From an uncultured Nitrospirota bacterium (GTDB lineage Bacteria > CG2-30-53-67), in contig CAMYMF010000017.1 of the NCBI GenBank assembly GCA_947259355.1, forward strand, positions 1 through 44,062: 44,062 nt of DNA. Direction: 5' to 3'. The notes beneath the pieces were generated by a model, which saw only the letters and a list, made by a program, of their open reading frames with translations, did no database searches and had not been told where the DNA came from. Below are positions 1 to 44,062 of the stretch, piece after piece (position 1 is the first letter of the stretch; every line of letters starts with the position of its first letter). The position numbers were made by a program, and so were the translations under genes.

Positions 1-242
1 CGGGGATTGTCCGCATCGACCCGCCGGTCCGCCAGCCGGTTGAACGTCATGGCTGCCGTTCGGGCCCCCACCATGGCTGTGAGAATCCAGAAAAGGGTGG
101 CGCCATCGGGAAGCCCCCGCGCCGCCAGAAGGGCCCCCATCAGCGCAAAAGGAAGCGCAAACACCGTATGGGGGAATTTGATCATACGGAGCAGATGGCC
201 CACCGTCTCAATCAAGGGTCTCCTGGCAGCGTCTCCTGGCAT
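1..242 (-). CDS. UbiA-family prenyltransferase, 5' part only
   Basis: This is the amino-terminal 80 codons of an integral-membrane prenyltransferase that runs off the left edge. UbiA enzymes move a polyprenyl chain onto an aromatic ring for ubiquinone or menaquinone synthesis. The translation has an opening amphipathic stretch (IKFPHTVFALPFALMG), a first membrane helix, and the diphosphate/Mg-binding signature NxxxDxxxD at N68, D72 and D76. The ATG at 242 follows an AGGAG six bases upstream and lies 36 bases past the end of the PilZ gene, so the two could be co-transcribed. The substrate cannot be told from this fragment; a menaquinone-pathway 4-hydroxybenzoate-type enzyme is a guess from the likely anaerobic host. 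Confidence 0.85.
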   Translation of the reverse strand, partial: MPGDAARRPLIETVGHLLRMIKFPHTVFALPFALMGALLAARGLPDGATLFWILTAMVGARTAAMTFNRLADRRVDADNP

Positions 243-278
243 GGTCTCCTGGGGGATTGGACTCGGAAGGTTGTATGG

Positions 279-992
279 CTAGACTTCCGCAAGCTCCCGT
301 CGTGCCAGTCGGGCCACGAAGCGGTCCAGCCGCTTCTGATCCTTCGGCGCCATCTCGGCAAACTCAGCGCCGCACAGGTAGCGCCAGAGAGGGTATTCGG
401 AGGCGGGCTGCACGTATCGCACCACGGCCGAGCCGCTGACCGGCCCAATCTTGGGCAGGTCGACTATGAGGTCCTTGAGCACGGTGCCCTTCTCGAAGAT
501 TCTGTTGGAGGTAAACTTGAGTCCGTTGGAGCCGATGTCCACTACCACCGCCTGCTCCCGCTGAACATCCAGACGAACCAGATCGGCGGCACTCGTTTTA
601 CACCGCACGGACCGCAGATCTTGCAGCGCTTCGATCATCGAGGGATAGCCGGCCCGGAACTCCCCCGTCAGCGGATCGGCATCGCGAAGCGGATAGGAAT
701 GAAACCGGTACCAGATACTACGGCTCGATATGTATTCCACGGCCAAAGCCCCTTCCTCGTGCAAAACCGGATGGGCGCCGGCATGTGTCAACGGCCGAAT
801 GACGATGCTCGCATCGTCACTGGCGTGACTCACTTGGACGATGTTGGCATCAAAAGGCTCGGCCACAGCCTCTCCCGAGACCCGGACAGTAAGCCCACCG
901 AGGACGACCCAATCCAGATTCTTTTCGACCTCCTCAACGGCTGAGATGACTTGCGGAATACGTTTGGTTCTGCGAAACAGTCTAAACAGCAT
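279..992 (-). CDS. PilZ-domain protein (c-di-GMP binding candidate)
   Basis: A 237-residue protein whose C-terminal half looks like a PilZ domain: an Arg pair near 127-130 (RSVRC), a D/NxSxxG-like segment at 152-157 (DIGSNG), and a closing GAEFAEMAPKDQKRLDRFV typical of PilZ ends. The N-terminal half is a separate beta-rich region of the kind found in YcgR-like two-domain proteins. PilZ proteins bind cyclic di-GMP and change motility or surface behaviour; that function is inferred from family only. The Ser in the D/NxSxxG motif is displaced by one residue from the usual spacing, so ligand binding should not be assumed. The start overlaps the end of the radical SAM gene by 11 bases, which suggests co-transcription. 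Confidence 0.7.
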   Translation of the reverse strand: MLFRLFRRTKRIPQVISAVEEVEKNLDWVVLGGLTVRVSGEAVAEPFDANIVQVSHASDDASIVIRPLTHAGAHPVLHEEGALAVEYISSRSIWYRFHSYPLRDADPLTGEFRAGYPSMIEALQDLRSVRCKTSAADLVRLDVQREQAVVVDIGSNGLKFTSNRIFEKGTVLKDLIVDLPKIGPVSGSAVVRYVQPASEYPLWRYLCGAEFAEMAPKDQKRLDRFVARLARRELAEV

Positions 993-1944
993 AATGACCC
1001 TTTCTTGATCTGCCGGGCGCCTGCGCCGCCGGCACGACTGCCGGCCTTTCCAGACGGCGGTAAATAGCCGTCACCACCTCCTGCTTGCGGGTGGTCCACT
1101 CGGGCGCTACCAGATGCTCACGGGGCGCTTCCCCCATCAAACGGTGAATCACCATCCGGCCCGAGACCAGACGGAGAATTTCGACGACGACCTCGATGTA
1201 GTCGGTCATCGACATGAGCACCATCTCCCCCTTCGCATAGGCCGCCGCCAGGGGGGTGTCCTTGAGAACGTGGAGGTGATGGAGCTTGATCCCTTCGACA
1301 TCCATCTCCAGCAGCGTCCGGACGGTCTTCAGCATATCCTCCAGGGTCTCTCCGGGCAACCCAAGAATGATGTGCGCACAAAGGGGGATCCCCCGACCCC
1401 GCGCCCGGAAAACGGCCGATTGGAAGGCCGCAAAATCGTGACCCCGCCGCAACAGTTTCAGGGTCCGATCATGGACCGACTGCAGCCCCAGCTCCAAACA
1501 GAGATAGGGCAGTGTCTCCCCAAAGCCCGCGAGCAGCTCGAGAACATCCTCGGGCAGGCAGTCGGGACGCGTGCCCACCGAGAGCCCCACGATGTCCTTT
1601 TGCTGCGCGGCCGCCTGCCACTGTGCGGCCAATTGCTCCACAGGGGCGTAGGTGTTGGTGAAGGGCTGGAAATAGGCAATGAACTTGCGGGCCCCGAAAC
1701 GCCGCCGCGCACGGTCCATGCCGATGCGCAGCTGTTCGGCCACCGACAGCGACGGATCGGACCCCGGCGCCTGGGAACCACCAGGCCCGCAGTAGATGCA
1801 TCCGCCCGTGCCGAGCCTTCCGTCCCGGTTGGGGCAGGTCATCCCCCCGTGGACGGGAACCTTGTGCACGCGGCAACCGAACTGCCGGCGCAGCTCGTCC
1901 CCGATGCTTCGAACCGTAATCGCTTCGCTGGTTGCTGTCGCCAT
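982..1944 (-). CDS. YhcC-like radical SAM protein (TIGR01212 type)
   Basis: A 320-residue radical SAM protein. The iron-sulfur motif is C37-x11-C49-x2-C52, set in the family-specific HGGMTCPNRDG and GTGGCIYC context, which separates this family from the ordinary CxxxCxxC enzymes. Further family marks are FIAYFQPFTNTYAPV and a long HIILGLPGE segment. The family is related to Elp3 and widely conserved, but its reaction is, to my knowledge, not settled. Length is normal. The gene lies between the SPOR and PilZ genes on the same strand with short gaps or overlaps, so it is probably part of one transcript with them. Confidence 0.85.
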   Translation of the reverse strand: MATATSEAITVRSIGDELRRQFGCRVHKVPVHGGMTCPNRDGRLGTGGCIYCGPGGSQAPGSDPSLSVAEQLRIGMDRARRRFGARKFIAYFQPFTNTYAPVEQLAAQWQAAAQQKDIVGLSVGTRPDCLPEDVLELLAGFGETLPYLCLELGLQSVHDRTLKLLRRGHDFAAFQSAVFRARGRGIPLCAHIILGLPGETLEDMLKTVRTLLEMDVEGIKLHHLHVLKDTPLAAAYAKGEMVLMSMTDYIEVVVEILRLVSGRMVIHRLMGEAPREHLVAPEWTTRKQEVVTAIYRRLERPAVVPAAQAPGRSRKGHYAV

Positions 1945-1986
1945 AATTCGTCACGCTGCGGACGGATGGTCCGCTGCCCCCTGAGC

Positions 1987-2703
1987 CTAACGGGTATAGG
2001 GGGTAATAAAGGTGGAGAGGTTCTCTTTCCGTTCCAGCTGGGCCGCCATCTCCTCGGCCTCCTGGCGGGTGTCGAACCGACCAATTCGCACGCGATACCA
2101 TGTCCCCCGTCCCGGAAGCCGTTTGGCCATGGTATAGGCCCGGTATCCTTTCTCCCGCAGATGACTGGAGAGGTTCTCCGCTGCCTGGGGTTCTTCAAAG
2201 GCACTGACCTGCACCGTATACTTTTCGGGTGGACGCTCGGCCTTGGCCGCCACCGCCGTTGCACTGGACGCAGGCTTCGGCGTGGGCGTTGGGGCCTCAA
2301 TTGCCGGGGGCGTCTGTTCTTTGACTCGCGCGGAATCGGTCGCACCCGAGCCACCCATGGGCGCCGTCGCCGGTGCGGCTTTCGTGTCAGGCTGCGCCGG
2401 CGCCGCGAGCTGCGGCTCCTGGGAGCCTTTTTTCAGCTCTTCGTAAAAGGTGAACTCCTTGACGGCGACTTCGGGCTCATCCACGGTCGGTTCCGCCACG
2501 GCAGCGCGTTGCGGCACAGCCTCCGCCGGTGCTTTCCGTTCGAAGAGGCCCGATGGGAAATGCCGTCCTGCAAAGAAGCCGACCACAAAAACCAGGAGAC
2601 AAATGGCACCGAGCCCAGCCACGGCGAGCTTGAACTCACTCCCACTGAGCAGGAACTCGTAATCCTCGCGGATCCTGTTGAGATCTCTCATCTCCTTGGC
2701 CAT
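1987..2703 (-). CDS. SPOR-domain membrane protein
   Basis: A 238-residue bitopic protein with a short cytoplasmic head, one membrane helix at about 25-46, a long Pro/Ala/Glu-rich periplasmic linker, and a C-terminal SPOR domain at about 161-238 (YTVQVSAFEEPQAAENLSSH, then TWYRVRIGRF). SPOR domains bind denuded peptidoglycan glycan at the division septum, so a role in septal cell-wall metabolism is likely. An ATG at 2718 is in the same frame, but the ATG at 2703 has GGAGG six bases upstream and is preferred. It lies just downstream of argS on the same strand, an arrangement common in related bacteria. Confidence 0.85.
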   Translation of the reverse strand: MAKEMRDLNRIREDYEFLLSGSEFKLAVAGLGAICLLVFVVGFFAGRHFPSGLFERKAPAEAVPQRAAVAEPTVDEPEVAVKEFTFYEELKKGSQEPQLAAPAQPDTKAAPATAPMGGSGATDSARVKEQTPPAIEAPTPTPKPASSATAVAAKAERPPEKYTVQVSAFEEPQAAENLSSHLREKGYRAYTMAKRLPGRGTWYRVRIGRFDTRQEAEEMAAQLERKENLSTFITPYTR

Positions 2704-2769
2704 ACATCCCTCCGTCATCTGATCGCAGCACCATCTCGGGTTCCCCCATGGGCCGCGTGAACATCTGCA

Positions 2770-4440
2770 TCACATCGTCACCGGCGCCGAAACACCGAGC
2801 AGGGTCAACCCGTTTCGAATCACCGTCCGTACCCTTCCGATGAGGAAGAGCCTCGCCTGGGAGAGCTCTCTGTCGTCTGAGATGATCCGGTGTTTGAAGT
2901 AGTAAGCATGTAAGCGGGTTGCCAGTTCCTGCAAATAAAACGGAATGCGGTGCGGCTCCATTGCCATGGCCGCACCTTCCACAACCTCGGGGAAAGTCGC
3001 CAGATATTTCATCAGATCGATTTCTTCAGGCAGCGCGAGCCGCTCCATGGTGACGTCCTCGGCAGCCGGCACGGACAGCCCCCGCTCCTCGGCCTGCCGG
3101 AAGACACTGCAGATGCGCGCATGGGCATACTGCACATAATAGACGGGGTTCTCATTGCTCTGGGTCTTGGCCAGGTCCAGATCGAAGTCGAGATGAGAAT
3201 CGGAGCGACGCAGCAGAAAGAAATACCGGGCCACGTCATTGCCCACCTCATCGAGGACCTCCGAGAGCGTCACGAATTCACCGCTGCGCTTTCCCATCCG
3301 GACCGGTTTGCCGTCTCGCAATAGATTGACCATCTGAATGAGCACCACCCGCAGCGCGTCCGCGTCATGCCCCAAAGCTTGTACAGCGCTTTTCATCCTC
3401 GGGACATAGCCGTGATGGTCGGCACCCCACAGATTGACCAGTTGCTCAAAGCCCCGAGCAAATTTGTCGCGATGATAAGCAATATCCGAGGCGAAGTAGG
3501 TTGGGTCCCCGTCACCCTTGATCAAAACCCGGTCTTTGTCGTCTCCCAGGGTGGAGGTCCGCAGCAGCAGTGCCCCGTTCTCTTCCCGGAAGAGAAGCGC
3601 CTTGGCATCCAGCTCTGCAATACATGCCTGGACTTTTTCATCCCGATAGAGAGCCTTCTCCGAAAAGAAGCTGTCAAAGCGAATCTCCATGCGGTCCAGG
3701 TCGGCCCGAATTCCCGCCAGGATTCGCTCGGCGGCGAATTCCGATAAACGCTCGACAGCCTCCGCTTCGTCCATCCCGAGGTATTGGTCGGCATCACGCC
3801 GCTGGAGAGCCTTGGCGATGTCGATCACATACTCTCCGGGATACCCATCCTCATCCGGAAAGGGCACCGAACCGTCGAAGAGCTGCCGGTACCGGATCCA
3901 GACGGAGCAGCCCAACGTGCGGAGCTGCCGACCGGCATCATTGACATAGAACTCCCGGTGGACGGCAAATCCCGCGGCCTCCAAGAGGCGGGCCAGCGCA
4001 TCCCCCACGACCGCCCCGCGACCATGCCCGATGTGTAATGGTCCCGTGGGATTGGCGCTTACAAACTCGATCAGCACCCGCCTCCCCTTCCCGAGATTGG
4101 AGCGCCCGTAGGCCTCTCCCGCAGCGTCGATCTCCTTCAGGGTCCGCAGCCAATAGTCTTCCCGGAGGTAGAAATTGATGAAACCCGGACCGGCGATTTC
4201 GCACCGCGCGATGATCCCGTCGAGATCCGAAATATGATCGATGAGCGTCTTGGCGATCTCCCGGGGGGGCCGCTTCACCGTACCCGAGAGGACCATGGCC
4301 AGGTTGGTGGCAAAATCGCCGAAGCTGGCATCTTTCGGTACGTCGAGCTGTATGGGCGGGACCGTCTTGACGGCAAGACTCCCGTCCCGGCATGCTCTAT
4401 CCAACGAATCGTTCAGCAGGTCCGTCAGTGTCTCTTTCAA
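2770..4440 (-). CDS. argS: arginyl-tRNA synthetase
   Basis: Class I aminoacyl-tRNA synthetase of 556 residues, full length for ArgRS. It charges tRNA-Arg with arginine in the cytoplasm. Visible marks are the Arg-tRNA-synthetase N domain (DFATNLAM, near 42-49), the signature SANPTGPLHIGHGRGAVVGD at 128-147 carrying HIGH, the degenerate KMSKS-equivalent MGKRSG at 382-387, and a DALR anticodon-binding tail with the ArgRS ending LLGVSAPVTM. The start codon is TTG at 4440 with AAGGAAGG just upstream; no in-frame ATG fits the family N terminus better. A SPOR gene follows directly. Confidence 0.96.
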   Translation of the reverse strand: MKETLTDLLNDSLDRACRDGSLAVKTVPPIQLDVPKDASFGDFATNLAMVLSGTVKRPPREIAKTLIDHISDLDGIIARCEIAGPGFINFYLREDYWLRTLKEIDAAGEAYGRSNLGKGRRVLIEFVSANPTGPLHIGHGRGAVVGDALARLLEAAGFAVHREFYVNDAGRQLRTLGCSVWIRYRQLFDGSVPFPDEDGYPGEYVIDIAKALQRRDADQYLGMDEAEAVERLSEFAAERILAGIRADLDRMEIRFDSFFSEKALYRDEKVQACIAELDAKALLFREENGALLLRTSTLGDDKDRVLIKGDGDPTYFASDIAYHRDKFARGFEQLVNLWGADHHGYVPRMKSAVQALGHDADALRVVLIQMVNLLRDGKPVRMGKRSGEFVTLSEVLDEVGNDVARYFFLLRRSDSHLDFDLDLAKTQSNENPVYYVQYAHARICSVFRQAEERGLSVPAAEDVTMERLALPEEIDLMKYLATFPEVVEGAAMAMEPHRIPFYLQELATRLHAYYFKHRIISDDRELSQARLFLIGRVRTVIRNGLTLLGVSAPVTM

Positions 4441-4609
4441 TAAAGCCTTCCTTCTGGTAATCGCGCGGGTCCCCTGCCCAGGAAGCCCGGCTCGCGTGCA
4501 AACAGGCCGTTTTCCCGGAGCCGCGACTCGCTGCCATGAACCAAACGTTTATTATAGCAACACATGAATGACTGTCAAACAAAAAGACTCGCGCCTGGAT
4601 TTCAGTTTT

Positions 4610-5362
4610 CTACAGAATTTTCAATAACTTGTGAATCTGTGGAAGGATTCGCACCGTTCGGAGGCGCCCTCGGGCCTCGCTTTGGAGGGAAAAGAGTCTC
4701 TCCCGCCAGCCGGCCGTTTCCCAGGTACCGTGGACCGGCTGCAGGATCAGGGGCAAGCCGACATCGGTCTCGACCAGAAGATCTACCAGCTGCCGGAACT
4801 CCGCGTCTGCCAGAGCAGGACCCACGGTGGCTTTTACGCAAAGGAGCTTGTCACGGGCGACACCGAGAAATCGTCGATGTCGATCCCAGTCGCGAGGCTG
4901 GCCCGTCGCCGAGGGGAGTTTGATATCCATGGAGATCCAGTCGAGCTGCGGGAGCAGGGGCGTCACTTCCGCAGCCAAGGTTCCGTTGGTCTCCAGGAAA
5001 ACGGGCAGCGTGTCGCCCACGGCCGGCAGAAAGGCCGCGAGAAATCCGTGGTGCAACAGTGGCTCGCCGCCGGTGAGCGCCAGTGAATGGTAGCGGCGTG
5101 AAGGTTCCGGCTCCGCCCGGACGAGCGCCAGCAATGCTTCAACGGAGAGCGGATTGGGCCGTTCGGTGAAGAGGCCTGAGCCCGGGAAGGTCTCGACACG
5201 GCACGGTCCGGTGGGTGTCCGGGCCGCTTCGGTGTCGCAGTAGTCGCAGGCCAGATTGCAGCCGTAGAATCGGAGAAACAGCTGGGGCTCTCCGGCGAGC
5301 GGCCCCTCGCCCTGAATGGAGGAGAAGAGCTCCATCACGTGGGCGCTGAGAGAAGACATCAT
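4610..5362 (-). CDS. queE: 7-carboxy-7-deazaguanine synthase QueE
   Basis: Radical SAM enzyme that contracts 6-carboxy-tetrahydropterin to 7-carboxy-7-deazaguanine, the precursor of preQ0 and queuosine. The 250-residue product has FSSIQGEGPLAGEPQLFLRF near the start, the cluster motif C35-x3-C39-x2-C42 (GCNLACDYCD), and a GGEPLLH motif for SAM binding. The longer reading frame reaching 5446 is rejected because tandem ATG codons at 5362 and 5359 sit where the homologous N terminus begins. The first ATG overlaps the TGA of the upstream DUF366 gene as ATGA, which points to translational coupling of the two. Confidence 0.93.
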   Translation of the reverse strand: MMSSLSAHVMELFSSIQGEGPLAGEPQLFLRFYGCNLACDYCDTEAARTPTGPCRVETFPGSGLFTERPNPLSVEALLALVRAEPEPSRRYHSLALTGGEPLLHHGFLAAFLPAVGDTLPVFLETNGTLAAEVTPLLPQLDWISMDIKLPSATGQPRDWDRHRRFLGVARDKLLCVKATVGPALADAEFRQLVDLLVETDVGLPLILQPVHGTWETAGWRERLFSLQSEARGRLRTVRILPQIHKLLKIL

Positions 5363-5916
5363 GGCACTCCCCGGACCTTGCAGCGCGCCCGGGCCACCCC
5401 TGCAAGCTCCTCCAGATAGTGACGCATGATCTCCTCGCCCAGCCACCGGGGATCCACACCCAGATCCTCGAGTCCCACCACACGAACCGGGGCGCCGGCC
5501 CGCGTCACATTCAGGCCAAGATGCACCATGGTGGAGACGGGTGTTGCGACCGCGATGGAGACAGAGAGTTTGGCCTCCCCGTCGAACAGGTCGTCGCCCC
5601 GCCGGGCGATTCGGATCTGTCCGAGGCGCCCGTTGATTTGCTCTGCGGCCAAACAGACCAGCAGTCGCTGGCGCAGGATGGAGGTCTCGAGATCGGCGCC
5701 GAAGTGTTCCGCGATCAGATGGAGCATCCGGTCACTGCGGATCGGAGCACGGGCCTTCACGTCCTCGAGATCGGCCATCCGGTCCAACGGCACATCGCAG
5801 GGGCCGACAAAGGCCACCAGACTGTCGCCCATCAGGTCGAAGCGTTCGTAAGCCCAGTGGGACCGCAACTCCCGGCCGGTATAGGCGATTTCCTTCTCCA
5901 AGTATCGACCTTCCAC
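5359..5916 (-). CDS. DUF366-family protein
   Basis: A 185-residue protein I recognise as DUF366 (PF04017): EIAYTGRELRSHWAYERFDL at the start, MLHLIAEHFGADLE and the internal NGRLGQIRIARRGDDLF block. The family has no established reaction; members are often neighbours of deazaguanine genes, as here, where its stop codon overlaps the queE start in ATGA. A role in queuosine or related nucleoside metabolism is therefore inference. A TTG at 5931 is in frame, but the GTG at 5916 has GGAGGG at a proper distance and matches the usual N terminus (MEGRYLEKE), so I chose it. No membrane segments are seen. Confidence 0.8.
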   Translation of the reverse strand: MEGRYLEKEIAYTGRELRSHWAYERFDLMGDSLVAFVGPCDVPLDRMADLEDVKARAPIRSDRMLHLIAEHFGADLETSILRQRLLVCLAAEQINGRLGQIRIARRGDDLFDGEAKLSVSIAVATPVSTMVHLGLNVTRAGAPVRVVGLEDLGVDPRWLGEEIMRHYLEELAGVARARCKVRGVP

Positions 5917-5987
5917 AACGAAGCCCTCCAAATGTGCTCAGCTGGGGGAAAACAGGTGAAAACAACAAAAAACCTTCTGAAAAGAAA

Positions 5988-6016
5988 TTGACACCAACGG
6001 ACAAACTGTAGTACTT
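5988..6016 (+). promoter_or_regulatory. possible sigma70 promoter for 6126 gene
   Basis: A perfect TTGACA at 5988-5993 is followed, 15 to 17 bases later, by TAGTAC/GTACTT, a poor -10 element. It lies about 110 bases before the plus-strand ATG at 6126 in the divergent gap (5917-6125) between the DUF366 gene and that gene. The -10 weakness keeps confidence low. Confidence 0.35.
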
Positions 6017-6125
6017 TCAAAAATAGGATTTAACAGCAAATCCAACGGGTTGATGCCCATAGGAATTCCCGACTGGCCGGCGCCCTTTCCCGACCGCACG
6101 CCCGCTCCGTTGGCAGAGCGATACT

Positions 6126-6758
6126 ATGACACGCAGAAGACGAAAAAAATCCGCCTGGATACTTCCCGTCGTGTTGCTCCTCTGCCTGGCTGCTTCCATT
6201 TCTTTACTCGGCGTCCGCATCTTCTCCGCCCCACAGATATCGCTGGCACCCACCTCCGCGGAAGCGGCCGGCGCGTGCCAGGCCAAAATCACGAAGATGT
6301 TGATCGACGAAACCCTTTCTTTCAAGTTCAAGACCACTGAGGATATTCACTTCTCCGAGATGGAGGTCAACTCGTGGCTCAACGATAAGCTCAAGGAGAC
6401 AAAGAGCGGACGCGTCGAGTCGGCCCAGATCGCCTTTCATCGAAACGGCACCACCTTCACCGGTCTGCTCAGACCCTTCGACCGGCGTCCTTTTGAAAAG
6501 CCCCGGACCTATAGCCTTCTGGAGCGGATCATCACCCGGGCCGTATCGTTTCGGGTGGAGACCAAACCGATAATCCGCGAAAACCAGATCTACTTTGAAC
6601 CCCGTAAGATTACCCTGGGGCACTTGCCCTTGCCACCGCCCCTGTTTCCTAGATTCCTTGAGGCTCTGCATCTCAATCCTTTTACGGGTCAGATCCGAAC
6701 GGTCAAGGAGCTTCGTCTCGCCGAAAGGTCCCTCTTCGTCACCGTCTACATCGACTGA
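6126..6758 (+). CDS. membrane-anchored periplasmic protein, unknown function
   Basis: A 210-residue protein with a basic N terminus (MTRRRRKKS), one membrane helix at about 11-32 and an extracytoplasmic remainder of mixed alpha/beta character. The segment DIHFSEMEVNSWLNDKL resembles the sequence seen in LolA-like or YceB-like lipid-binding or intermembrane-gap proteins, but I do not recognise a named family with confidence. The gene is followed 13 bases later by a DUF2065 gene on the same strand, so the two likely form a small operon. No cysteine lipobox is seen. Confidence 0.7.
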   Translation: MTRRRRKKSAWILPVVLLLCLAASISLLGVRIFSAPQISLAPTSAEAAGACQAKITKMLIDETLSFKFKTTEDIHFSEMEVNSWLNDKLKETKSGRVESAQIAFHRNGTTFTGLLRPFDRRPFEKPRTYSLLERIITRAVSFRVETKPIIRENQIYFEPRKITLGHLPLPPPLFPRFLEALHLNPFTGQIRTVKELRLAERSLFVTVYID

Positions 6759-6771
6759 AGGAAGGGGATCG

Positions 6772-6963
6772 ATGGAGCTTTTTCTCTCCGCCCTGGGACT
6801 CGCCATGATCATGGAGGGGCTCCCCTACTTCATCGCACCACGGCAGGTCCAGGAATTCGCAAAACGCCTGCCGGAACTCTCCAGTCGTACCATCCGGTAT
6901 CTCGGCATGGCCATCGTGGCCGCAGGCCTCCTGGTCATCTACCTGGGCCGACACTTCTTCTAA
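6772..6963 (+). CDS. DUF2065-family small membrane protein
   Basis: A 63-residue protein that fits DUF2065: two membrane helices with the characteristic opening LGLAMIMEGLPYFIAP, a short middle with QEFAKRLPEL, and the ending AIVAAGLLVIYLGRHF. Such proteins occur widely in proteobacteria, often near hflC or purA; the function is unknown. The ATG at 6772 follows an AGGAAGGGG ribosome-binding site. The gene ends eight bases before the end of the convergent RseC-like gene, so these transcription units meet here. Confidence 0.85.
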   Translation: MELFLSALGLAMIMEGLPYFIAPRQVQEFAKRLPELSSRTIRYLGMAIVAAGLLVIYLGRHFF

Positions 6964-6971
6964 CAAGGCCC

Positions 6972-7406
6972 TCAGCGGACAATGTTCATGATGACTGGCC
7001 GGAACCGCCCGCTCCTCTCGAACCAGCCGTTGAGGAGTCGCTGCAGGAGAAAGAATGCCAGGAGACCGACCACGGACCCCGCGGCCGCAAAGAGGTCTGG
7101 CTCAGCGCTCGACCGGGCACGGGCCATGGCAATGCCGGCCGCCATGCCAAGAAAGAGACCGATGAGCGGGAAGAGGTAGAGGAAGAAGGTGCCGGTGAGA
7201 AAACGAGATGTGGGAATGGCCACGCACACGCGCTCGCCCACCCCCGCGTGCGAGGGATTGTCCGCTTCCACCATGCACACATCATCCCCCTCGGAGAGAT
7301 TGCAGAAACCGGCGGAGGCGCACCCCTCGCAGGCGTGACTCCGCTCCGTGCGGACCACCGCCCGCCGGCCGCGTACCTGTACAACGGTGCCCCACTCTTC
7401 GATCAC
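6972..7406 (-). CDS. RseC/MucC-like SoxR-reducing/sigma-E family protein
   Basis: A 144-residue protein with an N-terminal soluble cysteine-bearing part (C26-x2-C29-x5-C35 in CEGCASAGFC) and two C-terminal membrane helices at about 68-95 and 105-122. This matches the RseC_MucC family, whose members influence sigma-E signalling or, with Rnf-type complexes, reduce SoxR; iron-sulfur binding at the cysteines is plausible but not shown. The start is a GTG at 7406 preceded by GGAGGG. It lies 70 bases downstream of the citramalate synthase gene on the same strand. Confidence 0.82.
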   Translation of the reverse strand: MIEEWGTVVQVRGRRAVVRTERSHACEGCASAGFCNLSEGDDVCMVEADNPSHAGVGERVCVAIPTSRFLTGTFFLYLFPLIGLFLGMAAGIAMARARSSAEPDLFAAAGSVVGLLAFFLLQRLLNGWFERSGRFRPVIMNIVR

Positions 7407-7476
7407 GAATCGCCCTCCCTGGACAGTGCCAACAGCCGCATGGGGTAAGAAAGGGCTTCCGTCGGCCTGTTTGCCT

Positions 7477-9075
7477 TTAGCGAGCTCGCCGATGTTCGCC
7501 CCTCCTGCGGCGTTTGTCCTTCATGAGCTTGAAGATCAAACTGTCCACCAGAGCCTGCCAGGACGCCTCGACCACATTCTCCGAAACCCCCACCGTGCCC
7601 CAGCAATCCTCCCCGTCGCACGATTCGGTCAGGACCCGTACGTTGGCGCTGGTGCCCCGCTTTTCCGTCAGAACCCGTACTTTGTAATCGGTGAGGCGAA
7701 CCTCCTGCAATTCTGGGTAGAAGGTATAGAGCGCCTTGCGCAGCGCATTGTCCAGAGCATTCACCGGCCCGTTGCCAACGGCGGCCTCGTGCACCACGCG
7801 GCTGTCCGGACCCCGCATCATGATAGTGGCCTCGCACTCCGTCGGCCGGTCTGCCCTCTTTTCATTGATCACGCGAAAACCGAGCAGATCGAAGTAGGCG
7901 CCTCTCTTGTTGAGGGCATTCTGCATGAGGATTTCGAAAGAAGCTTCGGCTCCCTCGAATTGAAACCCCTGGCTCTCCAACTGTTTGAGCGTCCGAACGA
8001 TCTGCCGCACTTCCTGCGAGCGCCCCTCGGTGTCGATGCCGTACTTCTGGGCCTTGTAGAGAACGTTGCTCTTCCCGGCGAGATCCGACACCAGGACCCG
8101 CTGCACATTGCCCACCCACTCGGGACGAACGTGTTCATAGGTCTCGGCCACTTTCCGGACGGCACTGACATGAATGCCCCCCTTGTGCGCGAAGGCGGAC
8201 TCTCCCACGTAGGGGAGTCGCTTGTAGTGGGGCAGGTTGGCGATCTCCGACACGTATCGGGACAGGTCTGTCAGCCGGCTCAGTGCCCGGCGGGGCACGC
8301 AGGGAACCTTCAGCTTGAGGACCAGATTGGGAATGACCGAACAGAGGTTGGCATTGCCACAGCGTTCGCCGTACCCGTTGACCGTCCCGTGTACCTGCAC
8401 TGCGCCACAGCGCACAGCCGTAATCGAATTGGCCACGGCCATCTCGCTGTCGTTGTGGGCATGGATCCCCAGGGGCACCCGGAGCTGGCCCGCCACAACA
8501 GCCATGATCTCGGCAATTTCAAAGGGGAGGGTCCCACCGTTGGTATCGCACAGGACGATGACGTCCGCACCGGCCTCTTCCGCTGCCATCAGGCTCTGCA
8601 GGGCGTAGTCGGGATTTGCCTTGTAGCCGTCAAAGAAATGCTCCGCATCGTAGATCACTTCCGAGAGCCGCCGCTTGAGGTATCTCACGGAGTCTAGGAT
8701 CATCGCGAGATTTTCTTTGCGGGAGACATGCAGCGCATGACGCACGTGGAGATCCCAGGACTTGCCGAAGATCGTGGCCACCGGCGCTCCCGATTTGACG
8801 ATAGCCCGCAGGTTGGCATCCTTGCCCGGCGTGATGCCGCCCCGCCGGGTGCTGCCGAAGGCGGCCACTTTGGCGTGCTTCAGGGGCAGGTGTCTGACCT
8901 GCCGGAAATACTCCACGTCCTTGGGATTCGACCCAGGCCAGCCCCCTTCGATGTAATGAACACCGAAGTCGTCCAGATGCTCCGTGATCCGCAGCTTGTC
9001 ATGGACGGACAGAGAGATGTCTTCGGCCTGGGTGCCGTCTCTCAGGGTCGTATCATAGAGGGTAACCGGCTTCAT
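7477..9075 (-). CDS. cimA: citramalate synthase
   Basis: A 532-residue enzyme of the LeuA-like family that condenses pyruvate with acetyl-CoA to (R)-citramalate, giving 2-oxobutanoate for isoleucine without threonine deaminase. Seen are the signature [17 protein letters not shown] at the N terminus, the metal-binding [15 protein letters not shown] segment, [14 protein letters not shown], and the C-terminal regulatory dimer domain ending near [12 protein letters not shown]. The [13 protein letters not shown] form is the CimA (TIGR00977) type and not LeuA. The ATG at 9075 is chosen over the longer frame because homology begins there. It is the last biosynthetic gene of the aspartate-family cluster. 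Confidence 0.93.
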
Positions 9076-9118
9076 GGCTCGCTTCTCATTCCCCGAAAAC
9101 CGCACCGCGGGCCCCGGG

Positions 9119-10372
9119 CTAGGACTTGAGGGGGGCTTTCTTCTCATGGTAGGTCTGTTCCTTGTCGAGCTGGAAGGCCCGGTGCAGTTCGCGCACGGCC
9201 AGCTCGAAATACTTGGCATCGATCACGCAGGAGATCTTGATTTCCGATGTGCTGATCATCTCAATGTTGATGCCGGCATCGGCCAGGGTCTCGAACATCT
9301 GGGCAGCCACACCGGTGTGCGAGCGCATCCCAACCCCGACAATGGCCACTTTCACGATGTGCTCGTTGACGTCGATCTCCTGGATGCCGAGATCTTGCTT
9401 GAGGGTCTCCATGATCTTGGCCGCCCGGGGGCGGTCTTCTTTCGAGACCGTGAAGGTCAGGTCTGCCAGACCGTCCTTTCCGATGTTCTGGATGATCATG
9501 TCCACAAGGATCCTGGCATCGGCCAGCGCCCGGAAGATCCGCTTGGCCACGCCGGGCCGGTCGGGAATGCCCATGACTGAAACCTTGGCTTCGTCTTTGT
9601 TGTAGGCAATGCCGGAGACTACCACGTCTTCCATGTCGGACTCCTCTTTCGTGACCAGTGTTCCCGGGTTTTGATTAAAGCTGCTGCGCACCATGAGGGG
9701 CACATTGTATTTTTTGGCCAGCTCGACGGAACGGGTCTGCAGCACCTTGGCCCCGAGACTGGCCAGTTCCAGCATCTCTTCATAGGCAATACGGTCCAGT
9801 TTCCGGGCTTCGGGCACGATGTTCGGATCGGTGGTGTAGACACCATCCACATCGGTGAATATCTCGCACAGTTCGGCCTTAAACGCGGCGGCCAGGGCAA
9901 CGGCCGAGGTGTCCGAGCCCCCCCGCCCGAGGGTCGACACATCGGATTTCTCGCTGATTCCCTGAAACCCGGCGACCACGGCGATCTTTTTCTGATCGAG
10001 GGCATCCCGGATCCGCTCGCCGGTGATGCGGGCGATGCGGGCCCGGCCGTGGGCGAAATCGGTGATGATGCCGGCTTGCCGCCCGGTGAACGACTGAGCC
10101 GGGTGCCCGATGGTCTGCAGGGCAATTGCGAGCAGCGCACTCGTAATCCGCTCCCCCGATGAGAGGAGCAGATCGTATTCCCGCTCGTCGGGCAGATCGG
10201 CCAGTTCCAGTGCCCAGCCGACCAGCTTGTTCGTCTCACCTGCCATGGCCGACACCACGACAATGACGTCATGCCCTGCCGCCCGGGCTTCTCCAATCCG
10301 CCGGGCCACTTGGCGAATCCGTTCGATGTCCCGCACCGAGGTGCCGCCGTACTTCTGCACAATCAGTCCCAT
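9119..10372 (-). CDS. lysC: aspartate kinase
   Basis: A 417-residue monofunctional aspartokinase, first enzyme of lysine, threonine and methionine synthesis. It has the kinase start VQKYGGTSV with the catalytic Lys at position 7, [29 protein letters not shown], and two C-terminal ACT domains ([13 protein letters not shown] and [15 protein letters not shown]) for feedback control by lysine and/or threonine. Length is normal. The gap to the upstream ApgM-like gene is 27 bases, consistent with one operon running from hom to cimA. Confidence 0.96.
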
Positions 10373-10399
10373 GAGTCCCGTCCATTCCTGCGGCCGTGC

Positions 10400-11599
10400 T
10401 CAACGACCGGATTGTCCCTGAGTGACAAATTCGTCCATGAGGGTAAAGCCCCGATCAACGACCCGGCCCGACCGGCGGGCCGTCTCCTCATCGTAGCGGT
10501 CCTGCGACGCCCGCACTTCCCGGCTGTCGAAGATCACAAAGGGCGACATGGCCCGGCTATGTGTCCGGGTCTCGATGGGTGTGGGATGATCAGGCAGGAG
10601 CAGGATCCGGAATTCACCCAGATCCTGCAGTCCGCTCCAGATCGGACCCACCACCTTTTCATCGAAATTCTCGATGGCCCGGAGCTTCTCTTCCACGTCA
10701 CCCATGTGGCCCGCTTCATCGGGTGCCTCTACATGAACATAGACGAAATCCATCTCCTGCAGCGCCTTCACCGCCGCCTGTGCCTTGCCCCGATAGTTGG
10801 TGTCGAAGTACCCGGTGGCGCCGGGCACCGCGAGGGGCGTCAGCCCCGCATAGATACCGATTCCCTTGAGCAGATCGACCGCGGAGATCACCGCGCCCGT
10901 CAACCCGTAACGCTCCTGAAACGTCGGGAGACAGGGACGAAGCCCCTGCCCCCAGAGCCAAATGGCATTGGCCGGGCGCTTCCCTGCATCCGTCCGCCGG
11001 CGGTTCACCGGATGGTCCCGCAGCACGCCCTGGGCGCGCAGCATCAGGTCGTTGAGCAGCTCATGGCCCTCTCCCGAGGGCAGATATCTCTTGAACGGCT
11101 GGCCCGTAATGTCGTGAGGCGGCGTGCAGACCATGTCTCGTCTGCCCTTTTGCCAGACCATGAGGTGGCGGTAACTGACACCGGGGTAGAAAGCGATCTG
11201 CCCATCGGCCAGTGCCTGGTGCAGATCCGTAATGAGCGCCCTCGCTTCGCCGGTGCTGATGTGCCCCGCGCTGAAATCTGCCATCCGGGCCTCCGCGAGG
11301 GTAACGAGATTGCAGCGAAAAGCCACGTCTGCCGCCTCCAGTTTGACCGACATGCTGGCGGCCTCCAGGGGGGCCCGACCCGTATAATAGACCGACGGAT
11401 CGTAACCGAGCACCGAGAGGTTGGCCACATCGCTGCCGGCCGGGAACCCGTCGGGCACCGTCCGAATAAGCCCCGGTGATCCGCCGGCCGCGATTCGATC
11501 CATGTTCGGTGTGCGGGCCGCCTGCAAGGGGGTTCGCCCCCCCAACACGTCCAACGGCCGATCGGCCATTCCGTCGCCCAGCAGCACCACGTATTTCAT
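10400..11599 (-). CDS. ApgM-family protein, proposed homoserine kinase analogue
   Basis: A 399-residue protein of the archaeal-type cofactor-independent phosphoglycerate mutase family (alkaline-phosphatase fold). Seen are the metal-binding start LLGDGMADRP with D9, RTPLQAARTPNMDRIA, SDVANLSVLGYDP and the C-terminal HVEAPDEAGHMGD plus LLPDHPTP. A bacterial subfamily of this fold has been proposed as a functional analogue of homoserine kinase because it sits in threonine operons (TIGR02535, from memory). Here it lies between thrC and lysC, and no GHMP-type thrB occurs in the cluster, which favours that role over glycolysis. An ATG eight codons upstream (11623) is possible; the ATG at 11599 has AGGA close by and matches the family N terminus. 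Confidence 0.85.
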   Translation of the reverse strand: MKYVVLLGDGMADRPLDVLGGRTPLQAARTPNMDRIAAGGSPGLIRTVPDGFPAGSDVANLSVLGYDPSVYYTGRAPLEAASMSVKLEAADVAFRCNLVTLAEARMADFSAGHISTGEARALITDLHQALADGQIAFYPGVSYRHLMVWQKGRRDMVCTPPHDITGQPFKRYLPSGEGHELLNDLMLRAQGVLRDHPVNRRRTDAGKRPANAIWLWGQGLRPCLPTFQERYGLTGAVISAVDLLKGIGIYAGLTPLAVPGATGYFDTNYRGKAQAAVKALQEMDFVYVHVEAPDEAGHMGDVEEKLRAIENFDEKVVGPIWSGLQDLGEFRILLLPDHPTPIETRTHSRAMSPFVIFDSREVRASQDRYDEETARRSGRVVDRGFTLMDEFVTQGQSGR

Positions 11600-11649
11600 T
11601 TTTCCTGCCGACCTTTCAGACATGACACCCTATTGGGAAATCGTAAATA

Positions 11650-11914
11650 GAAAATGGCTTACTGTAGGTTCTTAGGCTCAAGACTGAAGGCTAGAGGGGT
11701 AAGGCTAATAATCGTTTTCGCCTTGCACGCCCCATGCCTTTCTCCCAGGTTAAAGAGTCTTCAGTCTTCAACCTCTCCCTTTGAACTTCCCCCACCGGGT
11801 CTTGTCCTTTATCGGTTACCGCCCACGGCCTACTGCTCACCGCCCACCGTCTTCTGTCCTCCGTCTTCAGCCTTCAGCCTTCAGCCTTGTACGTTCAGCC
11901 TTGAATCTTCAGCC
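11650..11914. repeat. degenerate heptanucleotide repeat tract
   Basis: The 335-base gap between the apgM-like and thrC genes is largely made of degenerate 7-mers. From 11817 to 11914 fourteen heptads run in strict register: from TACCGCC, CACGGCC and CACCGCC types to five exact TTCAGCC copies at 11866, 11873, 11880, 11894 and 11908. On the left side (about 11680-11715) heptads of the complementary type (AGACTGA, AGGCTAG, AGGCTAA) occur, so the tract has a partly inverted layout. No gene is seen here. Confidence 0.75.
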
Positions 11915-11934
11915 TTCTCTATCTGCTCTTCCCC

Positions 11935-13008
11935 TCAAAACCCCAGCGCCTCCACGACGGCGTCGAGATCGGCCGGAAGGGTTCTTGCCTGGTCGCAGAC
12001 AGAGATGGCCGTGGATGGGTCTTTCAGCCCGTGACCCGTCAGGGAGCAGACCACCGTTTCGCCGCCGTCAAAACCGCCCTCCCCGTTCCGCTTGATTACG
12101 CCAGCCACAGAGGCCGCCGACGCCGGCTCACAAAAGATCCCTTCCATGACGGCCACCATCCGATAGGCAGCGAGAATCTCTTCGTCGCTGACTATGGCGA
12201 TCCGGCCGCCCGATTCCTGCGCAGCGTCTACGGCGCCCTGCCACGAGGCCGGGTTGCCGATCCGGATGGCCGTAGCCACCGTCTCCGGCTTCTCGATGGG
12301 GTGGCCCCGTACGATGGGCGCCGCCCCGGCCGCCTGAAAACCGATCATCGCGGGGAGCCGATCGATCCGTCCCGCCTCCCGGTACCTGCGGTATCCCTTC
12401 CAGTACGCGGTGATGTTGCCGGCGTTTCCCACAGGCAGCGCGTGAAAATCGGGGCAGCGCCCCAGCTGGTCACACGTCTCGTAGGCCGCCGTCGTCTGTC
12501 CCTCGATGCGATACGGATTGAGGGAGTTCACCAGGGTTACGGGATAGTTCTCGGCGATGGCGCGAACGATCTTCAAGGCCTGATCGAAATTCCCCTCGAT
12601 TTGAAGCACCTTGGCCCCATGCATCATGGCTTGCGAGAGCTTCCCCACGGCAATCTTTCCTTCCGGAATGAGCACGAAGGCCCGCAGGCCCGTGCGAGCG
12701 GCATAGGCCGCAGCCGCGGCCGAGGTGTTGCCCGTGGACGCGCAGATCACCGCGGTGGCCCCGTCCTCCAGTGCTTTGGAGATGGCCATGGCCATCCCGC
12801 GATCCTTGAAAGAGCCCGTCGGGTTGGCCCCGTCGAACTTCAGATAGAGCGCAAGATCCGGATTAATCGCGGCTGCGAGACGCTCGGCGCGAATGAGCGG
12901 TGTATTGCCCTCCAGCAGGGTGACCACCGGCGTCTTCTCTGTGACCGGCAGAAACGCCCGGTACTCCTCCACCACACCGCGCCACGCTTTCACGGTGTCT
13001 GCTCCCAT
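11935..13008 (-). CDS. thrC: threonine synthase
   Basis: PLP enzyme of 357 residues that converts O-phosphohomoserine to threonine. The cofactor Lys is K68 in NPTGSFKDRGM, followed by ICASTGNTSAAAAAYAAR and the phosphate-binding SLNPYRIEGQTTAAYE region. The length and sequence match the short bacterial/archaeal class of ThrC. Its position between hom and the ApgM-like gene supports a dedicated threonine operon. The ends of this gene are bordered on both sides by heptad-repeat spacers, unlike the tight spacing elsewhere in the cluster. Confidence 0.95.
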   Translation of the reverse strand: MGADTVKAWRGVVEEYRAFLPVTEKTPVVTLLEGNTPLIRAERLAAAINPDLALYLKFDGANPTGSFKDRGMAMAISKALEDGATAVICASTGNTSAAAAAYAARTGLRAFVLIPEGKIAVGKLSQAMMHGAKVLQIEGNFDQALKIVRAIAENYPVTLVNSLNPYRIEGQTTAAYETCDQLGRCPDFHALPVGNAGNITAYWKGYRRYREAGRIDRLPAMIGFQAAGAAPIVRGHPIEKPETVATAIRIGNPASWQGAVDAAQESGGRIAIVSDEEILAAYRMVAVMEGIFCEPASAASVAGVIKRNGEGGFDGGETVVCSLTGHGLKDPSTAISVCDQARTLPADLDAVVEALGF

Positions 13009-13042
13009 GCGGGCTTCTCTCTATGCCCTCTCTCTTTGTCTC

Positions 13043-13105
13043 GTTTCAATTTACGATTTACTATTTCCAATTATCAATTTCCCGTTTCCTAATTCCCGTT
13101 TTCAC
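13043..13105. repeat. second heptad repeat tract, hom-thrC gap
   Basis: Heptads run in register from GTTTCAA at 13043 and TTTACGA at 13050 through TTTACTA, TTTCCAA, TTATCAA, TTTCCCG, TTTCCTA, ATTCCCG and TTTTCAC. The tract crosses the hom stop codon (13089-13091), so the last residues of homoserine dehydrogenase are encoded by repeat sequence. Confidence 0.7.
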
Positions 13106-14411
13106 TGCGCCAGTCTTCGATACGGATGAGTACCGTCTTGTCCCGAGTGATGTCGAGACGATCCGTCTCCAGCAGCGCATGCTTCACATTGCGTTCCTCG
13201 GCCCGATGGGTGATCATGACGATCGGTACCGATCCGTCGGCCCGCCGTCCCTTCTGGATAACGGAGGCGATGCTGATTTGATGCTGTCCCAGCACACCGG
13301 CGATTCGGGAAAGCACGCCTGGCTCGTCCACGGTGCCAAAGCGGAGAAAATAACGACAGCGCACATCGTCCATGTTGCGCACCGGAATGGGCTCGCGCGA
13401 CGTCTGTAGATAGGCCGCGGGCGGCACCCGGCCAACCACACCGTGTAAGATATCCCTGCTGATATCAATGAGATCGGAGATCACGGCACTGGCCGTGGGC
13501 AGGGCGCCCGCGCCCTTGCCGTAATAGAGACTCGGCCCGACGGCGTCTCCGTTCACATAGATCGCGTTGAGCACGCCGTTCACCTGCGCCAGCAGAGTCC
13601 TCTCTGAGATCATTGTCGGATGGACCCGGGCCTCCACCTCGCCGTTGACCAGCTTCGTGATGCCCAGAAGCTTGATCTTGTAACCGAAACTGCGGGCATA
13701 CTCAATATCCACCGGAGTGATCCGGGAAATCCCTTCTGTGTAGACCTGATCGAGGGCCACGGGCGTGCCGAACGCGAGGCTCGCCAGCACCGCCAGCTTG
13801 TGGGCCGAATCGATCCCTTCGATGTCATAGCTCGGATCGGCCTCGGCATAGCCGTGGGCCATGGCTTCTTTCAGCACGTCCTCGAAGGGTGCGCCCGCCT
13901 CGGTCATCTGTGTCAGGATGTAGTTGGCTGTGCCGTTAACGACGCCGTAGATCGACTCGATCCGATTGGCCGCCAATCCTTCCCGGATGGCTTGGACAAT
14001 GGGGATGCCGCCCCCCACACTGGCCTCAAAGGCGAGGCGCCGCTGATGCTGCTGGGCCAGCGCATAAAGCTCTTCCCCGTGCTCCGCGAGCAGGGCCTTG
14101 TTGGCGGTAACCACATGCTTGCCCGCCGTCAGGGCCTCACGGACCACATCCCGGGACGCACGGGTTCCACCGATCAACTCCACCACAATCTGGATCTCGG
14201 GGTCCTTGAGAATGTCGTCGGCCCGCGCGGAGAGCACACCGGGGCGGACCGAAATCCCCCGGTCGGTCGTGACATCGAGATCGACAATTCTGCGCACCGT
14301 GATTTCAGCGCCCAGCCGCCGCTCGATGAGGGGGCCGTTCTTTTCCAGAACCCGCATCACGCCCGTACCGATGGTGCCGAGCCCGAAGATGCCAATGGGT
14401 ATCTGATGCAT
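13089..14411 (-). CDS. hom: homoserine dehydrogenase
   Basis: A 440-residue NAD(P)-dependent homoserine dehydrogenase of the monofunctional, ACT-containing type. Seen are the nucleotide-binding loop GIFGLGTIGTG at 7-17, VVTANKALLAEHG, the catalytic-region VVNGTANYILTQMTEAGAPF, EGIDSAHKLAVLA and a C-terminal ACT domain (RFGTVDEPGVLSRIAGVLG) for threonine feedback. The few C-terminal residues SENGN come from an intergenic heptad-repeat tract that runs into the gene, so the end may be strain-variable. It starts 26 bases after the aminotransferase stop. Confidence 0.95.
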   Translation of the reverse strand: MHQIPIGIFGLGTIGTGVMRVLEKNGPLIERRLGAEITVRRIVDLDVTTDRGISVRPGVLSARADDILKDPEIQIVVELIGGTRASRDVVREALTAGKHVVTANKALLAEHGEELYALAQQHQRRLAFEASVGGGIPIVQAIREGLAANRIESIYGVVNGTANYILTQMTEAGAPFEDVLKEAMAHGYAEADPSYDIEGIDSAHKLAVLASLAFGTPVALDQVYTEGISRITPVDIEYARSFGYKIKLLGITKLVNGEVEARVHPTMISERTLLAQVNGVLNAIYVNGDAVGPSLYYGKGAGALPTASAVISDLIDISRDILHGVVGRVPPAAYLQTSREPIPVRNMDDVRCRYFLRFGTVDEPGVLSRIAGVLGQHQISIASVIQKGRRADGSVPIVMITHRAEERNVKHALLETDRLDITRDKTVLIRIEDWRSENGN

Positions 14412-14437
14412 CGAGACCCCTCCCGCACACCGGCGAC

Positions 14438-15640
14438 TCAGAACAGCTCCCGGATGCCGCGCACCGCCTGTCGGGTACGGTGCTCGTTTTCCACCAGAGC
14501 AAAGCGAACGAACTCGTCGCCGTAGTCCCCGAAACCGATCCCGGGCGAGACAGCCACCTTCGCTCTATCGAGCACCAGCTTGGAGAATTCGAGCGACCCC
14601 ATGGCCCGGTACTGGGTGGGGATGCGCGCCCAGACGAACATGGTGGCCTTGGGCTTTTCAATCTCCCACCCGATTCGGTTCAACCCGTCGCAGAGCACGT
14701 CGCGGCGCGAGCGGTACATCTCCACGATTTCCCGGACACAGCGCTGATCCCCCTTGAGCGCAATGATGGCCGCGATCTGGATCGGCTGGAACATTCCATA
14801 GTCGAGGTAGCTCTTCATCTTGGTCAACGCCGCGATGATTTCCGGGTTCCCGGCACAGAAACCGACCCGCCATCCCGGCATGTTGTACGTCTTCGACAGG
14901 CTCGTAAACTCCACCCCCACGTCTTTGGCCCCGTTCACCTCCAGAAAACTCGGCGCCCGATAACCGTCGAAGACAAGCTCCGCATAGGCGAGGTCGTGAA
15001 TGACGATGACATTGTTCTCTTTCGCAAAATCCACCACCTTTTCGAAGAACTCGCGGTCCACCACACGGGTGGTGGGGTTGTGCGGAAAGTTGAGCATCAC
15101 CGCTTTGGGCCGCGGCCAGGTCTGCCGATAGGCCTCGCTCAGCTCGAAGAAAAAATCTCCGTCCAGCGTCATCGGTACATGGCGCACGTCGCCGTTGGAG
15201 ACGATGACGCTATACGCATGGATGGGATAGGTCGGGTTCGGCACGAGCACCGAATCGCCCGGACCGACCAGGGTCAGAGCCAGATGCGAGATCCCCTCCT
15301 TGGAACCAATGGTTGCGATGGCCTCCGTCTCGGGGTCGAGTGCCACCTCGTACTTCCTGCGATACCACTCCGTAATGGCTTCCCGGAGCTTGGGAATTCC
15401 CTTGGACAGCGAGTAGCGATGATTCTTCGGGTTCTGTGCCGCCTCACTGAGTTTGTCCACAATGTGCTGGGGCGTTCCCTGATCGGGGTTGCCCATACCC
15501 AGGTCGATGATGTCTTCGCCCCGTCGACGGGCCTTCATCTTCAGCTCATTGACGATGGCAAAAACATAGGGAGGCATTCTCTCGATTCTGCGAAAAACGA
15601 ATTCCAACGCTGACTCCTTCTGATCGTGAACCCCGCCCAT
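14438..15640 (-). CDS. alaC: class I/II aminotransferase, AlaC/LL-DAP-aminotransferase-like
   Basis: A 400-residue fold-type I PLP aminotransferase. The cofactor Lys is K250 in [15 protein letters not shown], with [14 protein letters not shown] for the Asn/Asp region. The opening [17 protein letters not shown] and [12 protein letters not shown] place it in the group that contains E. coli AlaC (glutamate-pyruvate transaminase) and related branched-chain or LL-diaminopimelate aminotransferases. In this aspartate-family operon either alanine formation or a lysine-pathway transamination is possible; sequence alone does not decide. Its ATG overlaps the lipA stop by one base (TGATG), indicating coupled translation. 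Confidence 0.88.
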
Positions 15641-16521
15641 CAGGGAATAGATTGAAGTTTCAAGGCCGCCATGGCCTCATCGGCCCGGAAGGAACTCCGC
15701 ACCAGGGGCCCGGCCAGCACCACTGAAAATCCGAGCGCCGCAGCGATCCGCTCATAGGCTTCAAACTGCTCCGGTGACACATATTCGACCACCGGAAGGT
15801 TCTCCTTACGGGGGCGGAGGTACTGCCCCACCGTCAAGACGTCACATCCAACGGCCCGAAGATCCCCCATGACCGCGGCCACCTCATCGGATGTTTCCCC
15901 CAGTCCCACCATGATCCCCGATTTGGTCAGGCAGCCAACCCTGCTGCGCTTCACCTGCGCCAGCAGTGCGAGCGAGCGGTCGTAATCGGCCCCGCCCCGT
16001 ACCGTCGGATAGAGTCGGGGAACGGTTTCGAGGTTGTGATTGTAAATATCCGGGCCGGCGGCAAGGACCCCGTCGATCGCTTCGGGCCGGCCGCCGAAAT
16101 CCGGGGTCAACACCTCGATGGTAACAGACGGCACCTCTTGTCGCAGCCGCCGAACGGTCTCGGCAAAATGCGCACTGCCGCCGTCGGGCAAATCGTCCCG
16201 GGTCACCGACGTGATCACCACATGTTTGAGCCCCAGCTCGCCGACGGCCTGCACGATCTGCGCCGGCTCGTTCCGGTCCACGGGCACCGGCGTTTGATGC
16301 AATACCGCACAGAAGCCGCAGCGACGCGTGCAGGCGTCGCCCAGAATCATGAAGGTGGCCGTGTCCCGCGCAAAGCACTCCCCCAGATTGGGACACCGCG
16401 CCGATTCGCAGACCGTGTGCAGGCCGCGCTTTCGGAGCAGTCGTTTCATCCGGTGGGTGGCCTCGCCACTGCCGGCGCGCTTGGTGACCCAAGGGGGAAG
16501 CCGTTTCGTTGTCATGGGCAT
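15640..16521 (-). CDS. lipA: lipoyl synthase
   Basis: Radical SAM enzyme of 293 residues that inserts two sulfurs into octanoyl-protein to form lipoyl groups. Both iron-sulfur motifs are complete: auxiliary cluster C38-x4-C43-x5-C49 ([12 protein letters not shown]) and SAM cluster C64-x3-C68-x2-C71 (CTRRCGFC). The C-terminal Ser-bearing motif is RSSFRADE where most have RSSYRADE; the essential serines are kept. It is the first gene of the operon continuing into the aminotransferase and threonine genes, driven by the promoter at 16621-16650. No lipB is seen nearby. Confidence 0.95.
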
Positions 16522-16620
16522 CAGAATTCAGAAGGTCGCCGCCCTGCGTCGGCGGACCCTCCTACGGAGCGCCAACTCCTTTTATTTTCAACCTTTTTCA
16601 GTCAAACACCGAAGTTTTGT

Positions 16621-16650
16621 AATATATCACTGATGTTTTTTACAAGTCAA
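16621..16650 (-). promoter_or_regulatory. sigma70-type promoter for lipA operon
   Basis: On the minus strand TTGACT (16650-16645) is separated by 18 bases from TATATT (16626-16621), each one base from consensus, in an AT-rich patch within the otherwise GC-rich 229-base gap 16522-16750. It points to lipA, about 100 bases away. Confidence 0.7.
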
Positions 16651-16750
16651 ATTATTTGTGTGAAGCAGCAGGAGCCCTGACGGCGCGCGGTACGACGCGG
16701 TGAAATCGAAGAGGCCCGAGAGAAGTTGGACAAAGAGGATAGGAGAAGGC

Positions 16751-19144
16751 TCAACGATCCAGCGCGTGCCGCACGGCGCTTGCGATCGTCTCGAAAGTGA
16801 CCGGTTTTCGGATGAAGGCCCCCGCCCCCATCCGCTGTGCCTCAACGACCCGTGCCGACTCGGCATAACCCGAGAGGAGCACCGCCCTCTGCGCCGGATA
16901 GGTCTTTGTGATGCGTCTGTAGGTCTCAGTGCCGTCGATCCCGTCCATAATCATGTCGAGTATGAGCAAATCCTGCGGGTGTTCCGCCGCATGGGCCACG
17001 GCCCCCTCCCCGCTCTCCACACTCTGGACGACGTAGCCTAGCTTTGTCAACAAATGGGTGAGCACCTCGCGCTGAATCGGATCGTCGTCCACCACCAGGA
17101 TCCGTTCCGTCCCTGTCGGGATGTCTGCCACCACGTCCGTAGATTCCGAGGGAGTTTCCCTCGTGATGGGGAAATAGAGAGAAAAGGTGGTCCCTTGACC
17201 GGGACGGCTTGCGACATCCAGATAGCCCTCATGATCCTCCGTCACCGCCCGAACCACGCTGAGACCGAGGCCCGAGCCCCGTTTCCGATCCGTCTTCTTG
17301 GTTGTGAAAAAAGGATCAAAAATGCGATTCAGAACTTGCGGGTGGATCCCAGTGCCCGTGTCGATGATATCAACCCTGACGTATTCGCCTCTAAGAATGG
17401 TTTCATAGTTCTTCAGGGGTGAATCGAGGTAGACGTTTCGCGCGGTGACGGTGAGCGTCCCCATGTCGGCCATGGCCTCCACGGCGTTGGTAATGAGATT
17501 CGTAAAGACGCGGTCGAGCTGTGACGCCCCGCCCTTGACCGGCAGCAGATCGGGTGCGAACCTCTTTTCCAGTACTACCGTTTTGGGAAAGACCATCCCC
17601 TCGAGCAGCGTGTCGAGCAGTCGCACCAAGGAGAGTACTTCGAGATTGTAATGCCCGCGCCTTCCCAACGTCAACAGCTGCTGGTTGATCTCTGCCATCT
17701 GAATGGCCGCGGCCTGCATCGCCTCGAGCAGGGGCAGGGTCGGGTCTCCTTCCCGGCATTCCAGACGAACCAAATCGGGGTAGGCCGTGAGCGGAGACAG
17801 GAGGTTGTTGAAGTCATGGGCGATCTGCCCGGCGACGCGTCCGGCCGCTTCGAGGCGCTGGGCCCGGGAAAGCTCCTCCTCCAGGCGCTTGCGGTCGGTC
17901 ATGTCCTCGAAAACACCGATGCCGCCGGTGACGGTGCCGTCATTCGAAACGATCGGATTGTAATCGGCCCGGAGAGAACGCGTCTTTTTCCCCGTCACAG
18001 AGGTGTATTCCCCTTCGAAATGCCCCGTGCCGCCCGACAGAGCCGCCTGAATGGCTTCTTTCATCCGGGGATCTTTCAGCGAGCGGAGCGTGTCAAAACC
18101 AACCTGTTTCTCTTTCGGCGCACCCATGATGCCTGCGAAATAGTCGTTGCACGCCGTGCAAATTCCTGCGGCATCAAAGTGCATAATCCCGAGGGGCGCA
18201 TTCTCGAAAATCAGGCGGTATTTCTCTTCCGATTCCCGCAGGACCCGTTCCGCGTTCTTCCGGTCAGTCACATCCGTGGCGATCTCCAATCGGACCAGTC
18301 TCCCGTCGACCCACCGGATGGCCCGGTCCCGAACTTCGTACCATCTCTGGTTTATGGTGTTCTGGAAATCCCACAGTACGGTCCCCGTGGGCTCGCCGTC
18401 CGGTCCCACTAGGCGGTCATTCGTACAGAATTCGCAAGGCCCGCTCTGCCCGGTCTGGAGCGCCTGCCAGCAGGGCCGCCCCACGATATCGCCGAAGATG
18501 TTACACGTATAGTCGTTCACAAAGAGGACTTCGTGGGTCTCTAGATCAGAGACATACACGATCGCGTCCAGGCTGTTCAGAACAACCAGCAGTCGTTCAT
18601 GGGACTCCCTCAGCGCCGCTTCCGACTTTTCCTGATCGGTGATGTCGATGCCGGTCGCAATGACGTACTCAACCTGGCCTTGGGGTCCGAGCAGGGCGGT
18701 GTTGGACCATGCCATGAGCCGCAACGTTCCACCCTAGGTGACCCAATGGTGCTCATCCCGGTTCGGGAAGTGCCCCGCCTTCATGCAGTGGTACACTTCC
18801 CGCACGGCGTCGATCTCGGACGGCGGCACCAAAAAGTCCCAAACGGTACACCCCCGGACCTCCTCGAAACGGTAACCGGTGAGTGTTTCGCAAGCCTGGT
18901 TGAACTGGACGATCCGCCCCTCGCCGTCGAGCACCGTGACGACAGCCCCGACCGTCTCAAGAACGGCGGAAGCTAATTCGCCGTCCAGGCTGAACGAGGC
19001 TGGATCATGGGGACTGTCTGAATCGGAACCGGGGTTCGGCTGCTTACGTTGGATGGGAGACTGTGATGTGGCGTCGCTGAATTGACGGCGGGCGACATCG
19101 GGCCGCCTGTCGGAAGATGCCTGGGGCTGTTGCCGAGGCTTCAT
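16751..19144 (-). pseudogene. PAS-PAS-PAS hybrid histidine kinase split by an in-frame TAG
   Basis: One continuous reading frame interrupted by a single TAG at 18736-18734. The upstream piece (136 codons, ATG at 19144) holds most of a first PAS domain; the frame continues after the stop with GGTLRLMAWSNTALL, the rest of that PAS. Then come a second PAS with a CEFC cysteine pair, a third PAS, HisKA with the phospho-His in GQIAHDFNNLL, HATPase (GSGLGLSVVRAVTEDHEGY) and a C-terminal receiver with the Asp in LLILDMIMDG. It would be a soluble hybrid sensor kinase. The break may be a nonsense mutation, an assembly error or a recoded codon; the downstream part could start at TTG 18724 but then lacks most of PAS1. 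A strong promoter precedes it. Confidence 0.8.
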
Positions 19145-19238
19145 GGTCAGCGGGTCTCACGCTGGTGGTGGGCGAAAGTGTTTGTGTGCCGTATCGGTAT
19201 CTTAGACTCGGCGAGAATCGCGTCATCAGTGCGACCCA

Positions 19239-19267
19239 CTTATATCATGTGGACCTGCCCATGTCAA
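19239..19267 (-). promoter_or_regulatory. strong sigma70 promoter for the histidine kinase
   Basis: Minus-strand TTGACA (19267-19262, perfect) and TATAAG (19244-19239, five of six) are 17 bases apart. The start point would fall near 19232, about 88 bases before the kinase ATG at 19144. Confidence 0.75.
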
Positions 19268-19344
19268 CACACGGATCGGGCGGATACGTTGGCTGCCGCA
19301 TCCGCCCGGTCATCGCTGGAATCCCTGCAAAGAATGACTCGCGC

Positions 19345-19530
19345 CTACGCCGCGTCATTCAACGCAGCGAGCAGAGCATCCACTGCGACGCCGTCTGCCC
19401 GGGCCGTCGCCTCAATGGACGCCCCGCCGCCGCAGCAGGCGTCAACGTTGAAGCGGTTGAAGACCGCAATGGTTTCGGGGTATTTCTTGATCACGTCATT
19501 GATGATCATATCTTTGGTGATGGGAGTCAT
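19345..19530 (-). CDS. stand-alone DUF542 (ScdA/RIC N-terminal) protein
   Basis: A 61-residue protein made only of the DUF542 domain: MTPITKDMIINDVIKKYP, then the family-defining double cysteine at C32-C33 (DACCGGG). In ScdA/YtfE/RIC proteins this domain precedes a di-iron hemerythrin domain and the pair repairs iron-sulfur clusters damaged by nitric oxide. Here the hemerythrin part is absent, as in other short members. The cysteines may handle NO, metal or electrons; this is inference. GAGGAG lies before the ATG. It is the last gene of the run DUF1858-cupin-DUF542. Confidence 0.85.
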   Translation of the reverse strand: MTPITKDMIINDVIKKYPETIAVFNRFNVDACCGGGASIEATARADGVAVDALLAALNDAA

Positions 19531-19544
19531 GGAATTATTCTCCT

Positions 19545-19862
19545 CTACCCGGGCCGGGGCGCGACCACCGCCAGGACTGCCAGACGGGTAACGGCCCGGA
19601 TGCCATGGGGCACATCGGGCGCACAGGGCACGATATGCCCAGCAGACGCTTGGGTCTTTGCGGTTCCTACCGAAAACTCACCCTCCCCTTCCAGCACCTG
19701 CATCATCACCGTCGACGGGGCCGTGTGAGAGGCAATCTCCTGCCCCGGCTCCAAACAGAGCAAAGCCATCCGCAGATGCTCCGAATCGTGCAGCAACTGT
19801 TTCACCGGTTTGTCCGGCGAGAATTTGCGCAGGGCACCCGTATCGATGATTTCCGTCGTCAT
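19545..19862 (-). CDS. small cupin-domain protein
   Basis: A 105-residue single-cupin protein with the conserved first motif region MALLCLEPGQEIASHTAPST and VLEGEGEF, and the second motif GHIVPCAPDVPHGIRA. Metal ligands can only partly be matched: His in ASHTAP and His in PHGI are present, but the Glu and the second His of motif 1 are not obvious. Such proteins accompany NO- and redox-stress genes in anaerobes. The ATG follows AGGAGG. It lies between DUF1858 and DUF542 genes, 14 bases before the latter, so it should share their regulation. Confidence 0.8.
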   Translation of the reverse strand: MTTEIIDTGALRKFSPDKPVKQLLHDSEHLRMALLCLEPGQEIASHTAPSTVMMQVLEGEGEFSVGTAKTQASAGHIVPCAPDVPHGIRAVTRLAVLAVVAPRPG

Positions 19863-19912
19863 TGAACCCTCCTACACTGCGTCAGGCCGCAATTCCGCAG
19901 CCTGGCAATCTT

Positions 19913-20122
19913 TTAAACTTTGGTCCTCAGCATTTCGTTGATCTCATCCACGATCGTCTTCGGATCGAGATTGTGCATGGTCGAGCCGAAGGCCAGGGTC
20001 TCGACATTGATGCCGGGACAGGTGAAACAGCCGTTGCCGAAATGCTTTTCGATGATGGCTTTCGCCTCGGGGCTCATTTTGATCACTTCGCCGATGACCG
20101 AATCTTTGGTTACCTGCTGCAT
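19913..20122 (-). CDS. DUF1858 redox-disulfide domain protein
   Basis: A 69-residue protein with the DUF1858 pattern (hybrid-cluster-associated redox disulfide domain): VTKDSVIGEVIKMSPEAK, the cysteine pair C32-x2-C35 (GCFTCPGI) and a closing TIVDEINEML helix. The CxxC lies at a helix start and may cycle between thiol and disulfide. Members often sit beside hybrid cluster protein genes in NO or nitrite stress regulons. Here it heads an operon with a cupin and DUF542 gene, and a Crp/Fnr-type site with matching -10 element lies about 100 bases upstream. Confidence 0.85.
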   Translation of the reverse strand: MQQVTKDSVIGEVIKMSPEAKAIIEKHFGNGCFTCPGINVETLAFGSTMHNLDPKTIVDEINEMLRTKV

Positions 20123-20189
20123 GATGCCACCTCCCTGTTGGATCTGTCCGGGGGAAAACTCCTGGACTCCACGCCATTTTTCCTTTCAC

Positions 20190-20233
20190 AGGATATCCGA
20201 TCGGGTCACGGCGTGCGGTGATCTGAATCACAA
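20190..20233 (-). promoter_or_regulatory. Crp/Fnr (HcpR-like) class II promoter, DUF1858 operon
   Basis: Minus strand: TTGTGA (20233-20228), six bases, TCACCG, which matches TTGTGA-N6-TCACAA, the HcpR/Crp-type consensus, at ten of twelve positions. A -10-like TATCCT lies at 20195-20190, and the predicted start puts the centre of the operator at -41.5, the classical activator position. Control by an NO- or redox-responsive Crp/Fnr protein is inferred. Confidence 0.65.
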
Positions 20234-20258
20234 ATTGGACGGTTTTTGGGCAGGCAAT

Positions 20259-20447
20259 TCAAATGCTGGACGGTCCGCTGTTGTACTTCTCCCAAAAGTA
20301 CTTGCCGGCCACCACCTCCTCGGTCAACTTGTCGGAATTGGTGTAGGCCGGGATGGTGGACATGGTGTGAATGGTCAAAGCGAAAAAAACAATCATGCAG
20401 GCGAAGGATCCGATGAAAAACCAGTTCCTGGCGGTGTTCTTGGTCAT
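20259..20447 (-). CDS. NorC-like membrane stub lacking the haem domain
   Basis: A 62-residue protein matching the membrane anchor of the nitric oxide reductase small subunit NorC: TARNWFFIGSFACMIVFFAL, IHTMSTIP, and LTEEVVAGKYFWEKYN. In NorC this is followed at once by the CxxCH haem site; here the chain reads NSGPSSI and stops, with no CxxCH in any frame downstream. The ATG has a strong AGGAGG, so the gene is probably translated. It may be a truncated remnant or a small membrane partner of the short oxidase-like protein encoded divergently at 20885. The reductase NorB itself is not present. Confidence 0.7.
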   Translation of the reverse strand: MTKNTARNWFFIGSFACMIVFFALTIHTMSTIPAYTNSDKLTEEVVAGKYFWEKYNSGPSSI

Positions 20448-20520
20448 GTCAAACCTCCTTGGTTGGCTTATGGACCCTCATACAAGGGATACACCGGTGT
20501 TGGTTCACCTCCTTTCGCTG

Positions 20521-20580
20521 ATGATATTGTCTTTCGCCCCGATATAGCATGCGTGATCCTCATGAGAGACTCCAACAGGT
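20521..20580 (-). promoter_or_regulatory. conserved 45-bp motif, copy 1, upstream of NorC-like gene
   Basis: On the minus strand this carries CTCTCATGAGGATCACGCAT followed by GCTATATCGGGG. It aligns without gaps to copy 2 at 30721-30780, sharing CTCTCAT.A.GAT.AC.CATG and ATATCGGGG. It lies roughly 90-130 bases before the NorC-like start and may be a shared operator or promoter. The regulator is unknown. Confidence 0.45.
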
Positions 20581-20794
20581 CCCCGCGGCGCCACAGACAA
20601 GGCGCAGAAAATTTTCTGTAACGCCGCATGTGGCAGACTCTCCGTCTTGGCAGAATGCTACGCCGTGACAAGTCCGGCCTTGTACATAGATTGCCTCAAG
20701 CAATATCCGGATTGGTCCACAGGGATTCCGCAGCACCTGCCGGGCGCAGCCCGCCGGTACGGTTTCGTTTATACCACCCAAAAGACCGCCGAAC

Positions 20795-20837
20795 CGTGAC
20801 CTGGATCACAGAAAGACCGTTTTGCATCGGATAACAT
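20795..20837 (+). promoter_or_regulatory. Crp/Fnr-like class II promoter for oxidase-like gene
   Basis: CGTGA-N6-TCACA at 20795-20810 (centre 20802.5) precedes a -10-like TAACAT at 20832-20837; a start at about 20844 places the operator at -41.5. A 7-bp inverted repeat TTTGCAT-N8-ATGCAAA (about 20821-20842) overlaps the -10 region and could bind a second regulator. The geometry equals that of the DUF1858 promoter. Confidence 0.6.
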
Positions 20838-20884
20838 GCAAACTGAAACGGGGGCGTGTACGAGCAACTCATAGGAGTCTGAAG

Positions 20885-21295
20885 ATGGAAGGATTTGTCC
20901 AGCGCTTTATCCTGATGGGTGTGATCTACTTCATTGTCGCCAGCCTGTTGGGGCTCGTGATGATTGCTCAGCCCGGCGCGGAGAACCTGCGCTTTGCCCA
21001 TGTGCACCTGAATCTGCTCGGATGGATGTCGATGCTGATCTTCGGAGTGGGCTATCACGTCCTGCCCCGCTTCGCGGGCAAGGTGCTGCACAGCAAGCGT
21101 CTAGCCGAGATTCAGTTCTGGGCCGCCAATGCAGGACTCATCGGACTGGCATTGATTCCCCTCGCCGCCCGGCCGACCGAAGGCGATGCGCTCTATCCGC
21201 TCTTTCTGCTCTCCGGCGTGGTGGAAGTGGCGGCCATTTTGATCTTCGGCTACAACATTCTCATGACCCTTTTCATCGACAGGGCGCCCGGCTGA
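20885..21295 (+). CDS. short cbb3/NorB subunit I-like membrane protein
   Basis: A 136-residue protein with four predicted membrane helices. The central FAHVHLNLLGWMSMLIFGVG followed by YHVLPRFAGK is the type of histidine-bearing helix seen in haem-copper oxidase subunit I and NnrS-like proteins. It is far too short to be a whole oxidase or NO reductase and lacks the other conserved helices. The ATG at 20885 has AGGAG upstream; an in-frame extension to 20822 runs through the promoter and is rejected. Divergence from the NorC-like gene and a Crp/Fnr-type site suggest a joint role in NO or low-oxygen response, which is inference. Haem binding is possible through the paired histidines. Confidence 0.75.
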   Translation: MEGFVQRFILMGVIYFIVASLLGLVMIAQPGAENLRFAHVHLNLLGWMSMLIFGVGYHVLPRFAGKVLHSKRLAEIQFWAANAGLIGLALIPLAARPTEGDALYPLFLLSGVVEVAAILIFGYNILMTLFIDRAPG

Positions 21296-21303
21296 GACGG
21301 CGC

Positions 21304-23310
21304 TCAGGCCTTGAACGTGATGAGCACATCGCCCGTCTCGACCGCCTTTCCCGAGGCCGCCTGAACCGCTTCTATCGTGCCGTCGCAGGGGGACGAAACG
21401 CCGCACTCCATCTTCATCGATTCGATCACCACCAGGTCCTGACCGCGAAAGACCCGTTCGCCCTCTTTGACCAGGATGTCCACCACCATCCCCGGCAGTG
21501 GTGAAACAAGGTGCCTGTCCTGCGCCGCATCCTCTCGCCGGGGCATGAACTGCGCCAGTTCCCATTCCCGGGGCGTGTAGATCTCGAAAACGCAGGTAAA
21601 CCCCGAGAAGGCGACCCAGATGAAGTTCCCCTCATAGGCGAGCCGGAAATACTGATAGTGATCGTTGATCTTGAGTTTGAGGCGGCGGCGGTAATACTCA
21701 AAGACCGGCGAGATGACATCATGGTCGGTGCCATCGACCTTGAAGCTCCAGTGGGGCGACGCCGGGCTGCCCAGCAGATGAACTTCAAAGACCTCTTCGC
21801 CCCCCTTGACCACGTAGCGGTGCCACGGTTCGGGCTTGTGGGACGGCCCCACCCGTGCGGCCATCGGTTTGAGCGACTCTCGCACGAGGTTCTGACGATT
21901 GTGATAGACCATGGTCGCGGCGACGACCATGGCTTCCATCCGCTCCCGGGGCTGCTCGGGCAGCGTGTCCTTTTGAAAATACTCCTCGATGAAACCGGTG
22001 GAGAGGTACCCGTTGATGAAGGCCGAATGATTCAGGATGGCATTGACAAAGTCCAGATTGCTGGTGACCCCCTCGATGCGGTATCGGTTGAGGGCATGGA
22101 CCAGGGTCTGGCGCGCCTCTTCCCGGGTATCGCCCCAGCTGATCACCTTCGACAGCAATGAGTCGTAGTAGACGCTGACGAAGCTGCCGCTTTCGATACC
22201 GCTGTCCAGCCGGACATGCTCGCCCCGCAGGGGGGCATAGCGCGTGATCAGTCCCGTGGAGGGCAGAAAATTCCGGGAGGGATCCTCGGCACAGATCCTG
22301 GCCTCCATGGACCACCCTTTGATGGTCACATCGTCCTGAGTGATGGGCAGGCGCTCCCCGGCGGCGACGCGCAGCTGCAATTCGACCAAGTCCAGCGCGG
22401 TCACCAGCTCGGTCACGGGGTGTTCCACCTGGAGGCGCGTATTCATTTCCATGAAGAAGAAATCACCCCGCTCGTCCAGGATAAACTCCACCGTCCCCGC
22501 ATTGGTATAGCCCGCTTCCCGCGCCAGTGCACAGGCCATCATCCCCATGCGCCGGCGAAGCTCTCGGTTCACTGCCAGCGAGGGGGCCTCCTCGATCACC
22601 TTCTGGTAGCGGCGTTGAATGGAGCATTCCCGCTCGCCCAGAGAGACGACCTCTCCGTGCTGATCGGCAATGATCTGTATCTCGATGTGGCGGGGCGTCG
22701 TGATGTAGCGTTCTAGAAAGATACGGTCGTCCCCGAAGCCTTTGCGGGTCTCGTCCTGGGCCGACTTCAGGGCGGCGCCCAATTCATCGGGACCCGAGAC
22801 GATCCGCATGCCCCGGCCGCCCCCGCCGGCGGCCGGCTTGAGGAGCACCGGATAGCCCACGTCATCGGCCACCCGCTCAACCTGCTTCAAACTGGTCAGC
22901 GGCTTGTGATAGCCCGGCACCACGGGGACGCCGGCACGGATGGCCAAATCCTTCGCGGATATCTTGTCTCCCAGAGCGGCGATCACCTTGGCGGCGGGGC
23001 CGATGAAGACCAGACCCGCCTCAACCACCCCCTTGGCAAAGGCGGCATTCTCTGAGAGAAAGCCGTAGCCCGGATGCACGGCCTCACAGCCGTGATCCAG
23101 CGCAGCCTGAATGATCTTCTCCTTCACCAAATAAGACTCACTGGAGGGTGCGGGACCGAGTAACACCGCTTCGTCCGCCTCCCGTACATGCAGGGAACGG
23201 GCGTCGATTTCGGAGTAGACGGCCACCGTCCCGATGCCGAGGCGCCGGCAGGTCCGGATGACCCGGACGGCAATCTCACCCCGATTGGCGATCAGTATTT
23301 TCTTAAACAT
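21304..23310 (-). CDS. pccA: acyl-CoA carboxylase biotin carboxylase/BCCP subunit (propionyl-CoA type)
   Basis: A 668-residue alpha subunit joining a biotin carboxylase (KKILIANRGEIAVRVIRTCR at the start, ATP-grasp KPAAGGGGRGMRIV, EMNTRLQVEHPVTE), a middle subunit-contact domain, and a C-terminal biotinyl domain. The biotin Lys is K633 in ESMKMEC; most carriers have AMKM, so the Ser for Ala change is minor. It carboxylates biotin with ATP and bicarbonate for transfer by PccB. Context with methylmalonyl-CoA mutase and epimerase makes propionyl-CoA the likely substrate. ATG at 23310 is preceded by GGGGGAG. It is the last gene of the operon and ends eight bases from a convergent gene. Confidence 0.92.
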   Translation of the reverse strand: MFKKILIANRGEIAVRVIRTCRRLGIGTVAVYSEIDARSLHVREADEAVLLGPAPSSESYLVKEKIIQAALDHGCEAVHPGYGFLSENAAFAKGVVEAGLVFIGPAAKVIAALGDKISAKDLAIRAGVPVVPGYHKPLTSLKQVERVADDVGYPVLLKPAAGGGGRGMRIVSGPDELGAALKSAQDETRKGFGDDRIFLERYITTPRHIEIQIIADQHGEVVSLGERECSIQRRYQKVIEEAPSLAVNRELRRRMGMMACALAREAGYTNAGTVEFILDERGDFFFMEMNTRLQVEHPVTELVTALDLVELQLRVAAGERLPITQDDVTIKGWSMEARICAEDPSRNFLPSTGLITRYAPLRGEHVRLDSGIESGSFVSVYYDSLLSKVISWGDTREEARQTLVHALNRYRIEGVTSNLDFVNAILNHSAFINGYLSTGFIEEYFQKDTLPEQPRERMEAMVVAATMVYHNRQNLVRESLKPMAARVGPSHKPEPWHRYVVKGGEEVFEVHLLGSPASPHWSFKVDGTDHDVISPVFEYYRRRLKLKINDHYQYFRLAYEGNFIWVAFSGFTCVFEIYTPREWELAQFMPRREDAAQDRHLVSPLPGMVVDILVKEGERVFRGQDLVVIESMKMECGVSSPCDGTIEAVQAASGKAVETGDVLITFKA

Positions 23311-23391
23311 GGTCTCCCCCCACAGGATGTTGGCTGCCGTCGGCAGCACGTCTGGCGTTTCGTAAGGGATTCAACGCCTCCCCTATCCCAT

Positions 23392-24948
23392 TTAGAGCGG
23401 AATATTGCCGTGCTTGCGACGGGGCTGCTCCACCTGCTTGCCTTCAAGAAACTGCAGGCTTCGAATGAGCCGATGGCGCGTATCGCGCGGTGAGATGACG
23501 TCATCGATAAAGCCCCGTTTGGCGGCCATGAACGGATTGGCAAAGCGCCGCCGATACTCCTCGGTCTTCTGCCCGAGGTAGGCCTCCGGGTCGGCGGCCT
23601 CCCTGATCTCCCGCCGGTAGATAATCTCCGCCGCCCCCTTCGGTCCCAGCACGGCGATCTCGGCGGTGGGCCAAGCGAAGTTGATGTCGCAGCGGATGTG
23701 CTTGGAGTTCATGACCACGTAGGCGCCGCCATAGGCCTTGCGGATGATCACCGTAATCCGGGGGACCGTCGCCTCCACGAAGGCATAGAGCAGTTTGGCG
23801 CCGTGGCGGATGATCCCGCCGTGCTCCTGTTCGGGCCCGGGCATGAAGCCCGGCACATCTTCCAGACAGATGAGGGGGATGTTGAACGCGTCGCAGAAAC
23901 GCACGAACCGGGCCGCCTTTTCCGAGGCCTGGATGTCGAGCACCCCCGCCAGCACCGCCGGCTGGTTGGCGATGAGGCCGATGGTCTGGCCGCCGAGACG
24001 CCCGAAACCGACGATGATGTTGCGGGCAAAATGGGGCTGCACCTCAAGGAACTCCGCCCCGTCCAGAATGCTGCGAATCAGGATCTTCATGTCATAGGAC
24101 TGATTGGGGTTTTCGGGAACCAGATAATCGAGGGCCGGATCGACCCGTTCCGCTGGATCCCTGAGATCGAGAATGGGCGCGCCCTGCTGGTTGTTGGAGG
24201 GGAGATAGCTGATGAGGCGGCGCACCTCCCGAAGACAGAGAATGTCGTTGGGGAGCATGAAATGGGCCACGCCGCTCTTGCTGCTGTGCACCCGCGCGCC
24301 GCCCAGATCCTCTGCGCTGATATCCTGGTGGGTGACGGTTTTGACCACGTTGGGGCCCGTCACAAACATGTTGGAGGTCTTCTCCACCATGAAGGTGAAA
24401 TCGGTCATGGCCGGGCTGTAAACGGCCCCGCCCGCGCAGGGACCCATGATGCAAGAAATCTGTGGCACCACACCACTGGCGAGCACGTTGCGGGCAAAGA
24501 CCTCGCCATAGGCCGCAAGGGATTCCACCCCCTCCTGAATCCGCGCGCCGCCCGAATCGTTGAGGCCGATGATGGGCGCGCCGACCCGCACGGCATGATC
24601 CATGACCTTACAGATCTTCTCCGAATGGGCATCGCCCAGGGCGCCGCCCATGACGGTGAAGTCCTGGCTGAAGACGAAAACCTCTCGGCCGTCGATGGTT
24701 CCGTGACCGGTGATCACACCGTCGCCCGGCACTTCCTGCAACCCCATCTCCGGATCGGCCCGCCCCGTCATCAGCAGGTCAAACTCCTCAAAGGAGCCCT
24801 CGTCCAGGAGAAGCTCGGCCCGCTCCCGCGCCGTGAGTTTGCCCTTGCCGTGCTGGGCCTCGATCCGCTTGGCACCACCGCCGAGCAGGGCCTTTTCCTT
24901 CAACATCTGGAGTTCTGACAAATTGCTGTGTCGGGGCTGCTGCGCCAT
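23392..24948 (-). CDS. pccB: propionyl-CoA carboxylase carboxyltransferase subunit
   Basis: A 518-residue beta subunit of the acyl-CoA carboxylase. Typical blocks are [39 protein letters not shown], the first oxyanion-type segment [41 protein letters not shown], and in the second half [20 protein letters not shown] and [13 protein letters not shown]. It moves the carboxyl from biotin to propionyl-CoA giving (S)-methylmalonyl-CoA, or the reverse. A decarboxylase alpha subunit would look alike, but the adjacent biotin carboxylase argues for the ATP-dependent enzyme. The ATG at 24948 has GAGGAGG upstream. Confidence 0.93.
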
Positions 24949-24971
24949 GGGTACCTCCTCGGGGTCGGCGG

Positions 24972-25370
24972 TTACTCGCAGAATTCGGTGAGCACGCCGT
25001 GGGTGCTCTTGGGATGGAGAAAGGCAACCTGCTTGCCGCCGGCACCGGCAATGGGGGTTTCGTGGACGAGTCGGCACCCGCCGTCCCGGGCTCGCGTCAG
25101 CTGCGCCTCGATGTCGTCGGTGGCATAGGCAATGTGGTGGATCCCCTCCCCCTGCTTGTCGATGAATTTCGCGATGGGGCTGTCCGGCGCGGTCGGCTCG
25201 AGCAGTTCGATGTGCACCTCTCCCACCGAGAAAAACGCGGTGCGCACCTTCTGCGATGCCACCTCTTCGATGCCTTCACACGTCAGGCCTAGGATCTCTT
25301 CATAGAATTTGCGCGCCGCGGCAAGGGAGCTGACCGCCACGCCGATATGATCGATCTTTTGAATCATCAC
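24972..25370 (-). CDS. mce: methylmalonyl-CoA epimerase
   Basis: A 132-residue VOC-fold epimerase that interconverts (S)- and (R)-methylmalonyl-CoA, linking carboxylase and mutase. Metal ligands of the family can be placed: H8 in KIDHIGVAV, the [10 protein letters not shown] strand, the His pair in GEGIHHIAY and the Glu in LTEFCE. Length is normal. The gene lies between the large mutase subunit and pccB; its start directly follows the mutase stop without a gap, as expected within a tight operon. Confidence 0.93.
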
Positions 25371-27020
25371 TCACCCCGCATCCCGGAATTCCCCGAAGGT
25401 ATCCCGCATCACCCGGCAGATTTCGCCCAAGGTCGCGTAGCAGCGCACCGCCTCCAGAATAGCCGGCATCAGATTGGCATCGCTTCGGGCCGTCTTTCCG
25501 AGCTTCGCCAGGGCCGCCTGGACGGCGGCGCTGTCGCGGCTCTGTCGCAACTTCTTCAGGCCCTGCACCTGGGCCCGCTCCACTTCAGGATCGATACGCA
25601 GCAAGGGCGGGCGCACTTTCTCATCGGTCTGAAACTTATTCACTCCCACCACGACGCGCTCGCCCTGCTCGATCTCCCGCTGATAGTCGTACGCGCTGTT
25701 TTCTATCTGTCGCTGCACGAAACCATCCTCGATGGCCGCGACCACCCCGCCGGCCCGGTCGATGGTGTCGATCAGCTCGGAGGCCTGGGCCTCGATACTG
25801 TCGGTCAGCTGCTCGATGAAGTACGAACCCGCCAGGGGATCGACGGTGTCACCCACTCCCGATTCGTAGGCGATCACCTGCTGGGTGCGCAGGGCGATGC
25901 GAACCGACTCCTCCGTCGGCAGGGCCAGCGCCTCGTCCCGGGAGTTGGTATGCAGCGACTGGGTGCCCCCGAGCACCGCTGCCAGCGCTTGGAGTGTCAC
26001 GCGCACGACATTGTTGTCGATCTGCTGCGCGGTCAGCGTGTTGCCCGCGGTCTGGGTGTGGAACCGCAGCATCATGCTGGACGGCTGCGTGGCCCCGAAG
26101 CGCTCTTTCATGAGGCGCGCCCAGAGCCGACGGGCTGCACGGAACTTGGCCACCTCCTCCAGGACGTCGGAGGACGCGTTGAAGAAAAAGGAGAGCCGGC
26201 GCGCAAAGGAGTCCAGCTCCAGTCCCGCATCCAGGGCCGCCTGCACATAGGCCGTCCCATTGGCCAGGGTGAAGGCCACCTCCTGAACCGCAGTCGATCC
26301 GGCCTCCCGGATATGGTAGCCCGAGATGGAAATGGTGTTAAACACCGGGGTGTGCTGGCTGCACCACTGAAAGATGTCGGTAATGATTCGCAGGCTCGGT
26401 CTCGGCGGAAAGATATAGGTGCCCCGGGCCACGTACTCCTTGAGAATGTCGTTCTGGATGGTCCCCTTGATCTTCTCGCCGGGCACCCCCTGTTTCTCCG
26501 CCACAGCCACATACATGGCCAGCAGGACCGCAGCGGAGGCATTGATCGTCATGGAGGTGGAGACCGTGTCGAGGGGAATCTGGTCGAAGAGCACTTCCAT
26601 GTCGGCCAGCGAGTCGATGGCCACGCCGACCTTGCCGACTTCGCCGACGCTCATGGAATCGTCTGAGTCGTAGCCAATCTGGGTGGGCAGGTCGAACGCG
26701 ACGGAAAGACCCGTCGTCCCATGCTCGAGCAGATACCGGTAACGCCTGTTTGATTCGGCCGCATTGGAAAAACCGGCGTACTGGCGCATCGTCCAGAGGC
26801 GCCCCCGGTACATGGTGGGCTGCACCCCCCGCGTGAAGGGGTATTGCCCGGGAAAGCCGAGCTTCTCCAGGTAGGACGCATCGATCTTCTCCGGACAGGC
26901 CACCCGCGGCACCTCTTCGCCGCCGTGATGGGTGAACTTCTCCTTGCGCTCGGGAAATCGCTGCAGACTCTTGCCCAGCACTCTCTCTTCCCACTCTCTT
27001 GCCTTTGGATGCTCAGCCAT
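25371..27020 (-). CDS. mcmA1: methylmalonyl-CoA mutase large (catalytic) subunit
   Basis: A 549-residue catalytic subunit of the adenosylcobalamin enzyme that isomerises (R)-methylmalonyl-CoA and succinyl-CoA. Conserved blocks include [71 protein letters not shown] and [18 protein letters not shown]. The cobalamin-binding domain is not fused; it is encoded separately at 27988. This split form is usual in archaea and several anaerobic bacteria. The ATG at 27020 starts the family N terminus; the longer frame to 27158 runs into meaB and is rejected. Confidence 0.95.
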
Positions 27021-27046
27021 GATGCTTTCCTCGCTGCGGCACGGAC

Positions 27047-27961
27047 TCAAAACCCTTTGAGAATCGCCGCCGCCTTCAACCGGGGATCCCCCGTTCGGTT
27101 CGTGCCACTCTTGGCGATTTTCTCCAGCAGTTTGGGCCTCAGTAGTTCCAGGGCCCAATCGAGCACTTCCAGATCGTGGGCATGCCGGCGTCGCCGGCCA
27201 TGCTCACCGCCCTGTCGGTATATTTTCTCCAGAGCCGCCACCGTCTCCAGCAACTCGGCCACCCCTTCACCCCGGGAGGCCACCGTCATGCAGACCTCCG
27301 TGCTGCCCCCCTTGTCCCGGCTCTCCCGGGCCACGGCTTCCATGTCCATGGCCAATGTCTCCGCACCCGCGCAGTCGGCCTTGTTCACGACCAGGATGTC
27401 GGCGACTTCCAGGAGTCCCGCCTTCATGGCCTGGATGTCATCCCCCAGACCCGGTGCCAGCACCAGTGCCGTCACGTCGGCGAGTCGGATGATGTCCATT
27501 TCGGACTGGCCCACCCCGACGGTCTCTATGATGACCGGGGAACAGCCGCTACTTGCCAGAATCCGCACCGTCGCGCCGGCTGCCGCGCACAAACCGCCGA
27601 GGCGTCCCCGCGTGGCCATGGAACGGACGACGACGTCGCTGTCCAGCGCGTGGCGCATCATGCGAATCCGGTCGCCCAGGAAAGCGCCTCCGGAAATGGC
27701 CGAAGAGGGGTCAATGGCAATGACCCCGATGCGCTGACTGCGGGCACGGTATCCCAAAATGATCTGATCGGTCAGTGTGGACTTGCCCGCACCGGGAGGA
27801 CCGGTGATTCCCAGCACCAGGGCCTGTTCAATGCGGGACTCGTCGAGGGAGCCGAGAATCGTTTCCGAAAGCGGATCCCCGTCTTCCACCAGCGAGATGG
27901 CCCGGGCGATGGCGCGCGGGTCCCGTGCTTTCAAACCCTGCAGGAGATCCTCTCTATTCAT
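27047..27961 (-). CDS. meaB: methylmalonyl-CoA mutase-associated GTPase MeaB
   Basis: A 304-residue G3E-family GTPase that guards and reloads the adenosylcobalamin of methylmalonyl-CoA mutase. The P-loop is GPPGAGKST at about 54-62, with [20 protein letters not shown] (switch region), ETVGVGQSE (Walker B/switch II) and [11 protein letters not shown] for guanine specificity. The C-terminal dimerisation arm is present. It lies between the two mutase subunit genes with gaps of 26 bases on both sides, which fixes its assignment over the paralogous ArgK-type name. Confidence 0.94.
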
Positions 27962-27987
27962 CGGCCGCTCTTCTTTGCGGGCGCCGT

Positions 27988-28416
27988 CTATGTCTTGGAC
28001 CTGCCCTGGTGATGTCTGTCGCAGGCCTTCTCAAACGCTTCGATCACCTGGGCCAACGACGTGCCCGGCGTGTAGACTTCCACGATTCCCGCCTGCTTGA
28101 GGGCATTCAGGTCCTCATCGGGGATGACCCCGCCGCCCAGAACGGGAATGTCGCCGGCCCCCCGCTGCTTCAAGGCCTCCACCACCGCCGGAAAGAGGCG
28201 CAGGTGCGCACCCGACAGGGAAGAGAGACCGACCGCGGAAACATCCTCCTGCACGGCGGCGGCGGCAATCTCTTCGGGCGTACGCCGGATGCCGGTGTAG
28301 ACCGCCTCAAAGCCGGCATCCCGCAACGCACGGGCCAGCACTTTGGCCCCCCGGTCATGACCGTCGAGGCCGGGCTTTCCGATGAGGACACGGTATTTTT
28401 TGCTCCGTCCAGCCAT
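27988..28416 (-). CDS. mcmA2: methylmalonyl-CoA mutase small cobalamin-binding subunit
   Basis: A 142-residue B12-binding domain protein with the base-off signature DxHxxG at D18, H20 and G23 (KPGLDGHDRGAK), where the His replaces dimethylbenzimidazole as the cobalt ligand. The rest follows the Rossmann-like pattern (VGLSSLSGAHLRLFP, VLGGGVIPDEDLNALKQAGI, YTPGTS). It completes the mutase with the product of the 25371 gene. It lies 39 bases after sucD. Confidence 0.94.
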   Translation of the reverse strand: MAGRSKKYRVLIGKPGLDGHDRGAKVLARALRDAGFEAVYTGIRRTPEEIAAAAVQEDVSAVGLSSLSGAHLRLFPAVVEALKQRGAGDIPVLGGGVIPDEDLNALKQAGIVEVYTPGTSLAQVIEAFEKACDRHHQGRSKT

Positions 28417-28455
28417 ACACTCCTCCGCACCCTTTGAGATATAAGACCCTTCGCG

Positions 28456-29328
28456 CTATGAGAAGACGCGTGCGCACAACTCCCCGAATTTGCCCAGATC
28501 CCGACAGACATGGATCCCCGCCTCTTCCATGGCGGCGATCTTGGTCTGGGCGGTGCCACTGCGTCCGCTGACAATGGCCCCGGCATGCCCCATCCGTCTG
28601 CCCGGCGGCGCTGTCAGCCCGGCAATGAAACCGACCACCGGCTTGTCGACATGGGCGGTGATGAACGCGGCGGCCTCCTCCTCGGCAGAACCCCCGATCT
28701 CACCGACCAATACCACCCCCCGGGTGGCATCGTCCTCCTGAAAAGCCTGGAGGCAGTCGATAAAGTTCGTCCCCGTCACAGGGTCCCCGCCAATGCCAAG
28801 GCAGGTGCTCTGCCCGATCCCCTGCCGGGTCAGTTGGTGCACGACCTCATAGGTCAGGGTCCCGGAGCGCGACACCACCCCGATCGGCCCGCCGGGCTTG
28901 TGGATGGGCCCCGGCATGATCCCGATCTTACACTCCCCGGGCGTGATGATGCCGGGGCAGTTGGGGCCGATGAGCCGACTCGGCTTTCCCTTGAGATAGT
29001 TCTTGACCCGCATCATATCGAGGACGGGAATACCTTCGGTGATGGCAACGATGACACCGACCCCCGCGTCCGCGGCCTCCATGATGGCGTCCGCCGCAAA
29101 GGGCGGCGGAACAAAGATGAGACTACAGTTGGCGCCCGTGACCCCAACGGCCTCGGCCACTGTGTCAAAGACCGGCACGTCATCCATCTTCTCGCCGCCC
29201 TTACCCGGGGTCACCCCGGCCACGATGGGTGTGCCGTAGGCGATGCACTGTCGGGAATGAAACTGCCCCTCCTTGCCTGTGATCCCCTGGACCACGACCT
29301 TCGTCTGCCTGTCAACGTAGATTGCCAT
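28456..29328 (-). CDS. sucD: succinate-CoA ligase alpha subunit
   Basis: A 290-residue alpha subunit of succinyl-CoA synthetase. It has the CoA-binding opening [40 protein letters not shown], and the phospho-His loop at H248 ([15 protein letters not shown]). With SucC it makes ATP or GTP from succinyl-CoA or, in reverse, activates succinate. Being in a methylmalonyl-CoA operon suggests work in propionate metabolism and not only the TCA cycle. Length is normal. Confidence 0.96.
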
Positions 29329-29395
29329 GTCTCCCCGCTCGTGTCATTAGGATCGGATTGTGGCGCTCGGCGTCACCGCTCCCCGTTGCGCTTTG

Positions 29396-30559
29396 TTACG
29401 CACCGACAATGCCTGCGACTTTTTTCGCGGCGTCATCCAGGTCGGTGGCCGTCATCAATTTCAGCCCCGATGCCGCCAGAAGCTTGCGGCCCTCTTCGAC
29501 GTTGGTCCCCTCCAGGCGGACCACCACCGGCACCTGGATGCCCGTCTTCCGGGCCGCCTCGATGACGCCCTCCGCAAGAATGTCGCAGCGGAGAATCCCG
29601 CCGAAGATATTGATGAGAATGGCCTTCACATTGGGATCGCTCAGGATGATGCGAAAGCCATTTTCCACCATCTCCGCATTGGCGCCGCCGCCCACATCCA
29701 GGAAATTGGCCGGCTCGGCCCCGGAGTTCTTGATGAGGTCCATGGTGGCCATGGCGAGCCCCGCGCCGTTGACCATATTGCCGACGTTGCCCCCAAGATT
29801 GATATAGTTGAGATGGTACTTGGACGCTTCCACCTCCAGCGGGTCTTCCTCATGGGTGTCCCGGTAGGCAAAGATGTCTGGATGGCGAAAGAGCGCATTG
29901 TCGTCGAAGTCCATCTTTGCGTCGAGTGCGATGATCCCCCCCTGGGTGGTGATCACCAGGGGGTTGATCTCCACCAGCGAGCAATCGCTCCCGATGAAGA
30001 GCGCATAGAGCTTATTGAGCAGCTGCATGAACGCCTTGGAGAGCGGTCCGGACAAGCCGAGGCCGTAAGCGGCCTGCCGGCCATGGTAGGCCTGAATGCC
30101 AAGCAGCGGGTCGATCATGACCTTGATGATCTTCTCGGGGGTGGTGGCCGCCACCTCCTCGATATCCATCCCACCGGCCTCGCTGGCCATGACGATGACC
30201 TGGGCTGTGGCGCGGTCCGGGATGAGCGACAGGTAAAGCTCTTTCTCAATGTTGAGTCCCTGCTCAATGAGGAGTTTACGCACCGTCCGTCCCTCGGGCG
30301 CCGTCTGCGGGGTCACCAGGGGCTTGCCCAGGATGGCCGCCGCATGCTGACGGACTTCGTCGGCAGTGTGCGCCAGTTTTACGCCGCCGCCTTTACCGCG
30401 GCCCCCGGCATGAATCTGGGCCTTCACCACCACCGGGTAGCCGCCCAGTTTGTCAGCGGCGTGACAGGCCTCGTCGGGATTGAAAGCGACAGTGCCCTCC
30501 GGTACCGGCACGCCATGTTTGCGAAAGAGCTCCTTGGCCTGATATTCATGTATCTTCAC
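29396..30559 (-). CDS. sucC: succinate-CoA ligase beta subunit
   Basis: A 387-residue ATP-grasp beta subunit: start KIHEYQAKELFRKHGVPVPE, VVKAQIHAGGRGKGGGVKL for nucleotide binding, LEINPL-type SLVEINPLVIT, and NLGGNVGNMVNGAGLAM, with NIFGGILRCD near the end. The start is GTG at 30559, preceded by GGAGG; the longer frame to 30718 overlaps the promoter and is rejected. It is the first gene of the eight-gene methylmalonyl-CoA operon ending at pccA. Confidence 0.96.
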   Translation of the reverse strand: MKIHEYQAKELFRKHGVPVPEGTVAFNPDEACHAADKLGGYPVVVKAQIHAGGRGKGGGVKLAHTADEVRQHAAAILGKPLVTPQTAPEGRTVRKLLIEQGLNIEKELYLSLIPDRATAQVIVMASEAGGMDIEEVAATTPEKIIKVMIDPLLGIQAYHGRQAAYGLGLSGPLSKAFMQLLNKLYALFIGSDCSLVEINPLVITTQGGIIALDAKMDFDDNALFRHPDIFAYRDTHEEDPLEVEASKYHLNYINLGGNVGNMVNGAGLAMATMDLIKNSGAEPANFLDVGGGANAEMVENGFRIILSDPNVKAILINIFGGILRCDILAEGVIEAARKTGIQVPVVVRLEGTNVEEGRKLLAASGLKLMTATDLDDAAKKVAGIVGA

Positions 30560-30655
30560 AGCCAATCCTCCAGAGGGGTGACATAAATCGCCGCAGGCTC
30601 CTGAATTCAATGAGATATACGGTTTCGAAGGATGAATTCTTACCGCCGTGCTGGG

Positions 30656-30684
30656 AAAGTAGCACGAACGCCGCTGGCTGTCAA
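30656..30684 (-). promoter_or_regulatory. sigma70-type promoter of the sucC-pccA operon
   Basis: Minus strand TTGACA (30684-30679) and TACTTT (30661-30656) are 17 bases apart, with a TG one base before the -10 (extended -10). The start point would be near 30649, giving a leader of about 90 bases before the sucC GTG. Confidence 0.65.
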
Positions 30685-30720
30685 CAAGAATGCCGGGGCC
30701 CTTCTCATAAAATGACAATC

Positions 30721-30780
30721 ACGCACTGCTTCTTGACCCCGATATTACATGAGTAATCTTGATGAGAGGGCCCCCGAGGT
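30721..30780 (-). promoter_or_regulatory. conserved 45-bp motif, copy 2, upstream of sucC promoter
   Basis: Minus strand CTCTCATCAAGATTACTCAT followed by GTAATATCGGGG, aligning gaplessly with copy 1 at 20521-20580. Within it ATTAC-N4-GTAAT is a perfect inverted repeat. It lies between the cysteine-rich protein gene and the sucC promoter, in the 261-base gap 30560-30820. Confidence 0.45.
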
Positions 30781-30820
30781 CTTGGAGACACCCTGCGCAG
30801 GCGCTCTGCCATCCGAGTGA

Positions 30821-31291
30821 TTACAAAGCCTCCAGCATGGAGAAGCTCATCAGATCCTCGCCGCTTTTCACCTCGCCGTTGAAGCAGTCGACCCGGTTGC
30901 AAATGCCCACGCAGTGGGCATAGTCCTGCTGGGGAGTCGTAAAGAGAGCGATCAACTCCCCGCCGCACTGGCACGCTGCGTAAACCGGCAGGGCGGTGTC
31001 GCACTGGGGGCAGGTGATTTTCACCAGTTCCCCGCTTTCAAGATCCACATCGAGGGCGATGCGGGACTTGTCTCCAACCATCGGGCTGAGCACTACGCGG
31101 CCCGATTTTTCTTTCGCGTGCACTTTCAGATCGATCCCCGCCAGGCCATTGAAGATTGCCCGGGGATTGATCAGGCTGTGCCCGTCGGGGCAATAGCACT
31201 CCTTCACCGCCAGCACCTTTTCCTTCTCCCGCATGATCTTGCGGATAGGGCTGGGGTATATCATCATCCCCTTTTTGTCAAAACGTTCCAT
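30821..31291 (-). CDS. cysteine-rich metal-ribbon protein, unknown function
   Basis: A 156-residue soluble protein rich in cysteine pairs: C32-x-C34 with H38 (ECYCPDGH), C94-x2-C97 (ITCPQCD), C107-x-C109 (ACQCGG) and C127, C131, C136 (HCVGICNRVDC). The spacing suggests zinc ribbons or iron-sulfur sites. I do not recognise a named family. The ATG at 31291 has AAAGGAGG just upstream and is preferred to the one at 31312. It starts 26 bases after the SDR stop, so the two genes probably form an operon, and it precedes the sucC promoter. A redox or metal-linked partner of the SDR is only a guess. Confidence 0.75.
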   Translation of the reverse strand: MERFDKKGMMIYPSPIRKIMREKEKVLAVKECYCPDGHSLINPRAIFNGLAGIDLKVHAKEKSGRVVLSPMVGDKSRIALDVDLESGELVKITCPQCDTALPVYAACQCGGELIALFTTPQQDYAHCVGICNRVDCFNGEVKSGEDLMSFSMLEAL

Positions 31292-31317
31292 CGCCCCTCC
31301 TTTGCGCATCATTCACG

Positions 31318-32115
31318 CTATCCAGCGATGTCCTCACCGCCGTCGACCCGGATGACACTGCCGTTCATCCAGTGGCATCCCGGCTCGCAGAAGCACGCAA
31401 TGGCGGCGGCCACATCCTCCGGCGTCGTCAACCGGCCCATGGGGTTTCGCTTGCGGGCCACTTCGATCATGTCCACATGACCGGGGATCACCCGCAGCGC
31501 CGGTGTGTCGGTGACCCCTGCCAGGATGGCGTTGGCCGTCACTTCCAGCGGTGCCAGCTCCAGCGCCAGCTGCCGGATGTGGCTCTCCAGGGCGGCTTTC
31601 GCTGCGGAAACCGCCCCGTAGCTGGGCCAGACCACGTGGCCGCCGGAGCTGGTCATTGCAAAAACCCGGGCGTTTCGCTCAAAGAATCCGCGCCGCACGA
31701 GGGCCTGGACCCAATAGACCAGACTGTGGGCCATGACATCGAGGGTCATGATCATCTGGGCCTTGGTAAGGTCCTGCCCGGCCTCGGCGACGTAGGGCTT
31801 CAGCGCCCCAAAGGCGAGACTGTGCAGAAAGGCCCGCAGTTTCGGCCCCTCCCCCATCTCTTCGACCAACTCGTCCAGCACCTGACGGCGGTTCTCATCA
31901 TCGGCCGCATTCACGTTGAAATATCGGACCTGCACACCCGTCTTCTCCAGGTCCTCCACTAAGGCTTGGACCCGCGGCATGGCGGGCCGTCGGTCCAGAT
32001 GGACGCCGCAGATGTTCATCCCCTTTGCGGCCAGGGCCCGCGCCGTTGCGGCACCGAACCCGCTGGAAGCCCCCAAAATCAGGGCCCAACTCCCTTGCAG
32101 TGCCTCCGTCCGCAA
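31318..32115 (-). CDS. SDR-family oxidoreductase with enoyl-ACP-reductase-type active site
   Basis: A 265-residue short-chain dehydrogenase. The cofactor loop is GASSGFG at 15-21. The catalytic pair is Y166 and K173, a Y-x6-K spacing as in FabI/FabL enoyl reductases instead of the classical Y-x3-K. NILAGVTDTPALRVIPGH and the ending WMNGSVIRVDGGEDIAG fit the family. An enoyl-ACP or enoyl-CoA reductase role is therefore likely but not certain. The start is TTG at 32115 with GAGGAG seven bases upstream. A degenerate copy of its first ~20 codons occurs at 35800-35920. Confidence 0.82.
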   Translation of the reverse strand: MRTEALQGSWALILGASSGFGAATARALAAKGMNICGVHLDRRPAMPRVQALVEDLEKTGVQVRYFNVNAADDENRRQVLDELVEEMGEGPKLRAFLHSLAFGALKPYVAEAGQDLTKAQMIMTLDVMAHSLVYWVQALVRRGFFERNARVFAMTSSGGHVVWPSYGAVSAAKAALESHIRQLALELAPLEVTANAILAGVTDTPALRVIPGHVDMIEVARKRNPMGRLTTPEDVAAAIACFCEPGCHWMNGSVIRVDGGEDIAG

Positions 32116-32566
32116 AGTAGACTCCTCCCCTCAGCGTGTTTAGCAGCGCAATGTGATCCATCAGCCTTGTCAGATGACCCAGACTCTACCGCAAAAACGA
32201 ACTCCCCTCAAGCGCAGGGGTTGGCACACCGGACCGCTTTCACGCGCAGCGGTCAGAAGGTATCCCCCAGGGTCACAAAATTTCCTTACCAAGACCCGAG
32301 CATTTTTCCATTCGGCCCGGCGCTGCCTGAGCGGATACCGTTGGCCTTTGGCCCACCGATGAAGACTCCCCGTTGTCTCTTCTCGCGTGGGTATCTCCTT
32401 CGACCGTTTCCCAAGATCGCTTATCATCCTTCGCCCGTCGGACTCAGCTCACCTATGCTCGCGCGGCGCCTTGACGGTCTCACAGAGCCTCATAGAATGT
32501 ACATCAGTGAAAAAACGAGACTGGAATCAGGGACGGATGCCCCTGGATGGGTGGGCATGGGGGGAC
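32116..32566. other. divergent gap without clear features
   Basis: This 451-base stretch separates the SDR gene (minus) from the phospholipase D gene (plus). The plus-strand frame of the latter is open back to 32387 but the sequence there does not resemble the family. I see no convincing promoter, RNA or repeat. Confidence 0.5.
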
Positions 32567-34657
32567 ATGAGAACCTCTCGCATCTTGCAACCTGGACAGA
32601 ATTGCTGGCGTCTTTCGCCGGCAAGCCGCGCCGCATTCCTCATTGACAGGGAGAATTACTTCTCCGCATTCCGAGCTGCCGTCAAAGAGGCAAGACACTC
32701 TATTTTCATTCTCGGCTGGGATATGGACAGCCGGGTAAGACTTGAACGAAATGGCCGGAATGACGGCTACCCTTCAGAATTGGGGAAATTCCTAAATGCC
32801 GCCGTGGGGCGATCGAAGGGAGTGCACGCCTACATTCTCATTTGGGATTTTGCCATGGTCTATGCGCTGGAGAGGGAATGGTTCTCCATCTACAAACTGG
32901 ATTGGCGGACCCATCGCCGGATCCGGTTTTGCCTGGATGGCGATCACCCGCCCGGAGCTTCACACCATCAGAAAGTTGTCGTCATCGATGACCGTATCGC
33001 CTTTGTGGGAGGTTTTGACTTGAGCAAGTGGCGCTGGGATACCCGCGCACACAAAGCTGATGATCCACGGCGGGTGGATCCGGACGGCGCTGCCTACCCA
33101 CCCTTCCACGACGTACAGCTGTTGGTCGAGGGGCAAGCGGCCGCAGATCTCGGAGAATTGTTCCGAGGCCGGTGGTCGCAGGCCACGGGACGACACATCA
33201 GGGCGAGTGTTGACCAAGCGGCGGATCCCTGGCCTGCCGAGGTCTCAGCCGATCTGCAAGATATCAAAGTTGCCATCGCCCGCACACAGCCTGCCCACAA
33301 GAATCTGAAGGCCTGCCGGGAAGTGGAGCGGCTCTATACCGATATGATTGCGGCCGCGAAGCGGTCCATCTATCTGGAGAATCAATATTTCACGTCTAAG
33401 AAAGTCGGCGAATCCATTTCGAAGCGGCTTCAAGAGAAAGACGGTCCGGAGATCATCCTGGTTCTGCCGCTGAAAACGGGGGGCTGGCTGGAACAAAACA
33501 CCATGGATGCCATGCGGACCAGTCTGCTCAAGGGGCTTCAGGAAGCGGACACCCATCACCGGCTTCGCGTCTACTACCCCAGCCGGGAAGGGCTTGGGGA
33601 TCAGTGCATCAGCGTGCACGGCAAGGTCATGGTGATCGATGACCGCGTGGTGCGCGTCGGGTCCTCCAACCTGAGCAATCGATCCATGGGGCTGGACACG
33701 GAGTGTGATCTCGCGATGGAAGCCGATGCCAGTACCAGCGAATCACAAGCAATCGCCGCTTTCCGAAACTCCCTTCTTGGGGAGCATCTCGGCGTGGAGC
33801 CTCAACGGGTGCACGACATCATGAATCAGCCCGGTTCCCTGACGCGCACCATCGAAGAACTCCAGGGAGGATCCAAACCCCTTGGCGAACTGAAGCTGTC
33901 CACATCCAGCTCGATTGAATGGGAGATACCGGAGGCTGAATTGGCGGATTCGGAACGACCGCTTGATCCCGAATCCCTGATGGAATACTTCGTACCCCAA
34001 AAGGAGCAACGGACAACACTGCACCGCGTCATCGTGTTGGTGGCGGTGATCCTTCTGGTGATTCTCATGGCGGGACTCTGGCACTGGTCCCCCCTTGGCG
34101 AATGGCTGACCGTTGACCGGCTCAATGATCTAATCTTACAAGCCCGCCAAAGTGCTTGGACTCCCGTAATCGTGCTGGGCGGCTATCTTCTGGGTGGTCT
34201 CATGGCTTTGCCAGTCACCCTCATGGTCGCGGCGACGGCGCTTGCCATGGGACCGCTGGCCGGTTCTCTCTACTCCTTTGCCGGTACCTTGTCAAGCGCC
34301 CTGCTTACTTTCGGCATCGGGCATCTCCTCGGCCGGAATGCCATGCGCCGGCTCCCGGGTTCCACTCTGAACCGGATCAGCCGCCGCCTCGCCGACCGCG
34401 GCCTGGTCACGGTCATCACGTTCCGGTTGCTCCCGGTCGCCCCCTTCATCGTGATTAACCTGGTCGCGGGGGCGTCCCATCTGCGGTGGCGCGATTATCT
34501 CGTCGGCTCGGCCATCGGCCTGGCTCCCGGCGTTCTGGCCGTCTCTCTGCTGACAGACCGGTTGTCAGAAACGTTGCAGCAACCGAGCGTTACAAACATG
34601 ATTATTCTGGTGGCCATAGCCCTGCTGGTGGCCGGCCTGTTGATATGGCTGGTTTAA
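32567..34657 (+). CDS. phospholipase D-like protein fused to a VTT membrane domain
   Basis: A 696-residue fusion. The first two thirds are a phospholipase D superfamily enzyme with two HKD motifs: H134, K136, D141 (HHQKVVVIDD) and H351, K353, D358 (HGKVMVIDD), each followed by the usual Gly/Ser-Asn signature. A membrane helix near 485-507 leads into a TVP38/TMEM64-type VTT domain with several helices (LGGYLLGGLMALPVTLMVAA and FRLLPVAPFIVINLVAGASH). Such fusions are thought to act on phospholipids, like cardiolipin synthases; the substrate is unproven. The ATG at 32567 is preceded by a G-rich site and matches the start of homologues; an upstream ATG at 32537 is possible. The next gene, 34 bases on, is its usual partner. 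Confidence 0.88.
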   Translation: MRTSRILQPGQNCWRLSPASRAAFLIDRENYFSAFRAAVKEARHSIFILGWDMDSRVRLERNGRNDGYPSELGKFLNAAVGRSKGVHAYILIWDFAMVYALEREWFSIYKLDWRTHRRIRFCLDGDHPPGASHHQKVVVIDDRIAFVGGFDLSKWRWDTRAHKADDPRRVDPDGAAYPPFHDVQLLVEGQAAADLGELFRGRWSQATGRHIRASVDQAADPWPAEVSADLQDIKVAIARTQPAHKNLKACREVERLYTDMIAAAKRSIYLENQYFTSKKVGESISKRLQEKDGPEIILVLPLKTGGWLEQNTMDAMRTSLLKGLQEADTHHRLRVYYPSREGLGDQCISVHGKVMVIDDRVVRVGSSNLSNRSMGLDTECDLAMEADASTSESQAIAAFRNSLLGEHLGVEPQRVHDIMNQPGSLTRTIEELQGGSKPLGELKLSTSSSIEWEIPEAELADSERPLDPESLMEYFVPQKEQRTTLHRVIVLVAVILLVILMAGLWHWSPLGEWLTVDRLNDLILQARQSAWTPVIVLGGYLLGGLMALPVTLMVAATALAMGPLAGSLYSFAGTLSSALLTFGIGHLLGRNAMRRLPGSTLNRISRRLADRGLVTVITFRLLPVAPFIVINLVAGASHLRWRDYLVGSAIGLAPGVLAVSLLTDRLSETLQQPSVTNMIILVAIALLVAGLLIWLV

Positions 34658-34691
34658 TTTGTGAACAGACGATCGTCTCACGCGCGCAAGA

Positions 34692-35459
34692 ATGAAACGA
34701 GAACAACGGGCCAAAGCGCCTAAGCCGTCAACGCCACTAATCGTTGCCACCTATAACATTCATCGATGCATGGGTCGTGACGGTCAGAGAAATCCTGAAC
34801 GCATTGCTCGGGTCGTCCACGAGACAGGAGCCACCCTTGTTGCCCTGCAGGAAGTGGAATCCTTTTTCGACGGAGACATGGGCCGCGACCAGCTGGAGTT
34901 CCTCTCCCAAGCCACAGGACTTCACGCCGTGCCCGGCCCCACCATTCTTCGCTCTGATTGTCACTACGGCAATGCGCTGCTCACTCGTGCCCCCTGCATC
35001 CATTTACGCCACCATGATCTGAGTATCCCAGGTTGTGAGCCCCGCGGCGCCATGGATGCAGACCTGGATATTGCCGGAGGGCCTCTCCGTGTCATCGCGA
35101 CCCATTGGGGGATTCGTGCCTGGGAGCGGGACCGCCAAGCAGCGCGGCTTCTGAAAATCCTCTCGAAAACAAACGCGAAACCAACCGTGCTACTCGGGGA
35201 CTTCAATGAATGGTTTTATTATCGACCCTCCATCAGGAAAATAAAGAAACTGTTTGCGAAGAATCCGGGCCTTCCAACGTATCCGAGTCGATGGCCCCTT
35301 CTGGCACTGGATCGCATTGGGTGTTTGCCGCAGGAAATGCTCGTGGAGGCCACGGTGCACCGCTCACCCCTTGCGAAAACCGCGTCCGATCATCTTCCGC
35401 TGGTGGCAAGACTGGATCTGACCCGCGCGCTTGGGCCCTATTCCAAAAGTGCCAACTGA
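34692..35459 (+). CDS. endonuclease/exonuclease/phosphatase family protein
   Basis: A 255-residue enzyme of the DNase I/exonuclease III/inositol-phosphatase fold. Seen are ATYNIHRCMGRDG with the metal-region Asn, LQEVE with the metal-binding Glu, THWGIRAWERDRQ with the catalytic His, LLGDFNEW with the Asp/Asn pair, and the closing SDHLPLVARLDL with the final His. No signal peptide. Its position right behind the PLD-VTT gene matches a frequent pair in proteobacteria and suggests lipid or phosphodiester metabolism at the membrane over DNA repair; this is inference. Confidence 0.88.
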   Translation: MKREQRAKAPKPSTPLIVATYNIHRCMGRDGQRNPERIARVVHETGATLVALQEVESFFDGDMGRDQLEFLSQATGLHAVPGPTILRSDCHYGNALLTRAPCIHLRHHDLSIPGCEPRGAMDADLDIAGGPLRVIATHWGIRAWERDRQAARLLKILSKTNAKPTVLLGDFNEWFYYRPSIRKIKKLFAKNPGLPTYPSRWPLLALDRIGCLPQEMLVEATVHRSPLAKTASDHLPLVARLDLTRALGPYSKSAN

Positions 35460-35707
35460 TTGAGGATGGCCTTGACAAAGGCCGAAAGTGTAAGAAACAG
35501 AGCAAAGAAGACAAGGTTTCTGCGCCGGGCGGCACGCTCCGTCTCTTCGGTGACGATAATCATGCTCTCACCCTTTGTAAAAAGAGCCCGTAACCCGGCT
35601 TCGATTTTCACCGTGACCTTCGGAAACAGAACCCCCGTGAGAAAATAAAAAGTGGCCAGGATGGACAGGGCAAAGATCACGAACAAAACGATATAAAGCG
35701 TTGCCAT
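35438..35707 (-). CDS. small two-helix membrane protein, unknown
   Basis: An 89-residue protein with a helix at about 4-28, a charged middle (TKGESMIIVTEETERAARRR) and a second helix at about 66-86. It has a plausible AGGGGATC ribosome site before the ATG. The 3' end overlaps the convergent phosphatase-family gene by 22 bases. I do not recognise a family; the hydrophobicity pattern and start site make a real gene more likely than chance. Confidence 0.55.
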   Translation of the reverse strand: MATLYIVLFVIFALSILATFYFLTGVLFPKVTVKIEAGLRALFTKGESMIIVTEETERAARRRNLVFFALFLTLSAFVKAILNQLALLE

Positions 35708-35799
35708 ACCGATCCCCTATACATCATCGTCTCGAAGGGGGCGGCGCCCCACCGGCTATTCCATCGTTTGACCTGCGTCCCGATGAGGTGTGCCATGCA

Positions 35800-35920
35800 C
35801 CAACCCGTCCATGTTCCTCCCATCCCCCTTTCGGCCGCGGCCCGCGCCGTTGCAGGCGTCGAACCCGCTCAAGGCCCCCAGAATCAAGGGCCAACTCCCT
35901 TGAAGCACTTCTGTCGGCAA
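35800..35920 (-). pseudogene. degenerate copy of the SDR gene start
   Basis: Read from TTG at 35920 the minus strand gives PTEVLQGSWPLILGALSGF, matching residues 3-20 of the intact SDR at 31318-32115 (TEALQGSWALILGASSGF) almost throughout; the nucleotide match continues through the next ~50 bases but with frame-breaking changes. It is a decayed partial duplication. The surrounding 35708-36540 has no other gene I can support; a perfect 7-bp inverted repeat GTACCTT-N3-AAGGTAC lies at 35991-36007. Confidence 0.7.
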
Positions 35921-36525
35921 CGCGCACTTCTGCTATCAGGTTGCAGAGGGCGAGAGCCTGGTCTTTCAGGCCTCATGGATAAAAGAGAATGTACCTTGAA
36001 AAGGTACGGGTTTCAACTCCATGTCGCGACGCTCCGTTTATCATGTTTATGCCTCGGTTGAGAGCGATTCGGCGAAGACCGACCCTACGGACTGGGGGTC
36101 TCTTCTGTCGTTGACAGCCCTGTTCCTTTCGCCTACTACCGTGCAGGAGCACGCTGCGGTGCTCAGAACGATCAATCAGGACCGATGAGGCTTCCGATCC
36201 AACGGCGCGCCGTTTTTCCCAGCCCCTGGCGGTCACTCTTCTCGGGAGCGACCGAGCCTGGGACTGACGGATCATTTCCAGTGCCATCTTCGCCGGCGAC
36301 CATGTCCTCAACAACGTGTCCTCGTTCCCCAAAGGGCGATAAACTTCGCGCGAAAGGAAGGAATGGAAGGCAGAAACGTACTTCAGAGATCACTTCGGAC
36401 CCCTTTCCCCCAATGCTCGGTGCCGGCGACCGCCCCGTCCCCTTAGGCGATTCGTTCAACAGGGCATCGCTCATGACGGGCACCGAGAAACGAACCCAAT
36501 AAATCACCTGCAAACCAACCCCCTG

Positions 36526-37430
36526 GCCCGTGCACTCTTCGCGATGCTTCTTCTGCTGTCGGGATTTGCCGGAATCTCCTATGAGATCCTCTACGGCAGG
36601 ATGTTGGGCAACCTCATCGGCGACCAATGGGCCGTTAGCGCTTCCATCCTGCTCACCTTTCTTATAGGTATCGGTGTCGGCAGTCTTTCAACTCTGGATG
36701 CTCAAGATCGCCGAGTTTATCGTCGGGTGCTTTCGAGAAACCTTTGCACTCGTGCTCGGCCTCGTTCTCCTGGACATTGCAGCCGGAACGGCTCTGACCC
36801 GCCGTTTCCGGCTCGGCTTCATCCATGTGATGCTCGCAAACCTTGTAGGGCTGGTTTGGCTCATGGGGCCCTCCAGCCGATCACGGCCCTCTACGTCTCG
36901 CTCTATTCGCCGGCTGCGTAGTCCCATCTTCTCACCGTGCTACTCAAGCTGGGCGCCTTGGCGGCGCTCATGGGCGTGCCGGCCCTCTCTTTCGGCGCCA
37001 CCATTCCGGCGCTGATCACGACCGAGGACAATGTGGCCCGCGAATCGGGCCAGCTCCTCTTTGTCTCATCATTGGCCAATGCCGCGGGTTACCTGCTGAT
37101 GGTCTTCGTCCTGCACGAGCATCTCGATTATAGACCGATCCTCCTGTTAGTGGCGGCCGTGAGCACGCTGGCCCTGCTGCTCTATTGGAAAGGACGGAAA
37201 GGCGTTTGGCTCGGCGCGCCGGACTGTACGCGGGGGCCCTCATGGTAGTACACGCCACTCTTTGGAACGAGCAGCTCCTCTACCTGAGCCACACAGCCTT
37301 TCACTCACCGGCAAAGCTCGCCCAAGCCGGGGAGCAAGTCCGGTTTCAGGAACCTTTCAAGGGACGGCAGGATGTTTTTGCGCTCTAGAAGCTCAAGAAG
37401 GGGGGGACGCTTTTTTTCATCAACGGCTAA
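36526..37430 (+). pseudogene. broken spermidine-synthase-family membrane protein gene
   Basis: Three plus-strand frames in succession encode pieces of one polytopic protein. The first gives LLLLSGFAGISYEILYGRML and VSASILLTFLIGIGVGSL. A second gives FIVGCFRETFALVLGLVLLD. The third gives GALAALMGVPALSFGATIPA then LLFVSSLANAAGYLLMVFVL. A later segment reads VVHATLWNEQLLYLSHTAF and ends at an in-frame TAG (37386-37388), but recognisable coding continues to a TAA at 37428. The first part is typical of membrane-embedded spermidine/spermine synthase family proteins; the soluble synthase domain is missing. Several frameshifts and stops make this a pseudogene. Confidence 0.75.
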
Positions 37431-37517
37431 GTTCTCACACGACTATTGGCACCAGGTTGGGCAAGGAAGCGCAAGAATAATAATGTCAAAACGAGGAAAG
37501 ACAAAAAACTAAACCAT

Positions 37518-38492
37518 TTACCGCTCGGTCTCCAAACATTTCTTGTAAAGCCTATCAACAACTTCGCCCGGAATTGCATGCTCGTCGTTATGCTCTTCCA
37601 GAAATCTTAAACTATCCGCATAAAGATTGAGACCAGGCGTCGCATCACTGATGAGCTGTAGATACAGCGCTTGTGCTATGTTAGGTGAGTTAGAACTAAA
37701 TTCCGCCTTGACTTCTGCAAGTTGGTTTCTTATGTTGTCCGATTCTTCGGCGCTTAAGACAATAAAGTGATATTTGTCGGAAACTATTTTGTTGCCATCT
37801 TGTGTTTCCACAAACCATTCATAGGATTTACCTGCCTTGAGGGGAGCCTTTACCTCAACTAGTGCACCTATCCTAATATTCTCAACAATATTTCTCTTTG
37901 GCATTACACCTGTAGTCTTAATTACCAATCTGGCTGGAGTGCATGATGAAACATCAATCCCCTGCCATCTAAAAAATATGGGTTCTCCGCTCAGTACTGT
38001 ACTGCCCTCCAAGGGCCATGGTGAAACAATAAATGGTTGGGCAGGAAAGCATGAAATGTCCTGAATACCCCGGAGTGTAATGTTCTTCGTAGCTAGAAGC
38101 TCCTTACGCTTCACCTTTTGATCCAAGAACCTGGATGCGTTATCCTTAAGAACTGATAAAAATCCTCCGGCACTCTTATACTCAGCTGGATTACAGTTGA
38201 CCTTTGTCTTTTTGTTTACTTCCTGCTCACCACAACCAGTATGAATGTAGATTAATTTCACATCTTTGCCTTTAACGGGTATGATTTCATCATTGTTCAT
38301 TACTCTCATATCATGAGAAAGTGGCTTGACAGGCTTGCCGTCCCGTAAGAGGCGATAGCACTCTTCTGGCTCAGCCACTGACGAGACCTTAACAATGGCC
38401 ACATACGAGGTCGGCTCAACGGCAAATGCAGCGATTTCAGGAAAACCCAAGAAAAGTCCAATGACAAACACAAAGAATATAAATCGTATCAT
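37518..38492 (-). CDS. secreted protein of the CHASE2 operon, unknown (DUF928/FecR-like context)
   Basis: A 324-residue exported protein with a signal peptide (FIFFVFVIGLFLGFPEIAAFA, cleavage near residue 24). The next ~100 residues (ECYRLLRDGKPVKPLSHDMR, then NDEIIPVKGKDVKLIY) resemble the small beta domain in FecR or DUF928-type proteins that appear with CHASE2 genes. A middle Ig-like part includes WPLEGSTVLSGEPIFFRWQG and YEWFVETQDG; the C terminus is helical. The ATG at 38492 overlaps the CHASE2 stop (ATGA). Base composition is more AT-rich than the neighbours. I cannot name the family firmly; a periplasmic ligand- or partner-binding role beside CHASE2 is inferred. Confidence 0.75.
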   Translation of the reverse strand: MIRFIFFVFVIGLFLGFPEIAAFAVEPTSYVAIVKVSSVAEPEECYRLLRDGKPVKPLSHDMRVMNNDEIIPVKGKDVKLIYIHTGCGEQEVNKKTKVNCNPAEYKSAGGFLSVLKDNASRFLDQKVKRKELLATKNITLRGIQDISCFPAQPFIVSPWPLEGSTVLSGEPIFFRWQGIDVSSCTPARLVIKTTGVMPKRNIVENIRIGALVEVKAPLKAGKSYEWFVETQDGNKIVSDKYHFIVLSAEESDNIRNQLAEVKAEFSSNSPNIAQALYLQLISDATPGLNLYADSLRFLEEHNDEHAIPGEVVDRLYKKCLETER

Positions 38493-39985
38493 GCCGCTTT
38501 CTCCTTCCTCTTTTTCCACCATTCTTTCACGCTCTCTTCTGCATCAGCGATGTTTTGATGAATCCCAATCCCCAAAATAGGTAGCCAGAAATCTATAAAT
38601 AACCCATATTTGCTAAACAACAAAACGCTGATTGGGGTTGTCGCAATTAGAAGAAACATAATAAGTACAGCTGCAGCAAAGAAAGATGATAACTGCATAA
38701 AGAACACGGCGACAAAGTAAATGATTACGCTTTCAATTAATATCCTTAACAGTAAGGACGGTTCATGTATTTGAAGTTTCTCCAATATAAGATTGATTCC
38801 GTTTGCAATCAAAAAAACACCTGACATCTCCCCCAAGGGAGTTGGATGCAGGTCACCCATATCGGGATTGGTGGATCCTATTAGAACCGCTTTGCCCTCA
38901 TAGCTCCTCGCTTTTTTGGCATCTTTATCCAACAAGACAGCCGGGGTTATCATCAGATCATGATATTTGAGCAAAGGGTCTTCACACTCGATACAAATTT
39001 CTTTGGTCAACTCTCTCGGGGCCAGGCGGAAGATATACCTGGCGGCCGCGCCACCATGTCTCTCTTTAGTGTGGGCGTATATTTTTAAATCGGAACCCCT
39101 GCTACCCCTAGGGGCAGGGATCACGAGCTGATGACCTCCATTACGCACTTTCTTTTCTGCATCTCTAATTATCCTATCTCCATCTGATTCTCCATACCAT
39201 AAATAAATCGATGATAGTATATGAATTGAAAATAACAAATTTCCGTCTTCGCCGACGGGCTCATAGAAACCAAAGTGACGCACCTGATAATCAGATGGAT
39301 CGCGAAATACTTCAGGGCTACCTAGCTTTAGTACATCGTTGTTCTCAACAAGCATCCTGCTTAAATGACGCGTATATGAATCTGTAGACGGCTTCTCTCC
39401 CGTCCAAGGAAGGATGATTACTGATCCTTGTTTCCTCGCCACCTTAATTGCTGTGCTGAGCAGATTGAGAAATATTTCATTCTCATCAACACAATTCCCC
39501 TGTTCGCAGTAAATTGGCATAGGCCTATCGATGGCAAAATCGACTACAACAACTTTTGCTCCAAGCTGAATTGCTTTGACTATACACCGACCAAGTAATT
39601 CTCTCGGAGTCCAGAATCCGCGGCTAGGACTTGCATCATAAGTTTCTCTATCGAGTACCACAAGGCGGATCTTATCAGAGATGGGGCTTATATTCTTTTC
39701 TGTGCTCCGCGCAATTGCCTGCTGGAAGTCTTTCATCACCAGAAAGTCGTAAGCATCATTAATAGCTGTTTGGCCAATACTCGTGTATTGGGCAAAGTGA
39801 AGGACAATCACGACAACAATGCCCCAGAAAACATTGAGAGCAAAGTTAAAACGCTGTCTCGATGACCAACGCTTCCAGGAAAAGAAATCAACAGGTAGAA
39901 TTCTGAGCGCGAGCCTTCCAATACTTCTAAGGATGGCAAGAACTATCTCACGAAACTTGCTTATGAGCTCATTCTTAAATACCAT
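38489..39985 (-). CDS. CHASE2-domain membrane protein without output domain
   Basis: A 498-residue protein: cytoplasmic basic N terminus, membrane helix near 50-68, an extracytoplasmic CHASE2 sensor domain (IGQTAINDAYDFLVMKDFQQ, IRLVVLDRETYD, FWTPRELLGRCIVKAIQLGA, VVVVDFAID, GKAVLIGSTNPDMGDLHPTP, GEMSGVFLIANGINLIL) and three closely spaced C-terminal helices. After the last helix only about 20 residues (ESVKEWWKKRKEKAA) follow, so the usual cyclase, kinase or GGDEF output is absent. Such stand-alone CHASE2 proteins often accompany CHAT-domain and secreted proteins. Here the start lies inside the 3' end of a decayed CHAT gene and its stop overlaps the secreted-protein start. Base composition is relatively AT-rich. 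Confidence 0.9.
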   Translation of the reverse strand: MVFKNELISKFREIVLAILRSIGRLALRILPVDFFSWKRWSSRQRFNFALNVFWGIVVVIVLHFAQYTSIGQTAINDAYDFLVMKDFQQAIARSTEKNISPISDKIRLVVLDRETYDASPSRGFWTPRELLGRCIVKAIQLGAKVVVVDFAIDRPMPIYCEQGNCVDENEIFLNLLSTAIKVARKQGSVIILPWTGEKPSTDSYTRHLSRMLVENNDVLKLGSPEVFRDPSDYQVRHFGFYEPVGEDGNLLFSIHILSSIYLWYGESDGDRIIRDAEKKVRNGGHQLVIPAPRGSRGSDLKIYAHTKERHGGAAARYIFRLAPRELTKEICIECEDPLLKYHDLMITPAVLLDKDAKKARSYEGKAVLIGSTNPDMGDLHPTPLGEMSGVFLIANGINLILEKLQIHEPSLLLRILIESVIIYFVAVFFMQLSSFFAAAVLIMFLLIATTPISVLLFSKYGLFIDFWLPILGIGIHQNIADAEESVKEWWKKRKEKAA

Positions 39986-40290
39986 CCTTCATTCCTCTGG
40001 CCGGACTTATGAGCATATTTTGCGTCACCGAAAACGACCATGGGGTACAGAAGAAAGGATGACGGAAAAGATCCCCCTCCTCACCCCGGATCATCTGCAA
40101 CTTGCTCTCCCGAAGAGCCTCGCCTTTGTTCATCCCGGCTATTAAATTCCGGCAGAGGCCCGTGCTCAACCTTTTTATTGAACTGGATTCAACAGACCAG
40201 AGCGTGACGGAAATGGCCGATGTGCCAGCATACCATGAAGACACGGGTCAGGCCGATGATGCCCTCTCCCTTGCATTCTTCGCCGCTTCA
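39961..40290 (-). pseudogene. CHAT-domain (caspase-like) protein, decayed C-terminal remnant
   Basis: Three minus-strand frames together spell the end of a CHAT domain: GEGIIGLTRVFM, a shift, then YAGTSAISVTLWSVESSSIK, RNLIAGMNKGEALRESKLQM and RHPFF, then another shift and PMVVFGDAKYAHKSGQR to a TAA at 39963-39961. Canonical CHAT ends have LWSV, MGKAEALRxAQL and HPYYWAPFVLIGD in this order. The N-terminal catalytic half (His and Cys) is missing, cut near 40300. The remnant still overlaps the CHASE2 start by 25 bases, so the ancestral order CHAT-CHASE2-secreted protein can be read. At least two frameshifts make it non-functional. Confidence 0.8.
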
Positions 40291-40387
40291 TCCCGCCGTC
40301 CACGCTCTCAACTCAGGCAAAAAAATTGTTTGATTTGTAGGTCATGATACTGGTATTTTGGCTTTGGATAGGATTTTGGCAAACCAC

Positions 40388-40420
40388 AGGTCGTCGGTTC
40401 GATCCCGATCAGCTCCACCA
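40388..40420 (+). other. tRNA 3'-end fragment (attachment-site-like)
   Basis: The sequence has a T stem and loop, GTCGG-TTCGATC-CCGAT, then the 3' acceptor strand CAGCTCC, discriminator A and encoded CCA. It most resembles the end of tRNA-Ala. The 5' half (acceptor strand, D arm, anticodon arm) is not present in the bases upstream, so this is not a tRNA gene. Such 3' ends are the usual integrase crossover sites of genomic islands. Confidence 0.8.
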
Positions 40421-40426
40421 AGTATA

Positions 40427-40564
40427 TCAAGGAGTTAGCCAATTGAGGTTAGCTCCTTTTTTGGTGGATTGTGCAGTAATTGTATAGTTGGTAGCCTTTT
40501 TCATTCGCTCGAAGGCGAGACGCAGGCCGCCGGCCACCGACATATACGCACCGAGTAGCGGCAC
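40427..40564 (-). pseudogene. nfo: endonuclease IV (nfo) 5' fragment
   Basis: From GTG at 40564 the minus strand reads PLLGAYMSVAGGLRLAFERM then KKA, the start of endonuclease IV (typically PLLGAHMSIAGGL). After codon 24 (about 40493) the match ends and the frame runs through the tRNA terminator to a stop at 40427. No further part of the gene is seen. The GTG follows the caspase-gene TAA by three bases and lacks a ribosome site, so the fragment appears cut on both sides by recombination. In endonuclease IV the second position of AHMS is a metal-binding His; here it is Tyr. Confidence 0.7.
40431..40462 (+). terminator. rho-independent terminator behind tRNA fragment
   Basis: GGAGTTAGCC, loop AATTGA, GGTTAGCTCC, then six T. 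All ten stem pairs form, two of them G-T. It sits ten bases after the CCA end, as expected for the original tRNA terminator, showing that the chromosomal side of the tRNA end has been kept. Confidence 0.85.
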
Positions 40565-40567
40565 TTG

Positions 40568-43123
40568 TTAATTACCCATGGTGGCACTGAGCTTATAAGG
40601 TGTCACCGAACGTTTGTCATTATGACCGTCGCGTACTTCGATATAGTAATTTCCAGCAGCGGGTATTGCTACCTCTCCCTTTGTTTCACCGCCCGTTCGC
40701 AGGGGCACCAGCCAGCCGCTGATTGCCTTCTTCTCGTTATTAAAAATTCGTGCCGACATTTCAAGATCAGCCGGGGAGTCGGTGATATGTACGGTGAGGC
40801 TACCAGGTCGGTTGGTTGAAATACGGTACCAGTCCGCATCGCCTTTTGGCAGGATGGTTCCGGAAACGACAGCGCCCAGTTTCAGAGGCACTGCAGAACC
40901 GAAACTATTATTGGGCTCACCCCGGTCATTGGTCGGAGTATAGGTTGCGCGCAGAGAATAGGGATCAATGGACCTGACATCGTTATGGCTATCGCGCACC
41001 TCAAGTATATAACTACCGGCCGTCGGCAGATCAATCACCGCCTCGGTATCGCCTCCGGGTTTCAAGGGACCAAACCAACCGGTCATGGCTCCTTTATCTT
41101 CGTTCCACACCCGAAAGTTAATTTCCATTTTTGCAGGAACATTGTTGAAAAGCACCTTGAGCTCTCCCTGCTCATCAACACCAAGCCGGTACCAATCCGA
41201 ATCTCCCTTGGGCAGGATTGTCGCCTGAACCGTCTCGCTGATAGCAAGCGGTGTGGATCTGCCAAAGGAGTTGTTATTTCCGAATCGGTCGACACTGGGT
41301 TTATAGGTAAGAGTCGTGAGAAAGGGTTGGGCCGATCGATTGTCATTGTGCCCGTCACGTACCTCAATTACATAAAGTCCAGGCCCGGGCAGATCCACCA
41401 CCGCCTCGGTATCACCACCTGCCTTAAGGGGCGGGATCCAGCCGGAAATTGCTCCCTTGTCACCGTTCCATACCCTGATACCGAGATCAAGATTCTTAGG
41501 GACCTCGGTTATCAGAACGGTCAGTTCTCCATGGCGGTCAACGGAAATCCTGTACCAGTCGGAATCCCCTTTGGGCAGAATCGTGGAACGCCAGGATGTT
41601 CCAGGCGTAACCGTTGCAGCGAAACCAAAACTATTATTGGGTTCATAAGCATCCTTGGTGGGAGTAAACACCTGGTTGAGAGAATATTGTTGACTGGACC
41701 CAACATCGTTGTGGCTGTCGCGCACCTCAACAAAATAGTTACCTGGTCCGGCCAGGTCGACTACCCCGGTGGTTTCCCCGCCTTTTCGCAGAGGAGCAAT
41801 CAAACCGGAAATAGCTGAATATTCATGATTCCATACCCGGAAAACCAGATCCTGCTCCGCCGCGACATTGCTGATAGTGATACCAAGCGCACCCTGCTGT
41901 CTGACGGCAAGATGATACCAGTCGACATCACCCTTTGGATTGATACTGCCGCCGATCACCGCCGTAGCTTGAGTATGATTGGCGGTGCCAATGGAATTAT
42001 TGGGCTCATGCTCCTTGGTACGCACTGAACGCACAGCCACTTGAGGAGGGGAAACAGTTGCTGATAGCGATTTTCCGCCCGGAATTATATCAGCTTTTTT
42101 TGCAACCATTTCCTTCCCCACCGGTTCCGGCTCCTTGACAAGTTCCTGAGCTTGCGCTTCAGGCTCAGGCGCTTGAGGCTCCGTGTCACCTTTCAGGGCG
42201 CGAAGCTTATTTTCCGCAAGCCCGGCAAAAACACCATCAGGAAACTGGCGCTGGTACTCCTCGAAATCCTCGGCAGACTCACTGCCCTTGATGGACTGCC
42301 AGAAGAGAGTCTCCTTGTCTATAGCGGCCAGCGACACAGGAAGTTTGGGAGCTTGAGCCTTTTCCGAACGGGTTTGGGAAAAATAAAAATCCCCGGTCAA
42401 AGATGATGCCTCCCAGGGCACCTGACTGTTTTGCGTATCAGCCATCACCCGGCGGCGGACAATTTTAAACATCTGCTCCACTTGGAGATCACTCTGCTGC
42501 ATTGCCTCTGCCAATGCTTGAGAATAGGGACTGTTGGCGCCATCACCGTCCCTCGCAACATCACCGGGCGCCGTAGCATAGGCTATTAGGGTGCCGCGAG
42601 GGGCGTCCATTCGGGCAAGGCCCCTCACCGCGGAGCGAAAACTTCTGGCAAAGGGGTTGTTACGGCAGGCATCCATGATCACGAAGTTTATCCTGGTCCG
42701 GGCATAATCGAGAACCCGGAGGATATGATTGGCATTGACCGCCTCGATGTCCACGTCCCGCTCCCGCTCTATGGCAGCGTTTACTGGAATCAGATAATTC
42801 TCTCCATTGACCTGAATGCCATGACCCGCGTAGTAAAAAAGACCCACCGCTTCCCTGCCCACTTCATCAAGCTTGTCCCCGAAATCCTGAATCGCCCGCT
42901 TCATGGACTTCTGATCAATATCGGTATATTCCATGACTTCAAAATCGAGTTTCTGCAAAGTCTCAGCGACCAGACGGGCATCATTGACCGGGTTTTTCAG
43001 GGGGGAATCCTTATAGGCGTTGTTGCCGATAACAAGAGCAACACGGGGAGGAGCGGAATAGGCGTGGAATGATATTGTGATTACGAACAAAATCATCAAG
43101 CACAGACAAAGCGATTGTTTCAT
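40568..43123 (-). CDS. secreted caspase-domain (C14) protein with four PPC-like repeats
   Basis: An 851-residue exported protein. A signal peptide (cleavage near residue 23-24) is followed by a caspase-like peptidase domain at about 25-248 with the catalytic dyad H101 (FYYAGHGI) and C153 (VIMDACRNNPF). Residues 265-312 form a short helical segment (FEEYQRQFPDGVFAGLAENK) common behind such domains. A Pro/Glu-rich linker leads to four beta-sandwich repeats starting near 373, 494, 616 and 736, each with EPNNSFG-like start, PKGDxDWYR, a RVWN strand, PLxxGGxT and YxxEVRDxHND. The catalytic pair is intact, so proteolysis after a basic residue is plausible by family. The repeats may bind substrate or ligand outside the membrane. 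Composition differs from the housekeeping genes. Confidence 0.92.
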   Translation of the reverse strand: MKQSLCLCLMILFVITISFHAYSAPPRVALVIGNNAYKDSPLKNPVNDARLVAETLQKLDFEVMEYTDIDQKSMKRAIQDFGDKLDEVGREAVGLFYYAGHGIQVNGENYLIPVNAAIERERDVDIEAVNANHILRVLDYARTRINFVIMDACRNNPFARSFRSAVRGLARMDAPRGTLIAYATAPGDVARDGDGANSPYSQALAEAMQQSDLQVEQMFKIVRRRVMADTQNSQVPWEASSLTGDFYFSQTRSEKAQAPKLPVSLAAIDKETLFWQSIKGSESAEDFEEYQRQFPDGVFAGLAENKLRALKGDTEPQAPEPEAQAQELVKEPEPVGKEMVAKKADIIPGGKSLSATVSPPQVAVRSVRTKEHEPNNSIGTANHTQATAVIGGSINPKGDVDWYHLAVRQQGALGITISNVAAEQDLVFRVWNHEYSAISGLIAPLRKGGETTGVVDLAGPGNYFVEVRDSHNDVGSSQQYSLNQVFTPTKDAYEPNNSFGFAATVTPGTSWRSTILPKGDSDWYRISVDRHGELTVLITEVPKNLDLGIRVWNGDKGAISGWIPPLKAGGDTEAVVDLPGPGLYVIEVRDGHNDNRSAQPFLTTLTYKPSVDRFGNNNSFGRSTPLAISETVQATILPKGDSDWYRLGVDEQGELKVLFNNVPAKMEINFRVWNEDKGAMTGWFGPLKPGGDTEAVIDLPTAGSYILEVRDSHNDVRSIDPYSLRATYTPTNDRGEPNNSFGSAVPLKLGAVVSGTILPKGDADWYRISTNRPGSLTVHITDSPADLEMSARIFNNEKKAISGWLVPLRTGGETKGEVAIPAAGNYYIEVRDGHNDKRSVTPYKLSATMGN

Positions 43124-43125
43124 CG

Positions 43126-43335
43126 TTGACCCTCCGAAGTTTCTTATCAGACACCCCTGTGCTACTGCTTGCGCTTGAGAGCATTAAATCCTGCCTGCAA
43201 AAAGTGGTGGTCTGTTGTCAGGGCATCTGTGATGAAATGATCATCCATTATGAAAAGCGATTAAAACAGCATTCCGACGGTGAAATTGAGATTCCTGATG
43301 TTTCTGATTATAGCCCCGACGCATTCCATCTCTAA
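43126..43335 (+). CDS. possible small ORF between caspase and hydrolase genes
   Basis: A 69-codon plus-strand frame in the 248-base gap reads plausibly in its second half (SIKSCLQKVVVCCQGICDEM, HYEKRLKQHSDGEIEIPDVS), with ordinary codon choice. It might be a fragment of a longer gene. It has no clear ribosome site and overlaps the putative caspase promoter, so it may be chance. Confidence 0.25.
   Translation: MTLRSFLSDTPVLLLALESIKSCLQKVVVCCQGICDEMIIHYEKRLKQHSDGEIEIPDVSDYSPDAFHL
43307..43312 (-). promoter_or_regulatory. possible -10 element for the caspase gene
   Basis: A perfect TATAAT lies on the minus strand about 180 bases before the caspase ATG. The -35 region 17 bases away (TTAGAG) is poor, so the call is weak; the caspase gene may instead be read from the hydrolase upstream. 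Confidence 0.3.
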
Positions 43336-43371
43336 CCGGGCGGGAGTCTACAGAAAAAATATGGGAGGTGC

Positions 43372-44062
43372 TTATTTCAGCTGCCAGTACTTAATCCCTC
43401 TAAACTCTTTCGGTGCCAGGTCACGGTTTAAAGGCTTCTTATTCCTAAGCACTGATATTAGGTCCTTTATTACCCGTCTTTTGCTTGCGTAGTAGGAATG
43501 ACCATCCGGCAGACTCCATGGGGCGACATCTATATCGGCAACATCAACTGTATCGAAACCGTTTGCAACCGAGACGGGTTTACCAAGGCGTTTGGCCGAA
43601 CGGAACCAGCCAGAGAGATCAAGCGCTAAATCCTTATCAGAGGTATACAGTGTCCAATTTTTAGATAATGAACGAATATGGGGCGCTATCTGCTCTGTGA
43701 AAAGCCGGGTATCAAAGTCCGGTGCAGCCATGATAACAGTATCGAACAATGGCTTGGTTTTCTCCCCCTGCTGCAATGCAATACGGTATAATGCACGCAG
43801 TAAGCCTTGATTGCCCATGCTATGCGCAATCAGGTGTAACCGTTTTGCCTTGGTTTGCTCCCTGAGGCTCGCAAGAAACTTCTCTATATAAAGCACACTC
43901 CACTCTACATCAATTCGGTCAGAAAAATACGACGGCACGCTTCCGTTTGAAGGCCAGGAGAAGAAAATAGCCGCTCCTTTAAAACCGATATCGTAGGCGA
44001 TCTGTGCTGTACGACGCGCTGCTTTATCAAAAGTTACGTTATAGCCGTGAACAAAAACAAAG
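43372..44062 (-). CDS. DUF900-family alpha/beta hydrolase, 5' end outside window
   Basis: The visible 229 codons are a DUF900 (PF05990) alpha/beta hydrolase. Seen are the oxyanion strand FVFVHGYNVTFDKAARRTAQ, IFFSWPSNG, the nucleophile Ser in LHLIAHSMGN, MAAPDFD with an acidic residue, and the likely catalytic His in PDGHSYYAS. The reading frame is open to the right edge, so the true start (and any signal or lipoprotein peptide) is missing. It is on the same strand as the caspase gene, 248 bases upstream. Proteins of this family are often encoded near CHASE2 and caspase or CHAT genes; the substrate is unknown. Confidence 0.88.
   Translation of the reverse strand, partial: FVFVHGYNVTFDKAARRTAQIAYDIGFKGAAIFFSWPSNGSVPSYFSDRIDVEWSVLYIEKFLASLREQTKAKRLHLIAHSMGNQGLLRALYRIALQQGEKTKPLFDTVIMAAPDFDTRLFTEQIAPHIRSLSKNWTLYTSDKDLALDLSGWFRSAKRLGKPVSVANGFDTVDVADIDVAPWSLPDGHSYYASKRRVIKDLISVLRNKKPLNRDLAPKEFRGIKYWQLK

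Follow-up and report, generated by a model that had tools for sequence, protein, structure and literature searches.

Nitric oxide (NO) regulons have hcp and nor as core members (PMC1274295). In those governed by HcpR, DNR, or NnrR, a palindrome of the Crp/Fnr family stands before hcp and nor (PMC1274295, PMC5701242). The prediction of HcpR regulons is based on arginine, glutamate, and arginine at positions 1, 2, and 6 of the recognition helix, and HcpR1 binds TGTGA-N6-TCACA (PMC5701242). In Bradyrhizobium diazoefficiens, a single Crp/Fnr-type box is common to the two divergent promoters of the NO genes nnrR and nnrS, and the DUF1858 gene bsl7085 belongs to the NO regulon, its expression being dependent on NnrR (PMC6710368). 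The nic cluster of Thermus thermophilus carries nsrR-nsrS-nsrT beside norCBH; the DUF542 protein NsrS and the cupin NsrT are thought to repair an iron-sulfur centre, and the regulator NsrR is of the Rrf2 type, with the site CTTGACCNNGGTCATGG (PMC5748679).

Here we describe a related island in a 44,062-nucleotide stretch of DNA (the window), which is contig C17 of a 3.12-Mb assembly (G000; 94 contigs, 89.7% complete), and compare it with the loci of five further genomes of the same family (G001 to G005).

Results

A preliminary description of the window had named a DUF542 gene, a DUF1858 gene, a cupin gene, a NorC-like piece, and an oxidase-like gene, and all five are present. Four of them lie on the minus strand: the gene for a 61-aa DUF542 (ScdA_N) protein resembling NsrS (positions 19345 to 19530; PF04405, E = 4.3e-12), that for a 105-aa cupin_2 protein resembling NsrT (19545 to 19862; PF07883, E = 4.2e-8), that for a 69-aa DUF1858 protein with a CxxC motif in the context GNGCFTCPG (19913 to 20122; PF08984, E = 1e-9), and a norC remnant of 62 codons (20259 to 20447), which was aligned with the 240-aa NorC of G001. 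The oxidase-like gene, here called COX1-like, lies on the plus strand (20885 to 21295) and encodes a 136-aa membrane protein with four helices (PF00115, E = 1e-12). The DUF542 protein also matched the NCBIfam model TIGR03980 (hybrid-cluster-protein-associated redox disulfide domain) just under the cut-off (E = 1.6e-10), and a match of the DUF1858 protein to this Hcp-associated model likewise fell slightly short of the cut-off. The dN/dS values of 0.08 to 0.09 obtained for the COX1-like gene, the DUF1858 gene, and hcp indicate purifying selection. A PAS-type sensor gene of the window (16751 to 19144, minus strand) is interrupted by a single in-frame stop codon at 18734 to 18736, its two open reading frames (18734 to 19144 and 16751 to 18724) sharing one frame.

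The pair of DUF542 and cupin genes also occurs in G004 and in Thermus. In T. thermophilus SG0.5JP17-16, an Rrf2 regulator gene is followed by a DUF542-cupin-COX1-like set that is divergent from norC-norB. The island resembles this cassette in having DUF542 and cupin genes together with a COX1-like gene beside nor, which in the window is represented by the norC remnant only. In contrast to the NsrR-regulated cassette of Thermus, it carries Crp/Fnr-type palindromes and a separate DUF1858 gene.

Two such palindromes had been reported, each exactly 29 bases before a -10-like hexamer, and this arrangement was borne out. The palindrome TTGTGATTCAGATCACCG (20216 to 20233, minus strand) precedes the DUF1858-cupin-DUF542 operon, and its centre is 29 bases from the hexamer TATCCT (20190 to 20195, minus strand) of the operon promoter; it has a counterpart between norD and the DUF1858 gene in G001, G003, G004, and G005, and the spacing is conserved. 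The palindrome CCGTGACCTGGATCACAG (20794 to 20811) is located between the divergent norC and COX1-like genes, at the same place as in all four nor-bearing relatives. The hexamer TAACAT (20832 to 20837, plus strand) of the COX1-like promoter is 29 bases from its centre, and so is, on the other side, a hexamer that had been overlooked, TATAAA (20768 to 20773, minus strand), which faces norC and belongs to its (former) promoter. If the -10 element occupies positions -12 to -7, a distance of 29 bases places the centre of a palindrome at -41.5. Within the 44-kb window, GTGAN6TCAC matched only at the two island palindromes, a count that is unremarkable given about 0.7 matches expected by base-count arithmetic.

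The interval between norC and the COX1-like gene contains a single palindrome with a -10 hexamer at 29 bases on both sides in each of the five genomes with this locus (G000, G001, G003, G004, and G005). Because correctly spaced -10 hexamers flank it on both sides, CCGTGACCTGGATCACAG probably serves norC as well as the COX1-like gene. The box common to nnrR and nnrS in B. diazoefficiens is a precedent for such sharing, although FixK2 and NnrR use boxes of the TTG-N8-CAA type and the gene concerned there is nnrS, not a short COX1-like gene.

Conservation across the relatives served as the test of the geometry against chance; in G001, G003, G004, and G005, the palindromes of the window recur before the COX1-like gene, norC, and the DUF1858 gene. 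Each of the 19 promoter sites scored at least 4/6 against TATAAT at offset 29, compared to a background of 1.9 to 2.3%, while the next best offset gave 6/19; the sites represent four promoter types (COX1-like, norC, DUF1858, and hcp) in up to five species, and the promoter types are independent of each other but sites of the same promoter in related species are not. A twentieth site, before hcp of G005, was read by eye from the upstream sequence and fits the same offset. All 19 sites have, by sequence, the layout of class II Crp/Fnr promoters, with the centre at -41.5 and 29 bases to the -10 hexamer. A scan of the six genomes with the fixed-spacing pattern GTGAN6TNAC-N22-TANNNT yielded 24 matches, of which 14 were at nor-island (nor or DUF1858) or hcp promoters; the reversed control gave 5. 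These comparisons confirm, at the level of sequence, that the geometry observed in the island exceeds chance. A plain TGTGAN6TCAC scan (31 places versus 4 in the control) was set aside as evidence, most of its matches being intragenic. Also not counted was a gene on contig C16 (L129; 144 aa, no Pfam match), which has site and spacing and for which the fixed-spacing scan gave no counterpart in G001.

In G000, G001, G002, and G003, the hcp promoter carries TTGTGATCNAGATTACAT or a sequence close to it, at the same distance from the -10 hexamer, and the gene product was identified as hydroxylamine reductase/Hcp (NCBIfam, E = 2.5e-238). The preliminary description had suggested looking for such a site before hcp in this genome, and had held that, without an enrichment of the motif upstream of further NO-stress genes, the idea of a common regulator would fail. 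The same palindrome and spacing were found before hcp, and the motif stands before hcp, norC, and the DUF1858 gene alike. As in NO regulons of the HcpR/DNR/NnrR type, hcp (G000 to G003, and G005 by eye) and norC (G001, G003, G004, and G005) thus have a common upstream motif. Another possible target, the nrfH-nrfA region of G000, contains no such site, and neither the second DUF1858 gene (contig C10) nor its orthologues are preceded by a convincing one, the nearby matches all having three mismatches. In G004 (contig C153, L130) and G002 (contig C90, L131), palindrome and -10 spacing occur before a CBS-domain gene followed by the gene for an HPP membrane protein; judged from these sites, the CBS/HPP genes are possible further members of the regulon. 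In G003, a match to site and spacing precedes a gene with a nitrite/sulphite-reductase domain.

The search for a regulator of the HcpR/DNR type, which had also been proposed, led to a candidate. The G000 assembly, which at 89.7% completeness could lack a further regulator or another nor operon, encodes only two HTH_Crp_2 proteins. The one on contig C7 has the recognition helix RETVSR and no cysteine, and its orthologues are present in all five other genomes of the family with 62 to 87% identity. The helix is the same in all six orthologues, so that arginine, glutamate, and arginine occupy positions 1, 2, and 6 as in HcpR (R-E-x-x-x-R, CRP/HcpR type). The second Crp-like protein, encoded on contig C1, was rejected as the binder, its recognition helix being non-canonical. 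Because of its helix, the lack of cysteine, and its family-wide occurrence, and because the helix of the other protein is non-canonical, the C7 protein appears to be the best candidate regulator, HcpR/DNR-like in its predicted behaviour. It reached no cut-off among the NCBIfam models. Together with the motif before hcp, norC, and the DUF1858 gene, the presence of this candidate throughout the family supports, as far as sequence can, the earlier proposal that one Crp/Fnr-type regulator of the HcpR or NnrR kind switches the whole island.

The relatives reveal what the island once contained. In G001, a member of the same genus, the COX1-like gene is divergent from norC-norB-norQ-norD-DUF1858; the island of G004 is complete through cupin and DUF542, and the gene order in G003 and G005 agrees as far as their contigs reach. 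In the relatives' island, Pfam supports the assignments of norB (COX1), norC (cytochrome c), norQ (CbbQ/NorQ), and norD (VWA), and orthologues of the DUF1858 gene are located downstream of norD in G001, G003, G004, and G005. When the window was compared with the G001 locus (L072) by blastn, the homology ended at position 395 of that locus and resumed at 5379, about 4.98 kb being replaced by 22 bp without counterpart (20254 to 20275). Thus, norB, norQ, and norD have been lost here in full and norC for the most part, about 5 kb altogether, while the regulatory sites and the accessory genes survive; an intact cNOR operon norCBQD is present in G001 and further relatives. The norC homology of the remnant stops just before the first haem-binding CxxCH. 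Judged from this single assembly, the NorC-like piece is what the deletion left of norC, and the island is a nor locus from which the reductase has disappeared.

The direct repeat TGGACGGT occurs at 20236 and 20267 (20236 to 20274), at the deletion junction; these are its only two plus-strand copies in the window, and it could be a vestige of the deletion event. Since a terminator-like match inside the norC remnant was no better than those in shuffled sequence, read-through from the old norC promoter into the accessory operon is possible. Neither norD nor the COX1-like gene nor a DUF1858 gene of the nor type is present in G002, which keeps hcp with its site; this suggests a second loss of the island in the family.

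Discussion

We consider it quite likely that the locus represents an NO-stress island, that it belongs to an HcpR/DNR-like regulon under Crp/Fnr control, and that the strain has lost the NO reductase itself. The loss would be false if an intact norCBQD operon were present in the genome and the contig were misjoined. The analysis rests on a single draft assembly in 94 contigs with 89.7% completeness, and because the first 55 codons of the norC remnant are still well conserved (dN/dS of 0.12 versus G001), the truncation is either recent or an assembly fault. The 22 bp at the junction, however, match neither flank of the G001 locus, and the window sequence contains no N. Moreover, in the 89.7% complete assembly the search for a norB-type gene gave, besides the COX1-like gene, just an aa3-type coxA, and that for a norD orthologue a sole partial match of 36% on contig C9. 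Such a loss also occurs in the family, as G002 illustrates, and we therefore regard an artefact as improbable.

As to control, the sites could serve a general anaerobic or cAMP-type Crp/Fnr regulator, in which case nor and hcp would simply belong to a wide regulon for low oxygen. The CRP consensus is likewise TGTGA-N6-TCACA, which means that the signal cannot be read from the motif by itself, the closest solved relatives of the C7 protein are general CRP/FNR-family proteins, and the matches before the CBS/HPP genes and the nitrite/sulphite-reductase-domain gene would suit a wider role. Against this, the cysteine ligands of the Fnr iron-sulfur cluster are missing, the G000, G001, and G003 proteins containing no cysteine at all, and the Arg-Ser of CRP that contacts cAMP appears, by eye, to be absent from the expected place. 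Most of the fixed-spacing matches, too, concern NO genes and not broad metabolism. We hold a general regulator to be a doubtful explanation. Control by an Rrf2-type NsrR, which the DUF542-cupin pair would serve as proposed for Thermus nsrRST, has the cassette beside norCB in Thermus (PMC5748679) and the occurrence of Rrf2 proteins in all six genomes in its favour; as no Rrf2 gene was found on the island contig of any of the six and the conserved promoter element is a Crp/Fnr palindrome, we think it very improbable. The regulon represents a variation on the hcp/nor type already known to be under Crp/Fnr control, and it shares with HcpR1 both the R-E-x-x-x-R helix and the TGTGA-N6-TCACA motif. 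It differs from the HcpR, DNR, and NnrR regulons in that its candidate regulator carries no assignment to any of the three subfamilies, DUF1858-cupin-DUF542 and a four-helix COX1-like protein are added to the island, and the NO reductase is lost.

In the ancestor of such an HcpR/DNR-like regulon, one palindrome would have been located between two divergent class II promoters, one for norC-norB-norQ-norD and the other for the COX1-like, haem-type membrane protein; a second one behind norD would have served DUF1858-cupin-DUF542, and a third, elsewhere, hcp. We infer that, when nitrogen oxides accumulate, the C7 regulator, which is free of cysteine and has the helix RETVSR, would activate all these promoters by binding at -41.5, NO being the presumed signal. 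NorCB and Hcp would remove NO, and the DUF542, DUF1858, and cupin proteins and the membrane protein would protect or repair redox and iron-sulfur centres, so that the accessory genes would form a co-regulated NO protection and repair set. The deletion of about 5 kb would then have joined the start of norC to the region before the DUF1858 palindrome, the old norC promoter now reading towards the accessory operon.

Three features are worth following: the loss of the reductase, the symmetry of the shared promoter, and the link between the COX1-like and DUF1858 proteins. The hcp/nor type of Crp/Fnr-controlled NO regulon is extended to a poorly known lineage, with a geometry conserved enough to predict transcription starts, and the persistence of accessory NO genes without the reductase amounts to a natural experiment.

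The closest named record for the COX1-like protein is from an uncultured Nitrospirae metagenome assembly (90% identical). The protein is related to the C-terminal haem-binding part of CcoN, with an NCBIfam ccoN match over residues 37 to 86 that comprises the H-x-H segment; in its homologues H39 and H41 (H39-x-H41) are invariant and H58 is present in most. The AlphaFold model has four helices (pLDDT of 86), and a Foldseek search with it gave cbb3 CcoN chains as the best, weak matches (E >= 7e-3). The Pfam match to NnrS was weak and far below the cut-off. The protein thus shares the H-x-H segment and the fold of the CcoN haem-binding part with the haem-copper membrane proteins of the NnrS/CcoN kind, but with 136 aa it has just four helices. 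In G006, G007, G058, and G070 (L052, L050, L049, and L051), the four-helix domain is fused C-terminally to at least one DUF1858 domain. Judged by gene arrangement, both these fusions and the nsrS-nsrT cassette of Thermus connect the accessory genes with NO reductase. The fusions also join the short COX1-like domain to the DUF1858 domain, and the joint function of the two is directly testable in tractable hosts such as Thermus. It is a speculative idea, which we hold with little confidence, that the H-x-H four-helix protein and the CxxC DUF1858 protein act together as a single, so far unrecognised haem/thiol device in the membrane that serves in the sensing or detoxification of NO or in repair; the DUF542 and cupin proteins would be its partners, and it would have been useful enough to remain under NO control after the loss of the reductase. 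In G070 (L160; contig C1, 78000 to 97500), a Crp/Fnr-like gene is divergent from the gene for a COX1-like-DUF1858 fusion.

Follow-up and report, generated by a model that had tools for sequence, protein, structure and literature searches.

A contig end of an uncultured Nitrospirota bacterium as a probable mosaic: the remnant of a CHAT-CHASE2-exported-partner operon beside separate C14 and DUF900 genes

The window analysed here (44,062 nucleotides) is a whole contig (C17) of a draft genome of an uncultured Nitrospirota bacterium that comprises 3,115,654 bases in 94 contigs and is about 90% complete. The last 6.5 kb of the contig look foreign: their GC content is 43–52%, compared with 61% in the first 36.5 kb, and the tetranucleotide correlation drops from 0.85 to 0.55-0.58. 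The genes of this right-end region all lie on the minus strand and, from the contig end inward, encode a DUF900 hydrolase, a C14 (caspase-domain) protein, a CHAT fragment, a CHASE2 protein and a signal-peptide protein, with domain matches that are far above chance level. They form two sets, with a dispersed repeat and a tRNA-Ala 3' end exactly between them. GC content is 43% for the CHASE2 gene and its partner, 52% for C14 and 46% for DUF900, and the tetranucleotide profiles of both sets are clearly unlike the rest of the contig. Protein and profile searches found no match to CHASE2 in genus or family relatives; C14 likewise had no match in these relatives, and only weak repeat-region matches in two same-class genomes. 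Because of this deviant composition and the absence of CHASE2 and C14 matches in genus and family relatives, both sets look acquired, and they look separately acquired; their compositions differ from each other too.

The set further from the contig end (37518–40285) begins with a CHAT pseudogene fragment (39975–40285, minus strand; Pfam CHAT, E=2.8e-10) in which only the C-terminal part is left: the match covers profile positions 219-280 only, a stretch that follows the catalytic residues, the His and Cys regions are both missing, a frameshift lies near 40235, and homology ends where the dispersed repeat starts. A mutated active site (LRAW for LSAC) read upstream of 40286 was rejected because the DNA there is the dispersed repeat. 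The fragment is the sole CHAT match in the assembly, and no intact CHAT protease with both His and Cys was found there. It overlaps the start of the CHASE2 gene by 11 bases (ATGGTATTTAA). The CHASE2 protein (38489–39985, minus strand; 498 aa; Pfam CHASE2, E=2.8e-16) has membrane stretches at its N-terminus and at its C-terminus, the last of them followed by only a short tail, and so has no output domain. The exported partner (37518–38492, minus strand) starts at an ATGA (38492-38489) that overlaps the CHASE2 gene; we placed its start there because the longer open reading frame, from 38522, would bury the signal peptide. The CHASE2 and partner reading frames are both intact. The partner belongs to no Pfam, NCBIfam or PADLOC family; the DUF928 Pfam model (PF06051) does not match it and profile comparison with DUF928 is weak, and a low-confidence structure prediction made without an alignment (mean pLDDT 42) gave it a beta-rich middle and a helical C-terminus. 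The three genes are thus tightly coupled by overlaps of 11 and 4 bases, in an order that matches a locus of Azospirillum (below). Judged by its sequence, this set is the tail (3' remainder) of a CHAT, CHASE2 and exported-partner operon that has lost its protease.

The dispersed repeat (40286–40392) abuts the CHAT fragment and has copies with 79-81% identity in a genus mate (G001, L011) and a family member (G002, L015). Directly at its end starts the 3' end of a tRNA-Ala(GGC) gene on the plus strand (40388-40420), which together with a terminator hairpin (40429-40458) makes up a feature spanning 40388–40462; across 86 bases the tRNA end and its flank share 85% identity with the tRNA-Ala end and flank of the same family member (L010). 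All of this, the repeat as well as the tRNA-Ala end and terminator, is specific to the bacterial family, so the junction carries native sequence. As to signs of an integrative element, the tRNA-Ala 3' scrap is present and no intact tRNA was found within the window.

On the other side of this junction lies the gene of the C14 (paracaspase-like) protein (40568–43123, minus strand; Pfam Peptidase_C14, E=1.2e-42), in which His101 (AGHG) and Cys153 (DAC) are intact and which has a hydrophobic, signal-like stretch at its N-terminus and four GDxDWY/PPC repeats at residues 398, 519, 640 and 761. Its nearest solved structure by sequence is the MALT1 paracaspase, and its residues 9-313 are 45-48% identical to caspases of Leisingera and Phaeobacter. 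The protein looks exported, and its caspase domain with catalytic His and Cys places it among the C14 orthocaspases and paracaspases. It is the sole C14 protein in the (about 90% complete) assembly. PADLOC defence-system models gave a partial caspase match for it (positions 5-130 of 453) and none for the other genes. A 45-aa reading past the caspase stop (VPLLGAYMSVAGGLRLAFERMKKA...) by eye resembles the start of endonuclease IV (Nfo); database searches gave this no support and it was set aside. The DUF900 alpha/beta hydrolase gene (43372–44061, minus strand; E=3.1e-45), whose 5' end is cut by the contig end, keeps the nucleophile elbow HSMG. An earlier note on this DNA had described each of these genes, namely a secreted caspase with four repeats, a DUF900 hydrolase, a CHASE2 protein without an output domain, a signal-peptide protein coupled to it by ATGA and a decayed CHAT gene that overlaps the CHASE2 start, and all of these descriptions hold.

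Does the gene order of the CHAT, CHASE2 and partner set recur elsewhere? With standard thresholds, plasmid tblastn searches with the window CHASE2 protein and its partner gave no matches; the CHASE2 loci described here came only at a relaxed threshold, and the case for them is their domain content and the order of their genes rather than the E-value of that search. In Azospirillum sp. B510 (L028) the CHAT, CHASE2 and signal-peptide protein genes have the order and orientation of the window; the CHAT protein is full-length (E=1.2e-60) with a lipobox-like LLTAC stretch at its N-terminus, and is followed by CHASE2 (E=8.6e-11) and a 306-aa signal-peptide protein. This is the one proteobacterial locus found with the exact window gene order. 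The window CHASE2 protein is only about 25% identical to that of Azospirillum, and similarity between the window partner and the protein in the same position is marginal (pairwise E=0.003). At the cyanobacterial plasmid CHASE2 loci a DUF928 protein gene directly follows CHASE2 in eight of nine cases, and in the ninth (L071) it is nearby, upstream. The cyanobacterial CHASE2 proteins carry an N-terminal CHAT domain (7/9), an AAA domain (1/9) or neither (1/9). A separate CHAT gene is present at L027, L072, L076 and L078, and the separate CHAT proteins of the last three begin with signal-peptide-like stretches; TPS or ShlB genes are present at L072, L073, L074, L075 and L078. Searches with the CHASE2 protein and profile covered 386 genomes from across the domain, a sample seemingly without Pseudomonadota (its best matches to E. 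coli 16S are 80%); all the proteins they found combine CHASE2 with an output domain of the cyclase, GGDEF or HD-GYP type, and these matches align at the CHASE2 C-terminus. The above neighbourhoods support a recurring unit of CHAT, CHASE2 and exported partner that, from its predicted export signals, would face the envelope.

The neighbourhoods of C14 and DUF900 relatives, from a small, plasmid-based sample of seven and three loci, respectively, are of other kinds. The genes next to C14 relatives include OmpA, DUF4384/ExbD/TolQ, asparaginase, FHA and others, with CHASE2, CHAT or DUF900 at none of the seven; DUF900 relatives have plasmid and mobile-element genes around them, or genes without a known function, with CHASE2, CHAT or C14 at none of the three. 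The C14 and DUF900 genes are probably unrelated to the CHAT-CHASE2 operon and to each other. The idea of an envelope-facing module put forward in the earlier note survives for the recurring CHAT, CHASE2 and exported-protein unit and for the exported look of C14, and fails for their union with C14-PPC and DUF900: both findings that it had named as telling against it were made within the samples searched, as none of the ten neighbourhoods joins the two sets, and the repeat with the tRNA-Ala scrap stands between two halves of unlike base composition. Its picture of two caspase-like folds acting together in this genome fails as well, because the CHAT fragment lacks the catalytic residues and the assembly gave no other CHAT match.

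We think it probable that the genes of the right contig end were acquired separately and form a mosaic, in which a broken CHAT-CHASE2-partner operon lies next to separate C14 and DUF900 genes. A point against this reading is that all the genes are co-oriented, which makes read-through from the caspase gene possible. That all five products (CHAT, CHASE2, the exported protein, C14-PPC and DUF900) instead make up one envelope-facing signalling and protease system is suggested by the strand they share, by their closeness (all within 6.5 kb) and by the foreign look of all of them to the host, as well as by the C14-CHASE2 fusions known in Trichodesmium (PMC3501461) and the caspase-CHASE2 proteins of EACC2 systems (PMC8195603); with the repeat and tRNA scrap between the halves, a GC content that differs per set, linkage in 0/10 neighbourhoods of relatives and a dead CHAT, we judge a single system to be very unlikely.

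Could the exported C14 protease have replaced the lost CHAT and now serve the CHASE2/partner pair? C14 is intact and looks exported; its gene shares a strand with the CHAT remnant and sits directly upstream of it, the assembly has no other caspase-fold enzyme left, and the CHASE2 and partner frames are still open. However, C14 accompanies a CHASE2/partner pair in no relative, the terminator hairpin and tRNA scrap lie in between, and the open frames may merely mean that CHAT was lost recently, so that a takeover by C14 seems to us similarly improbable. Slightly less improbable, though still unlikely, is that the junction is an artefact of assembly or binning and the last 4-6.5 kb do not belong to this genome, as the draft has 94 contigs and the region of deviant composition sits at a contig end; against this, the sequence between the sets (repeat, tRNA-Ala end and terminator) is family-specific and so native.

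What would the intact operon do? Gene order, coupling, export signals, domain content and the loss of the CHAT active site were observed directly and form the basis of the following scheme; its sensing, activation and substrate steps we infer. In the intact relatives CHASE2 would most likely be an inner-membrane protein that exposes its sensor domain to the outside, where it would sense something; the exported partner would bind CHASE2 or the protease in the periplasm and pass the signal on; and the CHAT protease, once switched on, would cut envelope or surface proteins. CHAT would be exported or lipid-anchored in those relatives that keep a separate CHAT gene, where the export signals are seen; the N-terminus of the window CHAT is gone, so such signals come from the relatives. 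In cyanobacteria the substrate may be a two-partner-secretion exoprotein encoded next door, TPS proteins being plausible substrates because TPS genes are linked to the CHAT-CHASE2 loci there. The protease is lost in this genome, and therefore at most a sensor/partner pair is left. The C14 caspase most likely acts on its protein substrates either in the periplasm or extracellularly. A broader proposal is that units of CHAT, CHASE2 and partner make up a class of envelope protease system that has so far gone undescribed: CHASE2, facing outward, and its partner in the periplasm would govern an exported CHAT that trims surface exoproteins (TPS in cyanobacteria), and the window would hold a protease-dead remnant. 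This proposal is speculative, and we put it forward with the chances rather against it.

For this window the analysis is mostly a correction, in that a striking four-family cluster becomes two separately arrived neighbours, one of them broken. A testable lead is left in the joint recurrence, in Azospirillum and in cyanobacteria, of a CHAT protease, a CHASE2 receptor and an exported partner. Most discussion of CHAT proteins concerns cytoplasmic proteases linked to cell death or to CRISPR, so that export and control by a receptor would put the caspase fold to another use; we regard exported CHAT proteases under CHASE2 control as a modest lead. CHAT proteins as CRISPR-linked proteases are the subject of PMC9729208. 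The CHAT-CHASE2-exported-partner unit is real and thinly described: the literature searched gave only passing mentions, in that PMC5587647 notes CHASE2 and DUF928 as neighbours in Nostoc punctiforme and PMC8195603 places CHASE2 on EACC2-caspase proteins.

The closest known counterpart is the operon on the Azospirillum sp. B510 plasmid pAB510a (a record without annotation), whose three genes agree with those of the window in kind, order and orientation; its CHASE2 protein likewise stands alone and lacks an output domain, and its last gene product is exported and similar in length to the window partner. It differs in its full-length, lipoprotein-like CHAT and in an outer-membrane-barrel-like gene upstream, and its sequences share only about 20-25% identity with those of the window. 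The cyanobacterial DUF1822 - CHAT-CHASE2 - DUF928 loci resemble the window in having CHAT and CHASE2 followed by a small, mostly signal-bearing protein, but there CHAT is mostly fused to CHASE2, the partner is a DUF928 protein, unlike the window partner by Pfam, and sigma-factor-like, DUF1822 and TPS genes are present that are absent from the window. The EACC2-caspase-CHASE2 conflict systems (Kaur et al. 2021, PMC8195603) likewise combine a caspase-fold protease with CHASE2 as the proposed sensor and come with ECF sigma and DUF1822 genes; in them EACC2 and the caspase are N-terminal to CHASE2 in one protein, whereas the window protein is CHASE2 only. The window has no minus-strand room for an ECF sigma or DUF1822 gene in 37518-44062, none of the five genes there has such a domain, and the contig ends at 44062.

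The window C14 protein shares an intact His/Cys dyad with the exported C14 orthocaspases and paracaspases of alphaproteobacteria; the matches to these end near residue 313, after which the window protein adds its four C-terminal PPC repeats, and their neighbours (OmpA, DUF4384 and ExbD/TolQ) are unlike those in the window. As a works-like analogy only, with no homology claimed and with a different protease fold and sensor domain, the scheme proposed above for the intact CHAT-CHASE2-partner units resembles LapD/LapG, in which a membrane sensor governs the trimming of a surface adhesin by a cysteine protease of the periplasm.

A tRNA-Ala 3' end with its terminator (40388-40462, plus strand) lies between the two sets of foreign-looking genes. 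Both on contig C19 of the home genome (locus L018) and in genome G003 (locus L017), the intact tRNA-Ala gene has a second copy of its 3' end ~290 bases away, which makes this tRNA end look like a recurrent insertion point. On the plus strand, overlapping, interrupted open frames (36544-37248) border the foreign-looking region on its left side; these broken frames look like a decayed gene, by eye one for a putative membrane/spermidine-synthase-type protein. Farther left, within 32387-35459 (plus strand), by-eye reading gives a putative single protein with phospholipase D and DedA/TVP38-like membrane parts, followed by a putative endonuclease/exonuclease/phosphatase-like protein. A 45-aa minus-strand reading past the caspase stop (40440-40571) resembles by eye the start of endonuclease IV, a likeness that no search backed, and a possible 69-aa plus-strand frame (LTLRSFLSDTPVLL...) in the gap between the DUF900 and C14 genes (43124-43371) gave no convincing match in a family search.

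In a cyanobacterial CHASE2 locus from Planktothrix (L078, 2864-5182) an AAA-like domain, not CHAT, is fused to CHASE2, and the fusion still has DUF928 and a CHAT gene, whose start is signal-like, downstream of it; this suggests that the N-terminal module can be exchanged. Among neighbourhoods of caspase relatives, a cluster encoding OmpA, caspase, DUF4384, two ExbD proteins and TolQ-ExbB recurs beside partition genes on Rhodobacterales plasmids (L068, L084 and L086); it is possibly an envelope-linked caspase locus in its own right. A Ruegeria conchae plasmid (L070) carries three caspase-family genes within ~8 kb, the first directly preceded by a filamentous-haemagglutinin-type exoprotein gene.
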